NCBI GenBank assembly: GCA_937951625.1
Contig: CALFBP010000010.1
Coordinates: 1 to 64,000 of the forward strand
Reading direction: 5' to 3'
Length of the DNA: 64,000 bases
DNA from: an uncultured Thermoguttaceae bacterium
GTDB taxonomy: Bacteria > Planctomycetota > Planctomycetia > Pirellulales > Thermoguttaceae
The translations under genes and the position numbers were made by a program. The number at the start of each line of letters is the position of its first letter. The first letter of the stretch is position 1. Below are positions 1-64,000 of the stretch, piece by piece. The notes beneath the pieces were generated by a model. The model was not told the origin of the DNA. It worked only from the letters and a program-made list of their open reading frames with translations, and made no database searches.

Positions 1-4
1 AGCC

Positions 5-1147
5 ATGACCGACCTTCTTCGCCAAGAAATAGCTGCTTTGGCCCATACGATTGTGGTCAAAGTAGGTACACGAGTTGTCACCAAGGAACGTGGAACTCTC
101 AACGAGGAGCGGATCGCACAACTGGCGGAGGAAATCCACCAAGCGATGAGCACTGGCCGTAAAGTGGCCTTAGTCAGTTCCGGGGCGGTCGGGGCTGGGA
201 TGGGCCGGTTGGGAATCGAGTCTCGGCCCACGGACTTGGCTCGGCTTCAAGCCGTGGCAGCTATTGGCCAAAGTCTCTTGGTCGAGGCCTACGATCGTTC
301 GTTGCGGGCCTTCGGGCGTCATGCTGCCCAAATCCTGCTCACAGCAGATGACCTCGACCGACGCAAGAGCTATCTGAATGCCCGAAACACCATCATGACC
401 CTGATGCACGAATACGGGGCGGTGCCAATCATCAATGAAAACGACACCGTCAGCGTCGAAGAGCTCCAGACGACGTTTGGCGATAATGACCGTTTGGCGG
501 CGATTGTGACCAACCTGATTCAAGCCCCGCTACTCGTCTTGCTTTCCGATGTGGAGGGCCTGTTTGATGGCGACCCCTCCCAACCGGGCGCCAAGCTCAT
601 TCCCACGATCAAACGCTTAGACCGATCCATATTCGACTTGGTCCGCGACCGCGCGACGGGTTTGAGCAAGGGGGGAATGGCCAGCAAACTTCGGGCGGCG
701 CAGCAAGCGGTGGCGGCAGGCGAAAACGTGATTATTGCCAGCGGGAAAAAACCCGGTGCGTTGGCCAAGATCCTTGCCGGCGAACCTGTCGGCACGCTCG
801 TCCTGGCCAAGGGCCAGACCGTCGCGGCCCGAAAACGGTGGATCGCCTATACAGCCAAGCCGCGGGGTCAAATTATCCTCGACGCGGGGGCGTGCAAAGC
901 GATCGAACAGCAAGGGCGGAGTTTGCTGGCCATCGGAATTCTCAAGGCGGTGGGAAAATTTCAAAAAGGCGACGTGGTCTCCCTTTGCCGCCCGGACGGC
1001 ACCGAAATCGCCCGAGGATTGACCAACTACAGCTCCGAGGAGGTCCTCCGCATCCGTGGTCTGAAGACGCGAGAAATCGCGCAAACGCTTGGCCAATGCC
1101 CCCACGACGAGGTGGTTCATCGCAACAATCTCGTCCTGACGGAATAA
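5..1147 (+). CDS. proB: Glutamate 5-kinase
   Basis: Cytoplasmic kinase that phosphorylates glutamate to gamma-glutamyl phosphate, the first step of proline synthesis. The 380-residue length fits a full amino-acid kinase domain (about residues 12-265) followed by a C-terminal PUA domain (about 285-360). Visible motifs are the nucleotide-site lysine in VKVGTR (K19), the glycine loop SSGAVGAG (58-65), the substrate-loop NENDTV (144-149) and FGDND (158-162). The PUA part shows RGQIILDAG and the typical GLTNYSSEE segment. The ATG lies four bases from the window edge, so its upstream region is not visible. No proA follows; the next gene is in the opposite direction. Identification is secure by family motifs and length. 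Confidence 0.95.
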   Translation: MTDLLRQEIAALAHTIVVKVGTRVVTKERGTLNEERIAQLAEEIHQAMSTGRKVALVSSGAVGAGMGRLGIESRPTDLARLQAVAAIGQSLLVEAYDRSLRAFGRHAAQILLTADDLDRRKSYLNARNTIMTLMHEYGAVPIINENDTVSVEELQTTFGDNDRLAAIVTNLIQAPLLVLLSDVEGLFDGDPSQPGAKLIPTIKRLDRSIFDLVRDRATGLSKGGMASKLRAAQQAVAAGENVIIASGKKPGALAKILAGEPVGTLVLAKGQTVAARKRWIAYTAKPRGQIILDAGACKAIEQQGRSLLAIGILKAVGKFQKGDVVSLCRPDGTEIARGLTNYSSEEVLRIRGLKTREIAQTLGQCPHDEVVHRNNLVLTE

Positions 1148-1669
1148 AACAGAAACAGTCAGGCAGCGGGGCGCAGGACCGTGTTCCGCGTGGCTGGGGG
1201 CATGGGGTGTGACGGAGGCGCGAGCTGGCTCGAAATCATTGTCGAGCGGCAGCGACAGGAGGCGGCTCCGGGGCGAATCGAACGGCCGGGTATTGCACTA
1301 AAGCGGCCCGTTTCATCCAAGCCGGGTCGCTGTAAACACCCGCTTTGCTGAAATCGAAAGGCTCGAGTCCGAAAGCGGCGCGACGTGCCTCTTAGGAATT
1401 TCCCGAGCAACTCTTGCCCGCCCAGGCCTGGCGACGGAGTGCGATCAGCCGTTTTCACCGGAATCTCGCACGAAGGGGGCACCCACGTCTTCGTTCACCG
1501 GAACATATGAATAGGGTATAGGCACCCCTCTACGGAAACATCCCGAGAATATCGAAATCCCACCAACGACATGATTCCCGCAAATCTTCGCTTCGCAAGA
1601 CTCCAGTTGGTTTTTTAAGGGGTGTCAATACGTGGAGGGCCGTACCCGCACGGGGGACAACACAGCAAG
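1148..1669. other. Intergenic region between convergent genes proB and the symporter
   Basis: About 520 bases with no convincing gene. Reading frames here have no plausible ribosome-binding site or recognisable motif. A T-run near 1612-1617 follows a short GTTGG that could pair with CCAAC about 45 bases upstream, but the stem is too weak to call a terminator. Confidence 0.5.
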
Positions 1670-4219
1670 CTACATGGAAGGTAGCGGGCGACGGCGCCCC
1701 CATGGCAGCAAACTAAACACCATGCCTACAGCAATTTGGGCGATCCAACACAGCGGCATGGCCCAAAGGAAACTGATGCCTTTCGTTCCGGTAAGCTCTT
1801 CCCAGAAGTTGATCGCCACGACCACGGCCAGTCCCGCGGCCGCGCCCACCAGCGTGCCGAACCCCGTAGCCCAGGGCACGAACATGGCCATGCAGAACAA
1901 GCCGAAAAGAGGCGTCGTCAATAAGTTGACTACTTTGAAGGCGATCTCCAACAGATTGCCGTGAACGTACCCGACCGACGAACTGAGCGCGATCATCAAG
2001 ACGCCGATGACCAGGGATACGCAACGCTCCAGCCAAGCCCCGCCGCCCTCTCCGCTAGGGGGCGAGGCTTGGGCTTGCACCGGACGCGCACCGACCTGTT
2101 GGGCCGCAGTTTCGAGCTTTCCGGGCGTCGTGGCGGTTGGTTGTGATCTGGAAGACGCTTCCGTCGTTTTCTGCCCGCGGCGCAGTCCAAAGCGGTCGAT
2201 GAAATCGGTAATCACCACCGAGCATGAGGAATTGATGCCCGCCGACAGGCTCGACATGGCCGCGGCCAGCAAACCGGCGACCACCAGACCTGTGAATCCC
2301 GAGGGCAGACCTACCGCGATAAATCGCGTGAACAGCAAGTCGGCCCCCTCGTAGATGGTCAAGCCATCGGGCAACTTGTGCGGATTGGCTTGATAATAGC
2401 CCAACAACGCCAAGCCTAAAGCGCTGAGGAGCAAGAGGACCAGCATGTTGGCCGCCAGCGAGGTATTGAGGACTTTTCGCGCGCTGCGGGCATCGCGGGT
2501 GGCGAGATACCGTTGCACAGCCATCTGGTCCGACCCCGCGGTCGCCACGTACCATGTGAACGTTGCCAGGACGACGCCAAGAAAGCTCACCCGGATATTC
2601 GGATCGTAGAAAACCGGCTCGGTCCAGTGCGGCTCCCAACGCCGCGGCAACCATCCGCCAACACCCCCTAAATATAGGGTCACCGCGGCGATGGCGGTCA
2701 CGGCGCCCGCAAAAAGGACGAGGGATTGGACGACATCGGTCCAAACCACCGCCCGAAGTCCTCCCATCGCCGTATAAATCAGCGTCACTCCCCCGAGGAC
2801 GACGCAGACCCAAGGCGTGAACGAGGGATCCAGACCCAACAGAGGCATGAGCACTTTGCCGACCGTCGCGTAAATGATCACCGACATCCACAAGACGCGG
2901 AGAAGGAGGAAGAGCGTCGAACCGAGCAGCCGGACGGACAGACCGAGGCGGACTTCCAGCAATTCGTAGGCACTGGTGATCTTGAGCTTCATGATATGAG
3001 GGATCAGAAACCACCCGGCCACGATGGCCACCAGCGGGTAAGCCACGGCGATGGAGAGAAACATCGGGCCGTACTTGATGATCTCGCCCGGCCAAGCCAA
3101 GTAGGTGATCGTGCTGAAAAGCGTAGCAAACAGCGAAAGGCCCACGGGCAGCGACTTCATCTTGCGGCCACCAAGCAGGTAATCTTCGCTGGTCTTGCTT
3201 TGCAGCCAATAGTAATATCCGATTCCGAACATTCCCAAGCCGTATAGAACGATCACGCTCCAATCCAGCGCGCTGAGCCGGTGCGGTATCCGCCGCTCCA
3301 GCCGGAGAAGTGCCCAAGCGGCGGTCGCACGCAAGTCCCCGTCCGTGTGGGGAAGCAGCTCCTCAAGCACCGCGGCGTCGGCCTGATCGGCCACGCGGGC
3401 CAAGGCGTCGACTGCGCGGAGCTTCTGTTCCAACGTTCCTTCGCGGACCAAGTCGAGCAGTTGCTGCTTGAGACGCTGCCGGGTCTCACGTGGCGCGTGG
3501 ATGGCGGCCGCGCCCACGAGCATCACCTGAGCCGGGGAGTCGGCTGGTTCCCGATCCGCGGCAGCTAACAATCGCGCCGCAGCCTCCGGCGAGACGCTCC
3601 GCAATCGGCCGAAGACATAGCCGGCCAGCCTCCGCGTGTCCTCATGCGGCGATTCCACGAGTTCCACGAGCCGTTCCTCAGCTCCGGGCAGGCCGGAATT
3701 GAACAGCACCCAGCGGCTGAAAACGGTCATGGCCCCTGTCGTCTCCTGAGCAGCGTTCAGCAGAGGGCCGTGCAACTCCTTGGGGGCCTTGTAATGGAGC
3801 TTGGCGAGGGTTTCTACGGCATGGAGGCGATCCGAAGCCGCGGGATCGAGAAACACGTCGCGGATGCGGTCCATCCAGGGGGTAGCGCGTCGCGGATCGC
3901 GCTCCGCCTGGGCGAGCACTCGCCAAATTCCTATGCGATATTCAGGCTCCCGGTCATGAGCCTGAAGCTCCTGCTGGAATGTTTCACGAACGCCCTCCGG
4001 ATAATCCAGCCAAAGCAAATACTCCGCCGCGTGGACCTTGACCCACCGCTGCTCGTCGCGGAGCGCTTGGCGCAGCGTGGTGAGACACTGTTGACGTCGC
4101 TTCTCGAGTTCGGCTTCACCAAGTTGGGCGGCGGACAAGGCGCGCGCCAACACCAGCAAGAACCCGACGGCGAGCGGATAAGTCCCTCGAGCGCCGGGTC
4201 CGACTTTTTTCTCCCCCAT
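1670..4219 (-). CDS. Sodium/solute symporter with N-terminal HEAT-repeat domain
   Basis: An 849-residue fusion. After a signal-like hydrophobic N-terminus (about residues 14-30), residues about 35-315 are helical repeats rich in the HEAT pattern (for example VDALARVADQADAAVLEELL). From about 318 the protein becomes a sodium:solute symporter (SSS) domain with some 13 hydrophobic segments, beginning LDWSVIVLYGLGMFGIGYYY and containing SEDYLLGGRKM, typical of the SSS family near helix 1. A hydrophilic insert rich in Gln/Ala/Pro lies near residues 685-735 before the last helices. A strong GGGAGG lies about 10 bases before the ATG. The family uses the sodium gradient to import small solutes; the substrate cannot be read here. 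The HEAT part presumably lies outside the membrane and may bind a partner (inference). Confidence 0.85.
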   Translation of the reverse strand: MGEKKVGPGARGTYPLAVGFLLVLARALSAAQLGEAELEKRRQQCLTTLRQALRDEQRWVKVHAAEYLLWLDYPEGVRETFQQELQAHDREPEYRIGIWRVLAQAERDPRRATPWMDRIRDVFLDPAASDRLHAVETLAKLHYKAPKELHGPLLNAAQETTGAMTVFSRWVLFNSGLPGAEERLVELVESPHEDTRRLAGYVFGRLRSVSPEAAARLLAAADREPADSPAQVMLVGAAAIHAPRETRQRLKQQLLDLVREGTLEQKLRAVDALARVADQADAAVLEELLPHTDGDLRATAAWALLRLERRIPHRLSALDWSVIVLYGLGMFGIGYYYWLQSKTSEDYLLGGRKMKSLPVGLSLFATLFSTITYLAWPGEIIKYGPMFLSIAVAYPLVAIVAGWFLIPHIMKLKITSAYELLEVRLGLSVRLLGSTLFLLLRVLWMSVIIYATVGKVLMPLLGLDPSFTPWVCVVLGGVTLIYTAMGGLRAVVWTDVVQSLVLFAGAVTAIAAVTLYLGGVGGWLPRRWEPHWTEPVFYDPNIRVSFLGVVLATFTWYVATAGSDQMAVQRYLATRDARSARKVLNTSLAANMLVLLLLSALGLALLGYYQANPHKLPDGLTIYEGADLLFTRFIAVGLPSGFTGLVVAGLLAAAMSSLSAGINSSCSVVITDFIDRFGLRRGQKTTEASSRSQPTATTPGKLETAAQQVGARPVQAQASPPSGEGGGAWLERCVSLVIGVLMIALSSSVGYVHGNLLEIAFKVVNLLTTPLFGLFCMAMFVPWATGFGTLVGAAAGLAVVVAINFWEELTGTKGISFLWAMPLCWIAQIAVGMVFSLLPWGRRRPLPSM

Positions 4220-4406
4220 GCGATCTCACCCTCCCTCTTTCCAAGTATTCCCTGGCAAAACCTTCTTCGTTAGCAAAGCACGTTGGGAAGCAGGTAGCCC
4301 TCCCTTCTGGAAAGCGGCGCCTCGCGTTATCCTTCTAGTACTTGATGACCTTGAACATTCTGAAGCTGGTTATCGCTGGCGAGAAAGTTTCATCACGGAT
4401 TCCCCC

Positions 4407-4715
4407 ATGAGCGAGTTCCTCAGCGTGGCCCATGTCGGCGACATCGCCGAGGGCCGTGGCCGAACGTTTCGCGTGGGCGATCGGGAAATCGCCCTGTTCT
4501 TGTTGAACGGCAGGTACTATGCTCTTGACGACGCCTGTCCCCACATGGGCGCATCGCTTGGGGCAAGCGATCTGGACGGCGACGCGGTGGTTTGCAATCG
4601 CCACATGTGGGCATTTCGCTTGGCGGATGGCACGAGCCCCGACGCCCCCACCCTTCAGGCCACTGTGTACGAGGTCCGCGTGGTGGGCGACGAAATTCAG
4701 GTCCGCTTGCCGTGA
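4407..4715 (+). CDS. Rieske [2Fe-2S] ferredoxin-like protein
   Basis: A 102-residue single-domain Rieske protein. The cluster motifs are visible: CPHMG (Cys-X-His) and, about 17 residues later, CNRHMW (Cys-X2-His). Size and layout match stand-alone Rieske ferredoxins and NirD-like small subunits that pass electrons to oxygenases or reductases; no such partner is adjacent. The frame is open further upstream to 4218, but that part is unlike a Rieske N-terminus and would overlap the start of the divergent symporter gene, so the ATG at 4407 (MSEFLSVAHV) is preferred. It is convergent with the hydrolase gene at 4759. Function beyond electron transfer is not determinable. Confidence 0.85.
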   Translation: MSEFLSVAHVGDIAEGRGRTFRVGDREIALFLLNGRYYALDDACPHMGASLGASDLDGDAVVCNRHMWAFRLADGTSPDAPTLQATVYEVRVVGDEIQVRLP

Positions 4716-4758
4716 AGGGGCTACAGTCAAAGGCAGTGGCTCCCCCAAACGTCGCCGC

Positions 4759-5442
4759 TTAGAGCATTACTTTCCCGCCCGGCGACAACACAATCGGTTC
4801 GGCCGAGGTCTCCCGGCGCACACGTTCAGCCCACGCCTCGGCATCTTGGGCAATCAAAGGCCACGTGTTGCGATGAACGGGCACCACCCTCCGGGGCTGG
4901 AGCAATTTGACCGCCTCGAGGGCGTCGTCGGGGCCCATGGTGAAATTGTCACCAATCGGCAGCGCGGCCAGGCTAAGGCCCACCTCCCCAATCCGCTGCA
5001 TGTCGCCGAACAGGCCCGTATCGCACGCGAAATACACGTTGCCTTCTGGCAGTAAAAGCAGAAAGCCAGTTGCGGCGCCGCCGTAGGATCCGTCGGGCAA
5101 CATGGAAGTGTGTTCGGCCATCGTCAGTTTCAATCGGCCAAAGGGGAAGCGGAAACCTCCGCCGATGTTCATCGGGTGGAGTTTGTCCAGGCCCTTTTTC
5201 CCGTACCACTCGCAGATTTCATAGGTTGAAACAATGGTCGCTCCCGTGCGGCGCGCGATTTTTTCCACGTCCGCCACATGATCGAAATGCCCGTGCGAAA
5301 CGAGAATGAAATCAGCCTCGACGGCGTCGGACTTGATCGGCGCCACCGGCGAATCATCGAGAAACGGATCTAACACCAGTCGATGACTGCCGCTATGAAT
5401 CAGCCAGCTTCCATGTCCCAGCCAGGTCAATTCAGTAGCCAT
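4759..5442 (-). CDS. Metal-dependent hydrolase, UPF0173 / metallo-beta-lactamase fold
   Basis: A 227-residue single-domain protein of the metallo-beta-lactamase superfamily. It begins MATELTWLGHGSW, the usual start of the UPF0173 family, and carries the metal motif SHGHFDH, later FACDTGLFGDM and a C-terminal PVHRNTWP, where the family usually has a His in PMHYNTFP-like context. The frame extends upstream to 5553, but the ATG at 5442 is preceded at good spacing by AAAGGAGG and matches the family N-terminus. A cytoplasmic hydrolase of unknown substrate. Convergent with the Rieske gene, with 43 bases between stops. Confidence 0.88.
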   Translation of the reverse strand: MATELTWLGHGSWLIHSGSHRLVLDPFLDDSPVAPIKSDAVEADFILVSHGHFDHVADVEKIARRTGATIVSTYEICEWYGKKGLDKLHPMNIGGGFRFPFGRLKLTMAEHTSMLPDGSYGGAATGFLLLLPEGNVYFACDTGLFGDMQRIGEVGLSLAALPIGDNFTMGPDDALEAVKLLQPRRVVPVHRNTWPLIAQDAEAWAERVRRETSAEPIVLSPGGKVML

Positions 5443-5743
5443 GTTCCTTCCCTCCTTTGAGCATCTCGCGCTGTTTTGCTTATCGCGGATCGTAGCCGGA
5501 ACCCCTTCGTGAGCATCTCGGTACCGAAAGCGACCACGGCGGACCGTTACCAAGCCCTAAAATCCCGCATGATCGCGGTGGCCGAGGGAGTCGCCGCACG
5601 CTGTCGCGCCGAGCCAAGACAATGGGCTTCGCCAATCCATGGCTGCCGCTCGCGGTGCTGATGGCGGGCAACGAGCCTTTGCCGTTTCGGTTTGTGGAAA
5701 AGCTTAATCGGTGGTCGCTTTGAGGAAAAGTCCCTTGGCCAGG

Positions 5744-7378
5744 TTATTCGACCTCGAGGATTTCCACCCGCAAGCGGCCGATCACCTGCGCCACGGGCAA
5801 AAAGCAGGTCAAAGCCGACGCACCCGAGAGGTTGCTGTGCGTAAGTTTGAGGTGCGCGGCGCCGATGCCCCCTTGGGCCAAAGTGGCATCCATCGGGATC
5901 CACTGGCCTTCGACGTACAGTTCCGTCCACATGTGGTAGAGGAACGACTGTTTGGAGTAAACCAGGCCGATGGCCACGCGGGCGGGGATCCCGCGCGCTC
6001 GGGCCAAGGCCGCCAAGAGCACGGCATGTTCGGTGCAATCGCCTTCGCCGGAGCGCATCACGTCGGCCGCCGTGTCGAAGGCTTGGGAAAAGCCGGGCCG
6101 TTGAATCCGTTGCCGAGCCAATCGCTCCAGAGCGACGGCCGCTTGCCAGGGGTCTTCGATTTTGCCGGCGGCCTCTTGGGCCGCAGCGACGATGGCCGGG
6201 TGATCGCTTTGAATCCAGTTGTTGGGCTCGCGGTCCTGGGGCGTGGGCAAATCGCTTGACGCGCCCTCCGCTGCCACTTGTTTTTTGGCGTTTGCGCCCG
6301 ACCCGAGGCTGTTCGATTGGCCGGGCCGAATCGCTACGACCGTGATTTCCGCCGTTTGAGGATCGATCGAGCGGACTTGCTGGGACGGCCCGGAGGCAAA
6401 CGCCTCGGCCGGATTGGCCCCATCCATCTGCACACGGTAGCGAACCCGCCGGGTGGCATGAGGTCGGTCCAAACTGCGATTCACGGGAACAGCCGTATTC
6501 CAGGCCAAATCCAATTGCCCCGGCTCCACGGCGCGAAGCGCCTCCTCCTTGTCCACACGGACCTGCTGGAGGTCGAGCATATCCGTCCGTGTCTTCCAAA
6601 TCTCCCCCGCGTGGTCGACCCAAAGGTTCCCGCGAATGGTCTGGTTCTCCAGAGTCGTCGTGGTGTCGATGCGCAACAATTCGGCCTTCTTGCCGAGAAG
6701 GTCGACCGACTCAAGACCGCGTGCCACCATTTCGGTCGTGGCGATCGAGGCGGCGCCGGGTTCCAAGGCCCGCACGGTGCGCCGTTCGCCCGGCTTCATC
6801 GGTTTGCGGCTAAGACTTTGCTGCACCGCATAAAAGCCGCCCGTCTGCGGGGTCCAAGGAATCGTGGTCCGCGTTGTTTTGTCGGAGGTTCTCATCTCGA
6901 GATGCAGCGTGCCGTCGACGACGCGGCCCTTGGTCACGACGGTGACAGCCGCTTGAGAGATGACACTCTCACAAGCCAGCAATCTCCCATCGGCGGTTTC
7001 GCTCGAAGCGAATCGAATCTCCATGGTCATCGGCGTGCCGAAGCGTCGGATGGCCAAACGCATCGTGCCCTCGATCAGCAGGCGGTCGTGTCCGTTGTCT
7101 TTCAGACGGCGAATGACGGTGTGTGAGTAGCCGACGCGGCTTCCCTGCATCAGGGCGACTTCCCAGATTTCGCGTTGGGGCGGGGCGGACGCCGAGTCAC
7201 CCTCGACCGGCCGCACGCCTTCCACAACGGGGGCGGGAGAAGGATGCTGCTCACAGCCCGGCGTGCCCAGGGCCAGCCCAAGAACCGCCAGTGCGATGGC
7301 GCGTGTCGGCGCGATGCCAACGTTGGAATCCCGCTTGCCTGCGCAACTGATGCCTTTCGTCAACATTTTCTCGTTCAC
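5744..7378 (-). CDS. Transglutaminase-like domain lipoprotein
   Basis: A 544-residue putative lipoprotein. The N-terminus has a hydrophobic stretch ending in LGTPGC, a good lipobox, so it is probably anchored in a membrane after export. The middle is beta-rich with no motif I can name. The C-terminal 110 residues are a transglutaminase/cysteine-protease core with a complete candidate triad: Cys448 in GEGDCTEH, His482 in YHMWTE and Asp497 in IPMDAT. Proteins of this class cleave or cross-link peptides; the substrate is unknown. It stands alone between two genes of differing direction, and the upstream gap to 7819 may hold a divergent promoter region. Confidence 0.85.
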   Translation of the reverse strand: MNEKMLTKGISCAGKRDSNVGIAPTRAIALAVLGLALGTPGCEQHPSPAPVVEGVRPVEGDSASAPPQREIWEVALMQGSRVGYSHTVIRRLKDNGHDRLLIEGTMRLAIRRFGTPMTMEIRFASSETADGRLLACESVISQAAVTVVTKGRVVDGTLHLEMRTSDKTTRTTIPWTPQTGGFYAVQQSLSRKPMKPGERRTVRALEPGAASIATTEMVARGLESVDLLGKKAELLRIDTTTTLENQTIRGNLWVDHAGEIWKTRTDMLDLQQVRVDKEEALRAVEPGQLDLAWNTAVPVNRSLDRPHATRRVRYRVQMDGANPAEAFASGPSQQVRSIDPQTAEITVVAIRPGQSNSLGSGANAKKQVAAEGASSDLPTPQDREPNNWIQSDHPAIVAAAQEAAGKIEDPWQAAVALERLARQRIQRPGFSQAFDTAADVMRSGEGDCTEHAVLLAALARARGIPARVAIGLVYSKQSFLYHMWTELYVEGQWIPMDATLAQGGIGAAHLKLTHSNLSGASALTCFLPVAQVIGRLRVEILEVE

Positions 7379-7818
7379 GCCCGTTTCCTAATTGGCACAC
7401 CCGACCCATTGTACCGCCTTCCTATTGCACCAGCGAGGCCGTCGACGCGCTCCGTAAGCGATAGCGCGCTGGAGCGGCCGCAGATTTTTTTCGCGTTCTG
7501 GCGTACATCGCGCGCCTCGTGTTTTTCAAGTGCTAAAGTAGCTTAGACCCGCTGCGAGGCGGTGTGAACAGGGAGCGGGAGCCTCGTTTCGCCCGGAGTA
7601 GCGCGGGGTTGCGGCCTTGTTCCGCCTCGAAACCGATTGGAGCGCCCAGGGCGGATGTGCTGGATTTTCGGGGAGGATATGCACACCGCCGCGGGGAAGA
7701 AAATCGCTCCTGCCGGAGCAAATTGTGACCTAGGGTTGGGTAGAGGGCTTCCGTCGCCAGCGACCTCCGCGCCCGGCGCGAGCCGCGAGGCCGGGGCTTC
7801 TTCCACAAGAGAGCACCG
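7379..7818. other. Divergent intergenic region
   Basis: About 440 bases between the divergent transglutaminase-like and unknown-protein genes, so it presumably carries promoters for both. It is GC-rich, with several short GC-rich inverted repeats. I could not identify a clear promoter pair, RNA gene or small reading frame with a ribosome-binding site. Confidence 0.4.
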
Positions 7819-8511
7819 ATGGGATTCTTGAAGAAGTTTTTCCGGAACGTGTCGAGGGACGGGTCGATCCCGGCCGGCGCCAGCAGCTTCGAATCGCTCG
7901 ACGAGGACGAATTGGAAGCGCACCTCGGCGTGGCCCGCTACGGCAACTTCCGCCTCACCGACGCCATCCGCCCTTCCTACGATTTGCAGGTGATTCCTTG
8001 CGAGGGTTACCGCCACGACACCTACCGCGACGAACAGAACCGGACCGCGGTGCCGGTGCTGATGGGCGCGTGCTCCTGCGAGCGGCTGTTCGACGTTTTC
8101 ATGGAACTCCTCGATCCGCTTGGTCCGATCGTCGACACCGTCTTGGAAACCAGCCATTGCCGCGAGCGCGGTGGTCATCAGGACCTCTACCGCGAGCACA
8201 TCGACTTGCCGGTCCTGAAGAGCATCCTCTGGGAATTCGAGGACCTGCTGCTGAACGATGGCTGCACGGGCATTGCCGTGCTCAACCCCGACGTTCCCCA
8301 GGAAGTCCAATTCGATGAGCACAAGCTACTGATCATCTATGGAGAGGAGCTTGATCCGTTCGAGGCGGTCTTCCGCGAAAATGGGATTCCCTGGAACCAA
8401 CAGATGAAGTTCATTACCGAGGCCGAACACGTCCATTCCTCGAGCGACCGCTACGTGAGGCAGTTCGAGGAATTTCGTATGCGGCTGGGGATGGACGACT
8501 ACCATCGGTGA
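7819..8511 (+). CDS. Conserved-looking protein of unknown function
   Basis: A 230-residue soluble protein that I do not recognise. It begins MGFLKKFFRN, is rich in acidic residues, and has several Cys and His residues (ACSCERLF, TSHCRERGGHQ, LLNDGCTG). It has no signal peptide or membrane segment. Codon use and GC match the neighbours and the frame is clean, so it is very probably expressed. A GAGAGCACCG precedes the ATG. The ILWEFEDLLLNDGC and LLIIYGEELDPFEAV segments suggest a mixed alpha/beta fold, but no catalytic pattern stands out. It is convergent with nadE. Confidence 0.75.
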   Translation: MGFLKKFFRNVSRDGSIPAGASSFESLDEDELEAHLGVARYGNFRLTDAIRPSYDLQVIPCEGYRHDTYRDEQNRTAVPVLMGACSCERLFDVFMELLDPLGPIVDTVLETSHCRERGGHQDLYREHIDLPVLKSILWEFEDLLLNDGCTGIAVLNPDVPQEVQFDEHKLLIIYGEELDPFEAVFRENGIPWNQQMKFITEAEHVHSSSDRYVRQFEEFRMRLGMDDYHR

Positions 8512-8658
8512 TGAGCCTGGCCGAGGTAAACCCGCTGCCGATCCACAGTCATCCCACGCTCGTCGCTCCGATCCCGAGCGCCGTGCCCACGGAGTCGCCT
8601 TTGCCGATCGGGTTTTCCTGCCCCGTAACAGGGATGCCCTGGGACGCGGAACACCAGA

Positions 8659-9498
8659 TTATGTTCCCCAGTCGCGGGCATAGCGGAAGTCGCAGTCCAT
8701 GGTCCGAGACGAGAGTTTGGCGATCACCGGCATCCGACGCTTATAGTGGTTGCGGCGGATCAGTTCAGCCACGTGGTCGACGAACTGGGGGTCGAAGCCA
8801 AACTCGACCAGCTCGGCGCGGCGCCAACGACAATCGACCATGAGTACCAGCAGCCGGTCGACCTCGGCGTAGGTGAATCCCAGCTCGCCCTCGTCCGTCT
8901 GGCCGACCCAAAGGTCGCCAGTCGGCGGTTTCTTGAGAATTGGTTCCGGTACGCCAAGATATTCCGCTAAGCGATAAATCTGGGTTTTGTAGAGATCGCC
9001 GACCGGGTTGACGGCCGAGGCCAGGTCGCCATATTGCGTGCCATAGCCCAAGAGCAGCTCGCTCTTATTGCTGGTGCCCAGTACCAGGCCCTCGAAGGCA
9101 GCGCTCTGATCGTAGAGCACCGTCATCCGTTCGCGGGCACATTTATTGGCCAACCGCAGGCGCGAGGCGTCGGGAAACCGGCGAAAATAGGCGTCGACCG
9201 ATTCGGTAATCGGCACGTCGAGACTGCGGACGCCCAGGTGTTCGATCACGGTCTGGGCATCCCGCCGCGTCGCCTCGCTCGAGGTTTTGTAGGGCATGGT
9301 CACGGCCAGCACGTTGTCTGGCCCCAAGGCCCGGGCCGCCAACGTGGCGACGACACTCGAATCAATGCCCCCCGAAACCCCCACCACAGCGCGACGAAAC
9401 CCCGCCCGATATAACTCCGTGGAGATGAACCGGTCAAGAATCGACGTGACCAGCTCAGGATTGATGTCGAGAGCGGCTTGGGCGGCGTCACGTTCCAT
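8659..9498 (-). CDS. nadE: NAD+ synthase, synthetase domain protein
   Basis: Catalyses ATP-dependent conversion of nicotinate adenine dinucleotide to NAD+ in the cytoplasm. The 279 residues carry the PP-loop SGGIDSS, then MPYKTSSEATRRDAQ, GTSNKSELLLGYGTQYGD and KPPTGDLWVGQTDEGELG, all typical of the family. The C-terminus (HYKRRMPVIAKLSSRTM, then FRYARDWG) resembles the end of glutamine-dependent enzymes rather than the short ammonia-only type. Here the glutaminase half is a separate gene immediately upstream (9565-10482), 66 bases away. An in-frame start at 9537 is possible; 9498 is chosen because AAAGGAGG precedes it by 12 bases. Confidence 0.92.
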   Translation of the reverse strand: MERDAAQAALDINPELVTSILDRFISTELYRAGFRRAVVGVSGGIDSSVVATLAARALGPDNVLAVTMPYKTSSEATRRDAQTVIEHLGVRSLDVPITESVDAYFRRFPDASRLRLANKCARERMTVLYDQSAAFEGLVLGTSNKSELLLGYGTQYGDLASAVNPVGDLYKTQIYRLAEYLGVPEPILKKPPTGDLWVGQTDEGELGFTYAEVDRLLVLMVDCRWRRAELVEFGFDPQFVDHVAELIRRNHYKRRMPVIAKLSSRTMDCDFRYARDWGT

Positions 9499-9564
9499 GA
9501 GAACAGTTAGCCTCCTTTGGGTCGTGTTTTTTTGCACACAAACCCCCTATTAAGGCTTTCATCA

Positions 9565-10482
9565 TTATCCCCCGTAACGGCGCCGTTTGATCCGTTGGAG
9601 TTCTTCGATGGTCAGAAGGAGCCGTTCGTCGCGTCCCAAGGGCGTGATCATGCGCTGGCGGCGAAGTTCGGCGAGGTCGATGATGCCCAGGGTGAGGGAT
9701 TCGTCGAGCATGGGCGCCTCCGCCACCACACTGCCGTCCGGGCCGACGATTCGGCTTCCTCCCCAGAAGCACAACCCGTCCTCAAAACCCACACGATTGA
9801 CAACAATCACCGTCGCTCCCAAGAGTTGGGCGAACGTGCTGGCCATCAACCGATAAGTTTCCGCGGAACGGATTCCTTGGTCGGTGATGCCTCGGACAGG
9901 CGAATTGGCCACACAAATCAAGAGGTCCACCTCTTCCGCCTGCATGATCGCCGCAGCCGAAAGGTGCCAAAAATCTTCACAGATCAACAGGCCGACTCGC
10001 CCAAACCGCGGCGAATCGAAGGCCTCGATGCGTTCGCCCGCCGCAAAATAGCGCTGCTCGTCGAATAGGCCGTAGGTAGGCAAATAGACCTTGCGATGAA
10101 CGTGGACGATCTTTCCCTGTTCGGCGAACAGTGCGGCGTTGTAGAATCGGTGTTGCGGCGACTCTTCGACAAACCCCACCACTAGAGCCAACGTCCCGGC
10201 TGCCTCGACCAAACGCGCGATCTCGGCCGATTCGCGGGGCAAGGCGACCTCGGGCACCATGTCGCGTACGAAATAGCCGGTTAGGGAGAGCTCAGGGAAG
10301 ATCACCAGATCGGCTTGTTGCTGCCGTGCCGCCTCGATCTGGCCGAGGTGCATGGCCAAGTTCCGCTGGCGGTCGGCGAGCCGCGGGGCCACTTGGGCCA
10401 TGGCCACGCGGAGCACTCCGCTGCCTCGCGGCTCGCTGGCCGCGCCGTTTGCCAGCCCGGCGTCGGTCGATGTTGCCTTCAC
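9565..10482 (-). CDS. Carbon-nitrogen hydrolase (probable glutaminase partner of NadE)
   Basis: A 305-residue nitrilase-superfamily amidase. The Glu-Lys-Cys triad is complete: Glu64 in FPELSLTGY, Lys131 in HRKVYLPTYGLFDE, and Cys168 in LLICEDFWH. The GLFDEQRYFAAG segment is typical of the glutaminase domain of glutamine-dependent NAD synthetases. Lying directly upstream of nadE in the same direction, it probably supplies ammonia from glutamine to the synthetase. That is inference: free-standing members of this family also hydrolyse other amides. The first 20 residues (MKATSTDAGL...) are unlike the fold, so translation might begin slightly later. Confidence 0.88.
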   Translation of the reverse strand: MKATSTDAGLANGAASEPRGSGVLRVAMAQVAPRLADRQRNLAMHLGQIEAARQQQADLVIFPELSLTGYFVRDMVPEVALPRESAEIARLVEAAGTLALVVGFVEESPQHRFYNAALFAEQGKIVHVHRKVYLPTYGLFDEQRYFAAGERIEAFDSPRFGRVGLLICEDFWHLSAAAIMQAEEVDLLICVANSPVRGITDQGIRSAETYRLMASTFAQLLGATVIVVNRVGFEDGLCFWGGSRIVGPDGSVVAEAPMLDESLTLGIIDLAELRRQRMITPLGRDERLLLTIEELQRIKRRRYGG

Positions 10483-10550
10483 CCGTGTCTCCCCCTGCTC
10501 TGCGACGCCGTCCCTCGCGGCTGTTTCTGGATTCGCTTGGAAACGCCGGC

Positions 10551-11240
10551 TTAGGCCCCCAACGAGAATCGGATGGCCCGTTCCAGATCGCGCTGCGTGC
10601 TAGGCGAATACTCAATGTCGAACCAAAGGATCTTTCCCGCCGCATCCAGCAGATACACGCGGGGGATCCGATCCGTGGCCACCGCGGCGAAATACTCGCC
10701 CTCGGGATCGAGCAGGCAGGGATATTTCGCGCCGGCCTCCTCGACGGCCTTTCGGGCCGCGTCGAGTGAATCCTTGACGCTGATTCCAATCACCTGGACT
10801 CCCTGTCCCCCAAACGGCTTGACGACATCACCCTCCAAGTACTCCAACGCCTGGGTGGAGTACAGATTGTCGGCTTGCCAAAACAACACCACGGTGAGCC
10901 TCTTGCCTAACAAGGAATACAGCTCGACCGTCTTCCCATCCAGGCCAGTCAAATTGTTGTTTGGTAGGACGTCGCCAACGTTTACCAGGCAAGTTTCCGC
11001 GAGGGCGGCGGGCAACTTGACCTCGGGCATCTTGGGAGCTGGTGGCGGTTCGCTGGCGGCTTTGCTCCGCTCGTTTTCTGTCGCCGCCTTCAGGCCTTGC
11101 CGATAAGTTTCGGCCATGCTTTTGGCGCTTCCGGCCTTTTTCGCAGCCCCGTCTTGGCTCGAGGGTCTCCCGCACCCGCCGACACCCAGCACAACCCACA
11201 ATCCGGCCACGAACGTCCTTCGCAGCACCCTGAGTTCCAT
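10551..11240 (-). CDS. Thioredoxin-fold (redoxin/TlpA-like) lipoprotein lacking the CxxC motif
   Basis: A 229-residue exported protein. The hydrophobic N-terminus ends at VGGC (Cys23), a lipobox. A linker rich in Lys/Ala/Pro is followed from about residue 85 by a redoxin fold: VGDVLPNNNLTGLDGKTVEL, TVVLFWQADNLYS, VQVIGISVKD, and the cis-proline region DRIPRVYLLDAAGKI. In TlpA/AhpC relatives the segment after the first strand carries WCxxC or a peroxidatic Cys; here it reads WQADN, so ordinary dithiol or peroxidase chemistry is not expected. A Cys occurs in KYPCLLDPEG but is not at the usual position. It may bind a partner or scaffold rather than reduce thiols (inference). It precedes the amidase-nadE pair in the same direction. 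Confidence 0.82.
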   Translation of the reverse strand: MELRVLRRTFVAGLWVVLGVGGCGRPSSQDGAAKKAGSAKSMAETYRQGLKAATENERSKAASEPPPAPKMPEVKLPAALAETCLVNVGDVLPNNNLTGLDGKTVELYSLLGKRLTVVLFWQADNLYSTQALEYLEGDVVKPFGGQGVQVIGISVKDSLDAARKAVEEAGAKYPCLLDPEGEYFAAVATDRIPRVYLLDAAGKILWFDIEYSPSTQRDLERAIRFSLGA

Positions 11241-11259
11241 GGGATATCTTTCCTCGATG

Positions 11260-13056
11260 CTAGAGGTTCGTCCGAATACCCAGTTCTCTCAGTTGCTTGG
11301 GATCCACCGAGCTCGGCGCCCCGGTCATCAAGTCTGTAGCCCGCTGCGTCTTCGGAAACGCGATGCAATCGCGGATGCTGTCCAGGCCGCCGAAGATCAT
11401 CACCAGGCGATCAATACCCAGCGCGATGCCGCCGTGGGGCGGGGCGCCGAATTGAAGCGCATCCAGCAGGAACCCGAATCGCTCCCTGGCTTGCTCCGGA
11501 CTGATCCCGAGAAGCTGGAAAACTTGGCTCTGCAACTCCTGGTCGTGAATACGGATCGTCCCCCCACCCGCTTCCGACCCGTTGATCACCAAATCGTATG
11601 CCTGGGCCCGGCACTTCCCGGGTTCGGTCGCCAACAGGGCCCGATCCTGTTCCCGGGGCGACGTGAAGGGGTGGTGCATCGCGGTCCAGCACTTTTCTTC
11701 TTCGTCGTAGGCGAACATGGGGAACTCGACGACCCAAGAAAAGTGCTTTTCCGATGGATCGTAGAGCTTCAACTCCGCGCCCAATCGCTTCCGTAAACCA
11801 TACAGGGCCTTGCAAGTGACCTCGAACCGATCGGCCACGATCAAAAGGAAATCGCCTGGCTCCGCCTGAGCCTTCTCGGCGATTTGGCGCAGCAGTTCGG
11901 CGGAAAAGTTCTTGGCGATGGGGGACCCCAGCACACCGTTGCCATCGACCTTGAACCAGGCAAGTCCCTTGGCCCCGAAATCCTGCTTGACCCAGTCGGT
12001 CAACTCGTCAATGTTTTTGCGAGAATACCTCTCGGCGGCGCCTTTGGCGTTGATGGCCCGAACGCGCCCACCGCTCTCCACGGCCTCGCGAAACACACGG
12101 AACTCACACTGCCGCGCCACATCCGTCAGGTCGATAATCTCCATGCCGAAGCGCAAGTCCGGAGCGTCGTGTCCAAAACGCTCCATCGCCTCGTCGTAGG
12201 TCATGCGTGGCAGAGGCAAAGTCAATTCCCGTCCGAGAATCTCCCTCGACAGCCTCGCCATCAATCCCTCGACCACGCCCATCACGTCGTCGGCGGTCAC
12301 AAACGACATCTCCAGATCCAACTGGGTGAACTCCGGCTGACGGTCGGCCCGAAGGTCCTCGTCGCGAAAGCACCGCGCCACCTGGACGTAGCGGTCGTAG
12401 CCCGCCACCATCAAAATCTGCTTGTACAATTGCGGCGATTGCGGCAAGGCGTAAAACGTCCCCTTTTGAATGCGGCTGGGCACGAGGTAGTCTCGGGCCC
12501 CCTCCGGTGTGCTGCGGCCAAGCATCGGCGTTTCCACGTCGATGAATCCCTGCCGGTCAAAATAGTCCCGCATGATCTGGATCATGCGGTGACGGAGCAA
12601 GAGGGTTTTCTGCATCTCCGGCCGCCGGAGATCGAGATAACGGTACTTCAGCCGCAGATCCTCGCCGGGCAAATCCTTACCGGTCATGCTGGGATAGAAT
12701 GGCGGTGTCGCACTTTTGTTCAACACCACCACCGACTCGGCCCGAACCTCAATCTCGCCCGTGGCAAGCTTGGGATTCACCGTACCCTCCGGCCGGAGGG
12801 CAACGCAGCCCGTCACTTGAACCACATCCTCTGGCCGCAACGAGCGGGCGATCTCCACTGGCGAGGGAGCGGCCGAAGAAGCCTCTTCGGCACCGCCCGC
12901 TCCGCCAAAAACAACTTGAGTTTTGCCATATCGGTCTCGGAGATCAATGAACAACACCCCACTATGGTCGCGATATGTATCCACCCATCCAGCGAGTGTT
13001 ACCCGTTGGCCCGAATGTTCCGCCCGAAGCTCACCACAGGTGTGGGTCCGTAACAA
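11260..13056 (-). CDS. aspS: Aspartyl-tRNA synthetase
   Basis: Class II synthetase charging tRNA-Asp (or Asp and Asn) in the cytoplasm. About 598 residues: N-terminal OB-fold anticodon domain (from [10 protein letters not shown] to about 110), the catalytic core with motif 2 around [20 protein letters not shown], the bacterial GAD insertion (about 285-415), and motif 3 [13 protein letters not shown]. The insertion marks it as the bacterial type. There is no ATG at the N-terminus. Two TTG codons (13062 and 13056) follow GAGGGGGA; 13056 gives better spacing and the family-typical start Leu-Arg-Thr-His-Thr, while an in-frame stop excludes starts further upstream. Confidence 0.95.
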
Positions 13057-13610
13057 CGCCAATCCCCCTCAATGATGGATTCCTTAAAGTCCCCGCCACG
13101 GACATGAAAAATTGGCAGGTCTGTTTCGACCGTGACCTCTCCATTGTAACGGAAAGCGGGGCGAGGCGCGAAGGTTGACCAATTCACGCCGCCTCAAGCG
13201 GCCAGAAGGTGGGCCAACCGGAACAAACTGTCCTCTTTTCAGGGCTTGATTTGGTGGGAGTATGTCGAGAAGTTGTGAATTTTTGGCGGCCAATGATTTT
13301 CTCCTATTTTTGTCAACTTCGCAGTTTGCCCCTTCGCAGTTCCGAGCTTGCGCGAACTTGGAGCCGGGCAGCTGGTTCTCGCTCGACTTGACCGGGTTTA
13401 TGAGGAACAATAGACTGGCAAGATGACTGGCCAGCCGTGGGGGCAGGAGATGGGGTGCTGGGGTGAGGTTCCGCAAGAATCCCGACTGAGGGGGAGGGCC
13501 GGTGAAGGGGATCGGGACCGCACCTGTTCCGCGAGGAGGAGACCCAGCCAAGAGGCTCCGTCATTTTCTCCTCTGTTTCTTCTGAGCGGTCCTCTGTAGA
13601 GCGCAACAAC
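13057..13610. other. Divergent intergenic region aspS / metallophosphoesterase
   Basis: About 550 bases separating divergent genes, expected to hold two promoters. A TACAAT hexamer on the minus strand near 13144-13149 lacks a good -35 partner. A 44-codon frame on the plus strand from about 13261 has a GGGAG before its ATG but no other support. No RNA gene is recognised. Confidence 0.4.
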
Positions 13611-14450
13611 GTGAAAATAGCGGTCATCAGTGACATTCACAGCAATCTGGAAGCCCTCACCGCCGTGCTCGACGATATCCGCGGCCAAGGGATCGACAAC
13701 GTGATCTGCCTGGGCGATGTGGTTGGCTATGGGCCCAATCCCCGCGAATGCATCGACTTGGTGATGAAGTGCAAGGTCTGCCTCTTGGGGAACCATGACC
13801 AAGGCGCCCTGTTCGATCCCGAGGGGTTCAATACCGGCGCGGAGCGGGCCATTTTTTGGACTCGGGCTCAACTGGAAGATCCGGGCGGGGACTCGGCTGC
13901 GGCGGCTCGACGTTGGGATTTCCTCGGTGAATTGCCGCGGACCTACGTCGAAGGGCCTTTCCTGTTCGTCCATGGCTCGCCTCGGAATCCGCTCAACGAA
14001 TACGTGTTTCCTGAGGACATTTACAACCGGCGAAAGATGGAAAAAATCTTCGCCTTGATCGAATACCACGCCTTCCAAGGCCATACCCATGTGCCAGGAG
14101 TGTTTACGGAAGACCTGCGATTCTTCAGTCCGGAGGAAATCGGCCACGAGTACGCGCTGGGCGAGCAGAAGACGATGATCAATGTCGGATCGGTCGGCCA
14201 ACCTCGGGACAGTGACCCCCGCGCTTGTTACGTCGTCCTTGACGATGGGGACGTATCGAGCGACGCGGGGGGGCAAGGGCTGCTCAGCTCTCCGCACCAG
14301 GCCAACAGCACCTTGCGTTTTCCCACCAGTCCTCGGCCGGTCGTCCGCTTTCGCAGGGTCGAGTATCCGCTCGAGCAGACGATTGCCAAGATTTACGCCA
14401 TCCCCGAATTGGATAATTTCCTCGGCGATCGGCTCCGCGACGGACGATAA
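13611..14450 (+). CDS. Metallophosphoesterase
   Basis: A 279-residue calcineurin-like phosphoesterase of the YfcE/MJ0936-like group. The metal-binding motifs appear in order: Asp8 and His10 in ISDIHSN, GDVVGYG, GNHD, HGSPRNP and GHTHVPG. These bind a dinuclear metal centre. The C-terminal 40 residues ([15 protein letters not shown]) are like other members of the family that adjoin ADP-ribosylation or signalling genes, but no partner is present. No signal peptide, so cytoplasmic. It starts at GTG (GTGAAAATAGCGGTC) with no strong ribosome-binding site visible. Substrate unknown; small phosphodiesters or phosphoproteins are possible. Confidence 0.88.
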
Positions 14451-14595
14451 GGGGTCTGCAAGACTCGGCTCCGCTCTGGGATTTCCAGGAACGCGACGGC
14501 AGTGGAAGTAGGGGGCCGACGCGGGAATCTTCAGGCGCGGTTTCACCAGCAATCGGCTTTTTCGCCGCGCTTGCGGCCAACAAAAGAGTGGATCG

Positions 14596-16926
14596 ATGGA
14601 CGAGCAACCAGTTCGAGCCATGGGGCTGCGTTACGCCCTGTTTATCATCCTATCCATTGGCATCCTTGCTTTGAATGCCTATTTGATGTCGCGCTGGGCA
14701 CCCCCCAAGCGGCCCCTTGCCGAGCGTCCGCCGTTGGCACAAGTGCCAAAGGAGCCCCCCAAGGCCGAAGCTGCGATCGGCGCCGCCGGGACCGCTGAAA
14801 CCACCAAGAAGGCCGAGGCCCAAGCGGACGAGACCGCGCCACCTACGGAAAAGCCCGCTCCCAAACCGCCAATCGTCGAAGTCGAGGTGCCCCAACAGTG
14901 GATAGCCCTCGGTTCGCTGGACCCCCACGGCCAATATCGCATGCTGGTCACGTTGACCAATCGTGGTGCGGCCGTACAACGCATCGAATTGAGCACGAAG
15001 CGCTTCCATGACGCGGACAATCGAAGCGGCTATCTGGGGCATGTGGCTGGTGATGAGGCGGTGCAGGGCGAGGGCTGTTTGGTCCAGGTGGTGGGCCACG
15101 GCACGCCGGCGCATCAAGCGGGACTCGCGCCGGGCGACCTCATCAAGGCGGTGGAGGGAGTGCCGGTGCGAAGTGCGAAATCCCTGGCGGCGGCCTTGCA
15201 GGAAACGAAACCTGGGCAAACGGTGCGTCTCACCGTGGCGCGCAACGGCCAAGATTTGGAACTGGCGGTTCGCCTCGGGCGACGTCCGCTTTCGGTCATC
15301 CAGCCTGAATCGCCCGCCCCGCATTCCTTCCGTGTCGCACTCGCCCAGATCGATGAGCAGCTAGCCGTGCCGCCGCTCGATCCGGGCGGCGTGGCCCAAG
15401 GCGGCAGCGATCCTGAGGCGGAAATCGAGCACGCCCGCTTACGTGACGTCAACTGGGAGATCGTCTCCCAGGACGACTCGCACGTTACGTTCCGCCGCGT
15501 TCTGCCCCATTGGGAACTGGAAGTCCTCAAGACCTTCCGACTCGCCAAGATCCAAGCCGGCGACGAGCAGCGCGAAAACGCCCGGGATTACCATTTGGCG
15601 TTCGACTTGGAAATCCGCAACACCGGCAAGGTTGCACGCAAGGTGGCCTACACCGTGGATGGTCCCAACGGTTTGCCCACCGACGGCTGGTGGTATGCCA
15701 GCAAAGTTTCGCGGACGTGGAGCGCCGTAGGGTTGCGGGACGTGGTCGTCTCGTTCCAAGGCGATGTCCACGCCATTTCGGCGATTCAAATCGGCGGCGG
15801 CGACACGCAGCCGCGGCAGCGGGCGGGCAACGAACCGATGAGCTATGTGGGCATCGACGGCCAGTATTTCGCCTCGTTCTTGATTCCCCAACCGTCGCAA
15901 CCCGCTGTTGTCCGTTTCGCTCAGTGGCAGCCGCTGCGCTATGGCGAGTTCGAGCCGGACGAGAGGAGCCGGACCAATGTGTCGTTCCGCGCCACGAGCA
16001 CCGTTCGCGAGCTGGGGCCCAACGCGGCGGTGGGGGAAGCGTTCGAGATTTTCGCCGGACCGAAACGGCCCGATCTGTTGGCCCAATACGGATTGGACGA
16101 CATCATCACCTACGGCTGGTTCGGGCCGGTGGCCCGACTCCTCTTGGCCATCCTCCACACCTTTTATCTCGTGATTCCCAACTACGGCGTGGCCATCATT
16201 CTGCTTACCGTGCTGGTACGCTTGTGCATGTTTCCACTAAGCAAGAAGCAGGCCCTCAGCGCGCAAAAGATGCAGGAACTCCAGCCCGAAATCAAACGCA
16301 TTCAGGAAAAATACAAGAATAATCTCGAGGCCCGCAGCAAGGCCCAGCAGGAGCTGTTCCGCAAGCACAACTACAATCCGATGGGCGGGTGCCTGATCTT
16401 GTTCCTCCAACTGCCGATCTTCATCGGCTTGTACCGGGCGTTGATGGTGGACGTGGAACTGTACCAGGCGCCGTTGCTCGGGGAAAGCATCCGCTGGGCC
16501 TCGAATCTGGCCGCCCCTGATATGCTCTTCGACTGGAGCGGCTTCATGCCGGCCTTCATCACCCGAGGCACGGGCATGTTCGGTCTCGGGCCGTATTTCA
16601 ATCTCTTGCCGGTACTCACCATCTTCTTATTTATTTGGCAGCAAAAGAAGTTCATGCCGCCGCCCACCGACGAGCAACAGGCCATGCAACAGAGGATCAT
16701 GCAGTACATGATGATCTTCATGGGGATCTTGTTCTTTAAAGTGGCCAGTGGGCTGTGCATCTACTTTATCGCTTCGAGTTTGTGGAGCATCGCGGAGCGG
16801 AAGTTCCTTCCGAAGACGGCGCTGGCCGACGGCTCCTCGCCCGCCACCCCGGCGACTCGGCCCACTGCGGTCCGCGATGGCTCCCCGCTCGCCAAACGCA
16901 AGGTCCGCGGCCGGGATCGGAGGTAA
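14596..16926 (+). CDS. yidC: Membrane protein insertase YidC with inserted PDZ domain
   Basis: Inserts and folds membrane proteins, alone or with SecYEG. The 776 residues are longer than usual for YidC of Gram-negative bacteria (about 550). Order: transmembrane segment 1 (about 10-30), an Ala/Pro/Lys-rich linker (about 35-95), the periplasmic beta domain interrupted at about 158-232 by a PDZ-like domain (GTPAHQAGLAPGDLIKAVEG), then the conserved core from about 500 with TM2 (YLVIPNYGVAIILLTVLVR), the cytoplasmic coiled hairpin SAQKMQELQPEIKRIQEKYK, and further helices. The C-terminal tail is basic (KRKVRGRDRR), as in family members that touch ribosomes. ATG is preceded only weakly by a purine run. 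Confidence 0.93.
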   Translation: MDEQPVRAMGLRYALFIILSIGILALNAYLMSRWAPPKRPLAERPPLAQVPKEPPKAEAAIGAAGTAETTKKAEAQADETAPPTEKPAPKPPIVEVEVPQQWIALGSLDPHGQYRMLVTLTNRGAAVQRIELSTKRFHDADNRSGYLGHVAGDEAVQGEGCLVQVVGHGTPAHQAGLAPGDLIKAVEGVPVRSAKSLAAALQETKPGQTVRLTVARNGQDLELAVRLGRRPLSVIQPESPAPHSFRVALAQIDEQLAVPPLDPGGVAQGGSDPEAEIEHARLRDVNWEIVSQDDSHVTFRRVLPHWELEVLKTFRLAKIQAGDEQRENARDYHLAFDLEIRNTGKVARKVAYTVDGPNGLPTDGWWYASKVSRTWSAVGLRDVVVSFQGDVHAISAIQIGGGDTQPRQRAGNEPMSYVGIDGQYFASFLIPQPSQPAVVRFAQWQPLRYGEFEPDERSRTNVSFRATSTVRELGPNAAVGEAFEIFAGPKRPDLLAQYGLDDIITYGWFGPVARLLLAILHTFYLVIPNYGVAIILLTVLVRLCMFPLSKKQALSAQKMQELQPEIKRIQEKYKNNLEARSKAQQELFRKHNYNPMGGCLILFLQLPIFIGLYRALMVDVELYQAPLLGESIRWASNLAAPDMLFDWSGFMPAFITRGTGMFGLGPYFNLLPVLTIFLFIWQQKKFMPPPTDEQQAMQQRIMQYMMIFMGILFFKVASGLCIYFIASSLWSIAERKFLPKTALADGSSPATPATRPTAVRDGSPLAKRKVRGRDRR
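15067..15291 (+). other. PDZ domain inside YidC
   Basis: Residues about 158-232 of the yidC product: the carboxylate-binding region GEGCLVQVVGHGTPAHQAG, then LAPGDLIKAVEGVPV, a helix SAKSLAAALQE and a closing strand QTVRLTVARNGQDLELAV. This is the PDZ pattern of periplasmic HtrA/RseP-type proteins and would lie on the outer face of the membrane. Confidence 0.8.
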
Positions 16927-16989
16927 CCGAATGCAACCGAAGGGTGTCGCCGCTACGAACCTCCTTATCGGCCGGTGTGTCAGCACGGC

Positions 16990-17964
16990 TCAGCCTGCGG
17001 CAAACGTCTCGGCCGCAAGCGCCAAAGCGCCGTGGACGACCACTTCTTCGCCGAGGGCGGCGGGAACGATCTGGTAGGTCCCCACCAAAGGAGGAAACAC
17101 GTATCGGGCCACGTAACTCCGCAGCGGCCCAAGGAACAAGTCTTCGCCCACCAGCGACACGCCGCCGCCCATCACGACTACGCTGGGCGCCAGCACCGTA
17201 ATCACTTGGGCCAAGGCCCAACCGATCGTGCGGCAGGCGCGATCGAATTCCTCCGCGGCCAGCCGGTTCCCGGCGCGAGCCGCTGCCGCGATGATTTTCG
17301 TGTCCAGCCGATCCAGGCTTCCCCCGCAGCGCGAGAGCAAGTCGTTTGCGTCCGCGAATTCCCGGGGCTGGTTCGAAACGTGTTCAAGGCCTGACAGCCG
17401 AGAGCGCACCGCGGCCGTGATCCCCCAGCCGCTGGCCACGGCCTCGACGTCTTGGTCGGGTCGTTCTGCTTGAAGGCCGGGTCGAAGGTGGCCGAATTCA
17501 GCGGCCACGCCTTGCGAACCAGCGTAAAGCTGGCCCTCGATCACAATCGCCCCGCCAATGCCACTGCCAATGTTGTTGTAAACCACGATGCGGTGGCCTT
17601 TCCCAGCGCCGAAGCGGGCTTCCGCCAACCCTGCGCAGTCGGAATCGTTGGCCACCAGCGCCCGCACACCCAGCGTCTGGCGGCACCAATCGGCCAAGGG
17701 GAAATCCCTCCAGCCCTCGACTTGATGGCTGGTGATCACGCGTCCGCGGGCGGAATCGACCGGGCCGCCAAAGCCGATGCCGATGGCCGTGATCGGATAG
17801 CGATGGAGAATCGTCCCAAAGGCTTCGTGAATCTGTCGGCGAATGCGGTCGGCCCCAAGCTGGGGCGTTACCTCGAGGCGTTCCAAATGCACCAAGGGCG
17901 GACCGTCGCCGCGGCCCACACCCAACTGAAGCTTCGTTCCACCAATTTCGATGCCAAGCAGCAT
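16990..17964 (-). CDS. ROK-family sugar kinase-like protein
   Basis: A 324-residue ASKHA-fold protein of the ROK family, which contains glucokinases, N-acetylglucosamine/mannosamine kinases and repressors. No helix-turn-helix precedes the fold, so it is a kinase rather than a repressor type. Visible are the phosphate-1 loop GIEIGGTKLQLGV, the catalytic region VANDSDCAGLAEARFG, the glycine strand VYNNIGSGIGGAI and PSVVVMGGGVSL. The usual zinc motif CXCGXXGCXE after the FGH is missing: the segment reads FGHLRPGLQAERPDQDVE. A GGGAGG lies six bases before the ATG. It is convergent with yidC. Sugar specificity is unknown. Confidence 0.85.
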   Translation of the reverse strand: MLLGIEIGGTKLQLGVGRGDGPPLVHLERLEVTPQLGADRIRRQIHEAFGTILHRYPITAIGIGFGGPVDSARGRVITSHQVEGWRDFPLADWCRQTLGVRALVANDSDCAGLAEARFGAGKGHRIVVYNNIGSGIGGAIVIEGQLYAGSQGVAAEFGHLRPGLQAERPDQDVEAVASGWGITAAVRSRLSGLEHVSNQPREFADANDLLSRCGGSLDRLDTKIIAAAARAGNRLAAEEFDRACRTIGWALAQVITVLAPSVVVMGGGVSLVGEDLFLGPLRSYVARYVFPPLVGTYQIVPAALGEEVVVHGALALAAETFAAG

Positions 17965-18068
17965 GGAATGCCTCCCACCTCTCCAGTGTTAGAGGTTTGC
18001 TAGCCGAAACGCTTATTCCGAAATTCCGGCGAGAGCCGTGCAGCGTGGAAAGACCTGCGGTCGGATGG

Positions 18069-19412
18069 TTACGAGCCGCCTTGCAGACGTCGTGGGGCCG
18101 CGGCCGTGTCGCGATCTAAATACGGCGCCCCAAGGAGCCAAATCACACCCCCCAACAGCATAAACAGGGAAACGACGAGAAAACCAGTATCCAAGCTGGA
18201 TCGGTCGGCGATGGCCCCGATCACGAACGGCGAGATGGCGTCGCCCAAAATGTGAATCACCAAAATGTTCACGGCGAAGCCCGTGGCCCGCATCGCCGGA
18301 TGGGTCACATTGGCCAAGATGGCGTTGCTGGGACCGGTATTGAAAAAGACGAAGAACTCGGCCAGAAACACGAAGATCCAGGCCCAAGGGAAGGGGGTGA
18401 TGAGGAATGCCAGGGCGCAGGGCGTGGCGACGCAAAGTCCCATGCCCGAGACGATGAAGTACGAGCCGCGAATCCGCTCGCGCAAGACATCACCGGCCCA
18501 ACCGCCCGCCAAGGTCGCCACCAACCCGGCCACCGCGGTAATCGCGCCGAACAGGGGCACTGGTTGCACGCCCCAAAGCGGTGGGACTTGGCGTTCTTTC
18601 AACAAAGCGGGCATCCAGAAGGCCAAGGCCCCGATGGCGAAAGTCATGGCGGTCATGCCTAGGGTATTCAGCACATAGGACTTTGTCCGCAACAGGATCA
18701 GGTACTCCTTCCACGAGGCCCGACGCGTTTGCGCAACGCGATCCGACGCTCCTCGCGGCGGTTCCCGCATCAAAAGCGACCACAGGCCCAAGATTAGCCC
18801 CGGGGGTACGACCAGATAGAAGGCCCAGCGCCAACTCTCGGCGGCTGGGTTCCAATGGGCCACCAAGCCACCGAGTACAAAGCCGAGGGCGCTGCCCACC
18901 GGGATCGCCACGTAGAACAGCGAGAGCACTCGCCCCCGCTTGGCCACCGGATAGAAATCCGACAGCAGAGTCGGGGCCACGGGGCCATAAGCCCCCTCGC
19001 CAATCCCCACGAAACACCGGGTCAACAACAACACGCCGAACGAGCCTGCCAACCCGCTTGCGCCGGTCGCCAAACTCCATAGCGTCACCCCAATGGCAAT
19101 CAACAACCACCGCGAAGTCCGCTCGGCGAGAAAGCCGAAGACCGGCGCCGTGAGCATGTAAGAGACGATGAACGCCGTGGACAACAGCCCCATTTTGGCC
19201 TTAGCGTTTGGATCGTCCGGATCACGGGCCAGAAGCAAAGTCTCCCGAATTTCCGGCTCCACGGCGGCGAGCACGAAGCGGTCGATGTAGTTGAACAGGT
19301 TGATCGCCAAAAGCAATGCCAATGCCCAACCCGCGCCGGCGACTGTGGCACCGGCGTCATTCGCGGTACCGCCGTTTTCGGGCGCGTCGTTGCTGGGGGG
19401 GGCGGCGATCAT
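18069..19412 (-). CDS. Major facilitator superfamily transporter
   Basis: A 447-residue MFS permease with about twelve hydrophobic segments and the early helix AINLFNYIDRFVLAAVEPEI, typical of the Spinster-like and related organic-anion groups. The loop after helix 2 contains FGFLAERTSRW, a variant of the MFS signature. A frame open to 19490 would overlap the DUF1080 gene; the ATG at 19412 (MIAAPPSND) leaves 22 bases after that gene's stop at 19435, so the two are probably co-transcribed. The substrate is unknown; with a carbohydrate-related DUF1080 protein beside it, a sugar-derived acid is one possibility (inference). Confidence 0.85.
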   Translation of the reverse strand: MIAAPPSNDAPENGGTANDAGATVAGAGWALALLLAINLFNYIDRFVLAAVEPEIRETLLLARDPDDPNAKAKMGLLSTAFIVSYMLTAPVFGFLAERTSRWLLIAIGVTLWSLATGASGLAGSFGVLLLTRCFVGIGEGAYGPVAPTLLSDFYPVAKRGRVLSLFYVAIPVGSALGFVLGGLVAHWNPAAESWRWAFYLVVPPGLILGLWSLLMREPPRGASDRVAQTRRASWKEYLILLRTKSYVLNTLGMTAMTFAIGALAFWMPALLKERQVPPLWGVQPVPLFGAITAVAGLVATLAGGWAGDVLRERIRGSYFIVSGMGLCVATPCALAFLITPFPWAWIFVFLAEFFVFFNTGPSNAILANVTHPAMRATGFAVNILVIHILGDAISPFVIGAIADRSSLDTGFLVVSLFMLLGGVIWLLGAPYLDRDTAAAPRRLQGGS

Positions 19413-19434
19413 GAGGCGGAAGGTTGAGTTCGGC

Positions 19435-20160
19435 TCAACGCAATTCCTTGACGCGAACGTTGCGGAACTCCAATTCGTCGCCGTGGCCAAGGAATCCGAT
19501 GTGCCCCTTGTCGCGTTTCAGCCCAGGGTGGTCTTGCCCGTCGATCGTCTTGCCGCCGTGCTTGGCCAATACCTCGTCAAGATTGGCGTCGACGATCACG
19601 GTGCCGTTAAGCGTTACTTTTACGTGCCGCCCCTGGACGTAGATTTCCTCGGCGTTCCACTCGCCCGCCGGTTTGAGAAACCCGCGTTTTGCTGGCACCA
19701 CTCCGTAGATCGAGCCGTGGACCTGATAGTCCTTAAGCCATCCTTGATACCTCTCGTGGCCGTCGTCGAGGATTTGAATCTCCATGCCCACGTAGGCCGG
19801 ATCACCCTGCGGCGGGGTGCGGATACCGACGCCATTGTTTGCGCCCGGCGTCAATTTGAACTCGAAACGAAAGACAAAATCGGAGTACTCTTTTTTCGTC
19901 AGCAACTTGCCGCCGCCCGTCTTCTTGCAGACCAGCTTCCGTCCTTCTTTCGCGTCATCCACCAGGATGTATCCCCGCGTGGCCCCTTGCCAAAGCTCAT
20001 CCAGCGATTCGACGGCGAGCAGATCGACGAACCCCTCCTTGGCCTCTTGGGGATCGAGCTGCGATTTTACCGGCCGCTCGGCGGCGACGCCGTGCAAAAC
20101 CCCTGCTCCCAAAGCCGCCACCACCACCCAACCCAACGCCTTCCCAGCGCCGCGGATCAT
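19435..20160 (-). CDS. Secreted DUF1080 (3-keto-disaccharide hydrolase-like) protein
   Basis: A 241-residue exported protein with a signal peptide (hydrophobic stretch [20 protein letters not shown]) and then a single DUF1080 domain, a concanavalin-like beta fold abundant in Planctomycetota. Typical pieces are [20 protein letters not shown], the EIQILDDGH strand, YGVVPAKRG and [20 protein letters not shown] at the C-terminus. Characterised relatives act on 3-keto-glycosides; many members are untested. It lies first in a probable operon with the MFS gene, behind the promoter at 20227-20255. GAAGGGAA precedes the ATG. Confidence 0.88.
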
Positions 20161-20226
20161 GCTGCAAGTTCCCTTCGATGAAAACCTTTTCGGGCTCGTG
20201 ACGCGATGAGCGCCTAGTTTCGGAGC

Positions 20227-20255
20227 ATTGTCGCCCGGATGCTGCGAGGAGTCAA
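20227..20255 (-). promoter_or_regulatory. Sigma70-like promoter for the DUF1080-MFS pair
   Basis: On the minus strand TTGACT (20255-20250) and GACAAT (20232-20227) are separated by exactly 17 bases. Both hexamers are close to consensus, and the element is about 65 bases upstream of the DUF1080 start, in the right direction. Found by eye. Confidence 0.5.
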
Positions 20256-20535
20256 CCGCCCGTGCAAAAACAAACGTGTCGCCGCTATCTCTTCCGGCAG
20301 TGCTCGCTGGCCTTCGTTGCCCCCGACGCGCGGCGAGGAAGGCCCGCCGAAAACGACACCGGGCAGGAGAGGGCGCGTGCTAGGCCCCAGGTATCGACGC
20401 ATCGCATTCCCGCGCCTGCCCAAGCCTTTTCCTCCACGAAGCTATCCGCTTGGCTATCCGCTTGCCGCGGCGGGCGCGGTCGAATGCCGACTAGCCGTGG
20501 TATGGCCCTCGCCCCGAGGTGTTGTTTTACAATCC
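20256..20535. other. Remainder of the intergenic region between smc and the DUF1080 gene
   Basis: The whole gap is 20161-20535 (about 375 bases). Apart from the promoter listed separately I see no gene, RNA or strong terminator. Both flanking genes run leftwards, so the left part lies downstream of the smc stop side only by position; smc itself ends at 20536. Confidence 0.4.
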
Positions 20536-23500
20536 TTAGGCTGCCCGGCTCTGTTCGTCGGCAGTTGCGTCGTGCGCGAGGGTCTGACTCCGGCTGGTGG
20601 AGAGCATGATCTCGCCGTTGTCGCTGATGTCTTCGAATCGCACCGAGACCTGCTTCGAAACGCCCGACTCTTGCATGGTCACGCCGTAAATCGTCGTTGC
20701 GCAGGTCATGGTCTTCTTGGAGTGCGTGATGATGATGAATTGGGTGCAGGAGAGAAAATCGCGGAGCACTTTGGAGAAGCGGTCGATGTTGGCCTCGTCC
20801 AAGGCGGCGTCGACTTCGTCCAGCACGCAGAACGGGCTAGGACGGCTGCGGAAAATCGCCAGCAGGAGGGCCACGCAGGTCAGCGTCTTCTCGCCCCCGC
20901 TGAGCAGGGAGATGCTGCGTGGCTCCTTGCCGGGGGGCCGGGCCACGATTTCGATCCCGCTCTCCAACATGTCGGCCCCTTCTTCCAACACGATGTCCGC
21001 CGTGCCGCCGCCAAACAAGTCGCGGAACAAGGTGACGAAATGTCCCCGCACGCTCTCCAGCGTCTCGGCGAACAGCCGCCGACTGTCGGCATTGATCCGC
21101 TCGATGATCCGGTGAAGGGAGTTCTTGGCGTCGCAGAGGTCTTTGTACTGCGTGGAGAGGGTGGCGTAGCGGGACTCGAGCTGATTCAATTCTTCCAACG
21201 CCTCGAGGTTAACGTTTCCCAGCGCATTGATCCTCTGCCGCAGCTCGTCGATTTCCCTTTGCACCTCTTCGCGTTGGCGTTGTTCCTCCTGAGTAGGCTC
21301 ATGTTGCAGCTCGGCGAGCGATATTCCGTAGTCCTCGCGGAAGCGCTCGAGGAGGGCGTCGCGCTCGAGGCGAATCTGGTTGGCGGCCAGCTCCTTGGCG
21401 TGGAGTTTCTCTTCGAGCTTGCGGACTTTGGTCCTTGCCTTTTGCGCATGGGCGCCGAGATTTCCCCGCTCGCTTTGGTAGGCTTCGCGTTGCCGCACCA
21501 GCTCGGCCGTGCGTTTGGCGGAGTCCTCCTTGTGGAGATACCAAAGGGCTATCTCCGCTTCAGCGCGAAGGATTTTGCGTTGCGATTCCAGGGCACGGCG
21601 ATGGCACAAAGCGAGTTGTTCGTCGCTTTCGGCCAGGGCCCGTTGGCCTTCCCCTCGACTTTCCTCGAATTGCCGCAAACGGGCCCGCAGGTTGACCAGC
21701 CGCTCCTCGCCCTTGGCCAGCGCGATCTTTGCCTCGGTGGCCTCACGGCCGCGATGGCCCCAATCGGCCTCGCATCGGGCTAGTTCCTCGGCCCGGTGCA
21801 TCAGTTCACGTTCGTGCTGGGCCGCCTCGGCCTCCACGGCGCGGAGCTGGTCTCGGGCATGGCGGAGGGCGGTTTCGAGTTGTTCCTGGCGGTCCTGGGC
21901 GGCGCGGCACTCCGCCGCCACCGAGGACCGTTGCTGATCGAGCTGGGCCTGGCGTTCCTGGGCAGCCACGAGCTTGTGGTCGTGCCGGGCCAGCGACTCG
22001 GTCATCTGGCGATGGTCCGCCTCGGCCTGGCGAAGCTGGCCTTGCGCCGCGGTAAGCTGCTGTTGAACACGGAGGACGCCCGACTCGGCCTGTTGGACCT
22101 GCGACTCCAGCTCGGCCAGGCGGCCGCGCAAGGCCCGAAGCTCGCTGCGGCGCGAGATCAGGCCGGTCGCGGCGTGCCTCGGCCCGACGCAGAGTGTTCC
22201 GTCCGCAGTCAGCAGCTCACCGGCAAGGGTCACGAAGTGGCAGGTGTGTTGTGGCGTTTGCGCCAAGGTCAGCGCTTGGCCCAGCGTTTCTACGAACCAC
22301 GTATGGCCGAGGAGGCGTTTGGCGAGGGGTTCGTAATCCGGCTCGGTTTCGACAAAGCGGTCGGCACGCCCCAGCACGCCAGGCCAACCGTCGAAACTGA
22401 CTTCGTCCCACGGCTCGGTTTCCGGCCCGGGACGAAGCCACACGAATCCTACGCGGCCGCTGAAATGCCGCGGATTGGCCTGGAGGAACTCGATCAGTTC
22501 CCGGGCGGGACGCGCCACCACATGCTGAGCGGTTTCGCCCAGGGCCACTTCCACGAGCACAGCCGAATCGACGCTGACGCGAAACAGATCGGCCACCAGG
22601 CCGCAAACATGGCGAAACGGGGCTTCCTGACCGCTTTTCGCCGCGGCCAGGACTTCCTTGACGCCGGGACTGAGCCCTTCATAACGGCGTTCGAGTTCTT
22701 CCAGCACGGCGGCGCGTTCCGCCATGGCCGTCTGCCGCTTCTGGAGTTCGGCTAGTTCCCGTTGCCGCTCGGTCAGCTCTTGACGCAATCGCTCGATGCC
22801 GACGAGGACGCCGTCGATTCGCTGCCGAGCTTGATCGACCGTGGCGAGGAGCGCCTCTCGCTGGCGTTGCAGTTGATCGAGTTCCGCGTGAACGGCTTGC
22901 CAGAGGCGTTCGAGTTCCGATTGTCGGCCGTGGCACCGATCGAGTTCCGCGACTGCCGCCTGGACCTGGCTTTCCAACGCGCTGATCTGACTACTCAGCT
23001 CGCTTGCTGCCCGCACCTTCTCCACGTGCAAGGCCCGCCGCTGGTGGACCTCGGCCCGAAGGTGGTCCATTCGGGCCATCAGCTCGGTGAGGGCCCGTTC
23101 CCGTTCCCCGAGTTGGCGAGCGGTTACGCGTTGTTGGGCCTCGGCCGCCTCGACGGCGGCGCGGGTTTCGAGAAGTTGTTGTTCCAAGGCGCCGGCGCGG
23201 CTCTGAAAGGCCATGCGTTGGCGCTGGCGGTGGGCGATTTCCAGCTCCGTCTCCGAGCACCGCGCGCGTTCGATCTCGATCATGGCCTCGGCGGCGGCGA
23301 TCCGCTCGCGATCGGCGGCGGTCTCGGCCTCGGAACGGCGGATGGCCTCGTTCAACTCGGCGGCGCGGGCGTCGGCCTCTTGGAGTCGGTTTTCGAGGGC
23401 CGCGGCCTCCGCGACCGCGGCGTCGCGCAAGCGGGCGAGGTCCTCCACCTCCGACTCGAGTTGGGAGAGCGCCTCGCACAAACGGGTCCAGTCCACCAAA

Positions 23501-24186
23501 GCCACGTGGGTCCGCAGGGCTTGCAATCGGTCGACATATTCCTTGTATCGTCGCGCCTTGCTGGCCTGAAGTTTCACGCTCCGCAGGCGGCTGTCGACCT
23601 CGTCCACGATGTCGGAAAGCCGCAGGAGGTTCTGCTCGACGCGTTCCAGGCGGCGGAGGGCCTCGATCTTGCGGGCCTTGAAGCGGCTGATGCCCGCCGC
23701 CTCCTCGAAGATCATCCGTCGCTCTTTGGGCGAGGATTGGAGCAAAAGGTCGACCTTGCCCTGTTCGATGACGCTGTAGGCCTGCGTGCCCATCCCCGTG
23801 CCGGCGAGCAAATCGCGGATGTCGCGGAGCCGCGTCGGCTGGCGGTTGACGAGATATTCGCTTTCGCCGCTGCGGTACACGCGGCGGGTAATGTGGACCT
23901 CGGGCGCGTCGATGGCCAGAAGACGGCGGCTGTTGTCGAGCGTGAGCGTGATTTCCGCGGCGTTCATCGGCCGCCGAGAACCCGACCCGTTGAAAATGAC
24001 ATCGGCCATCTCCCTGCCGCGCAAGCTCTTGACGCTCTGCTCCCCCAGAACCCACTTGATCGCATCGACCACGTTCGACTTGCCCGATCCGTTCGGTCCG
24101 ACCACCGCGGTGATTCCCGGCGGAAACTCGAACCGCGTCCGATCGGCAAAACTCTTGAATCCGACGAGTTCCAGGGCCTTCAGCAT
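20536..24186 (-). CDS. smc: Chromosome partition protein SMC
   Basis: ATPase that, with ScpA and ScpB, organises and segregates the chromosome. The 1216-residue product has the full layout: N-terminal ATPase half with Walker [10 protein letters not shown] and the start [20 protein letters not shown], a long coiled coil (about 170-500), a hinge near 510-680, a second coiled coil, and the C-terminal half with signature [11 protein letters not shown] and Walker [16 protein letters not shown]. The C-terminus ends in a short polar tail. The length is normal for bacterial SMC. It follows the FlgI-like gene in the same direction, separated by 157 bases. Confidence 0.96.
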
Positions 24187-24343
24187 TGTCGATGGCCTGG
24201 CTCGCTCGAGCCAAGCGGATGGTTCCTTGAAAATCTGCTTTCAGCAAGAAAAGCGTGGTCCCTGCGTTGCCCTTCAGGTGGACGTGCTCGGCCCCCGAAT
24301 GACTTCGGTTTTTTCGGGGCCCGGCCCGTTTGGTGTCGCCATG

Positions 24344-26185
24344 TCATTGACTGCGACTGAACATCCTCCTGAAAAAGCCTGTCGAGGATTTAGACTTGGC
24401 CTCGGAAGAGTCTTCGTCCTCGCCGGTCTCAACTTCGGCCTCCCTCGCTTGCCCACGGTCTTTCGAACCGGCGTCTGCGTCCACTTTGGCCTCCGCCTGC
24501 CGACGGTACAAATCGGGGACCGGACTATTCACGACGGGCTGGGCAGCGGGAGATCCGGAACCTTCCTCGTTAGTGGCATCGCGATCGAAAGTCCTTCCCG
24601 CCTCCGGCAGAGCGTCGACCTCCAGCCGGCTCGCCAACACGCCCGCCGCCTTGGCTTGTTGCAGGGCTTGGACCACGTCGGGATACGTGCCGCCCAGTTC
24701 CACGATGGCGCGAATCACCTCATCGACGGAGGCCGACACGACGCGTTTCTGGTCTGGCTCGTTGGGCATGAACTTGCTCAACACGACTTCGTTCGGTTTT
24801 CGGCTCGTGATGAGGATGCGGTTCCCTGCTTCGAGCGTCAAGGGCGAACTCAGCGTCTGGTGGCGACCGAACAAGACGATCTCCGCGCGGCGACTCCGCG
24901 TGACGTGGATCATGGGCGTTTGATCGGAGTCGATGACGTGGTAACTGAATTGGCCGCCGAGGTTCTCGCCCCGAATGGCAGGATCGTTGGGGTTCATCGT
25001 CCACAACGCCCGAAAAGCCCCGTACCGCGTTTCCGCACTCGGCGACTGGAGCAATTCGCGGAGTTCCTCCGTCGCGGAGTAATCGTTCATCGCGCTCAGC
25101 GCGGTCAGGGCGAAGACTCGCAAGGCGGGCATGTTGCGAGCCGTTTCCCCCAGGGGCTTGGCAGCCGACGTGTCGTCGAGGTAAGCCAACGCCTCGGCGC
25201 AATAGAAACGCACCTCGGCGTCCTTGGCGGTCAACCCCCGCTTCAACAGGGAAATTCCCTCTTTGCCGATCGCCTCCAGTTGCAGCGCCGCCCGCGAGGA
25301 CGTGATCGGGTCCAAAAGCTGTTTTTCCAACAAGGCAAGCCGTTCGCTGCGTTCGGTTTCCGACTCCCTCAGCGGCAAGGACCGGACCACAGCTACGTAA
25401 CGTTGAACGTTGTCCTTGTAGCGCGGGTGCAACTTCAGTTCGACATATTCATTGGTCTTGGCCTTGGCCACGCCGACCTTGATGCCTTTTTCATAGGTGT
25501 GGAAGCGTTTGTTGACCGCCGTCTCGATCCGGGCGCTGTTGAACACCGATTGGTGCTCGGGTTTGAGCACCAGGGCCAGCGGGCGTTCTTTGAGGGCGAT
25601 GCCGCCGCCCAGCACGCGGCCCCGGCACGAACTGATTCGATCCGTTTTCGCGTCGGCCGAGGGATCGACAAGCACCGGCCCCGACGCCCGACCATAGGTA
25701 TTGCCTGCGGCGATCTTATCATCCAGCACCGCCAGCTCCTTCAGGTCGGTTTCCAAAAGATAGCCGCCCCGCAGGCTGGTGGTCTCGCTGTTGCTGGGCA
25801 CACGGACTTCGACGTCGAAGGAATCGCCTTTCTGAATGCCGGGCCGGATTACCGCCCGTACCAAAACCAGGGCCGTGTCGTTGGAAGCCAAAACCGCGTT
25901 GGGTCGATCAACGCCGCGACTTTGCATGGCCGCCAAAAGCGCGGAACGCTGCGGGCCTGGCTTCGGATCACTGCCCGTGCCTTTCAAACCGGTCACTAGG
26001 CCGACGTTTTCCAGCACGACGGGAAACATCCCATAAGGCACGGCCAAATCACCAATCAACGACACGTTCACCGGCGGGGGCTCAGGCTCCTCCGGGCTTT
26101 GGGACCGCAGCGATAGCCCTTCCCAAGTCGAACAACCCGCCAAAACGATGGCAGCAACGACCAACACCTTCCACTGGGGCCTCAT
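24344..26185 (-). CDS. FlgI (flagellar P-ring)-like lipoprotein with HEAT-like repeats
   Basis: A 613-residue putative lipoprotein with lipobox VLAGC near residue 18. Residues about 45-290 resemble the P-ring protein FlgI: LIGDLAVPYGMFPVVLENVG, GLVTGLKGTGSDPKPG and GDSFDVEVRVPSNSETTSLRGG. Residues about 310-420 are short helical repeats of HEAT type (YCAEALAYLDDTSAAKPLGE). The C-terminal half has another beta-rich section, then a low-complexity polar tail (about 540-600). FlgI normally forms the rod bushing in the periplasm and is not a lipoprotein; no flagellar gene is nearby. A structural role in the envelope unrelated to motility is plausible (inference). Confidence 0.72.
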   Translation of the reverse strand: MRPQWKVLVVAAIVLAGCSTWEGLSLRSQSPEEPEPPPVNVSLIGDLAVPYGMFPVVLENVGLVTGLKGTGSDPKPGPQRSALLAAMQSRGVDRPNAVLASNDTALVLVRAVIRPGIQKGDSFDVEVRVPSNSETTSLRGGYLLETDLKELAVLDDKIAAGNTYGRASGPVLVDPSADAKTDRISSCRGRVLGGGIALKERPLALVLKPEHQSVFNSARIETAVNKRFHTYEKGIKVGVAKAKTNEYVELKLHPRYKDNVQRYVAVVRSLPLRESETERSERLALLEKQLLDPITSSRAALQLEAIGKEGISLLKRGLTAKDAEVRFYCAEALAYLDDTSAAKPLGETARNMPALRVFALTALSAMNDYSATEELRELLQSPSAETRYGAFRALWTMNPNDPAIRGENLGGQFSYHVIDSDQTPMIHVTRSRRAEIVLFGRHQTLSSPLTLEAGNRILITSRKPNEVVLSKFMPNEPDQKRVVSASVDEVIRAIVELGGTYPDVVQALQQAKAAGVLASRLEVDALPEAGRTFDRDATNEEGSGSPAAQPVVNSPVPDLYRRQAEAKVDADAGSKDRGQAREAEVETGEDEDSSEAKSKSSTGFFRRMFSRSQ

Positions 26186-26492
26186 GTGCTATCCCGCGCT
26201 CCAAATAACGGCTGATCCGCCCTGCATAGCCATGGAAAATCGCGCGCGGAGGATATTGCTTTACCCCATGCTGGTCAAGGTGAATCGCTCGGAAACGAAG
26301 TTTGCCGGGAGGTATGCCAATGGGGTGTGCAATACCCCGATGGGTGGTACTCAAGACAAGGAACGACCGTTCCCGGGATAGCCCGAAGCGTACCTGCCCT
26401 TGAAACCACTAGAAATTGGGGATTGATTCCACCAAAAGGACGCCAACCCGCAGTGGCGGCTTTTAGTTTGGTAGGCTTCAAAGCCATCGGGT
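26186..26492. other. Intergenic region upstream of the FlgI-like gene
   Basis: About 307 bases between the DUF1559 gene's stop and the FlgI-like start, both leftward. A TTGACC on the minus strand near 26280 has no well-spaced -10 partner. No gene or RNA recognised. Confidence 0.4.
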
Positions 26493-27518
26493 TCAGGGAG
26501 CCTCGCCCCCCTGGCGGGTCCCCATCGCTCGCCAAGCGGCCACGTCGATCGTGTTGCTGATGGGCCGCGAGGATCCGTCCATGAAAAGCGCATTCACAAC
26601 GCCGGGATGGTAGCTCCGCGCGGTCACGGCAGCATAGGTCGGCTGAGTGGCACTGCGGCCTTCTTGCTGCGAATTGTAGTCCACATCGTACGTTCGGCCG
26701 TCGGTGTGAAGATACGCAACTCGGGTGTTTGGGGTAAAGACGGTCGTGATACCGCTGTGGTGTACACGGCCGTCGCCCCATTCGGTGTGGCCGGTGTTGT
26801 CGTTGACGTTCGGCCCCAGCTTGAATTGGGCGCCGGGGGCAAAGGCCGCCAATTCGTTGGGCAAGTTGGGAACCGTGGGGCCTGGATCCGCTGTATTGCG
26901 GAAATAAGCGGTGAAGGCCTTCACCTCGGCCGCGGCGAGCGTGTTGCTTAGCCCATCGGTGAAACTCGCGGGCCCGAGCTGGCTGTTGACGAAAAACGCC
27001 CCGTCGCCCCCCTGATTCGTGCCCGGGTTGTAAACCAACCACGTGCCGAAGTTGAACCCATAGGTGTGCGGATAGGTCAACGGACTGCCTGAGGCATCGA
27101 CGCGTGCGCGATCGTTCACCTCGCTCGGACACACATAGGTTGGTGTTCGCATGGTCGGCACGCCGGTACCGAGTTGGGCGTCCCAGGGAATATCAAGGCG
27201 GATGCGGCTGTAAGCCGCGCCTTGCTCCAGAAAGGGTAGCAACCGTCCATGGATGGACCACGATCCATTGTTTGTCGCCAACGTCGTTCCGGGTCTTATG
27301 CAGAAGCTGGGGGGGAAGACCGTGTTGACCGTTTGATAGTTGTGCAGGGCCAAGCCGATTTGCTTGAGGTTGTTCAGGCACTGAGCGCGTCGGGCGGCCT
27401 CGCGGGCCTGCTGCACTGCGGGCAAAAGAAGGCCGACCAAGGTCCCCAGGATGGCCACCACCACCAAAAGTTCGACCAAAGTAAAGCCACGACAAAATTG
27501 CTTTCGGGAAACACTCAT
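26493..27518 (-). CDS. DUF1559 pseudopilin-like protein
   Basis: A 341-residue member of the DUF1559 family, typical of Planctomycetota. It has a type IV prepilin-like leader (about 10 residues ending in RG) followed by [20 protein letters not shown], then [20 protein letters not shown], the family N-terminal signature. The C-terminus carries the family's H-X9-DG-type ending ([18 protein letters not shown]). Such proteins are processed by prepilin peptidase and lie in the envelope; their role is not established. The start codon lies only three bases after the ftsY stop, and the GGAGG serving it lies within the end of ftsY, so the genes are probably co-transcribed and translationally coupled. 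Confidence 0.92.
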
Positions 27519-27521
27519 CCA

Positions 27522-28445
27522 TCACCTCCGCCCGTTTTCAAACATGCCGTCGACGAAGGCGTCGGGATCGAAGGGGATGAGGTCGTCGAGTTTCTCGCCC
27601 ACGCCGACGAACTTGACCGGCAGGCCCACTTGCTGGCGAATGGCCACGACCACGCCGCCTTTGGCGGTGCCATCGAGTTTGGCCAGCACGATGCCCGTGC
27701 ATTTCACTGCGTCCGTGAAGTGTTTGGCCTGACTAATGCCATTCTGACCGGTCGTGGCGTCCAGCACCAGCAGTACCTCGTGGGGGGCCTCGGGAATCTG
27801 CTTGCCCAACACGCGGTGGATTTTGGAAAGCTGCTGCATCAAGTTCTGTTGGGTCTGGAGGCGGCCGGCGGTATCGACGATGCATACGTCGGCCCCGGTT
27901 TGGATGGCTTGGGCCACGGCGCGATGGGCCACACTGGCGGGATCCGCCCCCGGAGCTCCAGTGACAATCTCAGCTCCGCATCGCTTGGCCCAAATCGTGA
28001 GCTGTTCGACCGCCGCGGCGCGGAAGGTGTCGGCCGCGCCGAGCACCACCTTCTTGCCTTCGCTTTGAAACATGTAGGCCAGCTTCGCGATGGAGGTGGT
28101 CTTGCCGCAACCGTTGACGCCGCAGACCATGATCACGGTCGGCCCGTTCTCCGCGAAGCGGATGGGGGCGGCCGGCTGATGCATGAGGGCCTTGAGTTTC
28201 TGCTTGATCTGACCAATTACCTCGTCCCATTCCACGACGCGAGCACGGAGGGCGGAGCCCACCTCATCTGCGGCGGCGCGGGCGGCCTGCACGCCCATGT
28301 CGGTCTTGATGAGCGTCTCGAAGACCTCGCGGACGAAGGCCTCATCGACCAACCGCCCTTGGGTCTTGAACAGGTCGCGGATGTCGGTGTTCAGCAGTTG
28401 GGTGGTCTTTTTGAGACCTTGTTTCAGCTTTTCAAAAAAACCCAT
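27522..28445 (-). CDS. ftsY: Signal recognition particle receptor FtsY
   Basis: GTPase that docks SRP-ribosome complexes at the membrane. The 307 residues match the NG domain core without the long acidic N-terminal domain of Escherichia coli FtsY. Motifs: G1 GVNGCGKTTSIAKLA (Cys and Ser in place of the usual Val and Thr), DTFRAAAVEQL, DTAGRLQTQQNLMQQL, AKLDGTAKGG and the closing FVGVGEKLDDLIPFD. The N-terminus MGFFEKLKQGLKKT is an amphipathic helix that can bind membrane. It lies between glnS (upstream, 151 bases) and the DUF1559 gene (downstream, 3 bases). Confidence 0.95.
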   Translation of the reverse strand: MGFFEKLKQGLKKTTQLLNTDIRDLFKTQGRLVDEAFVREVFETLIKTDMGVQAARAAADEVGSALRARVVEWDEVIGQIKQKLKALMHQPAAPIRFAENGPTVIMVCGVNGCGKTTSIAKLAYMFQSEGKKVVLGAADTFRAAAVEQLTIWAKRCGAEIVTGAPGADPASVAHRAVAQAIQTGADVCIVDTAGRLQTQQNLMQQLSKIHRVLGKQIPEAPHEVLLVLDATTGQNGISQAKHFTDAVKCTGIVLAKLDGTAKGGVVVAIRQQVGLPVKFVGVGEKLDDLIPFDPDAFVDGMFENGRR

Positions 28446-28596
28446 GGCTTAGAAATCGATGCAAGTGAAAAAACCCCCAGAACAACGGGAGACGCCCGGC
28501 TTGGGCGACGGCAAGTCGAACCGTGAAGCCGCGCCGTTCCTTTTCGGTTGTCCATTTCAGGTTGTCATCGAGGATCGGATTTCCCGGCTCCGGCAG

Positions 28597-30393
28597 CTAC
28601 TTGCCAGCTTTGGCCAGCTCGGCTTTCTCGATTTTGGCCCACGTGTCGCGGAGCGTCACCGTGCGATTGAAGACAAGTCGCTGGGCGTTGGAATCCGGAT
28701 CCACGCAGAAGTAGCCAAGGCGTTCGAATTGATATCGTGTTCCCGGCCTCGCGCCGGCCAGACCCGGTTCCACGTAGCAACGGACGATTTCCAGGGAATT
28801 GGGATTCAAGTTCTCGAGCCAGGACTGCCCTTCGGCAACGTCCTCGGGATACGGCTTGGAGAAGAGGTGGTCGTAGAGCCGGGCCTCGGCTTCCACGGCG
28901 TGAGCCGCCGACAGCCAATGGATGGTGCCTTTCACTTTGCGACCATCTGGGGCGTTGCCTCCTCGCGTCGCCGGGTCGTAGGTGCAGCGCACTTCGATCA
29001 CCTCGCCTGTTTTGGGGTCTTTCGTCACTCCCGTACAACGAATCAAGTAGCCCCACCGCAAACGGACTTCCTGTCCCGGCGAAAGCCGGAAGTATTTTTT
29101 CGGCGGGTTTTCGCGAAAATCGTCTTGTTCGATGTACAGCACGCGGGAAAAGGGGACCTGGCGGGTGCCCATGTTAGGGTCTTCCGGGTTGTTGACCGCC
29201 TCGAGATACTCGACCTGGCCTTCCGGATAGTTCTCCAGCACCACGCGGAGGGGCCGCAAGACCGCCATGGCGCGCGGGGCCCGACGGTTCAAATCCTCCC
29301 GAATGCAGTCCTCCAACACGGCGATGTCCACCACGCTATCCACTTTCGACACGCCAATCCGCGCACAGAAGGTCCGAATGGCCTCGGGCGTGTAACCGCG
29401 GCGGCGAAGCCCGCAGATCGTGGGCATCCGAGGATCATCCCAGCCGCGGACATGGCCGCCTTTGACCAGTTCGAGCAGCTTCCGCTTGCTCATCACGGTG
29501 TAGGTGAGGTTGAGGCGGGCGAACTCGATTTGCTGCGGGTGATGGATCTTCTTGCCCCACGGTCCGCTGCCGTCCTCGGTGCGGCCCTGGTTCACCGCGT
29601 TGATGAACCAATCATACAGCGGCCGGTGGTTCTCGAACTCTAGCGTGCAGATGCTATGGGTAATCCCTTCGATCGAGTCCTCGAAGCCGTGCGCCCAATC
29701 GTACATCGGATAAATGCACCACTTGTCGCCGGTATTGTGGTGTCGGGCGTGAATGATGCGGTACATGACCGGGTCGCGGAGGTTGAGATTGGGATGGGCC
29801 ATGTCGATCTTGGCCCGAAGCGTCTTGGCCCCGTCAGGAAACTCGCCGCGACGCATCCGCTCGAACAACTCCAAGTTTTCTTCGACCGAGCGATTGCGAT
29901 AGGGGCTGTCTTGACCCGGCGAAGTGAGCGTGCCACGGGTGCGGCTGACCTCTTCGGCCGAGAGGTCGCAGACGTAGGCGAGGCCCTTGCGGATCAATTC
30001 CACGGCCCACTCGTACATCTGATCGAAGTAGTTCGAGGCCCAAAGGACGCCCGCCTTGGGGTCCGCCTCCGACATGCCCGGCCATTTGGCGCCCAGCCAG
30101 CGCACGTCCTCAATGATCGAATCGACGTATTCCTGTTCCTCCTTTTCCGGATTCGTATCGTCCATGCGCAGGTTGAACTTGCCGCCATACTCGGCCGCAA
30201 TGCCGTAGTTGAGGCAAATGCTCTTGGCATGGCCGATGTGCAAGTAACCGTTGGGCTCGGGCGGAAACCGAGTGTGGACGCGGCCACCAAACCGGCCCGT
30301 GCGGTTGTGCTCGTCGATGATCTCGCGTATGAAGTCCCGTCCGCGTACCGGTTCCCCAGTCCGCTCCGACGATCCGTTGTTCGGTGCGCTCAA
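28597..30393 (-). CDS. glnS: Glutaminyl-tRNA synthetase
   Basis: Class I synthetase charging tRNA-Gln. The 598 residues show the HIGH motif in [10 protein letters not shown], the glutaminyl-specific RFPPEPNGY just before it, [16 protein letters not shown], and the KMSKS-equivalent VMSKRKL. The C-terminal anticodon-binding beta-barrels ([12 protein letters not shown] to the end) are intact. Translation starts at TTG (30393), with GGAGG ten bases upstream; no ATG fits. Presence of this gene means the organism can charge glutamine directly, besides any GatCAB route. gltX lies upstream in the same direction, 360 bases away. Confidence 0.95.
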
Positions 30394-30752
30394 TCCTCAA
30401 TGACCTCCAGGAAGACCTCCCGTCTTTGTCCCATGTGATGTCGCGTATTGTAGCGATTTCGCCTTCCCCCGCCAATGGTGGTTCACGGAAGGACTCAACG
30501 CGTCGCTTCATGCTTGTCCCCCTCTGACAAGACTGTAGGCGACGTTGCAATAGGTATTCGACCGCCGGACTCACCATCAGCGATGGGGCTTTTCGGATCT
30601 TACCACCAGAATTGTTCCAACGCGTCCCGCTCCGTTGGGCTCGTTCCAATCGGATTGCCCTCGCGACTCTCTCCCGAGGTGTTTGATTGCGACGTGCTTG
30701 ATTACGACGTGCTTGGCGCGGGTGGGCGATCCCGGTTTGGCGTCTGGCGCGA
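30394..30752. other. Intergenic region between gltX and glnS
   Basis: About 360 bases between two leftward genes. It presumably holds the glnS promoter, but no convincing -35/-10 pair was found. No gene or structured RNA recognised. Confidence 0.4.
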
Positions 30753-32309
30753 TCAAAGGCGCTTTAGCGCTCGCTCGATGCGTGCCAAACAGCTTTCCTT
30801 ACCGAGGATGGCCAAAGTGTCGAACAAGCCCATGCCCACCGATTTGCCCGTCACGGCCACGCGCACGGCATGGACGATTTCCGCCGCTTTGATCCCTTCC
30901 GCGGCGACGAAGGCTTGCATCAAGGCCTCGAGGGCGGGGGCGTCGAAAGGCTCAGCCGTGGCCAGTCGGTCGCGGAAACGGGCCAGACGCTGAGCAGCGC
31001 CCTGCTTGCGCACGGCCTTCTCGAAGTCCTTTTCGTCGTAAACCAAGTCCTCATCCGTAACGAAGAACTCCGCGAAATTGACGATGTCGCCAGCTACTTT
31101 GATCCGATCGCCAGCCGCTTGGACGATGCATGCCACGCGGGCCCGAATGGCGTCCTCGACCGGCGACGCCACATATCCAGCCCTGACCAAATAGGGCAGC
31201 ACCATCTCCACCTTGTGTTCCAGCGGCAGGCGAAGCATGTGCCGCTCTTGAAATGCCATCAGCTTCTTCGGGTCGAAGCTGGCCGGGGCCTTATTCACCC
31301 GCTCCAAGGAAAAATTCGCAATCAATTCCTCCCGACTGAAATCCTCAGATCGGTCGTCGAGCGACCAACCCAAGAGGGCGAGGTAGTTGATGAGGGCCTC
31401 CGGCAGAAAACCGATTTGTTGATAGAAGTCGGTAATCACGGGGTTGAACGTTTCGGGTTGGGTCGGAAGCTGGATGGCCTCGGCGATTTTCCGCCCTCGC
31501 TCGACAAGCTCGGCGAAATCCCGATTTTTCAGGTACTTGTCGAGCTTGCGTTTGCTGAGCTTGGTGCGGCTGCCAGGCTCGGCCACGAACGGCAAATGGG
31601 CATATTGGGGCAAAGGGTACCCGAGTCCTTGGGCAATGAACACCTGACGCGGCGTGTTCGACAAATGCTCTTCGGCCCGAATCACGTGGGTGATGCCAAA
31701 CTCGTAATCGTCCACCACGCTGGCGAGGTGGTACAGACACGAACCATCGGCCCGCTGGATCACGTGGTCCTGCTCTCGGGCCCACTCGAACTCGACCCTG
31801 CCGCGGACCAAGTCATTGAGCACCAGCGTTCCCTCCCGGGGCATCTTCAGACGTACCACGGCCTTTCGCCCCTCGGCCTCGAATCGGGCCTGATCCTCCG
31901 GGGTCTGGGCCATCCAGCGACGGCTGTAGGTGAAGGAGCGTTTCTCACGCTCTGCGGCCTGCCGCTCGGCCTGCAATTCGTCGGCCGTCGCGTAATCGCG
32001 GTAGGCCAGGTCGCGGCGCAACAGGGTCTCCACAGCGGCCTGATACTTGAGAAGCCTCTGCGATTGGTAGTAAGGGGCAAACGGCCCACCTACGCCGGGG
32101 CCTTCATCCCACTCCAGCCCGAGCCACTTCAGGCCCCGCAATATGGGCTCTAAGGCCTCCTCCACGTTACGCTCTTGGTCCGTATCATCAATTCGGAGTA
32201 TAAATTTCCCCCCATGCTTCCGGGAAAATAACCAACAGAACAGCGCAGTCCGAACCCCTCCAATGTGCAGATACCCGGTCGGACTCGGGGCGAAACGCGT
32301 GCGAATCAT
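30753..32309 (-). CDS. gltX: Glutamyl-tRNA synthetase
   Basis: Class I synthetase charging tRNA-Glu. The start MIRTRFAPSPTGYLHIGG is the family signature with the HIGH-type motif HIGG; the KMSKS motif is KLSKRKL, and RIDDTDQERN follows the first half. The 518-residue length from this start is normal. The frame is open to 32408 and contains another ATG at 32324, but 32309 has a TAGGAG five bases upstream and the exact family N-terminus. The C-terminal helical anticodon-binding domain appears complete (ending ESCLARIERALKRL). Confidence 0.95.
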   Translation of the reverse strand: MIRTRFAPSPTGYLHIGGVRTALFCWLFSRKHGGKFILRIDDTDQERNVEEALEPILRGLKWLGLEWDEGPGVGGPFAPYYQSQRLLKYQAAVETLLRRDLAYRDYATADELQAERQAAEREKRSFTYSRRWMAQTPEDQARFEAEGRKAVVRLKMPREGTLVLNDLVRGRVEFEWAREQDHVIQRADGSCLYHLASVVDDYEFGITHVIRAEEHLSNTPRQVFIAQGLGYPLPQYAHLPFVAEPGSRTKLSKRKLDKYLKNRDFAELVERGRKIAEAIQLPTQPETFNPVITDFYQQIGFLPEALINYLALLGWSLDDRSEDFSREELIANFSLERVNKAPASFDPKKLMAFQERHMLRLPLEHKVEMVLPYLVRAGYVASPVEDAIRARVACIVQAAGDRIKVAGDIVNFAEFFVTDEDLVYDEKDFEKAVRKQGAAQRLARFRDRLATAEPFDAPALEALMQAFVAAEGIKAAEIVHAVRVAVTGKSVGMGLFDTLAILGKESCLARIERALKRL

Positions 32310-32936
32310 GGGACTCCTAGGCATGTAAGCCGTTATCAAAAAACCAGTTGCAACTCTGACGTTCTGATCACTCCAGCACCCGGGGGCCAAGCCCAAAATA
32401 GACAGCAATCCAGACCGATTGTCTAGGCGTGCCGACGGTCTTTCGGGACCGACCCGTTTTGACGCGACCCTGTACAGAAAATGCCTGGCGAAAACTCAAA
32501 CCCGCTCACGCCTTACGATTCCTTCCAGAAAGTTGGCGCCGATGGGTTTGCAGGCAGCATCTCGCCTCCCTAGACGGGGCAGCAGCGAAAGGTTACGCTC
32601 TTGGGCGATTTCGGCGAACGGCAGGGCCCGTGCATCATGAGTTGCCGGGGCATGGCTGGCTTGGACGAGCGTGGTGCTGCGGCGGGGCTCGTTTCCGTGG
32701 GCGGTTTTCTCTTGACGGATGATTTCGAATCGAAACTTGCGAAGGTCGTTCGGCCCCTAACGGACGCAAGAATGAAGCAGCCCAAGCCCTTCGGCCCTGC
32801 CAGAGCCAAGAACTGACGGAGGCACATTCGCGGCCTGTTTTTTGTTCGAGGAACACCTTGTCTGGGGGCCCCAGCCGCGCGGTTGGCGTCGTTCCTGGCT
32901 TGGGACCTTCGATGGTTTCCGTTGCCACTTTCCGCT
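32310..32936. other. Divergent intergenic region gltX / phytoene desaturase-like gene
   Basis: About 625 bases that should hold promoters for both flanking genes. Frames of 70-95 codons exist on both strands around 32570-32930, overlapping one another, without recognisable motifs or good ribosome-binding sites. I cannot support a gene here. Confidence 0.4.
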
Positions 32937-34379
32937 ATGCCACGTGATTTTCTTCAGAACGTTCGCGACGCCTACGACGTGATCGTCGTCGGTTCCGGTC
33001 TGGCGGGTCTGACGGCTGCGAATCTCTTGGGCCGGGCGGGACATTCCGTCTTACTTTTGGAGCAACACTATCGTTTAGGCGGATTAGCCACGTGGTTCCG
33101 CCGCCGCGGCGGGCATATATTCGACATTTCGCTTCACGGCTTCCCCTATGGAATGGTGAAAAGTTGTCGCCGCTATTGGACCGCGGAGATCGCCGATTCC
33201 ATTGTGCAACTCAAAAACATTCGCTTCGACAACCCCATGTTCTCGCTGAGCACGACTTTCGACCGCGAGGACTTTACACGCCTTCTGACCGGCCGCTTTG
33301 GCGTCCCCTTGGCCACCGTGCAAGCATTTTTCGACACGGCCCGAGGCATGAACTTCTACGATGACCAGTCCCTGACGACGCGGGAGCTTTTCCAACGTTT
33401 TTTCCCTGGCCGCGAGGACGTGGTGCGGCTCTTGATGGAACCGATCACTTACGCCAACGGCTCCACGCTCGAGGATCCCGCATTGACCTATGGCATCGTG
33501 TTTTCCAACTTCATGTCGAAGGGCGTGTACACGTTCCAGGGCGGGACAGACCGGATGATCGGCTTGGCCGAGGCAGAACTGCGCCGCAACGGCGTCGATT
33601 GCCGGATTCGCGTCGGTGTCGAGGCCATTCAAGTAGAAAAGCGAAAGGTGGTCGGCGTAAGGGCCAATGGCCGGACGATCCGCGCCCGGGCCGTCGTTTC
33701 CAACGCCAACTTGAAGGGCACGATCTTCGGCCTTGTCGGGCCGCGGCATTTCGACCCGGAGTTCGTTGAACAAGCCCGGGCCGTGCGTTTGAACAATTCC
33801 AGCACACAAGTTTACATGGCCTTGGCCCCGGGCGAAACGTTAGACGAAGCGGCCTGCGGCGATCTGTTGTTCAGCTCGACGGCGCCGGTGTTTCGCACGG
33901 ATTTGCTGTTGAGCCGCAACGTCACCAGTCGCACCTACTCGTTCTATTATCCCAAGACGCGGCCCGGCAGCGATCGTTTTCTGATCGTCGCCAGCACCAA
34001 CGCCCGTTATGAAGATTGGGCTGGTTTGGATGCGGAGAGCTACCGTCGCGGCAAACAGGAGCTGATCGAATCCACCCTCGACGACCTCTCCAAGCACGTT
34101 CCGGACATCCGGCGGAAACTCGTGTGGGTCGAGTGCGCGACGCCCGTCACCTTCGCCCGCTACACGCGCCATTTGGAGGGCGCCAGCTTCGGGACGAAGT
34201 TCGAGGGCCTGGCCGTCAGCCGCGCATTGCCACAACAGATCGAGGGGCTTTATCACGCGGGGAGTGTCGGCATCATCATGTCCGGCTGGTTGGGGGCGGT
34301 CAACTACGGCGTGATCGTGGCCAACGACGTGGACGCCTACCTGATGCATCGGGGTTCGCAAACGCCGCGGCCTGAGTGA
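32937..34379 (+). CDS. Phytoene desaturase-family FAD-dependent oxidoreductase
   Basis: A 480-residue flavoprotein of the CrtI/CrtISO/HpnE-type amine-oxidase family. The N-terminal dinucleotide-binding motif is clear: [20 protein letters not shown], followed by an acidic strand end in [11 protein letters not shown]. The C-terminal FAD-contact region is [18 protein letters not shown]. Substrates in this family are polyisoprenoids such as carotenoids or squalene precursors, or retinoids; none can be chosen because no crt or hpn gene is adjacent. The start is taken at ATG 32937 ([19 protein letters not shown]) rather than the open extension to 32883, since the family begins shortly before the nucleotide motif. 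Confidence 0.82.
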
Positions 34380-34468
34380 CCTGCGCCTCGCATGTACTGC
34401 TCAGTGGACCGGCGACTGTGGCGCCATGCGTTTTGTCGCGGCCGCCCGCGCCGCCCCGGCAGCAACTT

Positions 34469-35794
34469 TCAGTCACCGCGGAGTTTCAGTCCATGGGCCG
34501 CCAGCTTCTCGCGGACCTCGTTCAGGCTGGTAACGCCGAAGTTTTTGCACTCCAGCAACTCGTCGCTGGTGTGCCGCACCAATTCGCCGATGGTGCTGAT
34601 GCCCAGGCGGATCATGCACTTTCGGGCACGGACCGACAGCGCCAACTCCGAGATCGGGCGGCTGAGCAGGGCCTGCTCGTCGGGAGTCAGCGACTCGGGT
34701 TCGTAGGTTTCGAAGGTATGCTTCTCCGCGGCCAACATGCCCAAGCGAAGTCCCTTCGAGGCGAGCATCTCCTTGATCTCGATGAGGCTTGTTTCGCCGA
34801 AGTTTTTGCTCGCCAGCAGCTCCTGCTCTGTGCAGCGGCAGAGATCTCCGAGCGTCATCACGCCCATCTTCTGGAGGCAATTGCGGCTTCGCACCGACAA
34901 TTCGAAGTCCGTGACGGGAATGTTGAGCACCTGGCTCATGCGGTCGCGTTTCCGCTGCGCGTCCTCGTCGTAATACATCTGACCGGAGGCCTGCGCGTCG
35001 CGGAGGTAGAGCCTCGCCCGCGGCTCGTTTGGATAAATCTCAAGAATCCGCTGGTAGCACTGGACCGCGCGATCGAATTGCTCCAGGTCCTCATAGAGCA
35101 AACCTAAGTTCAACAAGGGGCCGACATGACCGGGAAATTGCGACACGGACCGCTTGTACAGCTCTAGCGCCGTATCGTCGTTGCCGCGACGATCGTTCTC
35201 GAGTGCCAAGCCGAACAAGGCGCCGGCGTGCGTGCGATCCACCTCAACCGCCCGCTCGTACAGCGCCACGACCTCGTTGGGGTTGCCGCCCAGCGCCGCC
35301 ACGGTCGCCCCCCGCTGGTAGAGGTACTCGGCCGTCTGCTCCACGGCGCCCGAAAGCTTATCCAAAACCGAGAGCGCCTCTTGAGGTTTTCCGGCGTAGC
35401 GGAGGGCCTCGGCGCGAGCCACCGCACATTCGTCGGCGTTGTAACCTGCTTGCTTGGCCGCCGCATATTCCTCGATGGCCGCCTCGTATTGCTGGAGTGC
35501 GAACAGGGTTCGCGCGAGGTAAAAGTGGGCCAGGGCCCCGCCGTCCCCGTGCCGCAAAGCATCCATCGCGCGATGATACCGACCGACAAGGTATAAACAG
35601 ACTCCCAACCGGACATAATCGGCGGGACTCAGCTCTTCGCGTCCTTCGAGTTCACTTACCGCTTCGCGAAAGACGCGGTAGCTGGCCGGATCCTTGGAAA
35701 TGGCCTCGGTAATTCGCCGGATTTCCGTGGGGCCAAACGTGCCCGGAACAAGGACTGCTTGTTTCAAATCGAATTCAGCCGCCACCGTCATCAT
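34469..35794 (-). CDS. TPR protein with two tandem RNA polymerase alpha-CTD domains
   Basis: A 441-residue soluble protein. Residues about 55-270 are tetratricopeptide repeats (AHFYLARTLFALQQYEAAIEEY; VGPLLNLGLLYEDLEQFDRA). Residues about 290-352 and 378-440 each match the C-terminal domain of RNA polymerase alpha subunit. Domain 1, containing FELSVRSRNCLQKMGVMTLG and NFGETSLIEIKEMLASKGL, keeps the Escherichia coli DNA-contact residues R265 (here R302) and N268 (N305), Cys269 and G296/S299. Domain 2 keeps R389 but has Lys392 where N268 would be. No alpha N-terminal domain is present, so it is not RpoA. It likely binds promoter DNA or regulators, with the TPR part binding a partner (inference). 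Confidence 0.85.
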   Translation of the reverse strand: MMTVAAEFDLKQAVLVPGTFGPTEIRRITEAISKDPASYRVFREAVSELEGREELSPADYVRLGVCLYLVGRYHRAMDALRHGDGGALAHFYLARTLFALQQYEAAIEEYAAAKQAGYNADECAVARAEALRYAGKPQEALSVLDKLSGAVEQTAEYLYQRGATVAALGGNPNEVVALYERAVEVDRTHAGALFGLALENDRRGNDDTALELYKRSVSQFPGHVGPLLNLGLLYEDLEQFDRAVQCYQRILEIYPNEPRARLYLRDAQASGQMYYDEDAQRKRDRMSQVLNIPVTDFELSVRSRNCLQKMGVMTLGDLCRCTEQELLASKNFGETSLIEIKEMLASKGLRLGMLAAEKHTFETYEPESLTPDEQALLSRPISELALSVRARKCMIRLGISTIGELVRHTSDELLECKNFGVTSLNEVREKLAAHGLKLRGD

Positions 35795-35840
35795 CAGGCT
35801 CCGCAGACAAGCGTTACCCCATTGCCTAGGGAAAAAAATG

Positions 35841-35913
35841 AGCCAGCGGTGGGAATCGAACCCACAACCCCAGCTTTACGAAAGCTGTGCTCTGCCGATT
35901 GAGCTACGCTGGC
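35841..35913 (-). tRNA. tRNA-Thr (anticodon CGT)
   Basis: Seventy-three bases that fold as a full cloverleaf on the minus strand: a 7-bp acceptor stem (GCCAGCG with CGCTGGC), a 4-bp D stem (GCTC/GAGC), a 5-bp anticodon stem (CAGCT/AGCTG) with loop TTCGTAA, a 5-base variable loop and a 5-bp T stem (GTGGG/CCCAC) with TTCGATT. Anticodon CGT reads ACG. No CCA is encoded. A run of seven T follows the 3' end. Confidence 0.95.
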
Positions 35914-35924
35914 TGAATCTACAA

Positions 35925-35956
35925 ACTATACGACACCTCTCCTCGTGCGGCTGCAA
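35925..35956 (-). promoter_or_regulatory. Probable promoter of tRNA-Thr
   Basis: On the minus strand TATAGT (35930-35925) lies 11 bases before the tRNA 5' end, the usual distance for a -10 element. A TTGCAG (35956-35951) is the best -35 candidate, but its spacing of 20 bases is long. Confidence 0.4.
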
Positions 35957-36411
35957 CGGCCTCCAGACCAACGCCGATCTCCACACCAGTAAACCAATCA
36001 AATTATCAGAACAGCCCCAACCTGCCAAGCCCTTAAAAATTACCTCGCATGACGGGGTGTATGCCATCTTCTTAGAGTATTGCCTAGAGGGTAAAAAAAC
36101 GTTAACAAGCGAATCTAGGATTCTTTGGTAAGCTGCGACAACTAGTTTGAACGAGAGAACCTATTTTCTCGAATCGCCGGGCAATAACGGAGGGAGCTCC
36201 CCAAATATGCCTTCTCGCAGAGTTTTTACGCATACGGGACGCCTCCCTGTCTTATCACTTTTTTTCTGCGCCCATGGGGTAAACGCCGAAAAAATATGCC
36301 ATCTCCTTTAGGCCGCTTCCCGAGAAAATGGGCGGCCCGAGCTTAAAACCGACGCCTTGGTATTCTCCGCTCGTGCCATACCAAACGGAAACGGCGTTCT
36401 CCGGCGGGCTT
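35957..36411. other. AT-richer intergenic region
   Basis: The gap between the tRNA and the histidine kinase stop, distinctly less GC-rich than the coding DNA. The 9-mer AAATATGCC occurs near 36203 and 36291. Minus-strand GGCCGC and GCGGCC near 36315-36342 can pair downstream of the kinase stop, with a T-run some 15 bases further, which is a weak terminator candidate. No gene recognised. Confidence 0.35.
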
Positions 36412-38319
36412 TTAATCTTCTGGGGCGATGGGCAGGCGTACCGTAAAGGTAGTGCCCTTGCCTTCTTCGCTCTCGACTTCGATGGTGCCGCCGTGCTGCT
36501 GGACGATCCCGTAACTGACGCTCAGGCCCAGCCCAGTTCCCTTGCCTACGGGTTTGGTGGTGAAAAACGGTTCGAAGACATGATCCAAGTGTTCAGGTTT
36601 GATGCCTGCACCGGTATCGGTAACTCGGACCACGACGGCGCCGTTTTCGAGGGAGGTGCTGACTAGCAACGTGCCGCCGTTGGGCATGGCTTCGCAAGCG
36701 TTGAGCGCTAAGTTCACGAAGACTTGCTCCAGTTGGTTCTTGTCGCCATCGATTGGTGGCAAGTCGTCGGCGAGATCCTCGACGATAATGATACTTTGGA
36801 AGGCATCGCGTTTGCCCAACAGTTTCAGCGTTTGCCGCACCACGTCGTTGACCGACAATCGCGTTTTGACTGAGGGGGTTTCGCGGGCGAAATCGAGCAG
36901 TCCACGGACGATTTCCCTGGCCCGCTTCGTCTCGCGGATGATCAAGTCCAGGTCTTGCCGATCCTGATCGTCGAGATTGGGCTTTTCCCGGAGCAGATCA
37001 GCAAAGGCAAGCACCCCGGTCAGCGGATTATTGATTTCGTGGGCGACCCCTGCGGCGAGGCGTCCGACGGAAGCCAGCTGCTCGCTCCGCCCGATTTGCT
37101 GCTGCGTGATCTGGCGGAGCAAGGCCTCGCGTTCGGCGACCGCCGCAGCCATGCTGTCGATCGCCCGGCACAGGACGCCCATTTCCCCAGCCGGGCGGAT
37201 ACCAACGCGCGCCGTGAGGTCGCCGCCGATCAACTTTTGCACCATTGCTACCAGGTGGCGGATCGGGCGAAGCACCATTTCATGGGCGGCGAACAAGAGG
37301 ATGACACTCGCCGAGGCGGTGACAACCACAATCGTAAGGAAGACGGCGAAAGCCACGTTCCGCTGATGAAGGAATGGCGACTGAAGCAAACCCACGCTCA
37401 ACGCGCCGATGATCCGCTGCTGGGGGTCCCGGATCGGCTCGCAACTGGCGATGTACCACTCGTCGATCATCAGGGCTGGCTCCGCCGCCCACGTATTCCC
37501 CCGATCCAGAACCTCTTCGCTCACCGCCGCGCTGAGTTGCGTGCCGACGGCCCGGGAACCGTCGCTCATCCTCACGCTCGTGGCGATCCGCAAGTCGCCG
37601 TGGAAGATAGTTACCGCGCCGATGTCTTTGCCCCCGAAGACCTCATTTAAGAGCACCTCTTGCTTGATGGCGTCGACGAGGTCATAGCGGCGGTTGAGCA
37701 GCATGCCGCCATAAAGAAACCCAGCCACTCGGCCGTGGTCATCGCGGATCGGCGACGCTGCGGCGATCACCATGCCATCGGTTCTTAAGGACTTGGGCGA
37801 GGGTCGGGCGGCGGGCGTGGGAATGACCTCTAAGCGGGCACGCTCGGCCAAGTCGTTCCCTTCATTCTCCAGCCGCTCCCGAGAAAGGCTGACGGTCCCG
37901 CTCGCGCTCTTTTGGGTGCTGATGGCTTGGGCCACCAAGGGGTCGCTGCTCAGGTCATCCCCCGATTTGCCGCTTCCGCTCCGACCAACGACCTTGCCCG
38001 TCGCGTCCAACAACACCACGAAATCCAACCCGCCCGCCTCGCTCGTGGCGCGAAGTACCGTAGCCAACCGCACGCGATCGTTGCCCTGGGTGGCCGCTGC
38101 CAGTCCTGGATCCAGCGAACGACCCTTCAAAAGTGCCTCGATGAGGGCGACATGCTTTTGATAGGCGGTCCTTGCCCGATTCAAGTTCCGATGTACCCGA
38201 TTCTGCACTTCCGACATCCACACCTGGCTCAAGTACTGGAAAGTGATCAACGCCAGCAAGGCATTGGCCACGAGAATCGCGGCCACCGCCAAAGTCGTGA
38301 GTCGAAAGCGAATCGTCAT
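36412..38319 (-). CDS. Sensor histidine kinase with Cache and HAMP domains
   Basis: A 635-residue membrane kinase. It has a first transmembrane helix (about 7-28), a Cache-like sensor domain outside the membrane (about 35-295, with DFVVLLDATGKVVGRSGSG), a second helix near 300-325, HAMP (PIRHLVAMVQKLIGGDLTAR), a HisKA helix with the phospho-acceptor His near 415 in GVAHEINNPLTG, and HATPase_c with N box NLALNACEAMPNGG, VTDTGAGI and GKGTGLGLSVSYG. The kinase core resembles NtrB/ZraS-type sensors that partner with sigma54 response regulators, such as the one at 43983 (inference; not adjacent). The frame extends to 38454, but the ATG at 38319 gives a normal N-terminus. Confidence 0.9.
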   Translation of the reverse strand: MTIRFRLTTLAVAAILVANALLALITFQYLSQVWMSEVQNRVHRNLNRARTAYQKHVALIEALLKGRSLDPGLAAATQGNDRVRLATVLRATSEAGGLDFVVLLDATGKVVGRSGSGKSGDDLSSDPLVAQAISTQKSASGTVSLSRERLENEGNDLAERARLEVIPTPAARPSPKSLRTDGMVIAAASPIRDDHGRVAGFLYGGMLLNRRYDLVDAIKQEVLLNEVFGGKDIGAVTIFHGDLRIATSVRMSDGSRAVGTQLSAAVSEEVLDRGNTWAAEPALMIDEWYIASCEPIRDPQQRIIGALSVGLLQSPFLHQRNVAFAVFLTIVVVTASASVILLFAAHEMVLRPIRHLVAMVQKLIGGDLTARVGIRPAGEMGVLCRAIDSMAAAVAEREALLRQITQQQIGRSEQLASVGRLAAGVAHEINNPLTGVLAFADLLREKPNLDDQDRQDLDLIIRETKRAREIVRGLLDFARETPSVKTRLSVNDVVRQTLKLLGKRDAFQSIIIVEDLADDLPPIDGDKNQLEQVFVNLALNACEAMPNGGTLLVSTSLENGAVVVRVTDTGAGIKPEHLDHVFEPFFTTKPVGKGTGLGLSVSYGIVQQHGGTIEVESEEGKGTTFTVRLPIAPED

Positions 38320-38520
38320 GGCAGGCCCCCTCTGCCTTCCGTTCCACCCAAACGCTTTGCGAATGGCGTCAGACTGAAGAGGAAATCGTTGCCGGGCGGG
38401 AAAATGGACTGAAGCGGGGCAGAGCTCGTTGGGGGAAACCCGCTGCCCGTCCAAGCCCGCCTCGATTTCATCCGCACTAGCCTGGATTTGGTCAGTATAT
38501 TCCCTCAGCGAAGCGGCGGA

Positions 38521-38673
38521 CTAGGGATTTCCAGGCAATAAGGCTGCGGGCTGCCGAGTCTCGGGGGGGCGCTCCCGCGCGCCCTTAGCAACTCGTGTAC
38601 CTTCATGGTAAAGCTTTTCGGCCTGGTCGCTACCCGGGGCGAGATGTGAAACCTCCAAAGCGGATTCCTTCAT
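38521..38673 (-). CDS. Small ORF with strong ribosome-binding site
   Basis: A 50-residue frame with AGGAGG four bases before ATG. The sequence is hydrophilic, begins MKESALEVSHLAPGSDQAEK and has an Arg/Pro-rich second half. It lies in a gap 200 bases upstream of the histidine kinase, in the same direction. I recognise no family. Support is the ribosome-binding site alone, so it may be chance. Confidence 0.35.
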   Translation of the reverse strand: MKESALEVSHLAPGSDQAEKLYHEGTRVAKGARERPPETRQPAALLPGNP

Positions 38674-38895
38674 CACGCCTCCTCAGTTTCCGAGGGGACT
38701 GGCTCCTTGTCCCAACCCCTAAGAAGAGTTAGTTACGGTGTGTGTAGAGTTTTTCGTTCTGGAGCGCTTGCCTACGGGCGTACCGGGGCGATAATCTAAA
38801 GGGTGTCTCATTTCGATGCACCCTGATTGGTGGTTCGTTTCCCCGCGAGTTTCTTCATTTCGGTTTCCAACAATTCTGGTTCGGGGGCTTTTGGC
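38674..38895. other. Divergent spacer between small ORF/kinase and the FHA activator
   Basis: Contains the expected promoters for the leftward kinase region and the rightward FHA gene. No clear -35/-10 or -24/-12 element was found by eye. Confidence 0.3.
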
Positions 38896-40950
38896 GTGGC
38901 CGAGGTTGCTTATCTGGTGATGCGCGAGGGCTCCAAATGGACCGATGTGTTTCGACTTGTGCCCGGTCAGTCGGTCATCATTGGCCGGGCGCCGACCTGC
39001 CAGATTGTGCTCAAGGACGACCGATGTAGCCGGCATCACGCCGAGTTATTCTTACTGGGCGACCAGTGGATGGTGCGCGACCTGGAGAGTCGCAATGGCA
39101 CGGTAGTTGGGGACCAATTGGTTAAGGAAGACCGGCCGTTGATGCCGGGCGACGTGATTCGGATCGGACGTTCGCAATTGGTGTTCGTCCACACGCTGAG
39201 CCAGGCGTTTTCCGAATCGACCGCGGTGGTCCGGCGGCCGGAACGCGAAGTGAGCGAAGACACCGTGTTTCCGCCGGCCGAGGACGAGTCGGATGTACTC
39301 TCGGCGCCTGAGTACGACCCGACCACGATCATGCACCGGCGAGGTCAAACACGATTTCTGGAGCCGGGCGCGGCCGGCTCCAGCGGCGTGGCCAAAGCAA
39401 GCGAAGCGGCTACCAAACTATGCCGCTTGGCCTTCGATCTCGCCCGTGCTCCAGACGTCAAGGGAATGGCGGACGTGGCCCTGGCGGGCCTGTTCGAGGC
39501 CACGCACGTGGACGCTGGCGCCGTGCTCCTATTGCCCCGCGACTTCCATGGTACCCCCCAGGGCAGCGACTTGGTCTTGGTCGCCTCGCGCACAAGTTCC
39601 GAGCGGCGCTACCATCGGGTGCCCCATTTCCTGGCCAACACCGTGATGCGCGAGGGCGAAGCGGTCCTGGCCCGAAACGTGGTGGGCGATAGCTCCATCG
39701 GGAGCCGCGATAGTCGCGGGGAAATCGCTGCCACCAGCGTGATTTGTGCTCCGATCCGGCGCGGGCAGGAAGTCCTGGGGATGATTCATTTGTACTCCAC
39801 CAACCCGGACCGCGTGCCCGATCCGGAAGACCTCGAGTTCACCCTCGCCGTGGCCGACACCGTGGCGGTGGCCCTGACCAATCTCAATCGACAACAGGAG
39901 TTGACCGAACATTTGGTTCAGGTTCGCAACGAGAACGTGGAGCTTCGGGAACGGCTGGGCGTGGAGAGCGAGATCATCGGCCGCAGTCCCGTGATCCGCG
40001 CCATCACGGAGGAGATCGCTCGAGCGGCAGCCAGCCGAGCTACGCTTTTGATCCGCGGGGAGAGCGGGGTGGGTAAGGAACTCGTTGCCCGAGCCGTTCA
40101 CTTCTCCAGCCCACGTCGCAAGAACCCCTTCGTCTGTCTGAACTGCGCCGCGCTTTCAGAAGACCTCTTGGCAAGCGAACTGTTTGGCCACGAGCGGGGA
40201 GCGTTCACTGGGGCCACCGAACGCAAGATCGGCAAGTTCGAGGCCGCCGACTCGGGAACTTTGATGCTCGACGAAATCGGCGAGATGAGCCCCGGAATTC
40301 AAGCCAAGTTTCTTCGCGTGCTGGAGGGACATCCGTTCGAACGCGTGGGCGGCACCAAACCGGTCAGCGCGGACGTGCGCGTGATCGCCGCCACGAACCG
40401 CGACTTGGAACGCGAGGTGGCCGAGGGGCGCTTCCGACGCGACCTCTTCTTTCGGCTCCGCGTCCTGGAGATCGTAGTTCCCCCCTTGCGACGCCGGCCC
40501 GAAGACATCGTCCCCCTCGCTACTCATTTTCTGGAACGGTTTCGCGAAGAGACCGGCCGCAAAATTCAAGGCTTTTCGCCTGCTGCCATCAACCGACTCA
40601 TGGCCTATCGCTGGCCGGGCAACGTTCGGGAGTTGAAAAATGTGATCGAACGGGCCGTGGTGCTCTGCCGCGGAGAGTACATCGACCAGGACGACCTCCT
40701 CTTGTCCAAGCTCTCTACCGCAGGCGACACCACCGAGCATCGCCCGACGGATGTGGGTTTCCGCCCCATCCCCTTGGAGGATATGGAGCGACAACATATT
40801 CTCGGTGCGCTGAATTACACGGGCTGGAACAAGAGCCGCACGGCCGTGCTGTTAGGCATTGAGCGCTCCACGTTGGACCGCAAAATTCGTCGTTACGGCC
40901 TCTCGGAAAACAGCGCTGCCATGCCGCCCAAGGGGGAGCGCCGTGGATAG
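38896..40950 (+). CDS. FHA-GAF sigma54-dependent transcriptional activator
   Basis: About 684 residues. Order: FHA domain (about 20-95: SVIIGRAPTCQIVLKDDRCS, RHHAEL, DLESRNGT), a linker, GAF domain (about 165-340), AAA+ sigma54-interaction domain (about 375-610) and a Fis-type helix-turn-helix (NKSRTAVLLGIERSTLDRKI). The AAA+ part has Walker A GESGVGKE, the sigma54 loop GAFTGA, and MLDEIGEMS. So it can open sigma54 promoters; input is probably a phosphothreonine protein bound by FHA plus a ligand at GAF (known for the domains, inferred here). The start is uncertain: GTG at 38896 gives an FHA start like its family; TTG at 38827 is an alternative. Confidence 0.9.
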   Translation: MAEVAYLVMREGSKWTDVFRLVPGQSVIIGRAPTCQIVLKDDRCSRHHAELFLLGDQWMVRDLESRNGTVVGDQLVKEDRPLMPGDVIRIGRSQLVFVHTLSQAFSESTAVVRRPEREVSEDTVFPPAEDESDVLSAPEYDPTTIMHRRGQTRFLEPGAAGSSGVAKASEAATKLCRLAFDLARAPDVKGMADVALAGLFEATHVDAGAVLLLPRDFHGTPQGSDLVLVASRTSSERRYHRVPHFLANTVMREGEAVLARNVVGDSSIGSRDSRGEIAATSVICAPIRRGQEVLGMIHLYSTNPDRVPDPEDLEFTLAVADTVAVALTNLNRQQELTEHLVQVRNENVELRERLGVESEIIGRSPVIRAITEEIARAAASRATLLIRGESGVGKELVARAVHFSSPRRKNPFVCLNCAALSEDLLASELFGHERGAFTGATERKIGKFEAADSGTLMLDEIGEMSPGIQAKFLRVLEGHPFERVGGTKPVSADVRVIAATNRDLEREVAEGRFRRDLFFRLRVLEIVVPPLRRRPEDIVPLATHFLERFREETGRKIQGFSPAAINRLMAYRWPGNVRELKNVIERAVVLCRGEYIDQDDLLLSKLSTAGDTTEHRPTDVGFRPIPLEDMERQHILGALNYTGWNKSRTAVLLGIERSTLDRKIRRYGLSENSAAMPPKGERRG

Positions 40951-41226
40951 AGACGGCTAAAGGCCCGAACCCATCGCTTGAAGCCCCAAGTCGCAGCAAA
41001 TCCAACGTGAGGATTTCGCCTGCCTAAAGACCATGGGGGATTGTGGAACTCTTCTCGTGGATGTTAGATTGAAAGCCAGTGTGTTGGCTAGGCCCGACCC
41101 CTTTCCTCTCAAAGCTGGGCCAGGCTGTTGGGGAACCATGTCCACGCGGTTCTTGCTGTAAAGTGAGTTCATTCAGAACTGTAGGGGGGAGGAAAGGGCT
41201 GCGGATCGGAGGAGCAACAGAGCCTT

Positions 41227-41622
41227 TTGGGCGTGAATTCTGGACCACCAAGCAATGCAAAGCCGAGCGAAGTCGTGAACAGCTCTCATTTGCAAGTGAC
41301 GCCCCACGGCGACGTGTTGGTCGTGCGTTTCCTGGACGCACAGCTCGCCGGCGGCCTGCCTGACGAGGTAGGCGCGGAGTTGTACGCCCTCGCTGCAAAA
41401 GAAGACTGCTCCAAACTCCTGCTGAATTTTTCGGCGGTTGAGTTTTTGGCCAGCGACATGCTTGGCAAGATCGTTGTCTTAAACAAAAAGATGAAACAAA
41501 AAGGAGGCAAGTTGGTGCTTTGCAAGCTTTGCCCCAACTTGCGCCAGATTTTGGCCACGACCAAGCTTGATATGATCTTGACGGTCAAGGACACCGAAGC
41601 TGAGGGGCTGACCGCGTTTTAA
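41227..41622 (+). CDS. STAS-domain anti-sigma factor antagonist-like protein
   Basis: A 131-residue single STAS domain, as in SpoIIAA/RsbV. After an N-terminal extension of about 20 residues it shows LQVTPHGDVLVVRFLDAQLA, then LLLNFSAVEFLASDMLGKIV, where the Ser in ASDML matches the residue phosphorylated in antagonists. The end (KLVLCKLCPNLRQILATTKL) fits the fold. Such proteins release a sigma factor or control another partner by phosphorylation switching. No anti-sigma kinase is adjacent. The start is uncertain: TTG 41227 has GGAGGAG 12 bases upstream; GTG at 41233 or 41275 are alternatives. Confidence 0.85.
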   Translation: MGVNSGPPSNAKPSEVVNSSHLQVTPHGDVLVVRFLDAQLAGGLPDEVGAELYALAAKEDCSKLLLNFSAVEFLASDMLGKIVVLNKKMKQKGGKLVLCKLCPNLRQILATTKLDMILTVKDTEAEGLTAF

Positions 41623-41640
41623 CGCTTTGCGTATCCAAGC

Positions 41641-41814
41641 TTGTTCCCGAAACTTCGAGCTGGCCGCCCCGCAAACCGGACAGGCCTTAGGCCCCTCACC
41701 CACCGTGGTGTGCCCACATACCTCGCACACAGAGATGACCACTTCCTCGAGGTCCTGGCCGTTTTTGATGGCCTCCAGGACCTCGCAGTAAAGGCCTTAA
41801 CGCGTTTTTTCCAC
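41641..41814 (-). pseudogene. Remnant of rubrerythrin (C-terminal rubredoxin-like part)
   Basis: Read leftwards, this stretch encodes CEVCGHTTVGEGPKACPVCG followed by AASSKFRE, the Cys4 iron site that ends rubrerythrins. Preceding it is VEKTR-stop-GLYCEVLEAIKNGQ, matching the end of the ferritin-like helix with the usual THAGLY mutated to an in-frame stop (41797-41799). No four-helix di-iron domain lies upstream, and the frame runs past the expected end into the opposite strand of the STAS gene. It is therefore a truncated, decayed gene. A short expressed rubredoxin-like peptide from an internal GTG (41742) cannot be wholly excluded. Confidence 0.6.
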
Positions 41815-42014
41815 CGGCAGGGAGTTACCGAACCTGCTTAGTGCGGTCATGGATGGACTTCCGAGGCTTCACTCTAGCCCAAGCCCACCGGTACCGAAAT
41901 TTGGGGGGAATGCTCAGTGGGCCTGGAGAAACCATCCTGAAGCCCGGAGGCTGAGACCTAGCGAAAACCGTTTCCAAAAGGCAATGTCGGCCTCAGCCCC
42001 GAATACCCTGCGGA

Positions 42015-42830
42015 TCACCGGGGCTTCACCGTCTCCTTAGCTCGCAGCTCGCGGCAAATCTCTTGCACCAAGTGGTGCGGGTCGATCGGCTTCTCGAACC
42101 AGCGGTCCACCCCTTGCGGACCAATGGGAATGTCCCAGGCGGTTGGTGAACATCCGCTGACAGCGAAGACCTTCACTTGGTCCAAGGATCGTTGGGCGCG
42201 AACCTTACGGAGGAACGTGGGACCATCGCAGACAGGCATGGACATATCCAAGAGCACGAGGTCTGGGCACTCGCCTGTTTGGAGGCAATCCAACGCAGCT
42301 TGCCCATCGCCAGCAGTTTCAACCTGGAATCCGGAGGTCCGCAGGTACCCGGCGAGCAGGTGGCGTTCATTGGCATTGTCTTCGACCAACAACGCACGTC
42401 GGGGCACCCCGTCGCCGCAGGGCGATCCTGCCTCACAATCGAAAGCGGGCAGATTGCAACATTCCGATGTTCGCGCGTTGTCTTGTTCAATCGAATGGAA
42501 TTCTTCCAGAACTGCTTGGATCAAATCGGCGGCTTCGTCGAGCCGATTGGCCTCTAAGTACCGTCGAATCAACTGCATCCGCAGCCCCGCCGAATGGAGC
42601 CAATTGCGAACACGGTGCATCAGTTTGCCCGAGGGATCCTCCAGCCGACCATCGATGATTGCGGCTAGCTTCTCGCGCGACCGCGCCAGTTCGCCGCGGA
42701 GCACTTTGATTTTGCTGGGGGCTTGGATGCCGATACGGGCAGCACTGCCCTTGATAGCCAAGACTTCCAAAACGACATCAAGTTCGGGAAATACGAGGGT
42801 CTCGCCCTCGCGGCGCGAGAGAACGAGCAT
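42015..42830 (-). CDS. CsrA domain fused to response-regulator receiver domain
   Basis: A 271-residue fusion. Residues 1-60 are a CsrA RNA-binding domain (MLVLSRREGETLVF, LEVLAIKGSAARIGIQAP, KIKVLRGELA) with Arg45 at the place of the RNA-contact Arg44 of Escherichia coli CsrA. A helical linker (about 65-120) contains MHRVRNWLHSAGLRMQLIRR. Residues about 145-262 are a receiver domain with acidic pair Glu150-Asp151, phospho-acceptor Asp195 (LVLLDMSMP), Ser225 and Lys247, so it looks active. The arrangement suggests phosphorylation-controlled post-transcriptional regulation (inference). The start at 42830 has AAAGGAGCC upstream; the longer frame to 42956 would precede the CsrA Met without family support. 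Confidence 0.88.
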   Translation of the reverse strand: MLVLSRREGETLVFPELDVVLEVLAIKGSAARIGIQAPSKIKVLRGELARSREKLAAIIDGRLEDPSGKLMHRVRNWLHSAGLRMQLIRRYLEANRLDEAADLIQAVLEEFHSIEQDNARTSECCNLPAFDCEAGSPCGDGVPRRALLVEDNANERHLLAGYLRTSGFQVETAGDGQAALDCLQTGECPDLVLLDMSMPVCDGPTFLRKVRAQRSLDQVKVFAVSGCSPTAWDIPIGPQGVDRWFEKPIDPHHLVQEICRELRAKETVKPR

Positions 42831-43041
42831 GGCAGGGGCTCCTTTCCAGCCGTCGGTCGGGCACCCTGGCGAAATTCTCGCCAAGTCTCCTGTCCCCGCC
42901 CGGCCTAAAACTTTGACGTCGGGTAACGCGAAGAAAAGCCCGATCGCCACTAACACCCCGATCGCACCGCTTCCCTGCCGACAAACCCCGCTAATAGGCG
43001 GGTAGGCCCTCCTTGCCTAGACTATGCGACACGGTAGCATA

Positions 43042-43070
43042 TTTGTACCTCAGCCTCCCTTGCTTCACAA
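43042..43070 (-). promoter_or_regulatory. Sigma70-like promoter for the CsrA-receiver gene
   Basis: TTGTGA (43070-43065) and TACAAA (43047-43042) on the minus strand with a 17-base spacer, predicting a leader of about 205 nt. The leader contains several GGA triplets (AAGGAGG, CAGGAGA and the AAAGGAG at the ribosome-binding site), the core CsrA-binding motif, so autoregulation is possible (inference). Confidence 0.4.
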
Positions 43071-43471
43071 GATCAGTTTTTCGATTTTCTGCCAATTTTT
43101 TCCCCGGATTTCCCCCAAACCTCGGACCGGCGATAAACTGGATTGTTGTTCCCATCACGGCCTTAGAAAAGGTTACCAAAAACCGTTTTGGATAGGCACG
43201 CCGTGTGGACGTGGATTGTTATCCGCGTTTGGAAAACAGGCAACAGTCTGATCTCATTTCAACCGCTCGTTAAACGAGTCGACACCAAGGAACTACTTTG
43301 CTCCAAACCTCGCGGTTATACCATGTCTTCCCCACAGCCCCTTTACCGCAGCGTCAACAACTTGCCGCAATAGCTTGTGAAGTCAAGTCGCGTTTTGTGA
43401 TCGGTTTCCATTGGCGTTCGGGACTCTTTTTTTCCCACGCGGCCGTTCGTGCTACAAGCTTCGGGCGTGCA

Positions 43472-43500
43472 TTGGGTAGCCACGACACGGATGGTACAAT
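43472..43500 (+). promoter_or_regulatory. Possible sigma70-like promoter
   Basis: TTGGGT and TACAAT separated by 17 bases on the plus strand, 480 bases upstream of the NtrC-type start. The -10 is good; the -35 matches only in part. It would make a long leader or an untranslated RNA. Confidence 0.3.
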
Positions 43501-43695
43501 CGGCCGCAGTCGCTATCGCAGGAAACCTTTGTGCGCGGGACGGCAAAACATTGCGTCCTAAGGACATAGACAAATTGAAAGCCTACCTTAGGACCGGGCC
43601 GATCGTTGCCCAGATGTGGGAGTGATGCCAGGCGATGCGGCGAGAATTGCGAAGAAATCCCGGGGTGATGCACATTCCCGGTTGCCGGCCTGCCC

Positions 43696-43712
43696 TGCCC
43701 GTTCAGCGGGCA
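43696..43712. repeat. Inverted repeat (6-bp stem, 5-base loop)
   Basis: TGCCCG-TTCAG-CGGGCA, a perfect hairpin in the gap before the NtrC-type gene. It has no T-run, so it is not a typical intrinsic terminator. Confidence 0.5.
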
Positions 43713-43982
43713 AGCGAAGCTTACAAGGTAAGCCCCACGGAAATTCTTGTTCCCACTAAAAGGGGGAAAGTAAAAAGTTCACAAACGGGAGTCCTGTTTT
43801 TCAGTTTCTTTCAGCGACCCGGCTGACGGGCTGACGGTCCCGTGAATGCGTTGGGGGTAATTCAGTGTGGCGGCGAATCGCAGGCAAGGGGATCGCGATG
43901 ACCCAGCAATGGGCCTCGCATTGGATGGTCCCCACGGGCGGTGGATGCGTTTCAGCGGATCCGTGAATGGTGGAGACGCACG

Positions 43983-45446
43983 ATGTCGAGACTTCTGGTG
44001 ATCGACGACGAACCTGGCATCCAGTTCAGTATCGAACAGGTGCTCGCCGAGGAAGACTTCGAGTTGCTCCATGCAGAGACGGCCGAACAGGGCCTCCGGC
44101 TAGCCTCGGAATATAAACCGGACGTGATCCTTTTGGATATCCGACTGGGCGACCGTTCCGGACTCGAACTGTTTCACGACCTCCGCCGCTTGGATCCCAA
44201 GACCCTGATCATCTTCATTACCGGACACGGCAGCGCCGACACGGCGATCGAGGCCATGAAGCTGGGGGCCTACGACTACCTGGTGAAGCCCCTGGACGCG
44301 GATCAGCTTCAGCAAGTGGTCAGCCAGGCCATGGCGATCAGCCGCATGATGCACGTTCCCACGATCGTCGAGGAAGCGGACCGGCCTGAGGATCGTCCTG
44401 ACCGATTGATCGGCAGCGGTGCGGCCATGCAGGCGGTGTGCAAGCAGATTGGTCGGGTGGCCCCTCAGGATGTGAACGTGCTCATTCTTGGCGAGAGCGG
44501 CACAGGCAAGGAACTCGTCGCGCGGGCCATCTACCATCACAGCCGCCGCAGCCAGGCCCCGTTCCTGGCGATCAATTGCGCCGCGATCCCCGAATCGCTG
44601 CTGGAGAGCGAGTTGTTCGGGCACGAGCGCGGGGCGTTCACCGGGGCGGACCGGCGCCGGATCGGCAAGTTCGAGCAATCGCACGGCGGCACGCTGTTGC
44701 TCGACGAAATCGGCGACATGGCGCCTGGCACCCAGGCCAAGATCCTCCGGCTGCTCCAGGAGGGGAGTTTCGAGCGGCTCGGCGGCAGCGAACCGATCAC
44801 GGCCAACGTGCGGGTGATTGCCGCCACAAACCAGAATCTCGACGCCTTGATCGAGCAGGGACGGTTTCGCAAGGACCTTTACTATCGGCTTCGCGGAGTG
44901 ACGATCATCCTCCCGCCGCTCCGCGAGCGGACCGAAGACATCGCCGAATTGGCCCACTATTTCCTCTTCCGTTACAACCGGCAATTGGGGACGTCGGTGC
45001 AATCCATCGCCCCCGAGGCGCTGGAACTCTTGGAGCGTTACTCCTGGCCCGGCAATGTCCGCGAGTTGCAAAGCGTGATCCGCGAAGCGCTTTTGGCATC
45101 GGCGGGGCCCACCCTGCTGCCTGAGTTTCTCCCGCCGGAATTGCGGCGCGAGAGCCCTATGGAGCGCGAGCCCGAAGCCAAGCTTGCCCCGATGGGGGAG
45201 GAGGATTGGCAATCGCTTTCCTTCTTCGTCGACAACGCCGCGGCCTGTGGTGAAACCGACGTTTACCGCCGGGCGCTCCAACGCTTCGACCGGCTAGTGA
45301 TTGCGGCGGTGATGCGTCGGACGGGGGGGCAACAGAACAAAGCCGCGGAGATCCTGGGACTGAGCCGGGCCACGCTCCGTGCCAAGCTCCGGCAGATGCA
45401 AATGGCGGTGGAGAAAATCCTGGCCCCCCAAGACCCCAAGAATTGA
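43983..45446 (+). CDS. NtrC-family sigma54 response regulator
   Basis: A 487-residue regulator: receiver domain (1-120; DD pair at 8-9 in VIDDEPG, phospho-acceptor Asp52 in ILLDIRL, Thr in FITGHG, Lys in LVKPLD), AAA+ domain (about 140-375) with Walker A GESGTGKE, GAFTGA and LLDEIGDMA, and a C-terminal Fis-type helix-turn-helix (NKAAEILGLSRATLRAKLRQ). It activates sigma54 promoters when phosphorylated. The kinase at 36412 is a candidate partner. The frame is open from 43941, but ATG 43983 starts directly at the receiver strand and has GGAG seven bases upstream. It ends 12 bases from the convergent phoU-like gene. Confidence 0.93.
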   Translation: MSRLLVIDDEPGIQFSIEQVLAEEDFELLHAETAEQGLRLASEYKPDVILLDIRLGDRSGLELFHDLRRLDPKTLIIFITGHGSADTAIEAMKLGAYDYLVKPLDADQLQQVVSQAMAISRMMHVPTIVEEADRPEDRPDRLIGSGAAMQAVCKQIGRVAPQDVNVLILGESGTGKELVARAIYHHSRRSQAPFLAINCAAIPESLLESELFGHERGAFTGADRRRIGKFEQSHGGTLLLDEIGDMAPGTQAKILRLLQEGSFERLGGSEPITANVRVIAATNQNLDALIEQGRFRKDLYYRLRGVTIILPPLRERTEDIAELAHYFLFRYNRQLGTSVQSIAPEALELLERYSWPGNVRELQSVIREALLASAGPTLLPEFLPPELRRESPMEREPEAKLAPMGEEDWQSLSFFVDNAAACGETDVYRRALQRFDRLVIAAVMRRTGGQQNKAAEILGLSRATLRAKLRQMQMAVEKILAPQDPKN

Positions 45447-45458
45447 TGCCCGCTCGAT

Positions 45459-46124
45459 CTACTGCGGATCCCCAGTCCCGTGCCGGATGATGCGACCCTC
45501 GGCCATGTAGATCACGTCCTCAGCGATGTTCGTCGCATGATCCGCCACGCGCTCCAGGTTGCGCGAGACGGCCAAGAGAGACAGGAGGATAGGGATTTGG
45601 GCTGGGTTGCGCTGCATCAGGGATTCCGCCTTCTTACGGATTTCATGTTTCATCCGATCGACCTCGTGGTCGCGGCCGCAGACCTTGGACGCCAGCGCCG
45701 GATCGAGGTTAACCAGGGCCTCGACGCTGTCGTGGAGCATCGCCTGAGTCTTTTCCCCCATTCCGGCCAGGTCGAAGGGGATTTCCATGGGCGCCAAGTT
45801 CGCGAAGGCGATTGCCTTGCGGGCGATGTTGACCGCCAGATCGCCAATCCGCTCCAAATCATTGTTGATTTTCAAGGCCGCCACCAGAAGCCGCAGATCC
45901 GAGGCAACCGGCTGATACAAGGCCAAAATCTTGAGGCATTCCTCCTCGACCTCGACCTCGCGTTGGTCGATTTCCACGTCCCGCTTCTCAACGCGCTCGG
46001 CCAACTCGGCGTCGCGATCCAGCAACGCGCGAACGGCCGAGTGCACCTGCTCCTCCGCCAGTGCGCAAACCGACAGCAACTGCCGTTTCAGACGGTCGAT
46101 TTCCCGCTGCAAATGGACTGACAT
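45459..46124 (-). CDS. phoU: PhoU-like phosphate signalling protein
   Basis: A 221-residue all-helical protein with two PhoU repeats. The metal-binding style motifs appear as LKINNDLERIGDLAVNIA in the first half and LLAVSRNLERVADHATNIAE in the second. PhoU restrains the PhoR kinase and the Pst phosphate transporter; no pst or phoBR gene is in the window, so its partner is elsewhere. The start ATG 46124 (MSVHLQREIDRLKRQLL) fits the family, with GGGGGAG upstream. The longer frame to 46190 adds residues without support. Confidence 0.9.
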   Translation of the reverse strand: MSVHLQREIDRLKRQLLSVCALAEEQVHSAVRALLDRDAELAERVEKRDVEIDQREVEVEEECLKILALYQPVASDLRLLVAALKINNDLERIGDLAVNIARKAIAFANLAPMEIPFDLAGMGEKTQAMLHDSVEALVNLDPALASKVCGRDHEVDRMKHEIRKKAESLMQRNPAQIPILLSLLAVSRNLERVADHATNIAEDVIYMAEGRIIRHGTGDPQ

Positions 46125-46340
46125 GATCGCGCTCCCCCCCGAATCCGAATCAAAGCTAGCCCCCTGTGTGATTCTATTTCCTATTCGCAAGTTGGCCAGT
46201 GTACTTCGCCGCGCGGGAATCCATCAATAGCAAGCGCCTCCACAAGACGACCGGACGACCGGGGATGACCGTCGCTACGACGCCACCGGCGACACGATCC
46301 CTATGTCAGTCCTAATGCAAGCCCCGAGAGGCGAAACTGG

Positions 46341-47315
46341 TCAGAGCTGGCGGCTCAGCGCTGCATAGCGACGCACGAAGGCAGCATCTTCGGCAGCCTG
46401 ATCGCTGTAGCGGTCGTAGATGCCGATGATGATCCCGTCGATGGACTTCGTGGATTCCAAGGTCTGACGAAAGGCCTGCTCCACCCAGCCCGCACGCTCG
46501 GAAAGCCGTCCCGCCGCCAAAATCTTGAAAGCCAGGCAAGGTCGCCGGGTATTGCGCATGGCCTGATACATGCGAGGCGGGTCGCTTTCCAAATAAACTT
46601 CGCCCACGGGAATGGGCACATGGCCCAAGAGCTTCTGCAACTCTTCCCGGCTCCGGTGCCGCTCATAGACACAAGTCATGTAATACTCGAGCTGCCAGCC
46701 TTTGGATTCCACGGCATCGACCACGGCGGGCATGTGCGTCGAGATGCCCGCCGGTAGGCCAGCGTCATGCACCCGTTTCAAGAAGTCGGCCACTTCGTCG
46801 AGCTTGCCTTGCTTGAAAAGTTGATCGGTCACCTCGCCATGATGGGCCACGCCCACACACCCGCCCTTGGCAAGTTCCGGTAAGAGGGCGGCGGTCTTCG
46901 CCGACTCGATGGACAGGAAATGCATGGTCCCGCCTGAGTCCACAAACTGCCGATAAAGCTCGAAGTTCCGGCTGCTGGATTGCCAAGTGTTGATCCCCAC
47001 TTCTTGGCACCGCCGCAGCGTCTTGAAGATTTGCTCGGGCGTGTAATACTCGCGCATCTGCCGGTTGACGAAAACCGACAAGTGCGAGCCGGCGTTGAAG
47101 GGATTGGCGCCGCAAATTAAGCGGGAGATGGAGTGCGGTCCGATGCGGGTCTGCGGCAGGGCCGCTTGCTCGGGGGACGATGCCGCCTCCAGCGTGGTCG
47201 TCGCCGTCCAAGCGGCGGAAATCGCCGCGGTTGCCTTCAGAAAGTCGCGACGAGGACTCCTCGCGCAAAACCTCCCATCTCTTTCCCAACCGAATTGCGA
47301 CTCGCTCGGCAACAT
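46341..47315 (-). CDS. Tat-exported aldo/keto reductase-like protein
   Basis: A 324-residue protein with a twin-arginine signal (SPRRDFLKATAAISAAW) and then a TIM-barrel related to aldo/keto reductases: ISRLICGANPFNAGS, a helical series, and LAFKILAAGRLSERAG near the C-terminus. The classic catalytic Asp-Tyr-Lys-His set is not clear, so it may not act as a reductase. Planctomycetota carry many such exported relatives of unknown function. The ATG at 47315 has AGGA eight bases upstream; a start at 47339 is possible. Confidence 0.75.
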   Translation of the reverse strand: MLPSESQFGWERDGRFCARSPRRDFLKATAAISAAWTATTTLEAASSPEQAALPQTRIGPHSISRLICGANPFNAGSHLSVFVNRQMREYYTPEQIFKTLRRCQEVGINTWQSSSRNFELYRQFVDSGGTMHFLSIESAKTAALLPELAKGGCVGVAHHGEVTDQLFKQGKLDEVADFLKRVHDAGLPAGISTHMPAVVDAVESKGWQLEYYMTCVYERHRSREELQKLLGHVPIPVGEVYLESDPPRMYQAMRNTRRPCLAFKILAAGRLSERAGWVEQAFRQTLESTKSIDGIIIGIYDRYSDQAAEDAAFVRRYAALSRQL

Positions 47316-47737
47316 GACAACATCCTCTCCCGCTCCCAACCTCGATGGAAAATCGCCACGCGAGTCACGATACCCCAGACCGCCGTAGGAAACAACAGAT
47401 TTATGCGATGGATTTATCTCAGCGCGGGCGGCATTGTCGGATTGTCCAGCGGTGCCAATGCGTGGTCATCCCGCTAGCCCTAGATATTGCGCGGCTGGAT
47501 CTGCCCAAGATTGGTTGGATTTCATCGCCACTACGGGCCCGAAGCAACAGAGGCGAGATTCGCCGGGAACACCACGGCTGGATAAGTCAGCCGTGGTGCC
47601 CAAGCGAAAACATCGTGCTCAACAGAATTTCCCTGCGCCCCCATCTGCCCAGACACAGGGGAGGGGCGGCGAGAGGACAAGTTTTCTTAATCTCGCGTGC
47701 GGAAATTAATGAGTTGGATCGCGGCGTCCGTCGCGAT
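47316..47737. other. Intergenic region upstream of the aldo/keto reductase-like gene
   Basis: About 420 bases between two leftward genes (SOD upstream). No promoter pair, gene or RNA stands out. Confidence 0.4.
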
Positions 47738-48412
47738 TCACAGCGAGGCGGCGTAATCCCAATTGACCAGTTTCCAAAAGGCCTCGACGAACTTGGGCCG
47801 GGCGTTGCGGTAATCGATATAGTATGCGTGTTCCCACACGTCGCAGGTCAATAATGGGGTCTTGCCCGCTTGCAGGGGTGTGCCGGCGTTGCTTGTCGCC
47901 TCGATGGAAAGCTTTCCATCTTTGTCCCGAGCGAGCCACGCCCAGCCCGACCCGAACAATTTCACCGCCGTGTCGGTGAATTGTTGCTGGAAATCGGCGA
48001 ACGAACCGAAGTGCTCCTCGATGGCATCGGCCAACTTGCCTTTCGGTTCCCCGCCGCCCTTGGGTGAGAGGCAATTCCAGAAGAACGTGTGGTTCCACAC
48101 CTGGGCGGCGTTGTTGAAGATCGGTCCGGGCGGGGCCTTCTGGACGATCTCCTCCAACGACATGTTTTCATAGGGCGTGCCAGGCAACAGCTTGTTCAGG
48201 TTGGTCACGTAGGCCGCGTGATGCTTGCCGTAGTGGAAGTCGATGGTCTCCTTCGACATCAGCGGCTGCAAAGCATCCGGGGCCCAAGGCAGTTCGGGCA
48301 ACGTGAACTCGGCCGCCAGGACCTTCGGGGCTGCGCTAAAAAAGTAGGGTACCACCATCGCGCCCGCAGCTCCCTGAAGTAAATGGCGCCGCGTCAACCT
48401 CCACGTCGTCAT
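47738..48412 (-). CDS. Tat-exported Fe-type superoxide dismutase
   Basis: Converts superoxide to oxygen and hydrogen peroxide. The 224 residues start with a twin-arginine signal (LTRRHLLQGAAGA, cleavage after about residue 34), then a complete Fe/Mn-SOD. Metal ligands: His60 in DFHYGKHH, His108 in WNHTFFW, Asp191 and His195 in DVWEHAYY. Gln104 in FNNAAQVWNH and the GTPL segment mark the iron type. So it acts outside the cytoplasm, unlike most bacterial Fe-SODs. ATG 48412 has AGGGAGG eight bases upstream; the frame is open further, to 48544. Confidence 0.93.
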   Translation of the reverse strand: MTTWRLTRRHLLQGAAGAMVVPYFFSAAPKVLAAEFTLPELPWAPDALQPLMSKETIDFHYGKHHAAYVTNLNKLLPGTPYENMSLEEIVQKAPPGPIFNNAAQVWNHTFFWNCLSPKGGGEPKGKLADAIEEHFGSFADFQQQFTDTAVKLFGSGWAWLARDKDGKLSIEATSNAGTPLQAGKTPLLTCDVWEHAYYIDYRNARPKFVEAFWKLVNWDYAASL

Positions 48413-48712
48413 CGGTTTTTCCTCCCTCATTCGCACCAGCTTGCAAACCAAATCCGCCCACGCCGAAACGGCGACGCCTCGGCGGAATGCCGCGGCGTGC
48501 GGTGTCGCCCTCTCATGGTCGGCGCTCACCGTGGGCAAGAGCATGTCAGGCGTTCAAGTTAACCGTTCGCGGGCCGCTTGGCAATCCACATGCTGGCGGC
48601 ATCCTTTTGGCGAAGCCATTTCCGAAGATCGGCTTGCATAAAAACCATTCCTTTGCGCTAAGTGGCAGTCCCAGAGAGCCGAGGGGAAAATCCCTTGGGA
48701 GAAGGCCCGATT
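48413..48712. other. Intergenic region downstream of the secretion operon
   Basis: 300 bases between the operon's last stop and the superoxide dismutase start. A minus-strand promoter for the dismutase is expected; none is clear. A plus-strand GG-N10-GC element near 48579 has no gene to serve. Confidence 0.35.
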
Positions 48713-49600
48713 TCAATATTCGGGCGGCAAGGCAAACGATTGAGCCAGCGACTCGCCGAAGGAAACCAGCCACCTTTGCCCGCCTACGGCCTCCACGACC
48801 ACGTCGTCGCCCGCGATCTCCACGATTTTCCCACCAAAGGAACCAATTTGGAAAGACTCGCCCGGCTTCAGCTTTACGACCCGATCCTCCGTCTGCACGG
48901 TGAGCCAAACTTCGGGTTTGCCGTCCACGGAATGGATGGCGGTGACGAAGGTATGGTCGAGGGGGTCGCTCGCGCCGACGCCGCCGAACAAGTTGCGTCG
49001 CGGAATTACGGTGTAATCCTCGTAGCGATCCCAGGCAAGTCGATCAGAAGTGGCCTGGTTGAGCTGGTCCTTTTCTTCTTCCAAGGGCAACACGAGGGCC
49101 TCGACGACCATTGACAAATCCAACTGGCCGGCGGTGCTCAGCGGCGTGATCGACAGCGACTGGATCTGGTGCAGGTGTGCGGCCCGATAAAACTCGTAGA
49201 GGAAGCGGGTCAACTGCTCGAGCGTGCCGCGAGCTTGGATGGTGAAAAGGATGGATTGGAACAGTCCGCGGCGGTTGACCGGCTCGCCCGCCTCCACGTT
49301 CCGATTGGCAAATCCCACGCGCGTCACCAGTTGAAGAAGCCACGCGCGGTAGAGAGAGCGGGCTACTTGGGGGTCCGATGGCAGGGACTGAGCCTCCAGC
49401 GACTCCAGGTCCTGCATGGCGTTTCGGGCCTGGGCGAGTTCTTTTTGGCGTTTTTCGAGATCTCTTTCCAGCCGCTGAATTTTTGCTTGGCGGGAATCCA
49501 AGGGGCCCTGGATGAAGTTTTGCCAGGCCCACTCGCCACCGAAATAGACGAGCAGCAATCCCAAGACAGCCAAAAGGATTTTTTGCCGGTGCTGGCTCAT
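48713..49600 (-). CDS. Type II secretion GspM/PilO-like protein with GspC/PilP-like C-terminus
   Basis: A 295-residue inner-membrane protein. It has one N-terminal helix (ILLAVLGLLLVYFGGEWAW), a coiled coil (about 35-70), a ferredoxin-like PilO/GspM region (about 80-175), and a C-terminal part (about 205-290) starting YTVIPRRNLFGG, which resembles the homology-region domain of GspC or PilP that contacts the secretin. The gene is last in the operon and its start overlaps the gspL-like stop by four bases (ATGA). A combined M+C protein would explain why no separate gspC is present (inference). Confidence 0.7.
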   Translation of the reverse strand: MSQHRQKILLAVLGLLLVYFGGEWAWQNFIQGPLDSRQAKIQRLERDLEKRQKELAQARNAMQDLESLEAQSLPSDPQVARSLYRAWLLQLVTRVGFANRNVEAGEPVNRRGLFQSILFTIQARGTLEQLTRFLYEFYRAAHLHQIQSLSITPLSTAGQLDLSMVVEALVLPLEEEKDQLNQATSDRLAWDRYEDYTVIPRRNLFGGVGASDPLDHTFVTAIHSVDGKPEVWLTVQTEDRVVKLKPGESFQIGSFGGKIVEIAGDDVVVEAVGGQRWLVSFGESLAQSFALPPEY

Positions 49601-51084
49601 GGCGAGCTTGGCAGGGTTTCGCGATACGAGGCTTTGTCCCGTGGGGCCACCGAGATCGAGCTTTCGAACGTCCAGGCGTAACCTTTGCTCTCGCGTTCTT
49701 GGACGCGCTTGCTGCGGACCTCGTGATAATCATCGCGCAGGCTTTGTTCCATGCGGACCACGACCTGGGGATCGCGGGCCGTGCCGGTCAGTTCGATTCC
49801 GCCCCCGCCACCGCGATCCAAGGCCATGGTCATCCGCTGAACCACCAGGTCGCGTGCCGAAGGGAGACGTACACAGAGATCACGCAATTCATCGAGCCAG
49901 ACGATCGCCCCCGATTCCCAAGCGCGGACGGCGCGGACCACGGCCCGCGCCTCGGCGGTGCTATCCAACAATTTGTCCCGCTCCTTGATCTCGGCAGTAA
50001 GCCGCGCGATTTCCTCATCGGCGGCGGCGATGTCGCTCCAGGTGCTGTAGCCGACGCCCGCCAACGCAAGCAGCGCCGCGGCCACGAGGACAGCCGCGAT
50101 GCGGCGGCGGTCGGCCCGCGGGGGAGGACGCCTGGGATTCAAAAAATCCACGGCGTGCGTCCTGTCCGCTTCGTCGAGGACCATCCCCAAAAGCCCGGCG
50201 AAGCGCGCGGGGCGTTGTGGCGGACCGTCCTCGGGTCCATCGACGATGTCGAAAGGATCGATCACGTGGGCCGCGAGGTTCAATTCATTACGGATCGCCT
50301 CGACCAACAGGGCGTGCTCTTCCTCGCTGCCGAAGACGAATAGCTGATCCACCGGGTTTCCGTTCACTACGCCCTGTTGGGCGACCATGAGGGTGCGGTG
50401 GATTTCCGCGGCCAACCGCTGCGCGATGGTTTCCTCGCCCACCTCCTCCGGCAACCGCACCGTCCGTTGGAAGACGACCCGTCCATCTACGAGAATCGCC
50501 AAGTCGGCCTCGCTACCCAATGGACAGACCAAAAAGCATGTCCCCTGGTGCGGCGAAAGCCGACGGGCCAAAAGCGAGGCGGCGGCCAAAGGCCGAAGCA
50601 GGACATGGTTCGGCTTCAGGCCGGCCGCGGCGCAAGCCGCCTGAACCGTGGCCATGTGCGACTTCGACAAAACGGCGGCCATGACCGGGACCGGATTGGT
50701 CGCTACTCGGTCTGACCCTTCAGCCGCTGGTCCCAAGGGGAGAAAATCGACGATGGCGTCTTCCTCGGGCGTCTGCGACTGAGCAAAAACCTGCATCGCG
50801 ACTAGTTCGGGCAATTCGTGCGGTTTGGCGGGCGGGAGCGTCAAGTGGATCAATTCCACGTTCGCTCGATCCACGCCCACCAAGACGATGCCCCGGCCCG
50901 CGCCCGCTTGGTCCAGCACTGCCCGAAGCGTATCGCCCACCTGCGATCGGGATGGACCAGCCTGGGCCCAATCGACCATCGCCACCGATTTCGCCGCCAG
51001 AATGCGACGCTTGCCCCCCAACGACGACGCCACGACACATCGCGCTTCGCGCCGATCCCAGTCAAGGGCAATGATCCGGGCCAT
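49597..51084 (-). CDS. Type II secretion GspL / PilM-PilN-like protein
   Basis: A 495-residue protein with an ASKHA actin-like cytoplasmic domain (about 1-300, starting MARIIALDWDRREARCVVA), a transmembrane helix (about 325-345, IAAVLVAAALLALAGVGY), a coiled segment and a periplasmic ferredoxin-like PilN/GspL domain. It links the cytoplasmic ATPase GspE to the inner-membrane platform. The layout equals GspL, or PilM and PilN joined. It follows gspK by 105 bases and overlaps the next gene by four bases. Confidence 0.8.
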   Translation of the reverse strand: MARIIALDWDRREARCVVASSLGGKRRILAAKSVAMVDWAQAGPSRSQVGDTLRAVLDQAGAGRGIVLVGVDRANVELIHLTLPPAKPHELPELVAMQVFAQSQTPEEDAIVDFLPLGPAAEGSDRVATNPVPVMAAVLSKSHMATVQAACAAAGLKPNHVLLRPLAAASLLARRLSPHQGTCFLVCPLGSEADLAILVDGRVVFQRTVRLPEEVGEETIAQRLAAEIHRTLMVAQQGVVNGNPVDQLFVFGSEEEHALLVEAIRNELNLAAHVIDPFDIVDGPEDGPPQRPARFAGLLGMVLDEADRTHAVDFLNPRRPPPRADRRRIAAVLVAAALLALAGVGYSTWSDIAAADEEIARLTAEIKERDKLLDSTAEARAVVRAVRAWESGAIVWLDELRDLCVRLPSARDLVVQRMTMALDRGGGGGIELTGTARDPQVVVRMEQSLRDDYHEVRSKRVQERESKGYAWTFESSISVAPRDKASYRETLPSSP

Positions 51085-51189
51085 GGGGCAATAAAGGGAT
51101 GCCGGTTGGAGGTTCGAAAAATGTCTTTCGTTCCAGGCCGGCTCCGCAGCGCAGAGTGTTTCAAGGCGTCAGCAGGGGCCAACGTAGCC

Positions 51190-52827
51190 TCAAGGTACAA
51201 GCCTCGGCTGGGAACTCGCCCGGTCCTCGCCGCGAAGCGACCTCTCCATATAGTATATTTGCCGGGCTGGGCGGGCGGTAGCGTCGATTACCACCTCGGC
51301 CAGCAGCGAGCGGTCGAGGTCTTCAAAAAAACCCTTCACCAAAGCCCGATGGACGTCGCCGCCCGTGGTCAGATAAGGCATCAGAGCTTTCATGCGGGGA
51401 AGGTCTACAAGGCCTTCCGTAAGAAGCCAAGCAGGATGACGTCGGGCGGGATCGTCGCGAGCGGCGCTCATGCTCCGCGCGGCCAGAATCCGTTCCACCA
51501 GGGCACTATCCATGCCCGGCACCGCGAGAAGGACCGGTCGGGACGCGAGGTTCACGTTGACCCGCCCGGTGATCACTGCTCCCGGTTCTGTTGTGGTCCA
51601 ATCCAACAGCTTGGACAAGTCATCGCGCATGGCCGATGGCTCGCGGCTCAACGGACTGTCGAGGATCAGCGCCGTTTTCTCGCCCGCGTTGGGCGAAACA
51701 GGAATCAGCACCTTGGCGCCAATCAAATCCAAGGGAGACTCGATGCGAAATCGGCCTGGCCTGCTGGGATCGATCGTCACCGACGCCCCCGGCGTCGGCG
51801 CCCTGTCGCCGTCGTAGGGTCCGAACTGGCGGTAGGCAAGGATAAAATCCACCCAGCGCCGGTCGAACACGCTGGCCAAACGTTGCTGAAGCTGTGCCAG
51901 GTTTTCTTCGTTCAGCGAGATTTTCGGGCGACCGTCGAAGCTCTCGTTGCGTTCCGCGCTGGCCACAGTCAGTAGCGCGGCCCAGGGCTGTTGGCTCGGA
52001 GTCCCCGTGCCGCCACCAAACAACATGCGTCGGGTCACGCCGCGGACAAGGAGCAACTCTTCGAGGCACTGCGGCACGCCGTTGCGGGGCGCGTAGGGCA
52101 CGCCAAGGCCTTCGTAATAGTCGGCCTCGGCGCCGAAGGGGCGCGTCGTGTTGTCAGAATCGACCCAATCGAGGATCGAATCGGCCACGGCCTCGGTCAT
52201 GCCTGGCAAGCTCATCAAGGCCCTGCGTCCTGCCCCTGGCTCCTTCTCATCCCAGCGGACCACGGCGCCGAGGTGCAGCCGAGCCGATTCGTTTTCGGTG
52301 CCAAAGCGAAACCCTGCTACCGGGTCGTCCGGGGATCGAGGGGAAAACACGCTGAAGCGGGGACGGCGTGGGGCGGTGCTATCGTCGGTCAGGGGCACAT
52401 CGCGGAACAGGCTCTCATTGTCCCACGAGCCGCCCAACTCGCGTTGGTCGCTGGCCGACAGTTCCCCAAACGCCTTCATCGCCTCGATGCCCGAGGCCAC
52501 GGCCGCGGCCAACTGGAGCCGATCCGCGTCCAAGCGGATTGCCTTGCGGTGGCTCTGCATGGTGGACACGAAACTCAAGCCCGCCAAGCTCAACATGGCT
52601 ACCACGACCACCACAATGAGCAGCACGGCGCCGTCGCGTCGCCCGCGTCGCGACTGCGGCCCCTTACGCGAAACCACAGAACTGCCGAGCAATTCGCGTG
52701 CCTCGCCAAACACAAGCCCGAGCCCCCTGCGTCGAACGGCTCGGGGGCATAGCGAAGCGGTCCAATCCGCGACGGGCATGGCTTTCGGACTTCGTGCTTT
52801 CAAAAATGTCATGGCGTGCCCGCTCAT
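51190..52827 (-). CDS. gspK: Type II secretion minor pseudopilin GspK
   Basis: About 545 residues, large for the family (near 320). After a long polar leader (about 60 residues) comes a hydrophobic helix (GAVLLIVVVVVAMLSLAGLSFV), then the large GspK globular domain with helix-hairpin-helix-like LMSLPGMTEAVADSILDWVD and later AVPGMDSALVERILAARSM. GspK caps the pseudopilus with GspI and GspJ. Start ATG 52827 overlaps the gspJ stop by four bases (ATGA); the frame is open to 52845. The leader is far longer than the usual 6-10 residues. Confidence 0.85.
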   Translation of the reverse strand: MSGHAMTFLKARSPKAMPVADWTASLCPRAVRRRGLGLVFGEARELLGSSVVSRKGPQSRRGRRDGAVLLIVVVVVAMLSLAGLSFVSTMQSHRKAIRLDADRLQLAAAVASGIEAMKAFGELSASDQRELGGSWDNESLFRDVPLTDDSTAPRRPRFSVFSPRSPDDPVAGFRFGTENESARLHLGAVVRWDEKEPGAGRRALMSLPGMTEAVADSILDWVDSDNTTRPFGAEADYYEGLGVPYAPRNGVPQCLEELLLVRGVTRRMLFGGGTGTPSQQPWAALLTVASAERNESFDGRPKISLNEENLAQLQQRLASVFDRRWVDFILAYRQFGPYDGDRAPTPGASVTIDPSRPGRFRIESPLDLIGAKVLIPVSPNAGEKTALILDSPLSREPSAMRDDLSKLLDWTTTEPGAVITGRVNVNLASRPVLLAVPGMDSALVERILAARSMSAARDDPARRHPAWLLTEGLVDLPRMKALMPYLTTGGDVHRALVKGFFEDLDRSLLAEVVIDATARPARQIYYMERSLRGEDRASSQPRLVP

Positions 52828-53948
52828 TGGCCGGTCCTCATCCACTGGTCGGGCGGTGTGGTCTCGCCAAGCGGCTGCGTAGCGCCGAATCGCGGAGGCG
52901 GAGGAAGGCCTCGCGGACGGAAGACGACCGCCGGCGCCGAGGTTAAGGACGGCCTTTCGGCCTCGGGGCGGCGGGCCAACGACGTCGTCGGCAAATAAAT
53001 CACCATGCGGTGGACCTCGCCCTCGACCGTTTCAGGCTGGACGTTCGCCCGTCGATCGCTAGGCTCCCCAGCGACACGGCTGTGTCGTTGCACGGCTTTC
53101 TCGGCTTGGAAGCGCAACACGACCTCCACGGCCATCGGCAGCGATTTCCGATCGAGGCTGTTCCATTGCTCGGTGAAGCCCTGGCCATCGAAGTAACGGA
53201 ACGATGCCTCGACCACCTCCGGTAGGTGCATTACAGAGGGGTCGTCCAGATCCCAGTCCGCCGTTTCCTCAGTTTTGGGTCTGCTGGAGACCTCGGCCCG
53301 CGATAAGCGGAATTTCATCCTCAATCGGCCAATGCCGCGCGACTTTGTGCCGGGCGGCGCCGCCGAGACCGGCGTCTCCCAGTCCAATTCACGCCGGGCC
53401 AAACCCGACCAGGACGGCCTGCCTAGCCGTCCTCCTGGGGCGCTCGTGAAAGCGGTCGAGGGGGCCGAAAATCGCCACTGGACGGTAAAAAGCTCGGGCA
53501 CACGGGGACCCGAAGGGCGGGTTCGCCCCGGCCCTTGCTCTTCTTCTTCGGACGGCATCTGCTCCAGCCCCAGCGGACGCAGCACGTCGACTCGAAGCGA
53601 CTGCGACGTGCCGAACAAGCCAAAACGTCGCACGGGCACCGGCCCCGTGGAAGGCGCGGCGGCGTTGTCGGCGATGGCCCTGGTCAAATCCTCGGCCAAC
53701 TGATCGAACACGGCGCGCACAAGTTGCGCCTGTTCACTGCGCGCCTCGCCCGTGGTGAACAGCCGCTCGTAGATCCGCAACAGATTCCAAATTCCCGCCA
53801 AGAGGATCGCGCCGAACAGCGACGCCAAAAGCAATTCCAAGATCGTGAAACCGCTGCGCAGCGGGACACAACGATGGCGAGGCGAGGATCGGCGGATACG
53901 CGATGCGTAACGAGCCGGAAGCAACGAGAAGCAGCACGGAGCGTTCAT
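52824..53948 (-). CDS. gspJ: Type II secretion minor pseudopilin GspJ
   Basis: 374 residues with a prepilin signal: a polar leader of about 32 residues ending in RSG, then FTILELLLASLFGAILLAGI. The rest is a beta-rich domain with many Pro/Arg/Ser. GspJ forms the tip complex with GspI and GspK. Length exceeds the family's usual 200. Its start overlaps gspI's stop by four bases and its stop overlaps gspK's start, so the run is translationally coupled. Confidence 0.8.
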   Translation of the reverse strand: MNAPCCFSLLPARYASRIRRSSPRHRCVPLRSGFTILELLLASLFGAILLAGIWNLLRIYERLFTTGEARSEQAQLVRAVFDQLAEDLTRAIADNAAAPSTGPVPVRRFGLFGTSQSLRVDVLRPLGLEQMPSEEEEQGPGRTRPSGPRVPELFTVQWRFSAPSTAFTSAPGGRLGRPSWSGLARRELDWETPVSAAPPGTKSRGIGRLRMKFRLSRAEVSSRPKTEETADWDLDDPSVMHLPEVVEASFRYFDGQGFTEQWNSLDRKSLPMAVEVVLRFQAEKAVQRHSRVAGEPSDRRANVQPETVEGEVHRMVIYLPTTSLARRPEAERPSLTSAPAVVFRPRGLPPPPRFGATQPLGETTPPDQWMRTGQ

Positions 53949-54394
53949 CGCTCAAGCCTCCTGCGGAGCCCCGGCGGCAAGCGCAGTTCCTCAGAGCCGA
54001 GCGTCGTTTGGCGAGGCGTCCATTTCGGGTCTCGGAGCCACCGGACGAGAGAGAACTCCACCGGCCGGCCGCCGGCCTCTTCGTCTTTCCCCACCGTGAT
54101 GCGCAGGATGGTGACGCCGCGCTGTTTCCCCGGTTCGACCTCGACCGAGAGCCACCAGCCGGGCGCGTCGGCGAGAGGCTCTTGGGAAACCGCCGCCACC
54201 GGGGCGAGTCCCGAGAGGATCGCGTTGAGTTGGTTTTGGCAGAGGCGTGCGGCCGTGGCCTCGTCCTCAGCCGCAGAGGCGTGGATCCGTCCGAGGTTAG
54301 CAAGCTCTGAGAGGACCACGAGACATCCCAAAAGGATGCCGGTGGCCAAGATCACTTCCAAGAGCGAGAAACCGCCGCGGGGGGAGGGGTTCAT
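53945..54394 (-). CDS. gspI: Type II secretion minor pseudopilin GspI
   Basis: 149 residues with a short prepilin leader (MNPSPRGG), then FSLLEVILATGILLGCLVVL. Matches GspI length (about 120-150). The remainder is a small beta domain (SVEVEPGKQRGVTILRITVG). It overlaps gspH and gspJ by four bases each. Confidence 0.82.
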   Translation of the reverse strand: MNPSPRGGFSLLEVILATGILLGCLVVLSELANLGRIHASAAEDEATAARLCQNQLNAILSGLAPVAAVSQEPLADAPGWWLSVEVEPGKQRGVTILRITVGKDEEAGGRPVEFSLVRWLRDPKWTPRQTTLGSEELRLPPGLRRRLER

Positions 54395-54975
54395 GGTTCC
54401 GCCTCGCGTTGTTCCACAGGACCGATTTTCGCCGTTCCCGTCAGGCCCCGCAGGAAGACCTCGATCACCAATCCGTTGTCCGCCATCAAAAGGATTCTCG
54501 CCTGACTGCTCCGCCCGTTGGGATGGAAAATCGCGGTTCGCAACTCGGGGTCTTCATCCCTCGTCTCGGTCGGCGACAAACGATCCGCCTCTAGGTCGCG
54601 GCTCGGCAGATCGGCGAACCAGACGCCCGAGGGCAGAAAATCACGGGTGGTCTTAAGACGTCGCGCGCGGCGCGAACGCTGCTCGGGGAAAGCCGCGTCT
54701 TCTTCCGCCGACGCGTCCAGCGGCCCGATCTCGAACCAGTTCGATCCCGGGGCGTAACGAAACCGGTGGGGTTCTCCCGACTCGATGGCATTCCCTCGGG
54801 CAGTTACCAGGGCGACGCGGACTTGCTTGGCTGCCGCACGGAGCCGGCTGTTGGCCAGCATCCCGCGGACCGAGGGCCACGTGAGGCCGGTCAACGCGGC
54901 CAAAAGGGCCAAAACGATCAGCAGTTCCAAGAGCGTGTAGGCGCCCCGGAGCGGAAGACTCGCTTTGCGCGCCAT
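54391..54975 (-). CDS. gspH: Type II secretion minor pseudopilin GspH
   Basis: 194 residues: prepilin leader MARKASLPLRGA and helix YTLLELLIVLALLAALTGLT, then the GspH beta domain, with RAAAKQVRVALVTARGNAIE typical of the family. Fits GspH in length and position after gspG, from which it is separated by 91 bases. Confidence 0.8.
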   Translation of the reverse strand: MARKASLPLRGAYTLLELLIVLALLAALTGLTWPSVRGMLANSRLRAAAKQVRVALVTARGNAIESGEPHRFRYAPGSNWFEIGPLDASAEEDAAFPEQRSRRARRLKTTRDFLPSGVWFADLPSRDLEADRLSPTETRDEDPELRTAIFHPNGRSSQARILLMADNGLVIEVFLRGLTGTAKIGPVEQREAEP

Positions 54976-55066
54976 TCGTTCAACCCCGATGAGAGGAACC
55001 AGCCGGGCGCGACGGCCTTCCCTGTCCGGTTTTTTTCGCCCGAGGATAAAACTCTCCTAGCGAACC

Positions 55067-55678
55067 TCAGAAATCGGCGGTCGATTTCTTTTCGGCGCGG
55101 GGCGGATTGGCCCGAGGCGCCGTGCGTTTGGGCGTGACGCTTTCGCCGCGCGGCTCGGCCCGGGACTTCGCTCGCGGCTCCCTGCCGCCCTCCGCGGGTC
55201 GTTCGAGGCCCTTTTCGCCTTCCGCACCCCGACCGGAGGGACCCCCGCTCCAACTGCAAATGTCGTCGTCGGTGTTGTCTTCGCCGTCGGGACCGGCCGA
55301 CCAGATGTCGGGCATATCGCCACTGCCTCTCTCAGGCGGATAGGCGTAACGGTAGTCGTTGCCCCAGGGATCTTTGGGGAGTTCGCCGGTCAAGTAGGGG
55401 CCGCGCCAAGAGGTGTTTTCATCCAAGTCGGCCGGCTTGGTCAACAGGGCCTCCAGGCCTTGTTCCGTCGTGGGATAGTCGTTGCAGTCGAGGGCATAAT
55501 GCTCCAAAGCCCCCTTGAGCAAGCCGATCTGGCTTTTTGCTGCGTCGACATTGCCTTTCTTGCGGGCCGAGAGCACCTTGGGCATGACCATCGACACCAA
55601 GAGCACCAGGATGGCCAGCACGATGAGGATTTCGACGAGCGTGAAGCCGCCGCGGCGTTGTGCTTTCCTGGATTTCAT
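55067..55678 (-). CDS. gspG: Type II secretion major pseudopilin GspG
   Basis: 203 residues with leader MKSRKAQRRGG and FTLVEILIVLAILVLLVSMV. The core matches GspG: DYPTTEQGLEALLTKP, WRGPYLTGELPKDPWGNDYR and SAGPDGEDNTDDDI, including the calcium-site Asp cluster. A C-terminal extension of about 60 residues, rich in Arg, Lys, Glu and Pro, is absent from typical GspG and is probably disordered. It lies 29 bases after gspF. Confidence 0.9.
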   Translation of the reverse strand: MKSRKAQRRGGFTLVEILIVLAILVLLVSMVMPKVLSARKKGNVDAAKSQIGLLKGALEHYALDCNDYPTTEQGLEALLTKPADLDENTSWRGPYLTGELPKDPWGNDYRYAYPPERGSGDMPDIWSAGPDGEDNTDDDICSWSGGPSGRGAEGEKGLERPAEGGREPRAKSRAEPRGESVTPKRTAPRANPPRAEKKSTADF

Positions 55679-55707
55679 CAGTTCCTCCCTTCGCTTTCAA
55701 AGAGACT

Positions 55708-56925
55708 TCAACTCATTGTCGCGCTCATGTCGAAGACGGGCAACAAGAGGGCGACGAGTACGAACAAAATGACCGTGCCCATGACCAATAACATCACGGG
55801 TTCGACCAGCCGGACCATGATGTCGAGTTGCCGACCAATCTTCCGGTCCAGGCCGTCGGCGATGCTCACCAACACGGTGTCGAGCGTGTTCGATTCCTCG
55901 GCCACGCTGATCATGGCCATGATGGGGCGGGGAATCAGGCCGCAATCGGCCAGCGGCCGCGAGAGCGACTCCCCCGAGGAGATGTTCTCGGCCGACGCCC
56001 GAATCGCCATGGCCAACACGCGGTTGCCGGCCGAGTCGCTGGCGATGCTCAAGGCCTTCAACAGCGGAACGCCGTTTTTCAACAACGTTCCCAGCACACG
56101 GCAGAACCGGGAAACGGCCGAATTCAGGAAGATCGGCCCGGCGATGGGGATTTTCAGCTTGAAACGATCCGCCAGGAGTCGCCCTCGCTCGGTGCGCACC
56201 GCCTTCCGCAGCCAAACGAAGCCCAGGCCGATGGCGGCCGCCAGGAAGAGGCCGTAGCGTCCCAGCGCGTCGCTGAGCCACAACAGGGCCACGGTGGCGG
56301 CGGGCAAACCGCCTCCTTGTTGTTCGAGGCGGGCGAACAATTCGGCGAACTTCGGAACGAAGAACACGACCAAAACAAAGACGACGCAGGTGCCGGCGAC
56401 GGCCAGGAAGGCTGGGTACGCCATGGCGCCCACCACGCGCCATTTGAGTTCCTCTTGAAGTTCGAGAAAGTCGGCGGTCCGCTTCAAGGCGTCTTCCAGG
56501 AAGGCGCCTTCGGCCCCGGCGCGGACCATGCTGATGGCCAACTCGTTGAAGACGTCCGGACGGCGGGCCATGGCCGCGTCGAGCGCCACGCCCTCGGCCA
56601 CCAAATCGCGGAGCGTGGAGAAGACCTCGGCCAACTCGGGCTGCGTGGCTTGCTCGGCGAGGATTTCCAGCGATTTCAACAAGGGCACGCCGTTTTGCAA
56701 CAGATCGGCCAACTGGGCCAGGTTCGTGGCCACCGCCTGGGCCTTGATCCGCCGCCGCGGCAGCCAATGCCGCAGCGCCGCCCGCTCCTCGACCGGCTCC
56801 ACGCGCAACGGAAACAAGGAGCGTTCGGCCAGGGCCAGCAGCGTCTCGCGTCTGCTGCCGGCGGTCAGGGTGCCTGTTACATCCTGGCCCGAGGCTGTGC
56901 GTGCAACGTACAGGAACTGAGGCAT
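55708..56925 (-). CDS. gspF: Type II secretion inner-membrane protein GspF
   Basis: 405 residues with the family start FLYVARTASGQDVTGTLTA and two PilC/GspF helical domains, each followed by hydrophobic segments; conserved VPLLKSLEILAEQATQPELA and VPLLKALSIASDSAGNRVLA mark the two repeats. GspF sits at the base of the pseudopilus on GspE. It follows gspE by 109 bases. Confidence 0.93.
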   Translation of the reverse strand: MPQFLYVARTASGQDVTGTLTAGSRRETLLALAERSLFPLRVEPVEERAALRHWLPRRRIKAQAVATNLAQLADLLQNGVPLLKSLEILAEQATQPELAEVFSTLRDLVAEGVALDAAMARRPDVFNELAISMVRAGAEGAFLEDALKRTADFLELQEELKWRVVGAMAYPAFLAVAGTCVVFVLVVFFVPKFAELFARLEQQGGGLPAATVALLWLSDALGRYGLFLAAAIGLGFVWLRKAVRTERGRLLADRFKLKIPIAGPIFLNSAVSRFCRVLGTLLKNGVPLLKALSIASDSAGNRVLAMAIRASAENISSGESLSRPLADCGLIPRPIMAMISVAEESNTLDTVLVSIADGLDRKIGRQLDIMVRLVEPVMLLVMGTVILFVLVALLLPVFDMSATMS

Positions 56926-57034
56926 GAATCGGTCGGCGTTGGTGATGGATGGATTCCGGGGCCTTGGGCCAGCCTGACGGCCAAAATCCCCGACGGCCGT
57001 TCGTCACGTCCGCCCCGGGAAAGAGTGGCTTCGA

Positions 57035-58738
57035 TCAATCCGCCTTGGTGACGCGGAGGACTTCCTCGACGGTCGTCAAGCCGCGGCGGACCTTTCGCCA
57101 GCCATCCTCCCGAAGTGTCCTCATCCCTGCCCGGACTGCGGCCTCTTTCAGCACCTGGGTCGGGGCCTGTTCGGTGGCCAGGCGGCGAATCTCGTCGTTA
57201 GTTTCCAGTAGCTCGTAGATTCCCGTCCGCCCGATGTAGCCCGTCCCGCGACACTGGCGGCACCCGACGGCCTTGTAGAGCCACTCGCCGCGGCGGAGGC
57301 ATTCATCTACGGGGAAGTCGTCGGGCAGGTCGAGCTTGTGGGGGTGGCACGGTTCGCGGCATTCAGGGCAAAGCAAACGCACCAGGCGCTGGGCCATGAC
57401 GCCCTCCACGGTGCTGCTGACCAGAAAGGGCTCCACGCCCATGTCGCACAGCCGCATAAAGGCCCCGGCCGAATCGTTCGTGTGCAGCGTGCTGAACACC
57501 AGGTGGCCGGTCAGCGACGCCTGGACGGCGCTCTCGGCGGTTTCCAAGTCGCGAATCTCGCCCACCAAGACCACGTCGGGATCGTGCCGCAAGATGCTCC
57601 GCAGGCTCGCGGCGAACGTCAGCCCCACCTTCGGATGCACTTGGATCTGGTTGATGCCCTCCAAGTGATACTCGATCGGGTCCTCGGTCGTGATGATCTT
57701 GGTGGCCTCGTCTTTGATCTCGTTGAGGGCGCTGTAAAGCGTGGTGGTCTTGCCGGAGCCGGTGGGGCCAGTGACCAGGATGATCCCGTGGGGGAGCTTG
57801 ATCAATCGGCGGAACCGCTTATAGACGTCGTCGTCCATGCCGATGCCACGGAGGGAGAAGCTCATGCGGTCCTTGTCGAGCACCCGCATCACAACCCCCT
57901 CGCCGTGCAGCATGGGGATGATCGACACGCGGATGTCCACCTCGCGGCCCAGTACCCGCAGCTTGATCCGCCCGTCCTGCGGCACGCGCTTCTCCGCGAT
58001 GTTCAGCCGCGCCATGATCTTCAGGCGGCTGATGATCGCGGCTTGAAAGCGGTTGATTTCCGGCGGGGCGGGCTGAGTCTGAAGCACGCCGTCGATGCGG
58101 TAGCGGATCCGCATGCCATGTTCTTGCGCTTCCAAGTGGATATCGCTCGCGCGGCTTTCGATGGCCTCCTTGAGAATCTCATTGACGAGCTTCACCACCG
58201 AGGCCTGCTGCGCTGCCTCTGAATCCTCGGAGCTATCGTACTCCGGCTCGTCGAGCATCTCGACGCCGGCATGACGTTCCTCGTACTGCGCCACCAGGCC
58301 GTCGATCGTCTCCGAAGCCACGCCCAGGTGCGTTTTGATCAGTTTGGCCAGCTCGCCAGGAACAGCCAGAACGGGTGTGACGCTCATGTCCAAGGCGGCG
58401 CTGACGGCGTCCACGCCCTGAAGATCTAGCGGGTTGCTGATTGCCAATAATAGCGACCCCTGTTCGATCCGCAAAGGGAAGACCGTATAACGGTGGATCA
58501 GCTTGGTCGGAAAACTCTTCAACAGCGTTAGATCCACTTCGGTCGTCGTAAGGTCCGCCACCTCCATGCCCATGGCTTCGCCAAGGGCTTTCAAGGCATC
58601 CTCCTCGGTCGAGGCAGCGAACCCCAACTCAGCCGCAAGCTGGATGGGGTCAGAACTACCACCGCGAGTGGTAGGGATCGTTCCGGAAAATCGCCGGGCC
58701 ATTAAGCCCGAAATAGCCGTCGGTTGCACACTTGGCAT
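57035..58738 (-). CDS. gspE: Type II secretion ATPase GspE
   Basis: 567 residues. N-terminal GspE/MshEN domain (about 20-160), then the ATPase core with Walker A GPTGSGKTT, Asp box EDPIEYHLEGINQ, Walker B VGEIRD, His box LVFSTLHTND, and a tetracysteine zinc site (CPEC ... CRQC) near 460-510. It powers pseudopilus assembly. First gene of the operon; the ATG at 58738 has AGGTG eight bases upstream. The promoter and long leader described separately precede it. Confidence 0.95.
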   Translation of the reverse strand: MPSVQPTAISGLMARRFSGTIPTTRGGSSDPIQLAAELGFAASTEEDALKALGEAMGMEVADLTTTEVDLTLLKSFPTKLIHRYTVFPLRIEQGSLLLAISNPLDLQGVDAVSAALDMSVTPVLAVPGELAKLIKTHLGVASETIDGLVAQYEERHAGVEMLDEPEYDSSEDSEAAQQASVVKLVNEILKEAIESRASDIHLEAQEHGMRIRYRIDGVLQTQPAPPEINRFQAAIISRLKIMARLNIAEKRVPQDGRIKLRVLGREVDIRVSIIPMLHGEGVVMRVLDKDRMSFSLRGIGMDDDVYKRFRRLIKLPHGIILVTGPTGSGKTTTLYSALNEIKDEATKIITTEDPIEYHLEGINQIQVHPKVGLTFAASLRSILRHDPDVVLVGEIRDLETAESAVQASLTGHLVFSTLHTNDSAGAFMRLCDMGVEPFLVSSTVEGVMAQRLVRLLCPECREPCHPHKLDLPDDFPVDECLRRGEWLYKAVGCRQCRGTGYIGRTGIYELLETNDEIRRLATEQAPTQVLKEAAVRAGMRTLREDGWRKVRRGLTTVEEVLRVTKAD

Positions 58739-59043
58739 GATGCATTCACCTGCGTCAAACGAGTCATGTCGCCAACTAGGACCCGCCTAGCCCTAACGCA
58801 CTAGAGCGAGTCATCCTCCGTGATCTCTCAGGTGTCTCGCGCAAGGTTGCCTCAGGTGTCCAGACATCGGCCTCATCGCCGATCCAAACGTCGTCTGGAC
58901 GTTTACGCTCTATGGTGATGGGTCTTCCTGACCCAAAGCATCGTTTATAGGTAGGTTGTCAATACGGCGGGGTGGCCGGAATCGAGGTAGGACTTTTTCC
59001 CGGCCGTGGACGCAGGCTATCCGATGCGTCCAACGTTTCTTTC
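58739..59043 (-). other. Long 5' leader of the gsp operon with multiple inverted repeats
   Basis: From the predicted start site to gspE is about 300 nt. It holds stems at 59008-59014/59025-59031 (7 bp), 58974-58979/59000-59005 (6 bp), 58920-58924/58930-58934 (5 bp), and a nested pair 58858-58865/58893-58900 (8 bp) enclosing 58866-58871/58878-58883 (6 bp). A 10-base direct repeat (GACACCTGAG, minus strand) occurs at 58860-58851 and 58836-58827. No known riboswitch consensus was matched. Confidence 0.5.
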
Positions 59044-59049
59044 ACCCGA

Positions 59050-59077
59050 ATTATATCGACGAACCAACGCCCGTCAA
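59050..59077 (-). promoter_or_regulatory. Sigma70-like promoter of the gsp operon
   Basis: TTGACG (59077-59072), a 16-base spacer and TATAAT (59055-59050) on the minus strand. This is the best promoter match seen in the window. It predicts transcription from near 59043 through the leader into gspE. Confidence 0.6.
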
Positions 59078-59295
59078 GACGCGCCAACGAGTCTCTAGTA
59101 CTTATTGGTGGGGATAGTTAACCTAGTATGGCTGCTTTGGCAATGTTGTTTCGTCGCTTTTGAATTTTTTCTTGTCCTGGTTTTCAATAAAGATGCCCCC
59201 CTAAAATATGGAACATAACACCTTAATAATGGGATTGTTTATTCAAAGCTCAACAAGCGGTTCCGATGTCGATGGGGGCGTGTTATGCTGAGGGC
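59078..59295. other. AT-rich divergent spacer
   Basis: The part of the gap upstream of both the gsp promoter and the EF-hand gene; notably AT-rich around 59140-59240. It should hold the EF-hand gene's promoter; several TAATAA/TAAAAT-like hexamers occur, none with a convincing -35. Confidence 0.35.
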
Positions 59296-60018
59296 ATGAG
59301 ACTCTGGCGGTGGATTTGCTGGGCGGCGGCTTTATTGCCCTGGGGCTGTGGAGCGGTGTTTTTGCCTTGGGCCGCGCAGGCCGCCTCGGCCGCGGACGGA
59401 TTTTCGTATGACGTTGGGAATCGTGGTGCGGAGGTCCCCTTGAAGGTCCGCCGCTACGCCGAACGCTTGCTCCAACGCTACGACACGAATCACGACGGCC
59501 TGTTGGAGCCGAACGAGTGGTCCAAGATGCAGGGGCAACCCGAGGCGGCCGACGCCGATCGCAATGGAAAGATCACTTTGGAAGAATGGACGAACCATAT
59601 CGTGGGCTTCGGCCGAGGGCGGAGGATGAGCCAGGCCGCCACGGATGTGAACGCGGAATCGGCCGCGCCGCCTGTTCCCCCGGCGAAGCAAGGCGAGACG
59701 GGCTCAGCAGCCGCCAGCGTGTTCGTGCAACCTCCACGGGGCTCGCCCTCGCCCGCGACGTTCCATATCCCCAAGTCGCGTCTGCCTGCCGGACTACCCG
59801 ACTGGTTCCTCCAACGCGACCGGAATGGCGACGGTCAGGTATCGTTGGCGGAATACGCACCCAGCGCCACCCCGACCGAGGTCGAGCAGTTCAAACGCTA
59901 CGACCGCAATGGTGACGGGTTGATCACGGTCCAAGAGGCCCTGGGCGATCGTGACCCGTCGAGACGCAGAGGTAGCGGTTCGGGCCAGAAGGGCGAAAAA
60001 AGAAGCGACGGCAAGTGA
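59296..60018 (+). CDS. Exported EF-hand protein
   Basis: A 240-residue protein with a signal peptide (RLWRWICWAAALLPWGCGAV then AQAASA) and four EF-hand-like loops in two pairs: YDTNHDGLLEPNEW, ADRNGKITLEEW, RDRNGDGQVSLAEY and YDRNGDGLITVQEA. These would bind calcium outside the cytoplasm. A Pro/Ser-rich linker separates the pairs and the tail is basic. An earlier in-frame ATG exists at 59266, but 59296 places the signal peptide correctly. Its stop overlaps the GTG start of the ABC gene by four bases, so the two are coupled. Confidence 0.83.
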   Translation: MRLWRWICWAAALLPWGCGAVFLPWAAQAASAADGFSYDVGNRGAEVPLKVRRYAERLLQRYDTNHDGLLEPNEWSKMQGQPEAADADRNGKITLEEWTNHIVGFGRGRRMSQAATDVNAESAAPPVPPAKQGETGSAAASVFVQPPRGSPSPATFHIPKSRLPAGLPDWFLQRDRNGDGQVSLAEYAPSATPTEVEQFKRYDRNGDGLITVQEALGDRDPSRRRGSGSGQKGEKRSDGK

Positions 60019-60941
60019 TCGAGATTCGGGAATTCACAAAACGCTACGGCGAGGTGACGGCGGTCGACGGACTCGATCTGGTAATCGGCGAGGGAGAGAC
60101 GTTCGGGTTCATCGGCCCGAACGGAGCCGGTAAGAGTACCACGATCCGCTTTCTCGCCACGCTGCTCCGCCCCACGCACGGCGACGCCACGGTCAACGGC
60201 TACAGCGTGCGACGCTCGCCTCTGGAGGTCCGCCGCTCGATCGGCTACATGCCCGACACGTTCGGCGTCTACGATCGAATGAACGTCCTCCAGTTCCTCG
60301 AGTTCTTCGCCGCAGGATATGGAATTCCCCGGGCCAAGAGACGGCAGGCCGTCGACGCGGTGTTGGAGCGACTGGGATTGGCCGCCAAGCGCAAGGCAGC
60401 GCTCCGCGGTTTGTCGCGTGGCATGAAGCAACGCTTGTGCCTGGCCAAGGTCTTGCTCCACGATCCGCCGGTATTGATCCTGGATGAACCGGCCAATGCC
60501 TTGGACCCGCGCGCCCGCGCCGAACTCAAGTCCCTGCTAGCCGAATTGCGTCAGGCGGGGAAGACGGTGCTCGTCTCCAGCCACGTCTTAAGTGAGCTGG
60601 CCGATTGCTGCACCACGGTGGGAATCATCGAGCACGGCAAACTGGTGCTCCACGGCCCGATCGACGAGGTCTACCGCCGTATGGGGCCCAAACGTACTTT
60701 GGAAATTCGCTTCCTCAGCGAAAAGGACGTTGGTCTGGAGATGCTCGCCCGCGAACCTGGCGTGACTTCGGTCCGCGTCGAGGGCCGTACGGCGACTATC
60801 GAATGGGAGGCCGACGATCGCCAACAGGCCGAACTCCTGACGCGATTGGTAGCTCGCGGCGCCCGCGTTTTGTCGTTCCACGAGAGAGAACTGGATTTGG
60901 AAGACGTGTTCCTTCGCGTCACCAAAGGCGTGGTCGGATGA
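60015..60941 (+). CDS. ABC transporter ATP-binding protein (ABC-2 type)
   Basis: 308 residues: Walker A GPNGAGKST, signature LSRGMKQRL, Walker B LILDEPANALDP and H-loop VSSHVLSEL, plus a C-terminal domain (about 215-308) as in drug/antibiotic and Nod-type exporters. The partner membrane protein is absent: the next frame begins with an overlapping ATGA but stops after 16 codons, and a convergent gene follows. Starts at GTG, coupled to the EF-hand gene. Substrate unknown. Confidence 0.9.
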   Translation: MIEIREFTKRYGEVTAVDGLDLVIGEGETFGFIGPNGAGKSTTIRFLATLLRPTHGDATVNGYSVRRSPLEVRRSIGYMPDTFGVYDRMNVLQFLEFFAAGYGIPRAKRRQAVDAVLERLGLAAKRKAALRGLSRGMKQRLCLAKVLLHDPPVLILDEPANALDPRARAELKSLLAELRQAGKTVLVSSHVLSELADCCTTVGIIEHGKLVLHGPIDEVYRRMGPKRTLEIRFLSEKDVGLEMLAREPGVTSVRVEGRTATIEWEADDRQQAELLTRLVARGARVLSFHERELDLEDVFLRVTKGVVG

Positions 60942-60988
60942 GCGATCCTCGCGGTTCCGTGCGGGGGGATAATGCAGTAGCGGGATGA
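60938..60988 (+). other. 16-codon frame overlapping the ABC stop
   Basis: Begins with the ATGA overlap usual for coupled permease genes, but ends after MSDPRGSVRGDNAVAG. It may be the residue of a lost permease start or pure chance. Confidence 0.2.
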
Positions 60989-61062
60989 GTGCGGCTGAAA
61001 GTGGCAGGGCCTGAACAAGCGGGTTCCCAGCTCACTGGCCACGTCCCCGAATGCCAGCCACA

Positions 61063-62463
61063 TTACATATTCGTGGCGTCGTCGGCGCGGCTGGCCCCGA
61101 GCAACTCATCCATGGCCCGCGCCAATTCGCGGTTGTAGCGATGGTCGAGGGCGTAGATGCGGCAGATTCGGGAACTGACGGGAATTTGCCGGAACAACTC
61201 GTGGTCCTCGAGGCTGCGGATTTGTTCCGTGGCGGGATCGTAGAGGAAGTTTTGGCCCGAGGCGGGGGCCAACGTGCCGGGGCGGTGAACGTGGCGCGGC
61301 GGGTCGAACCGCAGCGGCAGGTCTTTCAACTCCCGCGGCAAACGCGCCCGGATCGCCGCCTCGAACAGCCGCTCGTCGCTGAACACGCTGGTAGGTTCCG
61401 GGTCGTCGGGATCGAAGAACACTACCCGCTCGCAAGCCATTTTCCAGCGGATCTTGCGGTTCAGTATATCGCGCCAGCGGAGGCCGAGATCGCGGAGGGC
61501 GGGATTGCTCGACCTGGCCCATTCCGCCACGCGCACGAGCAGCGACCATTCGGTGAATTCCAGGTAGTCGTCCAGCCGCTCTAACGGATTGCCGGGAAAG
61601 AGGTGCTCCTTACTGGCTGCGAACACTTCGGCCAAGGAAAGATCGATCGATCGCACGGTGCGATGGAAGTAAACCGTTCGGAACAAGTCGGCCCGAACGC
61701 TGATGAATCGCACCAGGGTCGAGAGGCCGCGTTCGTGGACGGTCAGTCCCTTGGGCGAGAAAAAACTGTAGTGCAATAGCCGCTCCAGGTCGAAAGCCCT
61801 CAGCGTGTAGCCCGACATATAGGCGTCGCGGAGGACGAAGTCCATGTTGTCCACCGTGTACAAGCCGCTGAACAGACTTCGCAACAACTGGAGCCAGCGA
61901 GGAATGGCCTCGGTATTGGATGCCGTGGGACGCTGGATGAGCAACGCGACTTGGCCGGGATCGAGCGTTTCGTGGGCTTCAAGCTGACCGTTGGGATTGC
62001 GTCGCACGCGGCGGAGCAAGTCGCCCAGCTCATGCAAGATGATATGGCAGCCCAGGGTCTCATGTGTCAGTCCGTAGTCGGCCAAGAAGTGCTGATCAAA
62101 AAAGTGGCCGAACGGTCCGTGACCCACATCGTGCAAAAGTGCCGCCATTCGGGTCAGGGTTTCGACATAGCCGGGGCTGGGCACGTCGGGACACACTTCC
62201 CGTAAACTCGGGTAAAGGCGCGAGACGGCCATCGACGCCAGATGCATCGCCCCCAGCACGTGTTGAAACCGGGTGTGCTCGGCCGTGGGATAGACCCACC
62301 AAGCCGTCTGCAACTGATGAATCTGCCTGAGGCGTTGGACCCAGGGGTGATCGATAATCTGCTGTTCGGCCACTTCCCCCTCCGGAATCCCCACGGAAGA
62401 GGTAAATCGGATATAACCGTGGATGGGGTCGTGGCTGAGGTTCTCGTGGCGGAAGTGTTGCAT
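61063..62463 (-). CDS. HD-domain phosphohydrolase (dNTPase/SAMHD1-like)
   Basis: 466 residues of the HD superfamily. It starts DPIHGYIRF, like many dGTPase-related proteins, and has the metal set as HTRFQHVLGAM, ALLHDVGHGPFGH and, further on, YTVDNMDFVLRDAYMSG. Relatives hydrolyse dNTPs or other nucleotides; activity of this subgroup is not established. The ATG at 62463 (MQHFRHENLSHDP) fits the family start. It is convergent with the ABC gene and divergent from the gene at 62752. Confidence 0.85.
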   Translation of the reverse strand: MQHFRHENLSHDPIHGYIRFTSSVGIPEGEVAEQQIIDHPWVQRLRQIHQLQTAWWVYPTAEHTRFQHVLGAMHLASMAVSRLYPSLREVCPDVPSPGYVETLTRMAALLHDVGHGPFGHFFDQHFLADYGLTHETLGCHIILHELGDLLRRVRRNPNGQLEAHETLDPGQVALLIQRPTASNTEAIPRWLQLLRSLFSGLYTVDNMDFVLRDAYMSGYTLRAFDLERLLHYSFFSPKGLTVHERGLSTLVRFISVRADLFRTVYFHRTVRSIDLSLAEVFAASKEHLFPGNPLERLDDYLEFTEWSLLVRVAEWARSSNPALRDLGLRWRDILNRKIRWKMACERVVFFDPDDPEPTSVFSDERLFEAAIRARLPRELKDLPLRFDPPRHVHRPGTLAPASGQNFLYDPATEQIRSLEDHELFRQIPVSSRICRIYALDHRYNRELARAMDELLGASRADDATNM

Positions 62464-62751
62464 ACCAGGGCATTATGCAAGCAGAATGGCGGAACGTCCA
62501 GAAAGGCTCAGGTCGGTCGCCCACGATTCCTCTGGCAAACCTCGCTTGCGGACCCTATCCGGTCTAGCGGGAATTGGTTTATCCGGATACACTCAGCGGC
62601 AACTTTGCAGAATGCGCAAGATGCTTCGTCTGGGGCGGACCGTCTTCGATGCGGCGGAAGTGGGGTTTGCTCTGAAAACGGTTTGGGACCAATGTGTCGC
62701 GCTTGATGGGGAGTGGAAGGTTTCGGAGTTCCACCATAAAGGAGGGATAGA

Positions 62752-64000
62752 GTGTCAGGGACGCGGACGACATTCGTTTGGCTGATCGGATTATTCACGG
62801 GGGTTCTTTTGGCAGGCACGGCGGTGGGGGTGCCACCCGCGGAGTATCTGTTTCCAGAGACGACCCGGGGGTTCCTCTCCGCGCCAAATGCCAAGAGACT
62901 CACCGAACAGTTCAATAAGACCCAACTGGGCAAGCTATTCAAAGATCCCGTGATGAAGCCTTTCACCGAGGATCTTCGGCGCCAATTCGACGAGCGGTGG
63001 TCGGACGTGCGCGAACGGCTGGGCATGTCGTTGGACGACTTGCGAGGCGTTCCGTCGGGCGAGATCGCCGTGGGCCTGATTCAGTTGGACAAGGATCAGA
63101 TCGCCCTGGCGTTCGTGTGCGATGTCGCCGGCCATAAGGAAAAGACGGAGGAGCTGCTGAAAAAGGTTTCCAAAAACTTGACGAAACAGGGCGCCAAGCG
63201 GCAGGAGAGACAAGTGGCCGGCGGACGGGGTATGGTGTTCGAGTTGCCTCCCCTGCCTGGCAAAGACGTGGACCGACCGCCTCCGTTCGCGCTCTGGGTT
63301 CAGCGGGACGACTTGTTGGTAGCGACCGACAACCTCGCGGTCGCCGAAGGGATTTTCGAGCGGGCCTCGGGAAAGAAGGGCAAGAGCTTGGCCGACGTCG
63401 CCAGTTTTCAGGCGGTGATGAAGCGTTGCCAGAAGGACGCGGGCCAGGCAGCGCCTCAGGCACGATGGTTCATCCAGCCGGTCGGCTATCTCGAAATCCT
63501 TCGCACCCTCCGCGGCGAGCGCGCGCAGCGGAAAGGCAAGTCGTGGGTCGATGTGTTCAAGAGCCAAGGCTTCACGGCAGTTCAGGGAATTGGTGGGTTT
63601 GTCGATTTCGGCGTGGAGAAAGTCGAATTGGTCCACCGCACGGCCATCTGGGCCCCGCCGCCGCGGCAGCTTTCCATGAAAATCTTTACGTTTCCCAATC
63701 AAGAAGACTTTACTCCGTTTCCGTGGATTCCCAGCAACGTGGCAAGCTACGCCTCGTTCTATATCGATGTGCTCAACGCCTTCGACAACATCGGCCCGTT
63801 GTTCGACGACTTGGTGGGGCAGGGCGATACGGGTGTATGGCAGGAAGTGCTCGATGGTTTGAAAAAAGACCCCAACGGACCGCAGATCGATCTTCGCAAC
63901 GAGTTGGTGGTCCACCTTGGCAACCGCATCAGCATGGTAGCCGAGTACCAGGTTCCCATCACCACGACCAGCGAGCGCTTGTTGTTCGCTATCGAGACCA
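62752..64000 (+). CDS. Secreted protein of unknown function (partial, runs off the window)
   Basis: Open from GTG 62752, preceded at six bases by a perfect AAAGGAGG, to the window end (416 codons, no stop). The N-terminus is a signal peptide (FVWLIGLFTGVLLAGTAVG). The rest is soluble and has repeated-looking strands and helices (LFKDPVMKPFTEDLRRQFDE; VAEGIFERASGKKGKSLADV; FTPFPWIPSNVASYASFYID). It resembles large exported planctomycete proteins without assigned function. I do not recognise a catalytic motif. Confidence 0.8.
   Translation, partial: MSGTRTTFVWLIGLFTGVLLAGTAVGVPPAEYLFPETTRGFLSAPNAKRLTEQFNKTQLGKLFKDPVMKPFTEDLRRQFDERWSDVRERLGMSLDDLRGVPSGEIAVGLIQLDKDQIALAFVCDVAGHKEKTEELLKKVSKNLTKQGAKRQERQVAGGRGMVFELPPLPGKDVDRPPPFALWVQRDDLLVATDNLAVAEGIFERASGKKGKSLADVASFQAVMKRCQKDAGQAAPQARWFIQPVGYLEILRTLRGERAQRKGKSWVDVFKSQGFTAVQGIGGFVDFGVEKVELVHRTAIWAPPPRQLSMKIFTFPNQEDFTPFPWIPSNVASYASFYIDVLNAFDNIGPLFDDLVGQGDTGVWQEVLDGLKKDPNGPQIDLRNELVVHLGNRISMVAEYQVPITTTSERLLFAIET

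Follow-up and report, generated by a model that had tools for sequence, protein, structure and literature searches.

A planctomycete CsrA-receiver fusion with a kinase-like histidine hairpin: a candidate RNA-binding end point of a phosphorelay

Gene and domain layout

The window, i.e., the whole stretch of 64,000 nucleotides analyzed here, carries on its reverse strand a gene in which a CsrA domain, a DHp-like helical hairpin, and a receiver (REC) domain follow one another in a single frame. Its features are as follows.

42015..42830, reverse strand: CsrA-DHp-REC gene, 271 amino acids plus stop; single ATG-to-stop frame with full-length homologues
42839..42845, reverse strand: Shine-Dalgarno-like AAAGGAG, 8 nt 5' of the ATG, read from the sequence
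42681..42830, reverse strand: CsrA domain, residues 1-50, with R6 and R45 (Pfam and alignment to solved CsrA)
42459..42635, reverse strand: DHp-like helical hairpin, residues 66-124, without an ATPase domain (AlphaFold, profile match, Pfam HisKA)
42603..42617, reverse strand: H-box H72-R-V-R-N76, with candidate phospho-accepting His72 and Asn76 (conservation)
42045..42401, reverse strand: REC domain, residues 144-262 (Pfam Response_reg and structural match)
42246..42248, reverse strand: D195, phospho-acceptor aspartate (D in 67/70 and 60/60 fusions)

The initial annotation had proposed that CsrA is fused to a receiver in one gene, and this was confirmed: Pfam recognized both CsrA and Response_reg within the one open frame, and homologues aligned from residue 1 or 2 to about residues 255-267 at 25-49% identity (three more at 32-34%). 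Two separate genes or a frameshift are ruled out by the single frame together with these full-length homologues, and the fusion is genuine rather than a product of chance. The linker letters given in that annotation were also correct.

The CsrA part (residues 1-50) scored 49.4 bits against a Pfam cut-off of 27 (PF02599) and aligned to the solved CsrA structures 7yr6, 1y00, and 2bti with E values of 4e-8 to 1.4e-7; relative to the solved proteins, one residue is inserted. We take R6 and R45 to correspond to the RNA-contacting R6 and R44 of Escherichia coli CsrA, located close to the N terminus and in the final strand, respectively. The receiver part (residues 147-258) reached 62.7 bits against a cut-off of 30.2 (Response_reg, PF00072), and its model matched solved receivers, with the best Z score (19.0) for PhoB (1zes; rmsd of 1.8 over 120 residues); the VIA-align comparison, run with the whole model, tested the REC part only. 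As had been claimed, the phosphorylation residues are intact: E150, D151, D195, S225, and K247 are all there, and D195 is the phospho-acceptor named previously.

Around the gene lie a Cache-HAMP kinase (36412-38454, reverse strand), an FHA-GAF-sigma-54 activator (38827-40950, forward strand), and an NtrC-type regulator (43941-45446, forward strand). A short reverse-strand frame (41482-41742) with a rubrerythrin-type rubredoxin domain (33.1 bits) overlaps the end of an opposite-strand STAS gene (41230-41619).

Distribution and conservation of the fusion

The survey of CsrA-REC fusions that had been called for found relatives in one class, to which all matching genomes of the phylum sample belonged. 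Of the 397 genomes sampled from the class, at least 110 (over a quarter) matched the family profile at an E value of 1e-30 or better (two of the 110, G234 and G467, show partial matches only), as did at least 37 of 393 genomes of the phylum sample, all 37 of them inside the same class. These counts are lower bounds since only the best candidates were scored per genome: up to 8 in the initial search, 6 in the class and phylum searches, and 4 for the kinase core considered below. The class is probably Planctomycetia, as the named relatives are metagenome-assembled genomes labeled Pirellulaceae or Planctomycetales. The fusion is patchy: in the family to which the window belongs, only G024 also matches among the genomes listed.

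Conservation was assessed in 130 fusions, comprising a 70-row set and 60 fusions retrieved later as a second test (59 belong to other orders of the class and one, L208, to the family of the window). The 70-row set includes three linker-less copies (L135, L078, and L082), two loci (L101 and L102) have no fusion row, and the 130 contain near-duplicates (e.g., L190/L174, L192/L180, L193/L195, and L122/L123/L125/L126; L009 to L011 may overlap other genomes). Both CsrA arginines were kept in 129/130 fusions (second set: R6 in 60/60 and R45 in 59/60), and D195 and K247 of the receiver were kept in 60/60 and 59/60 members, respectively, of the second set.

The linker as a DHp-like hairpin

In the AlphaFold model, which was built from 4 sequences as one chain and has a mean pLDDT of 72 overall, the linker forms two helices (residues 66-93 and 97-124), with pLDDT values of 79-89 over residues 81-110 and about 65 around H72; predicted alone, it again gave two helices, at a mean pLDDT of 86. 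The domain search and structure prediction proposed at the outset returned CsrA and REC by Pfam and a helical hairpin between them by AlphaFold.

The initial annotation had also seen in the linker a histidine reminiscent of dimerizing kinase helices, a resemblance that the family bears out. Among the 70 fusions of the first set, the best-conserved linker positions included L78 (58 fusions), R75 (55), N76 (52), L85 (52), H72 (51), and L111 (51), and the resulting pattern, H-x-[LI]-R-N-x-L, is that of the kinase H-box; in the second set of 60, H72 was found in 58, N76 in 56, and L78 in all 60. With His state assigned by alignment column 72, the histidine was present in 109/130 fusions (hereafter, His+), of which 105 also had the asparagine at +4, and these two rank with the best-conserved positions of the linker in otherwise very divergent sets. 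When a profile of 67 linkers (3 of the 70 being too short) was aligned by hhalign with a profile of 40 nonredundant kinase DHp segments, the match had a probability of 94%, an E value of 1.6e-7, and a score of 34.1, with His placed on His; 100 column shuffles scored at most 15.1 and the reversed profile 10.5. Pfam HisKA was matched at an E value of 0.1 or better by 10/70 relatives (best, 1e-4). The window protein's own linker reached only SPOB_a in Pfam, at 16.6 bits and below the cut-off of 28.1, and a Foldseek search with the linker alone yielded 58 weak matches, none at an E value of 0.001 or better and with DesK at rank 41.

No HATPase_c domain was found in the window protein by a Pfam scan at E values up to 1. 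Kinases usually have an acidic residue directly after the H-box histidine; it is absent in 61/109 His+ fusions, including the window protein (R73). The kinase DHp segments above were selected by a pattern (an acid after His plus N, T, or M at +4) and so cannot themselves show that kinases have these residues. The missing acid fits a nonkinase DHp but could also point to a purely structural hairpin. Given the lack of an ATPase domain, the frequent loss of the acid, and the retention of Asn at +4, we read the linker as a DHp domain that has lost autophosphorylation, and it is probably a phosphotransfer step, beyond a mere dimerizing spacer, which would give the scheme proposed below its four steps.

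The state of the receiver was compared with that of the histidine. A full site (acids at 150 and 151, D195, S/T225, and K247) was present in 108/109 His+ fusions, the window protein among them, and in 12/21 His- fusions. The other 9 of the 21 scored as damaged, still with CsrA R6 and R45, so that CsrA can persist without phosphorylation; one of these rows, L135, is probably misaligned, as its own sequence has acids and a Ser nearby. In the His-less fusions L092, L093, L095, L097, L098, and L208, the receiver site likewise seems damaged, and the CsrA arginines are kept.

Histidine kinases beside the fusions

A histidine kinase (HATPase frame) lay within 1 kb of 87/130 fusions, the distances being measured between stop-to-stop frames, not start codons. 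By our own arithmetic, genome density (568 HATPase_c matches in 12 genomes, about 84.7 Mb) would predict about 3.6%. An alternative baseline, in which 333 of 756 random places in the same loci and at least 2.5 kb from the fusion were within 1 kb of a kinase, would at face value speak against strong enrichment; since the loci were cut around the fusions and kinases are up to 4 kb long, we set it aside and used the genome-wide density.

The type of kinase tended to follow the state of the linker. Nearest kinases beside His+ fusions were hybrid, i.e., with a REC of their own, in 72 cases and nonhybrid in 2, with 2 cut off at the locus edge, whereas those beside His- or linker-less fusions were hybrid in 1 case and nonhybrid in 9, with 1 cut off (Fisher P = 1.5e-9 across the 87 fusions with a near kinase). 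On a tree of the rows with both traits, the histidine changed 4 times and the hybrid state 5 times, which leaves 2 independent pairs with support (4 at most) and a sign test that was not significant, so the association is phylogenetically thin. Among the exceptions, L096, with a hybrid kinase beside a His- fusion, also has a REC site that looks damaged, and L010, one of the two His+ fusions whose nearest kinase is nonhybrid, has a hybrid kinase 615 nt away.

Pfam scans of eight kinases beside linker-bearing fusions or in their clusters found a C-terminal REC in 7 and CheB-CheR-PAS inputs in 5; all five large kinases scanned (>1,100 amino acids) had CheB, CheR, and PAS domains. A CheB motif was present in at least 32/87 nearest kinases, a lower bound as some frames are cut off. 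These hybrid kinases are likely partners, not part of the CsrA-DHp-REC protein itself.

Both arrangements occur side by side in seven loci (L071, L073, L074, L075, L078, L084, and L086), where a His- or linker-less CsrA-REC adjoins a nonhybrid kinase and a His+ one adjoins a hybrid kinase. Eight loci of 15-19.5 kb (these seven and L082) contain two CsrA-REC genes and at least two kinases, several with the CheB motif; one CsrA-REC has the histidine, and the other has lost the histidine or the linker.

A candidate partner kinase in trans

The window gene itself has no kinase within 1 kb. Elsewhere in the genome, contig C33 encodes an orphan kinase of 1,355 amino acids with the architecture CheB-CheR-PAS-PAS-HisKA-HATPase-REC; no CsrA match was found on that contig, so no CsrA-REC lies beside it. 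As a homologue of kinases that adjoin relatives of the fusion (60% identity over 1,297 amino acids to the kinase beside the L183 fusion and 57% over 1,335 to that beside L106), it is a candidate and the probable partner in trans of the window protein. The description of the region as full of signaling genes stands as to their presence (two sigma-54 activators and the Cache kinase); they are probably not partners, the partner homologue being on C33. The Cache kinase is not favored in that role, as it lies 3.5 kb off and has no REC, and its similarity to the C33 kinase is confined to the kinase core common to such proteins (30% over 233 amino acids).

Close relatives of the C33 kinase core were found in at least 96 of the 110 fusion genomes versus at least 109 of 287 others, a comparison that ignores kinship and genome size and in which up to 4 candidates were scored per genome; G324, G333, and G495 are counted there as lacking the core although a hybrid kinase adjoins their fusions (L197, L203, and L225). 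Within the 98 fusion genomes with a retrieved fusion (12 of the 110 were left out), a core relative occurred in 86/90 with a His+ fusion versus 2/8 with His- fusions only.

Of the 26 ATPase matches in this genome, six are followed by a REC in the same frame, as read by eye, and one of the six is a CheA by its Hpt match. There are five Hpt matches, only one of which is in a short stand-alone frame (116 amino acids).

The genome has 10 CsrA matches, against a range of 5 to 17 per genome across 12 genomes of Planctomycetes. One of them directly follows a fliW match (G000:C18:90992-91552), presumably a classical pair, with nine other CsrA matches elsewhere; classical CsrA control thus probably exists here in parallel. 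A second CsrA-REC (L135:4817-5428; G000:C1, about 93816) is 204 amino acids long and lacks the helical linker; a kinase that has no REC is encoded 150 nt away. A perfect sigma-54-like site, TGGCAC-N5-TTGC, precedes the start of this second fusion by about 55 nt, and its score was reached by 0/650 random 250-nt stretches. Apart from L135, a sigma-54 promoter before the fusion gene was not upheld, as the 250 nt upstream of the 130 fusions scored no better than the 650 random stretches, and a window-wide scan gave 83 sigma-54 matches where 70 were expected, and 10 of 100 shuffles gave at least as many. CsrA is reported to be enriched in the sigma-54 regulon of Planctomycetia (PMC12316311).

Proposed phosphorelay and alternative readings

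The domain make-up, conservation, neighborhood, and co-occurrence described above are computational observations; we infer the phosphotransfer steps, dimerization, RNA binding, its change on phosphorylation, and the sign of control. The best reading, which we hold to be somewhat more probable than all others taken together, is a relay of the order His (kinase), Asp (kinase REC), His (linker), Asp (REC), and CsrA, in which the protein would be a dimeric response regulator that binds RNA and carries a histidine phosphotransferase of its own. A hybrid kinase (sensor parts-HisKA-ATPase-REC) would autophosphorylate on His and move the phosphoryl group to the Asp of its REC; from there, in the manner of Spo0B or ChpT, His72 of the DHp hairpin would take it over and hand it to D195 of the C-terminal REC. 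The phosphorylated REC may then repack on the hairpin and alter how the CsrA dimer is arranged or how accessible it is, and this change would switch binding to GGA-type mRNA sites. The His step would be dispensable with a kinase that has no REC of its own, and there it has been lost or is absent; the kinase role in this genome would be filled by the orphan C33 kinase. As a conjecture, we lean slightly toward phosphorylation lowering RNA binding. Direct phosphorelay control of a CsrA protein, as first suggested by the initial annotation, stays the favored, predicted reading.

The strongest competitor, which we nevertheless consider unlikely, is an ordinary two-step regulator in which a kinase phosphorylates D195 directly and the hairpin is a kinase-derived dimerization spacer whose histidine is kept for packing. 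CsrA proteins act as dimers, and such a hairpin would pair two chains; two His+ fusions have a nonhybrid nearest kinase; and the whole REC site in 12/21 His- fusions suggests that the receiver probably works without the histidine there. Against it stand the rank of H72 and the Asn at +4 among the best-conserved residues of divergent linkers and the hybrid nature of 72 of the 74 classifiable kinases beside His+ fusions, with L010 having its hybrid kinase close by.

Less probable again is a hairpin that acts as a built-in phosphatase or sink, with Asn76 aiding hydrolysis of phospho-D195 and His72 draining the phosphoryl group back, thereby setting the on-time of CsrA. In HisKA kinases, the polar residue at H+4 serves REC dephosphorylation, and Asn holds this position in 105/109 His+ fusions; this function alone, however, leaves the hybrid state of the neighboring kinases unexplained. 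That REC and DHp form a signal-independent platform for oligomerization or partner docking, with CsrA the sole active module, would suit the 9/21 His- fusions that keep both arginines beside a damaged-scoring REC (L135 included, with its probable misalignment) but is very improbable given the complete site in all but one of the 109 His+ fusions, the window's included.

Extended to the class, the phosphorelay reading would describe a relay that ends in an RNA-binding protein, with a fused, ATPase-less phosphotransferase linker fed by hybrid kinases, often of the CheB-CheR type, so that signals would reach CsrA by phosphorylation without a small RNA, FliW, or a transcription step; in the paired loci, a His-less CsrA-REC with a nonhybrid kinase would be a parallel two-step version. 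We put this wider generalization forward tentatively, judging it a little short of an even chance.

Relation to known systems

CsrA is a global regulator whose control is known mainly as titration; the free protein has about 60 amino acids and is governed by small RNAs or FliW. The N-terminal 50 residues here resemble the CsrA/RsmA family in their match to Pfam CsrA and to solved structures and in keeping R6 and R45, and differ from it in bearing a putative phosphorelay module. CsrA as a phosphorylated output would unite two-component signaling and translation control in one protein and would bring phosphotransferase, acceptor, and output together in one chain. For Planctomycetes with their many CsrA copies, the fusion family suggests how some of these may be individually wired.

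The CsrA-REC class is not new, as CsrA was already named among the output domains of response regulators in PMC2222644, citing Galperin 2006; the passage concerned mentions no DHp part, hybrid-kinase partner, or distribution. No description of the DHp part in CsrA-REC or of the kinase link was found in listings from searches of the open-license literature, and a DHp linker with a phospho-acceptor-like His in CsrA-REC looks new. The joining of REC to an RNA-binding domain is shared with response regulators of RNA-binding output (ANTAR and CsrA); ANTAR proteins bind RNA as antiterminators, according to PMC12471899, which also places E. coli CsrA itself among the orphan response regulators, an entry that we take as a slip.

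Hybrid kinases relay through a histidine phosphotransferase (HPt or pseudo-kinase) between their own REC and the final REC (PMC9981736), and ChpT, which cannot autophosphorylate, is such a phosphotransferase (PMC3433190). Both stations that the hybrid kinases still lack, the phosphotransferase and the final REC, could come from the CsrA protein. Its linker is like Spo0B, ChpT, and the pseudo-kinases in being a DHp-type hairpin with a histidine and no working kinase and in its presumed place between a hybrid kinase and a terminal REC; unlike them, it has no ATPase domain and is fused to its presumed acceptor REC and to the output domain.
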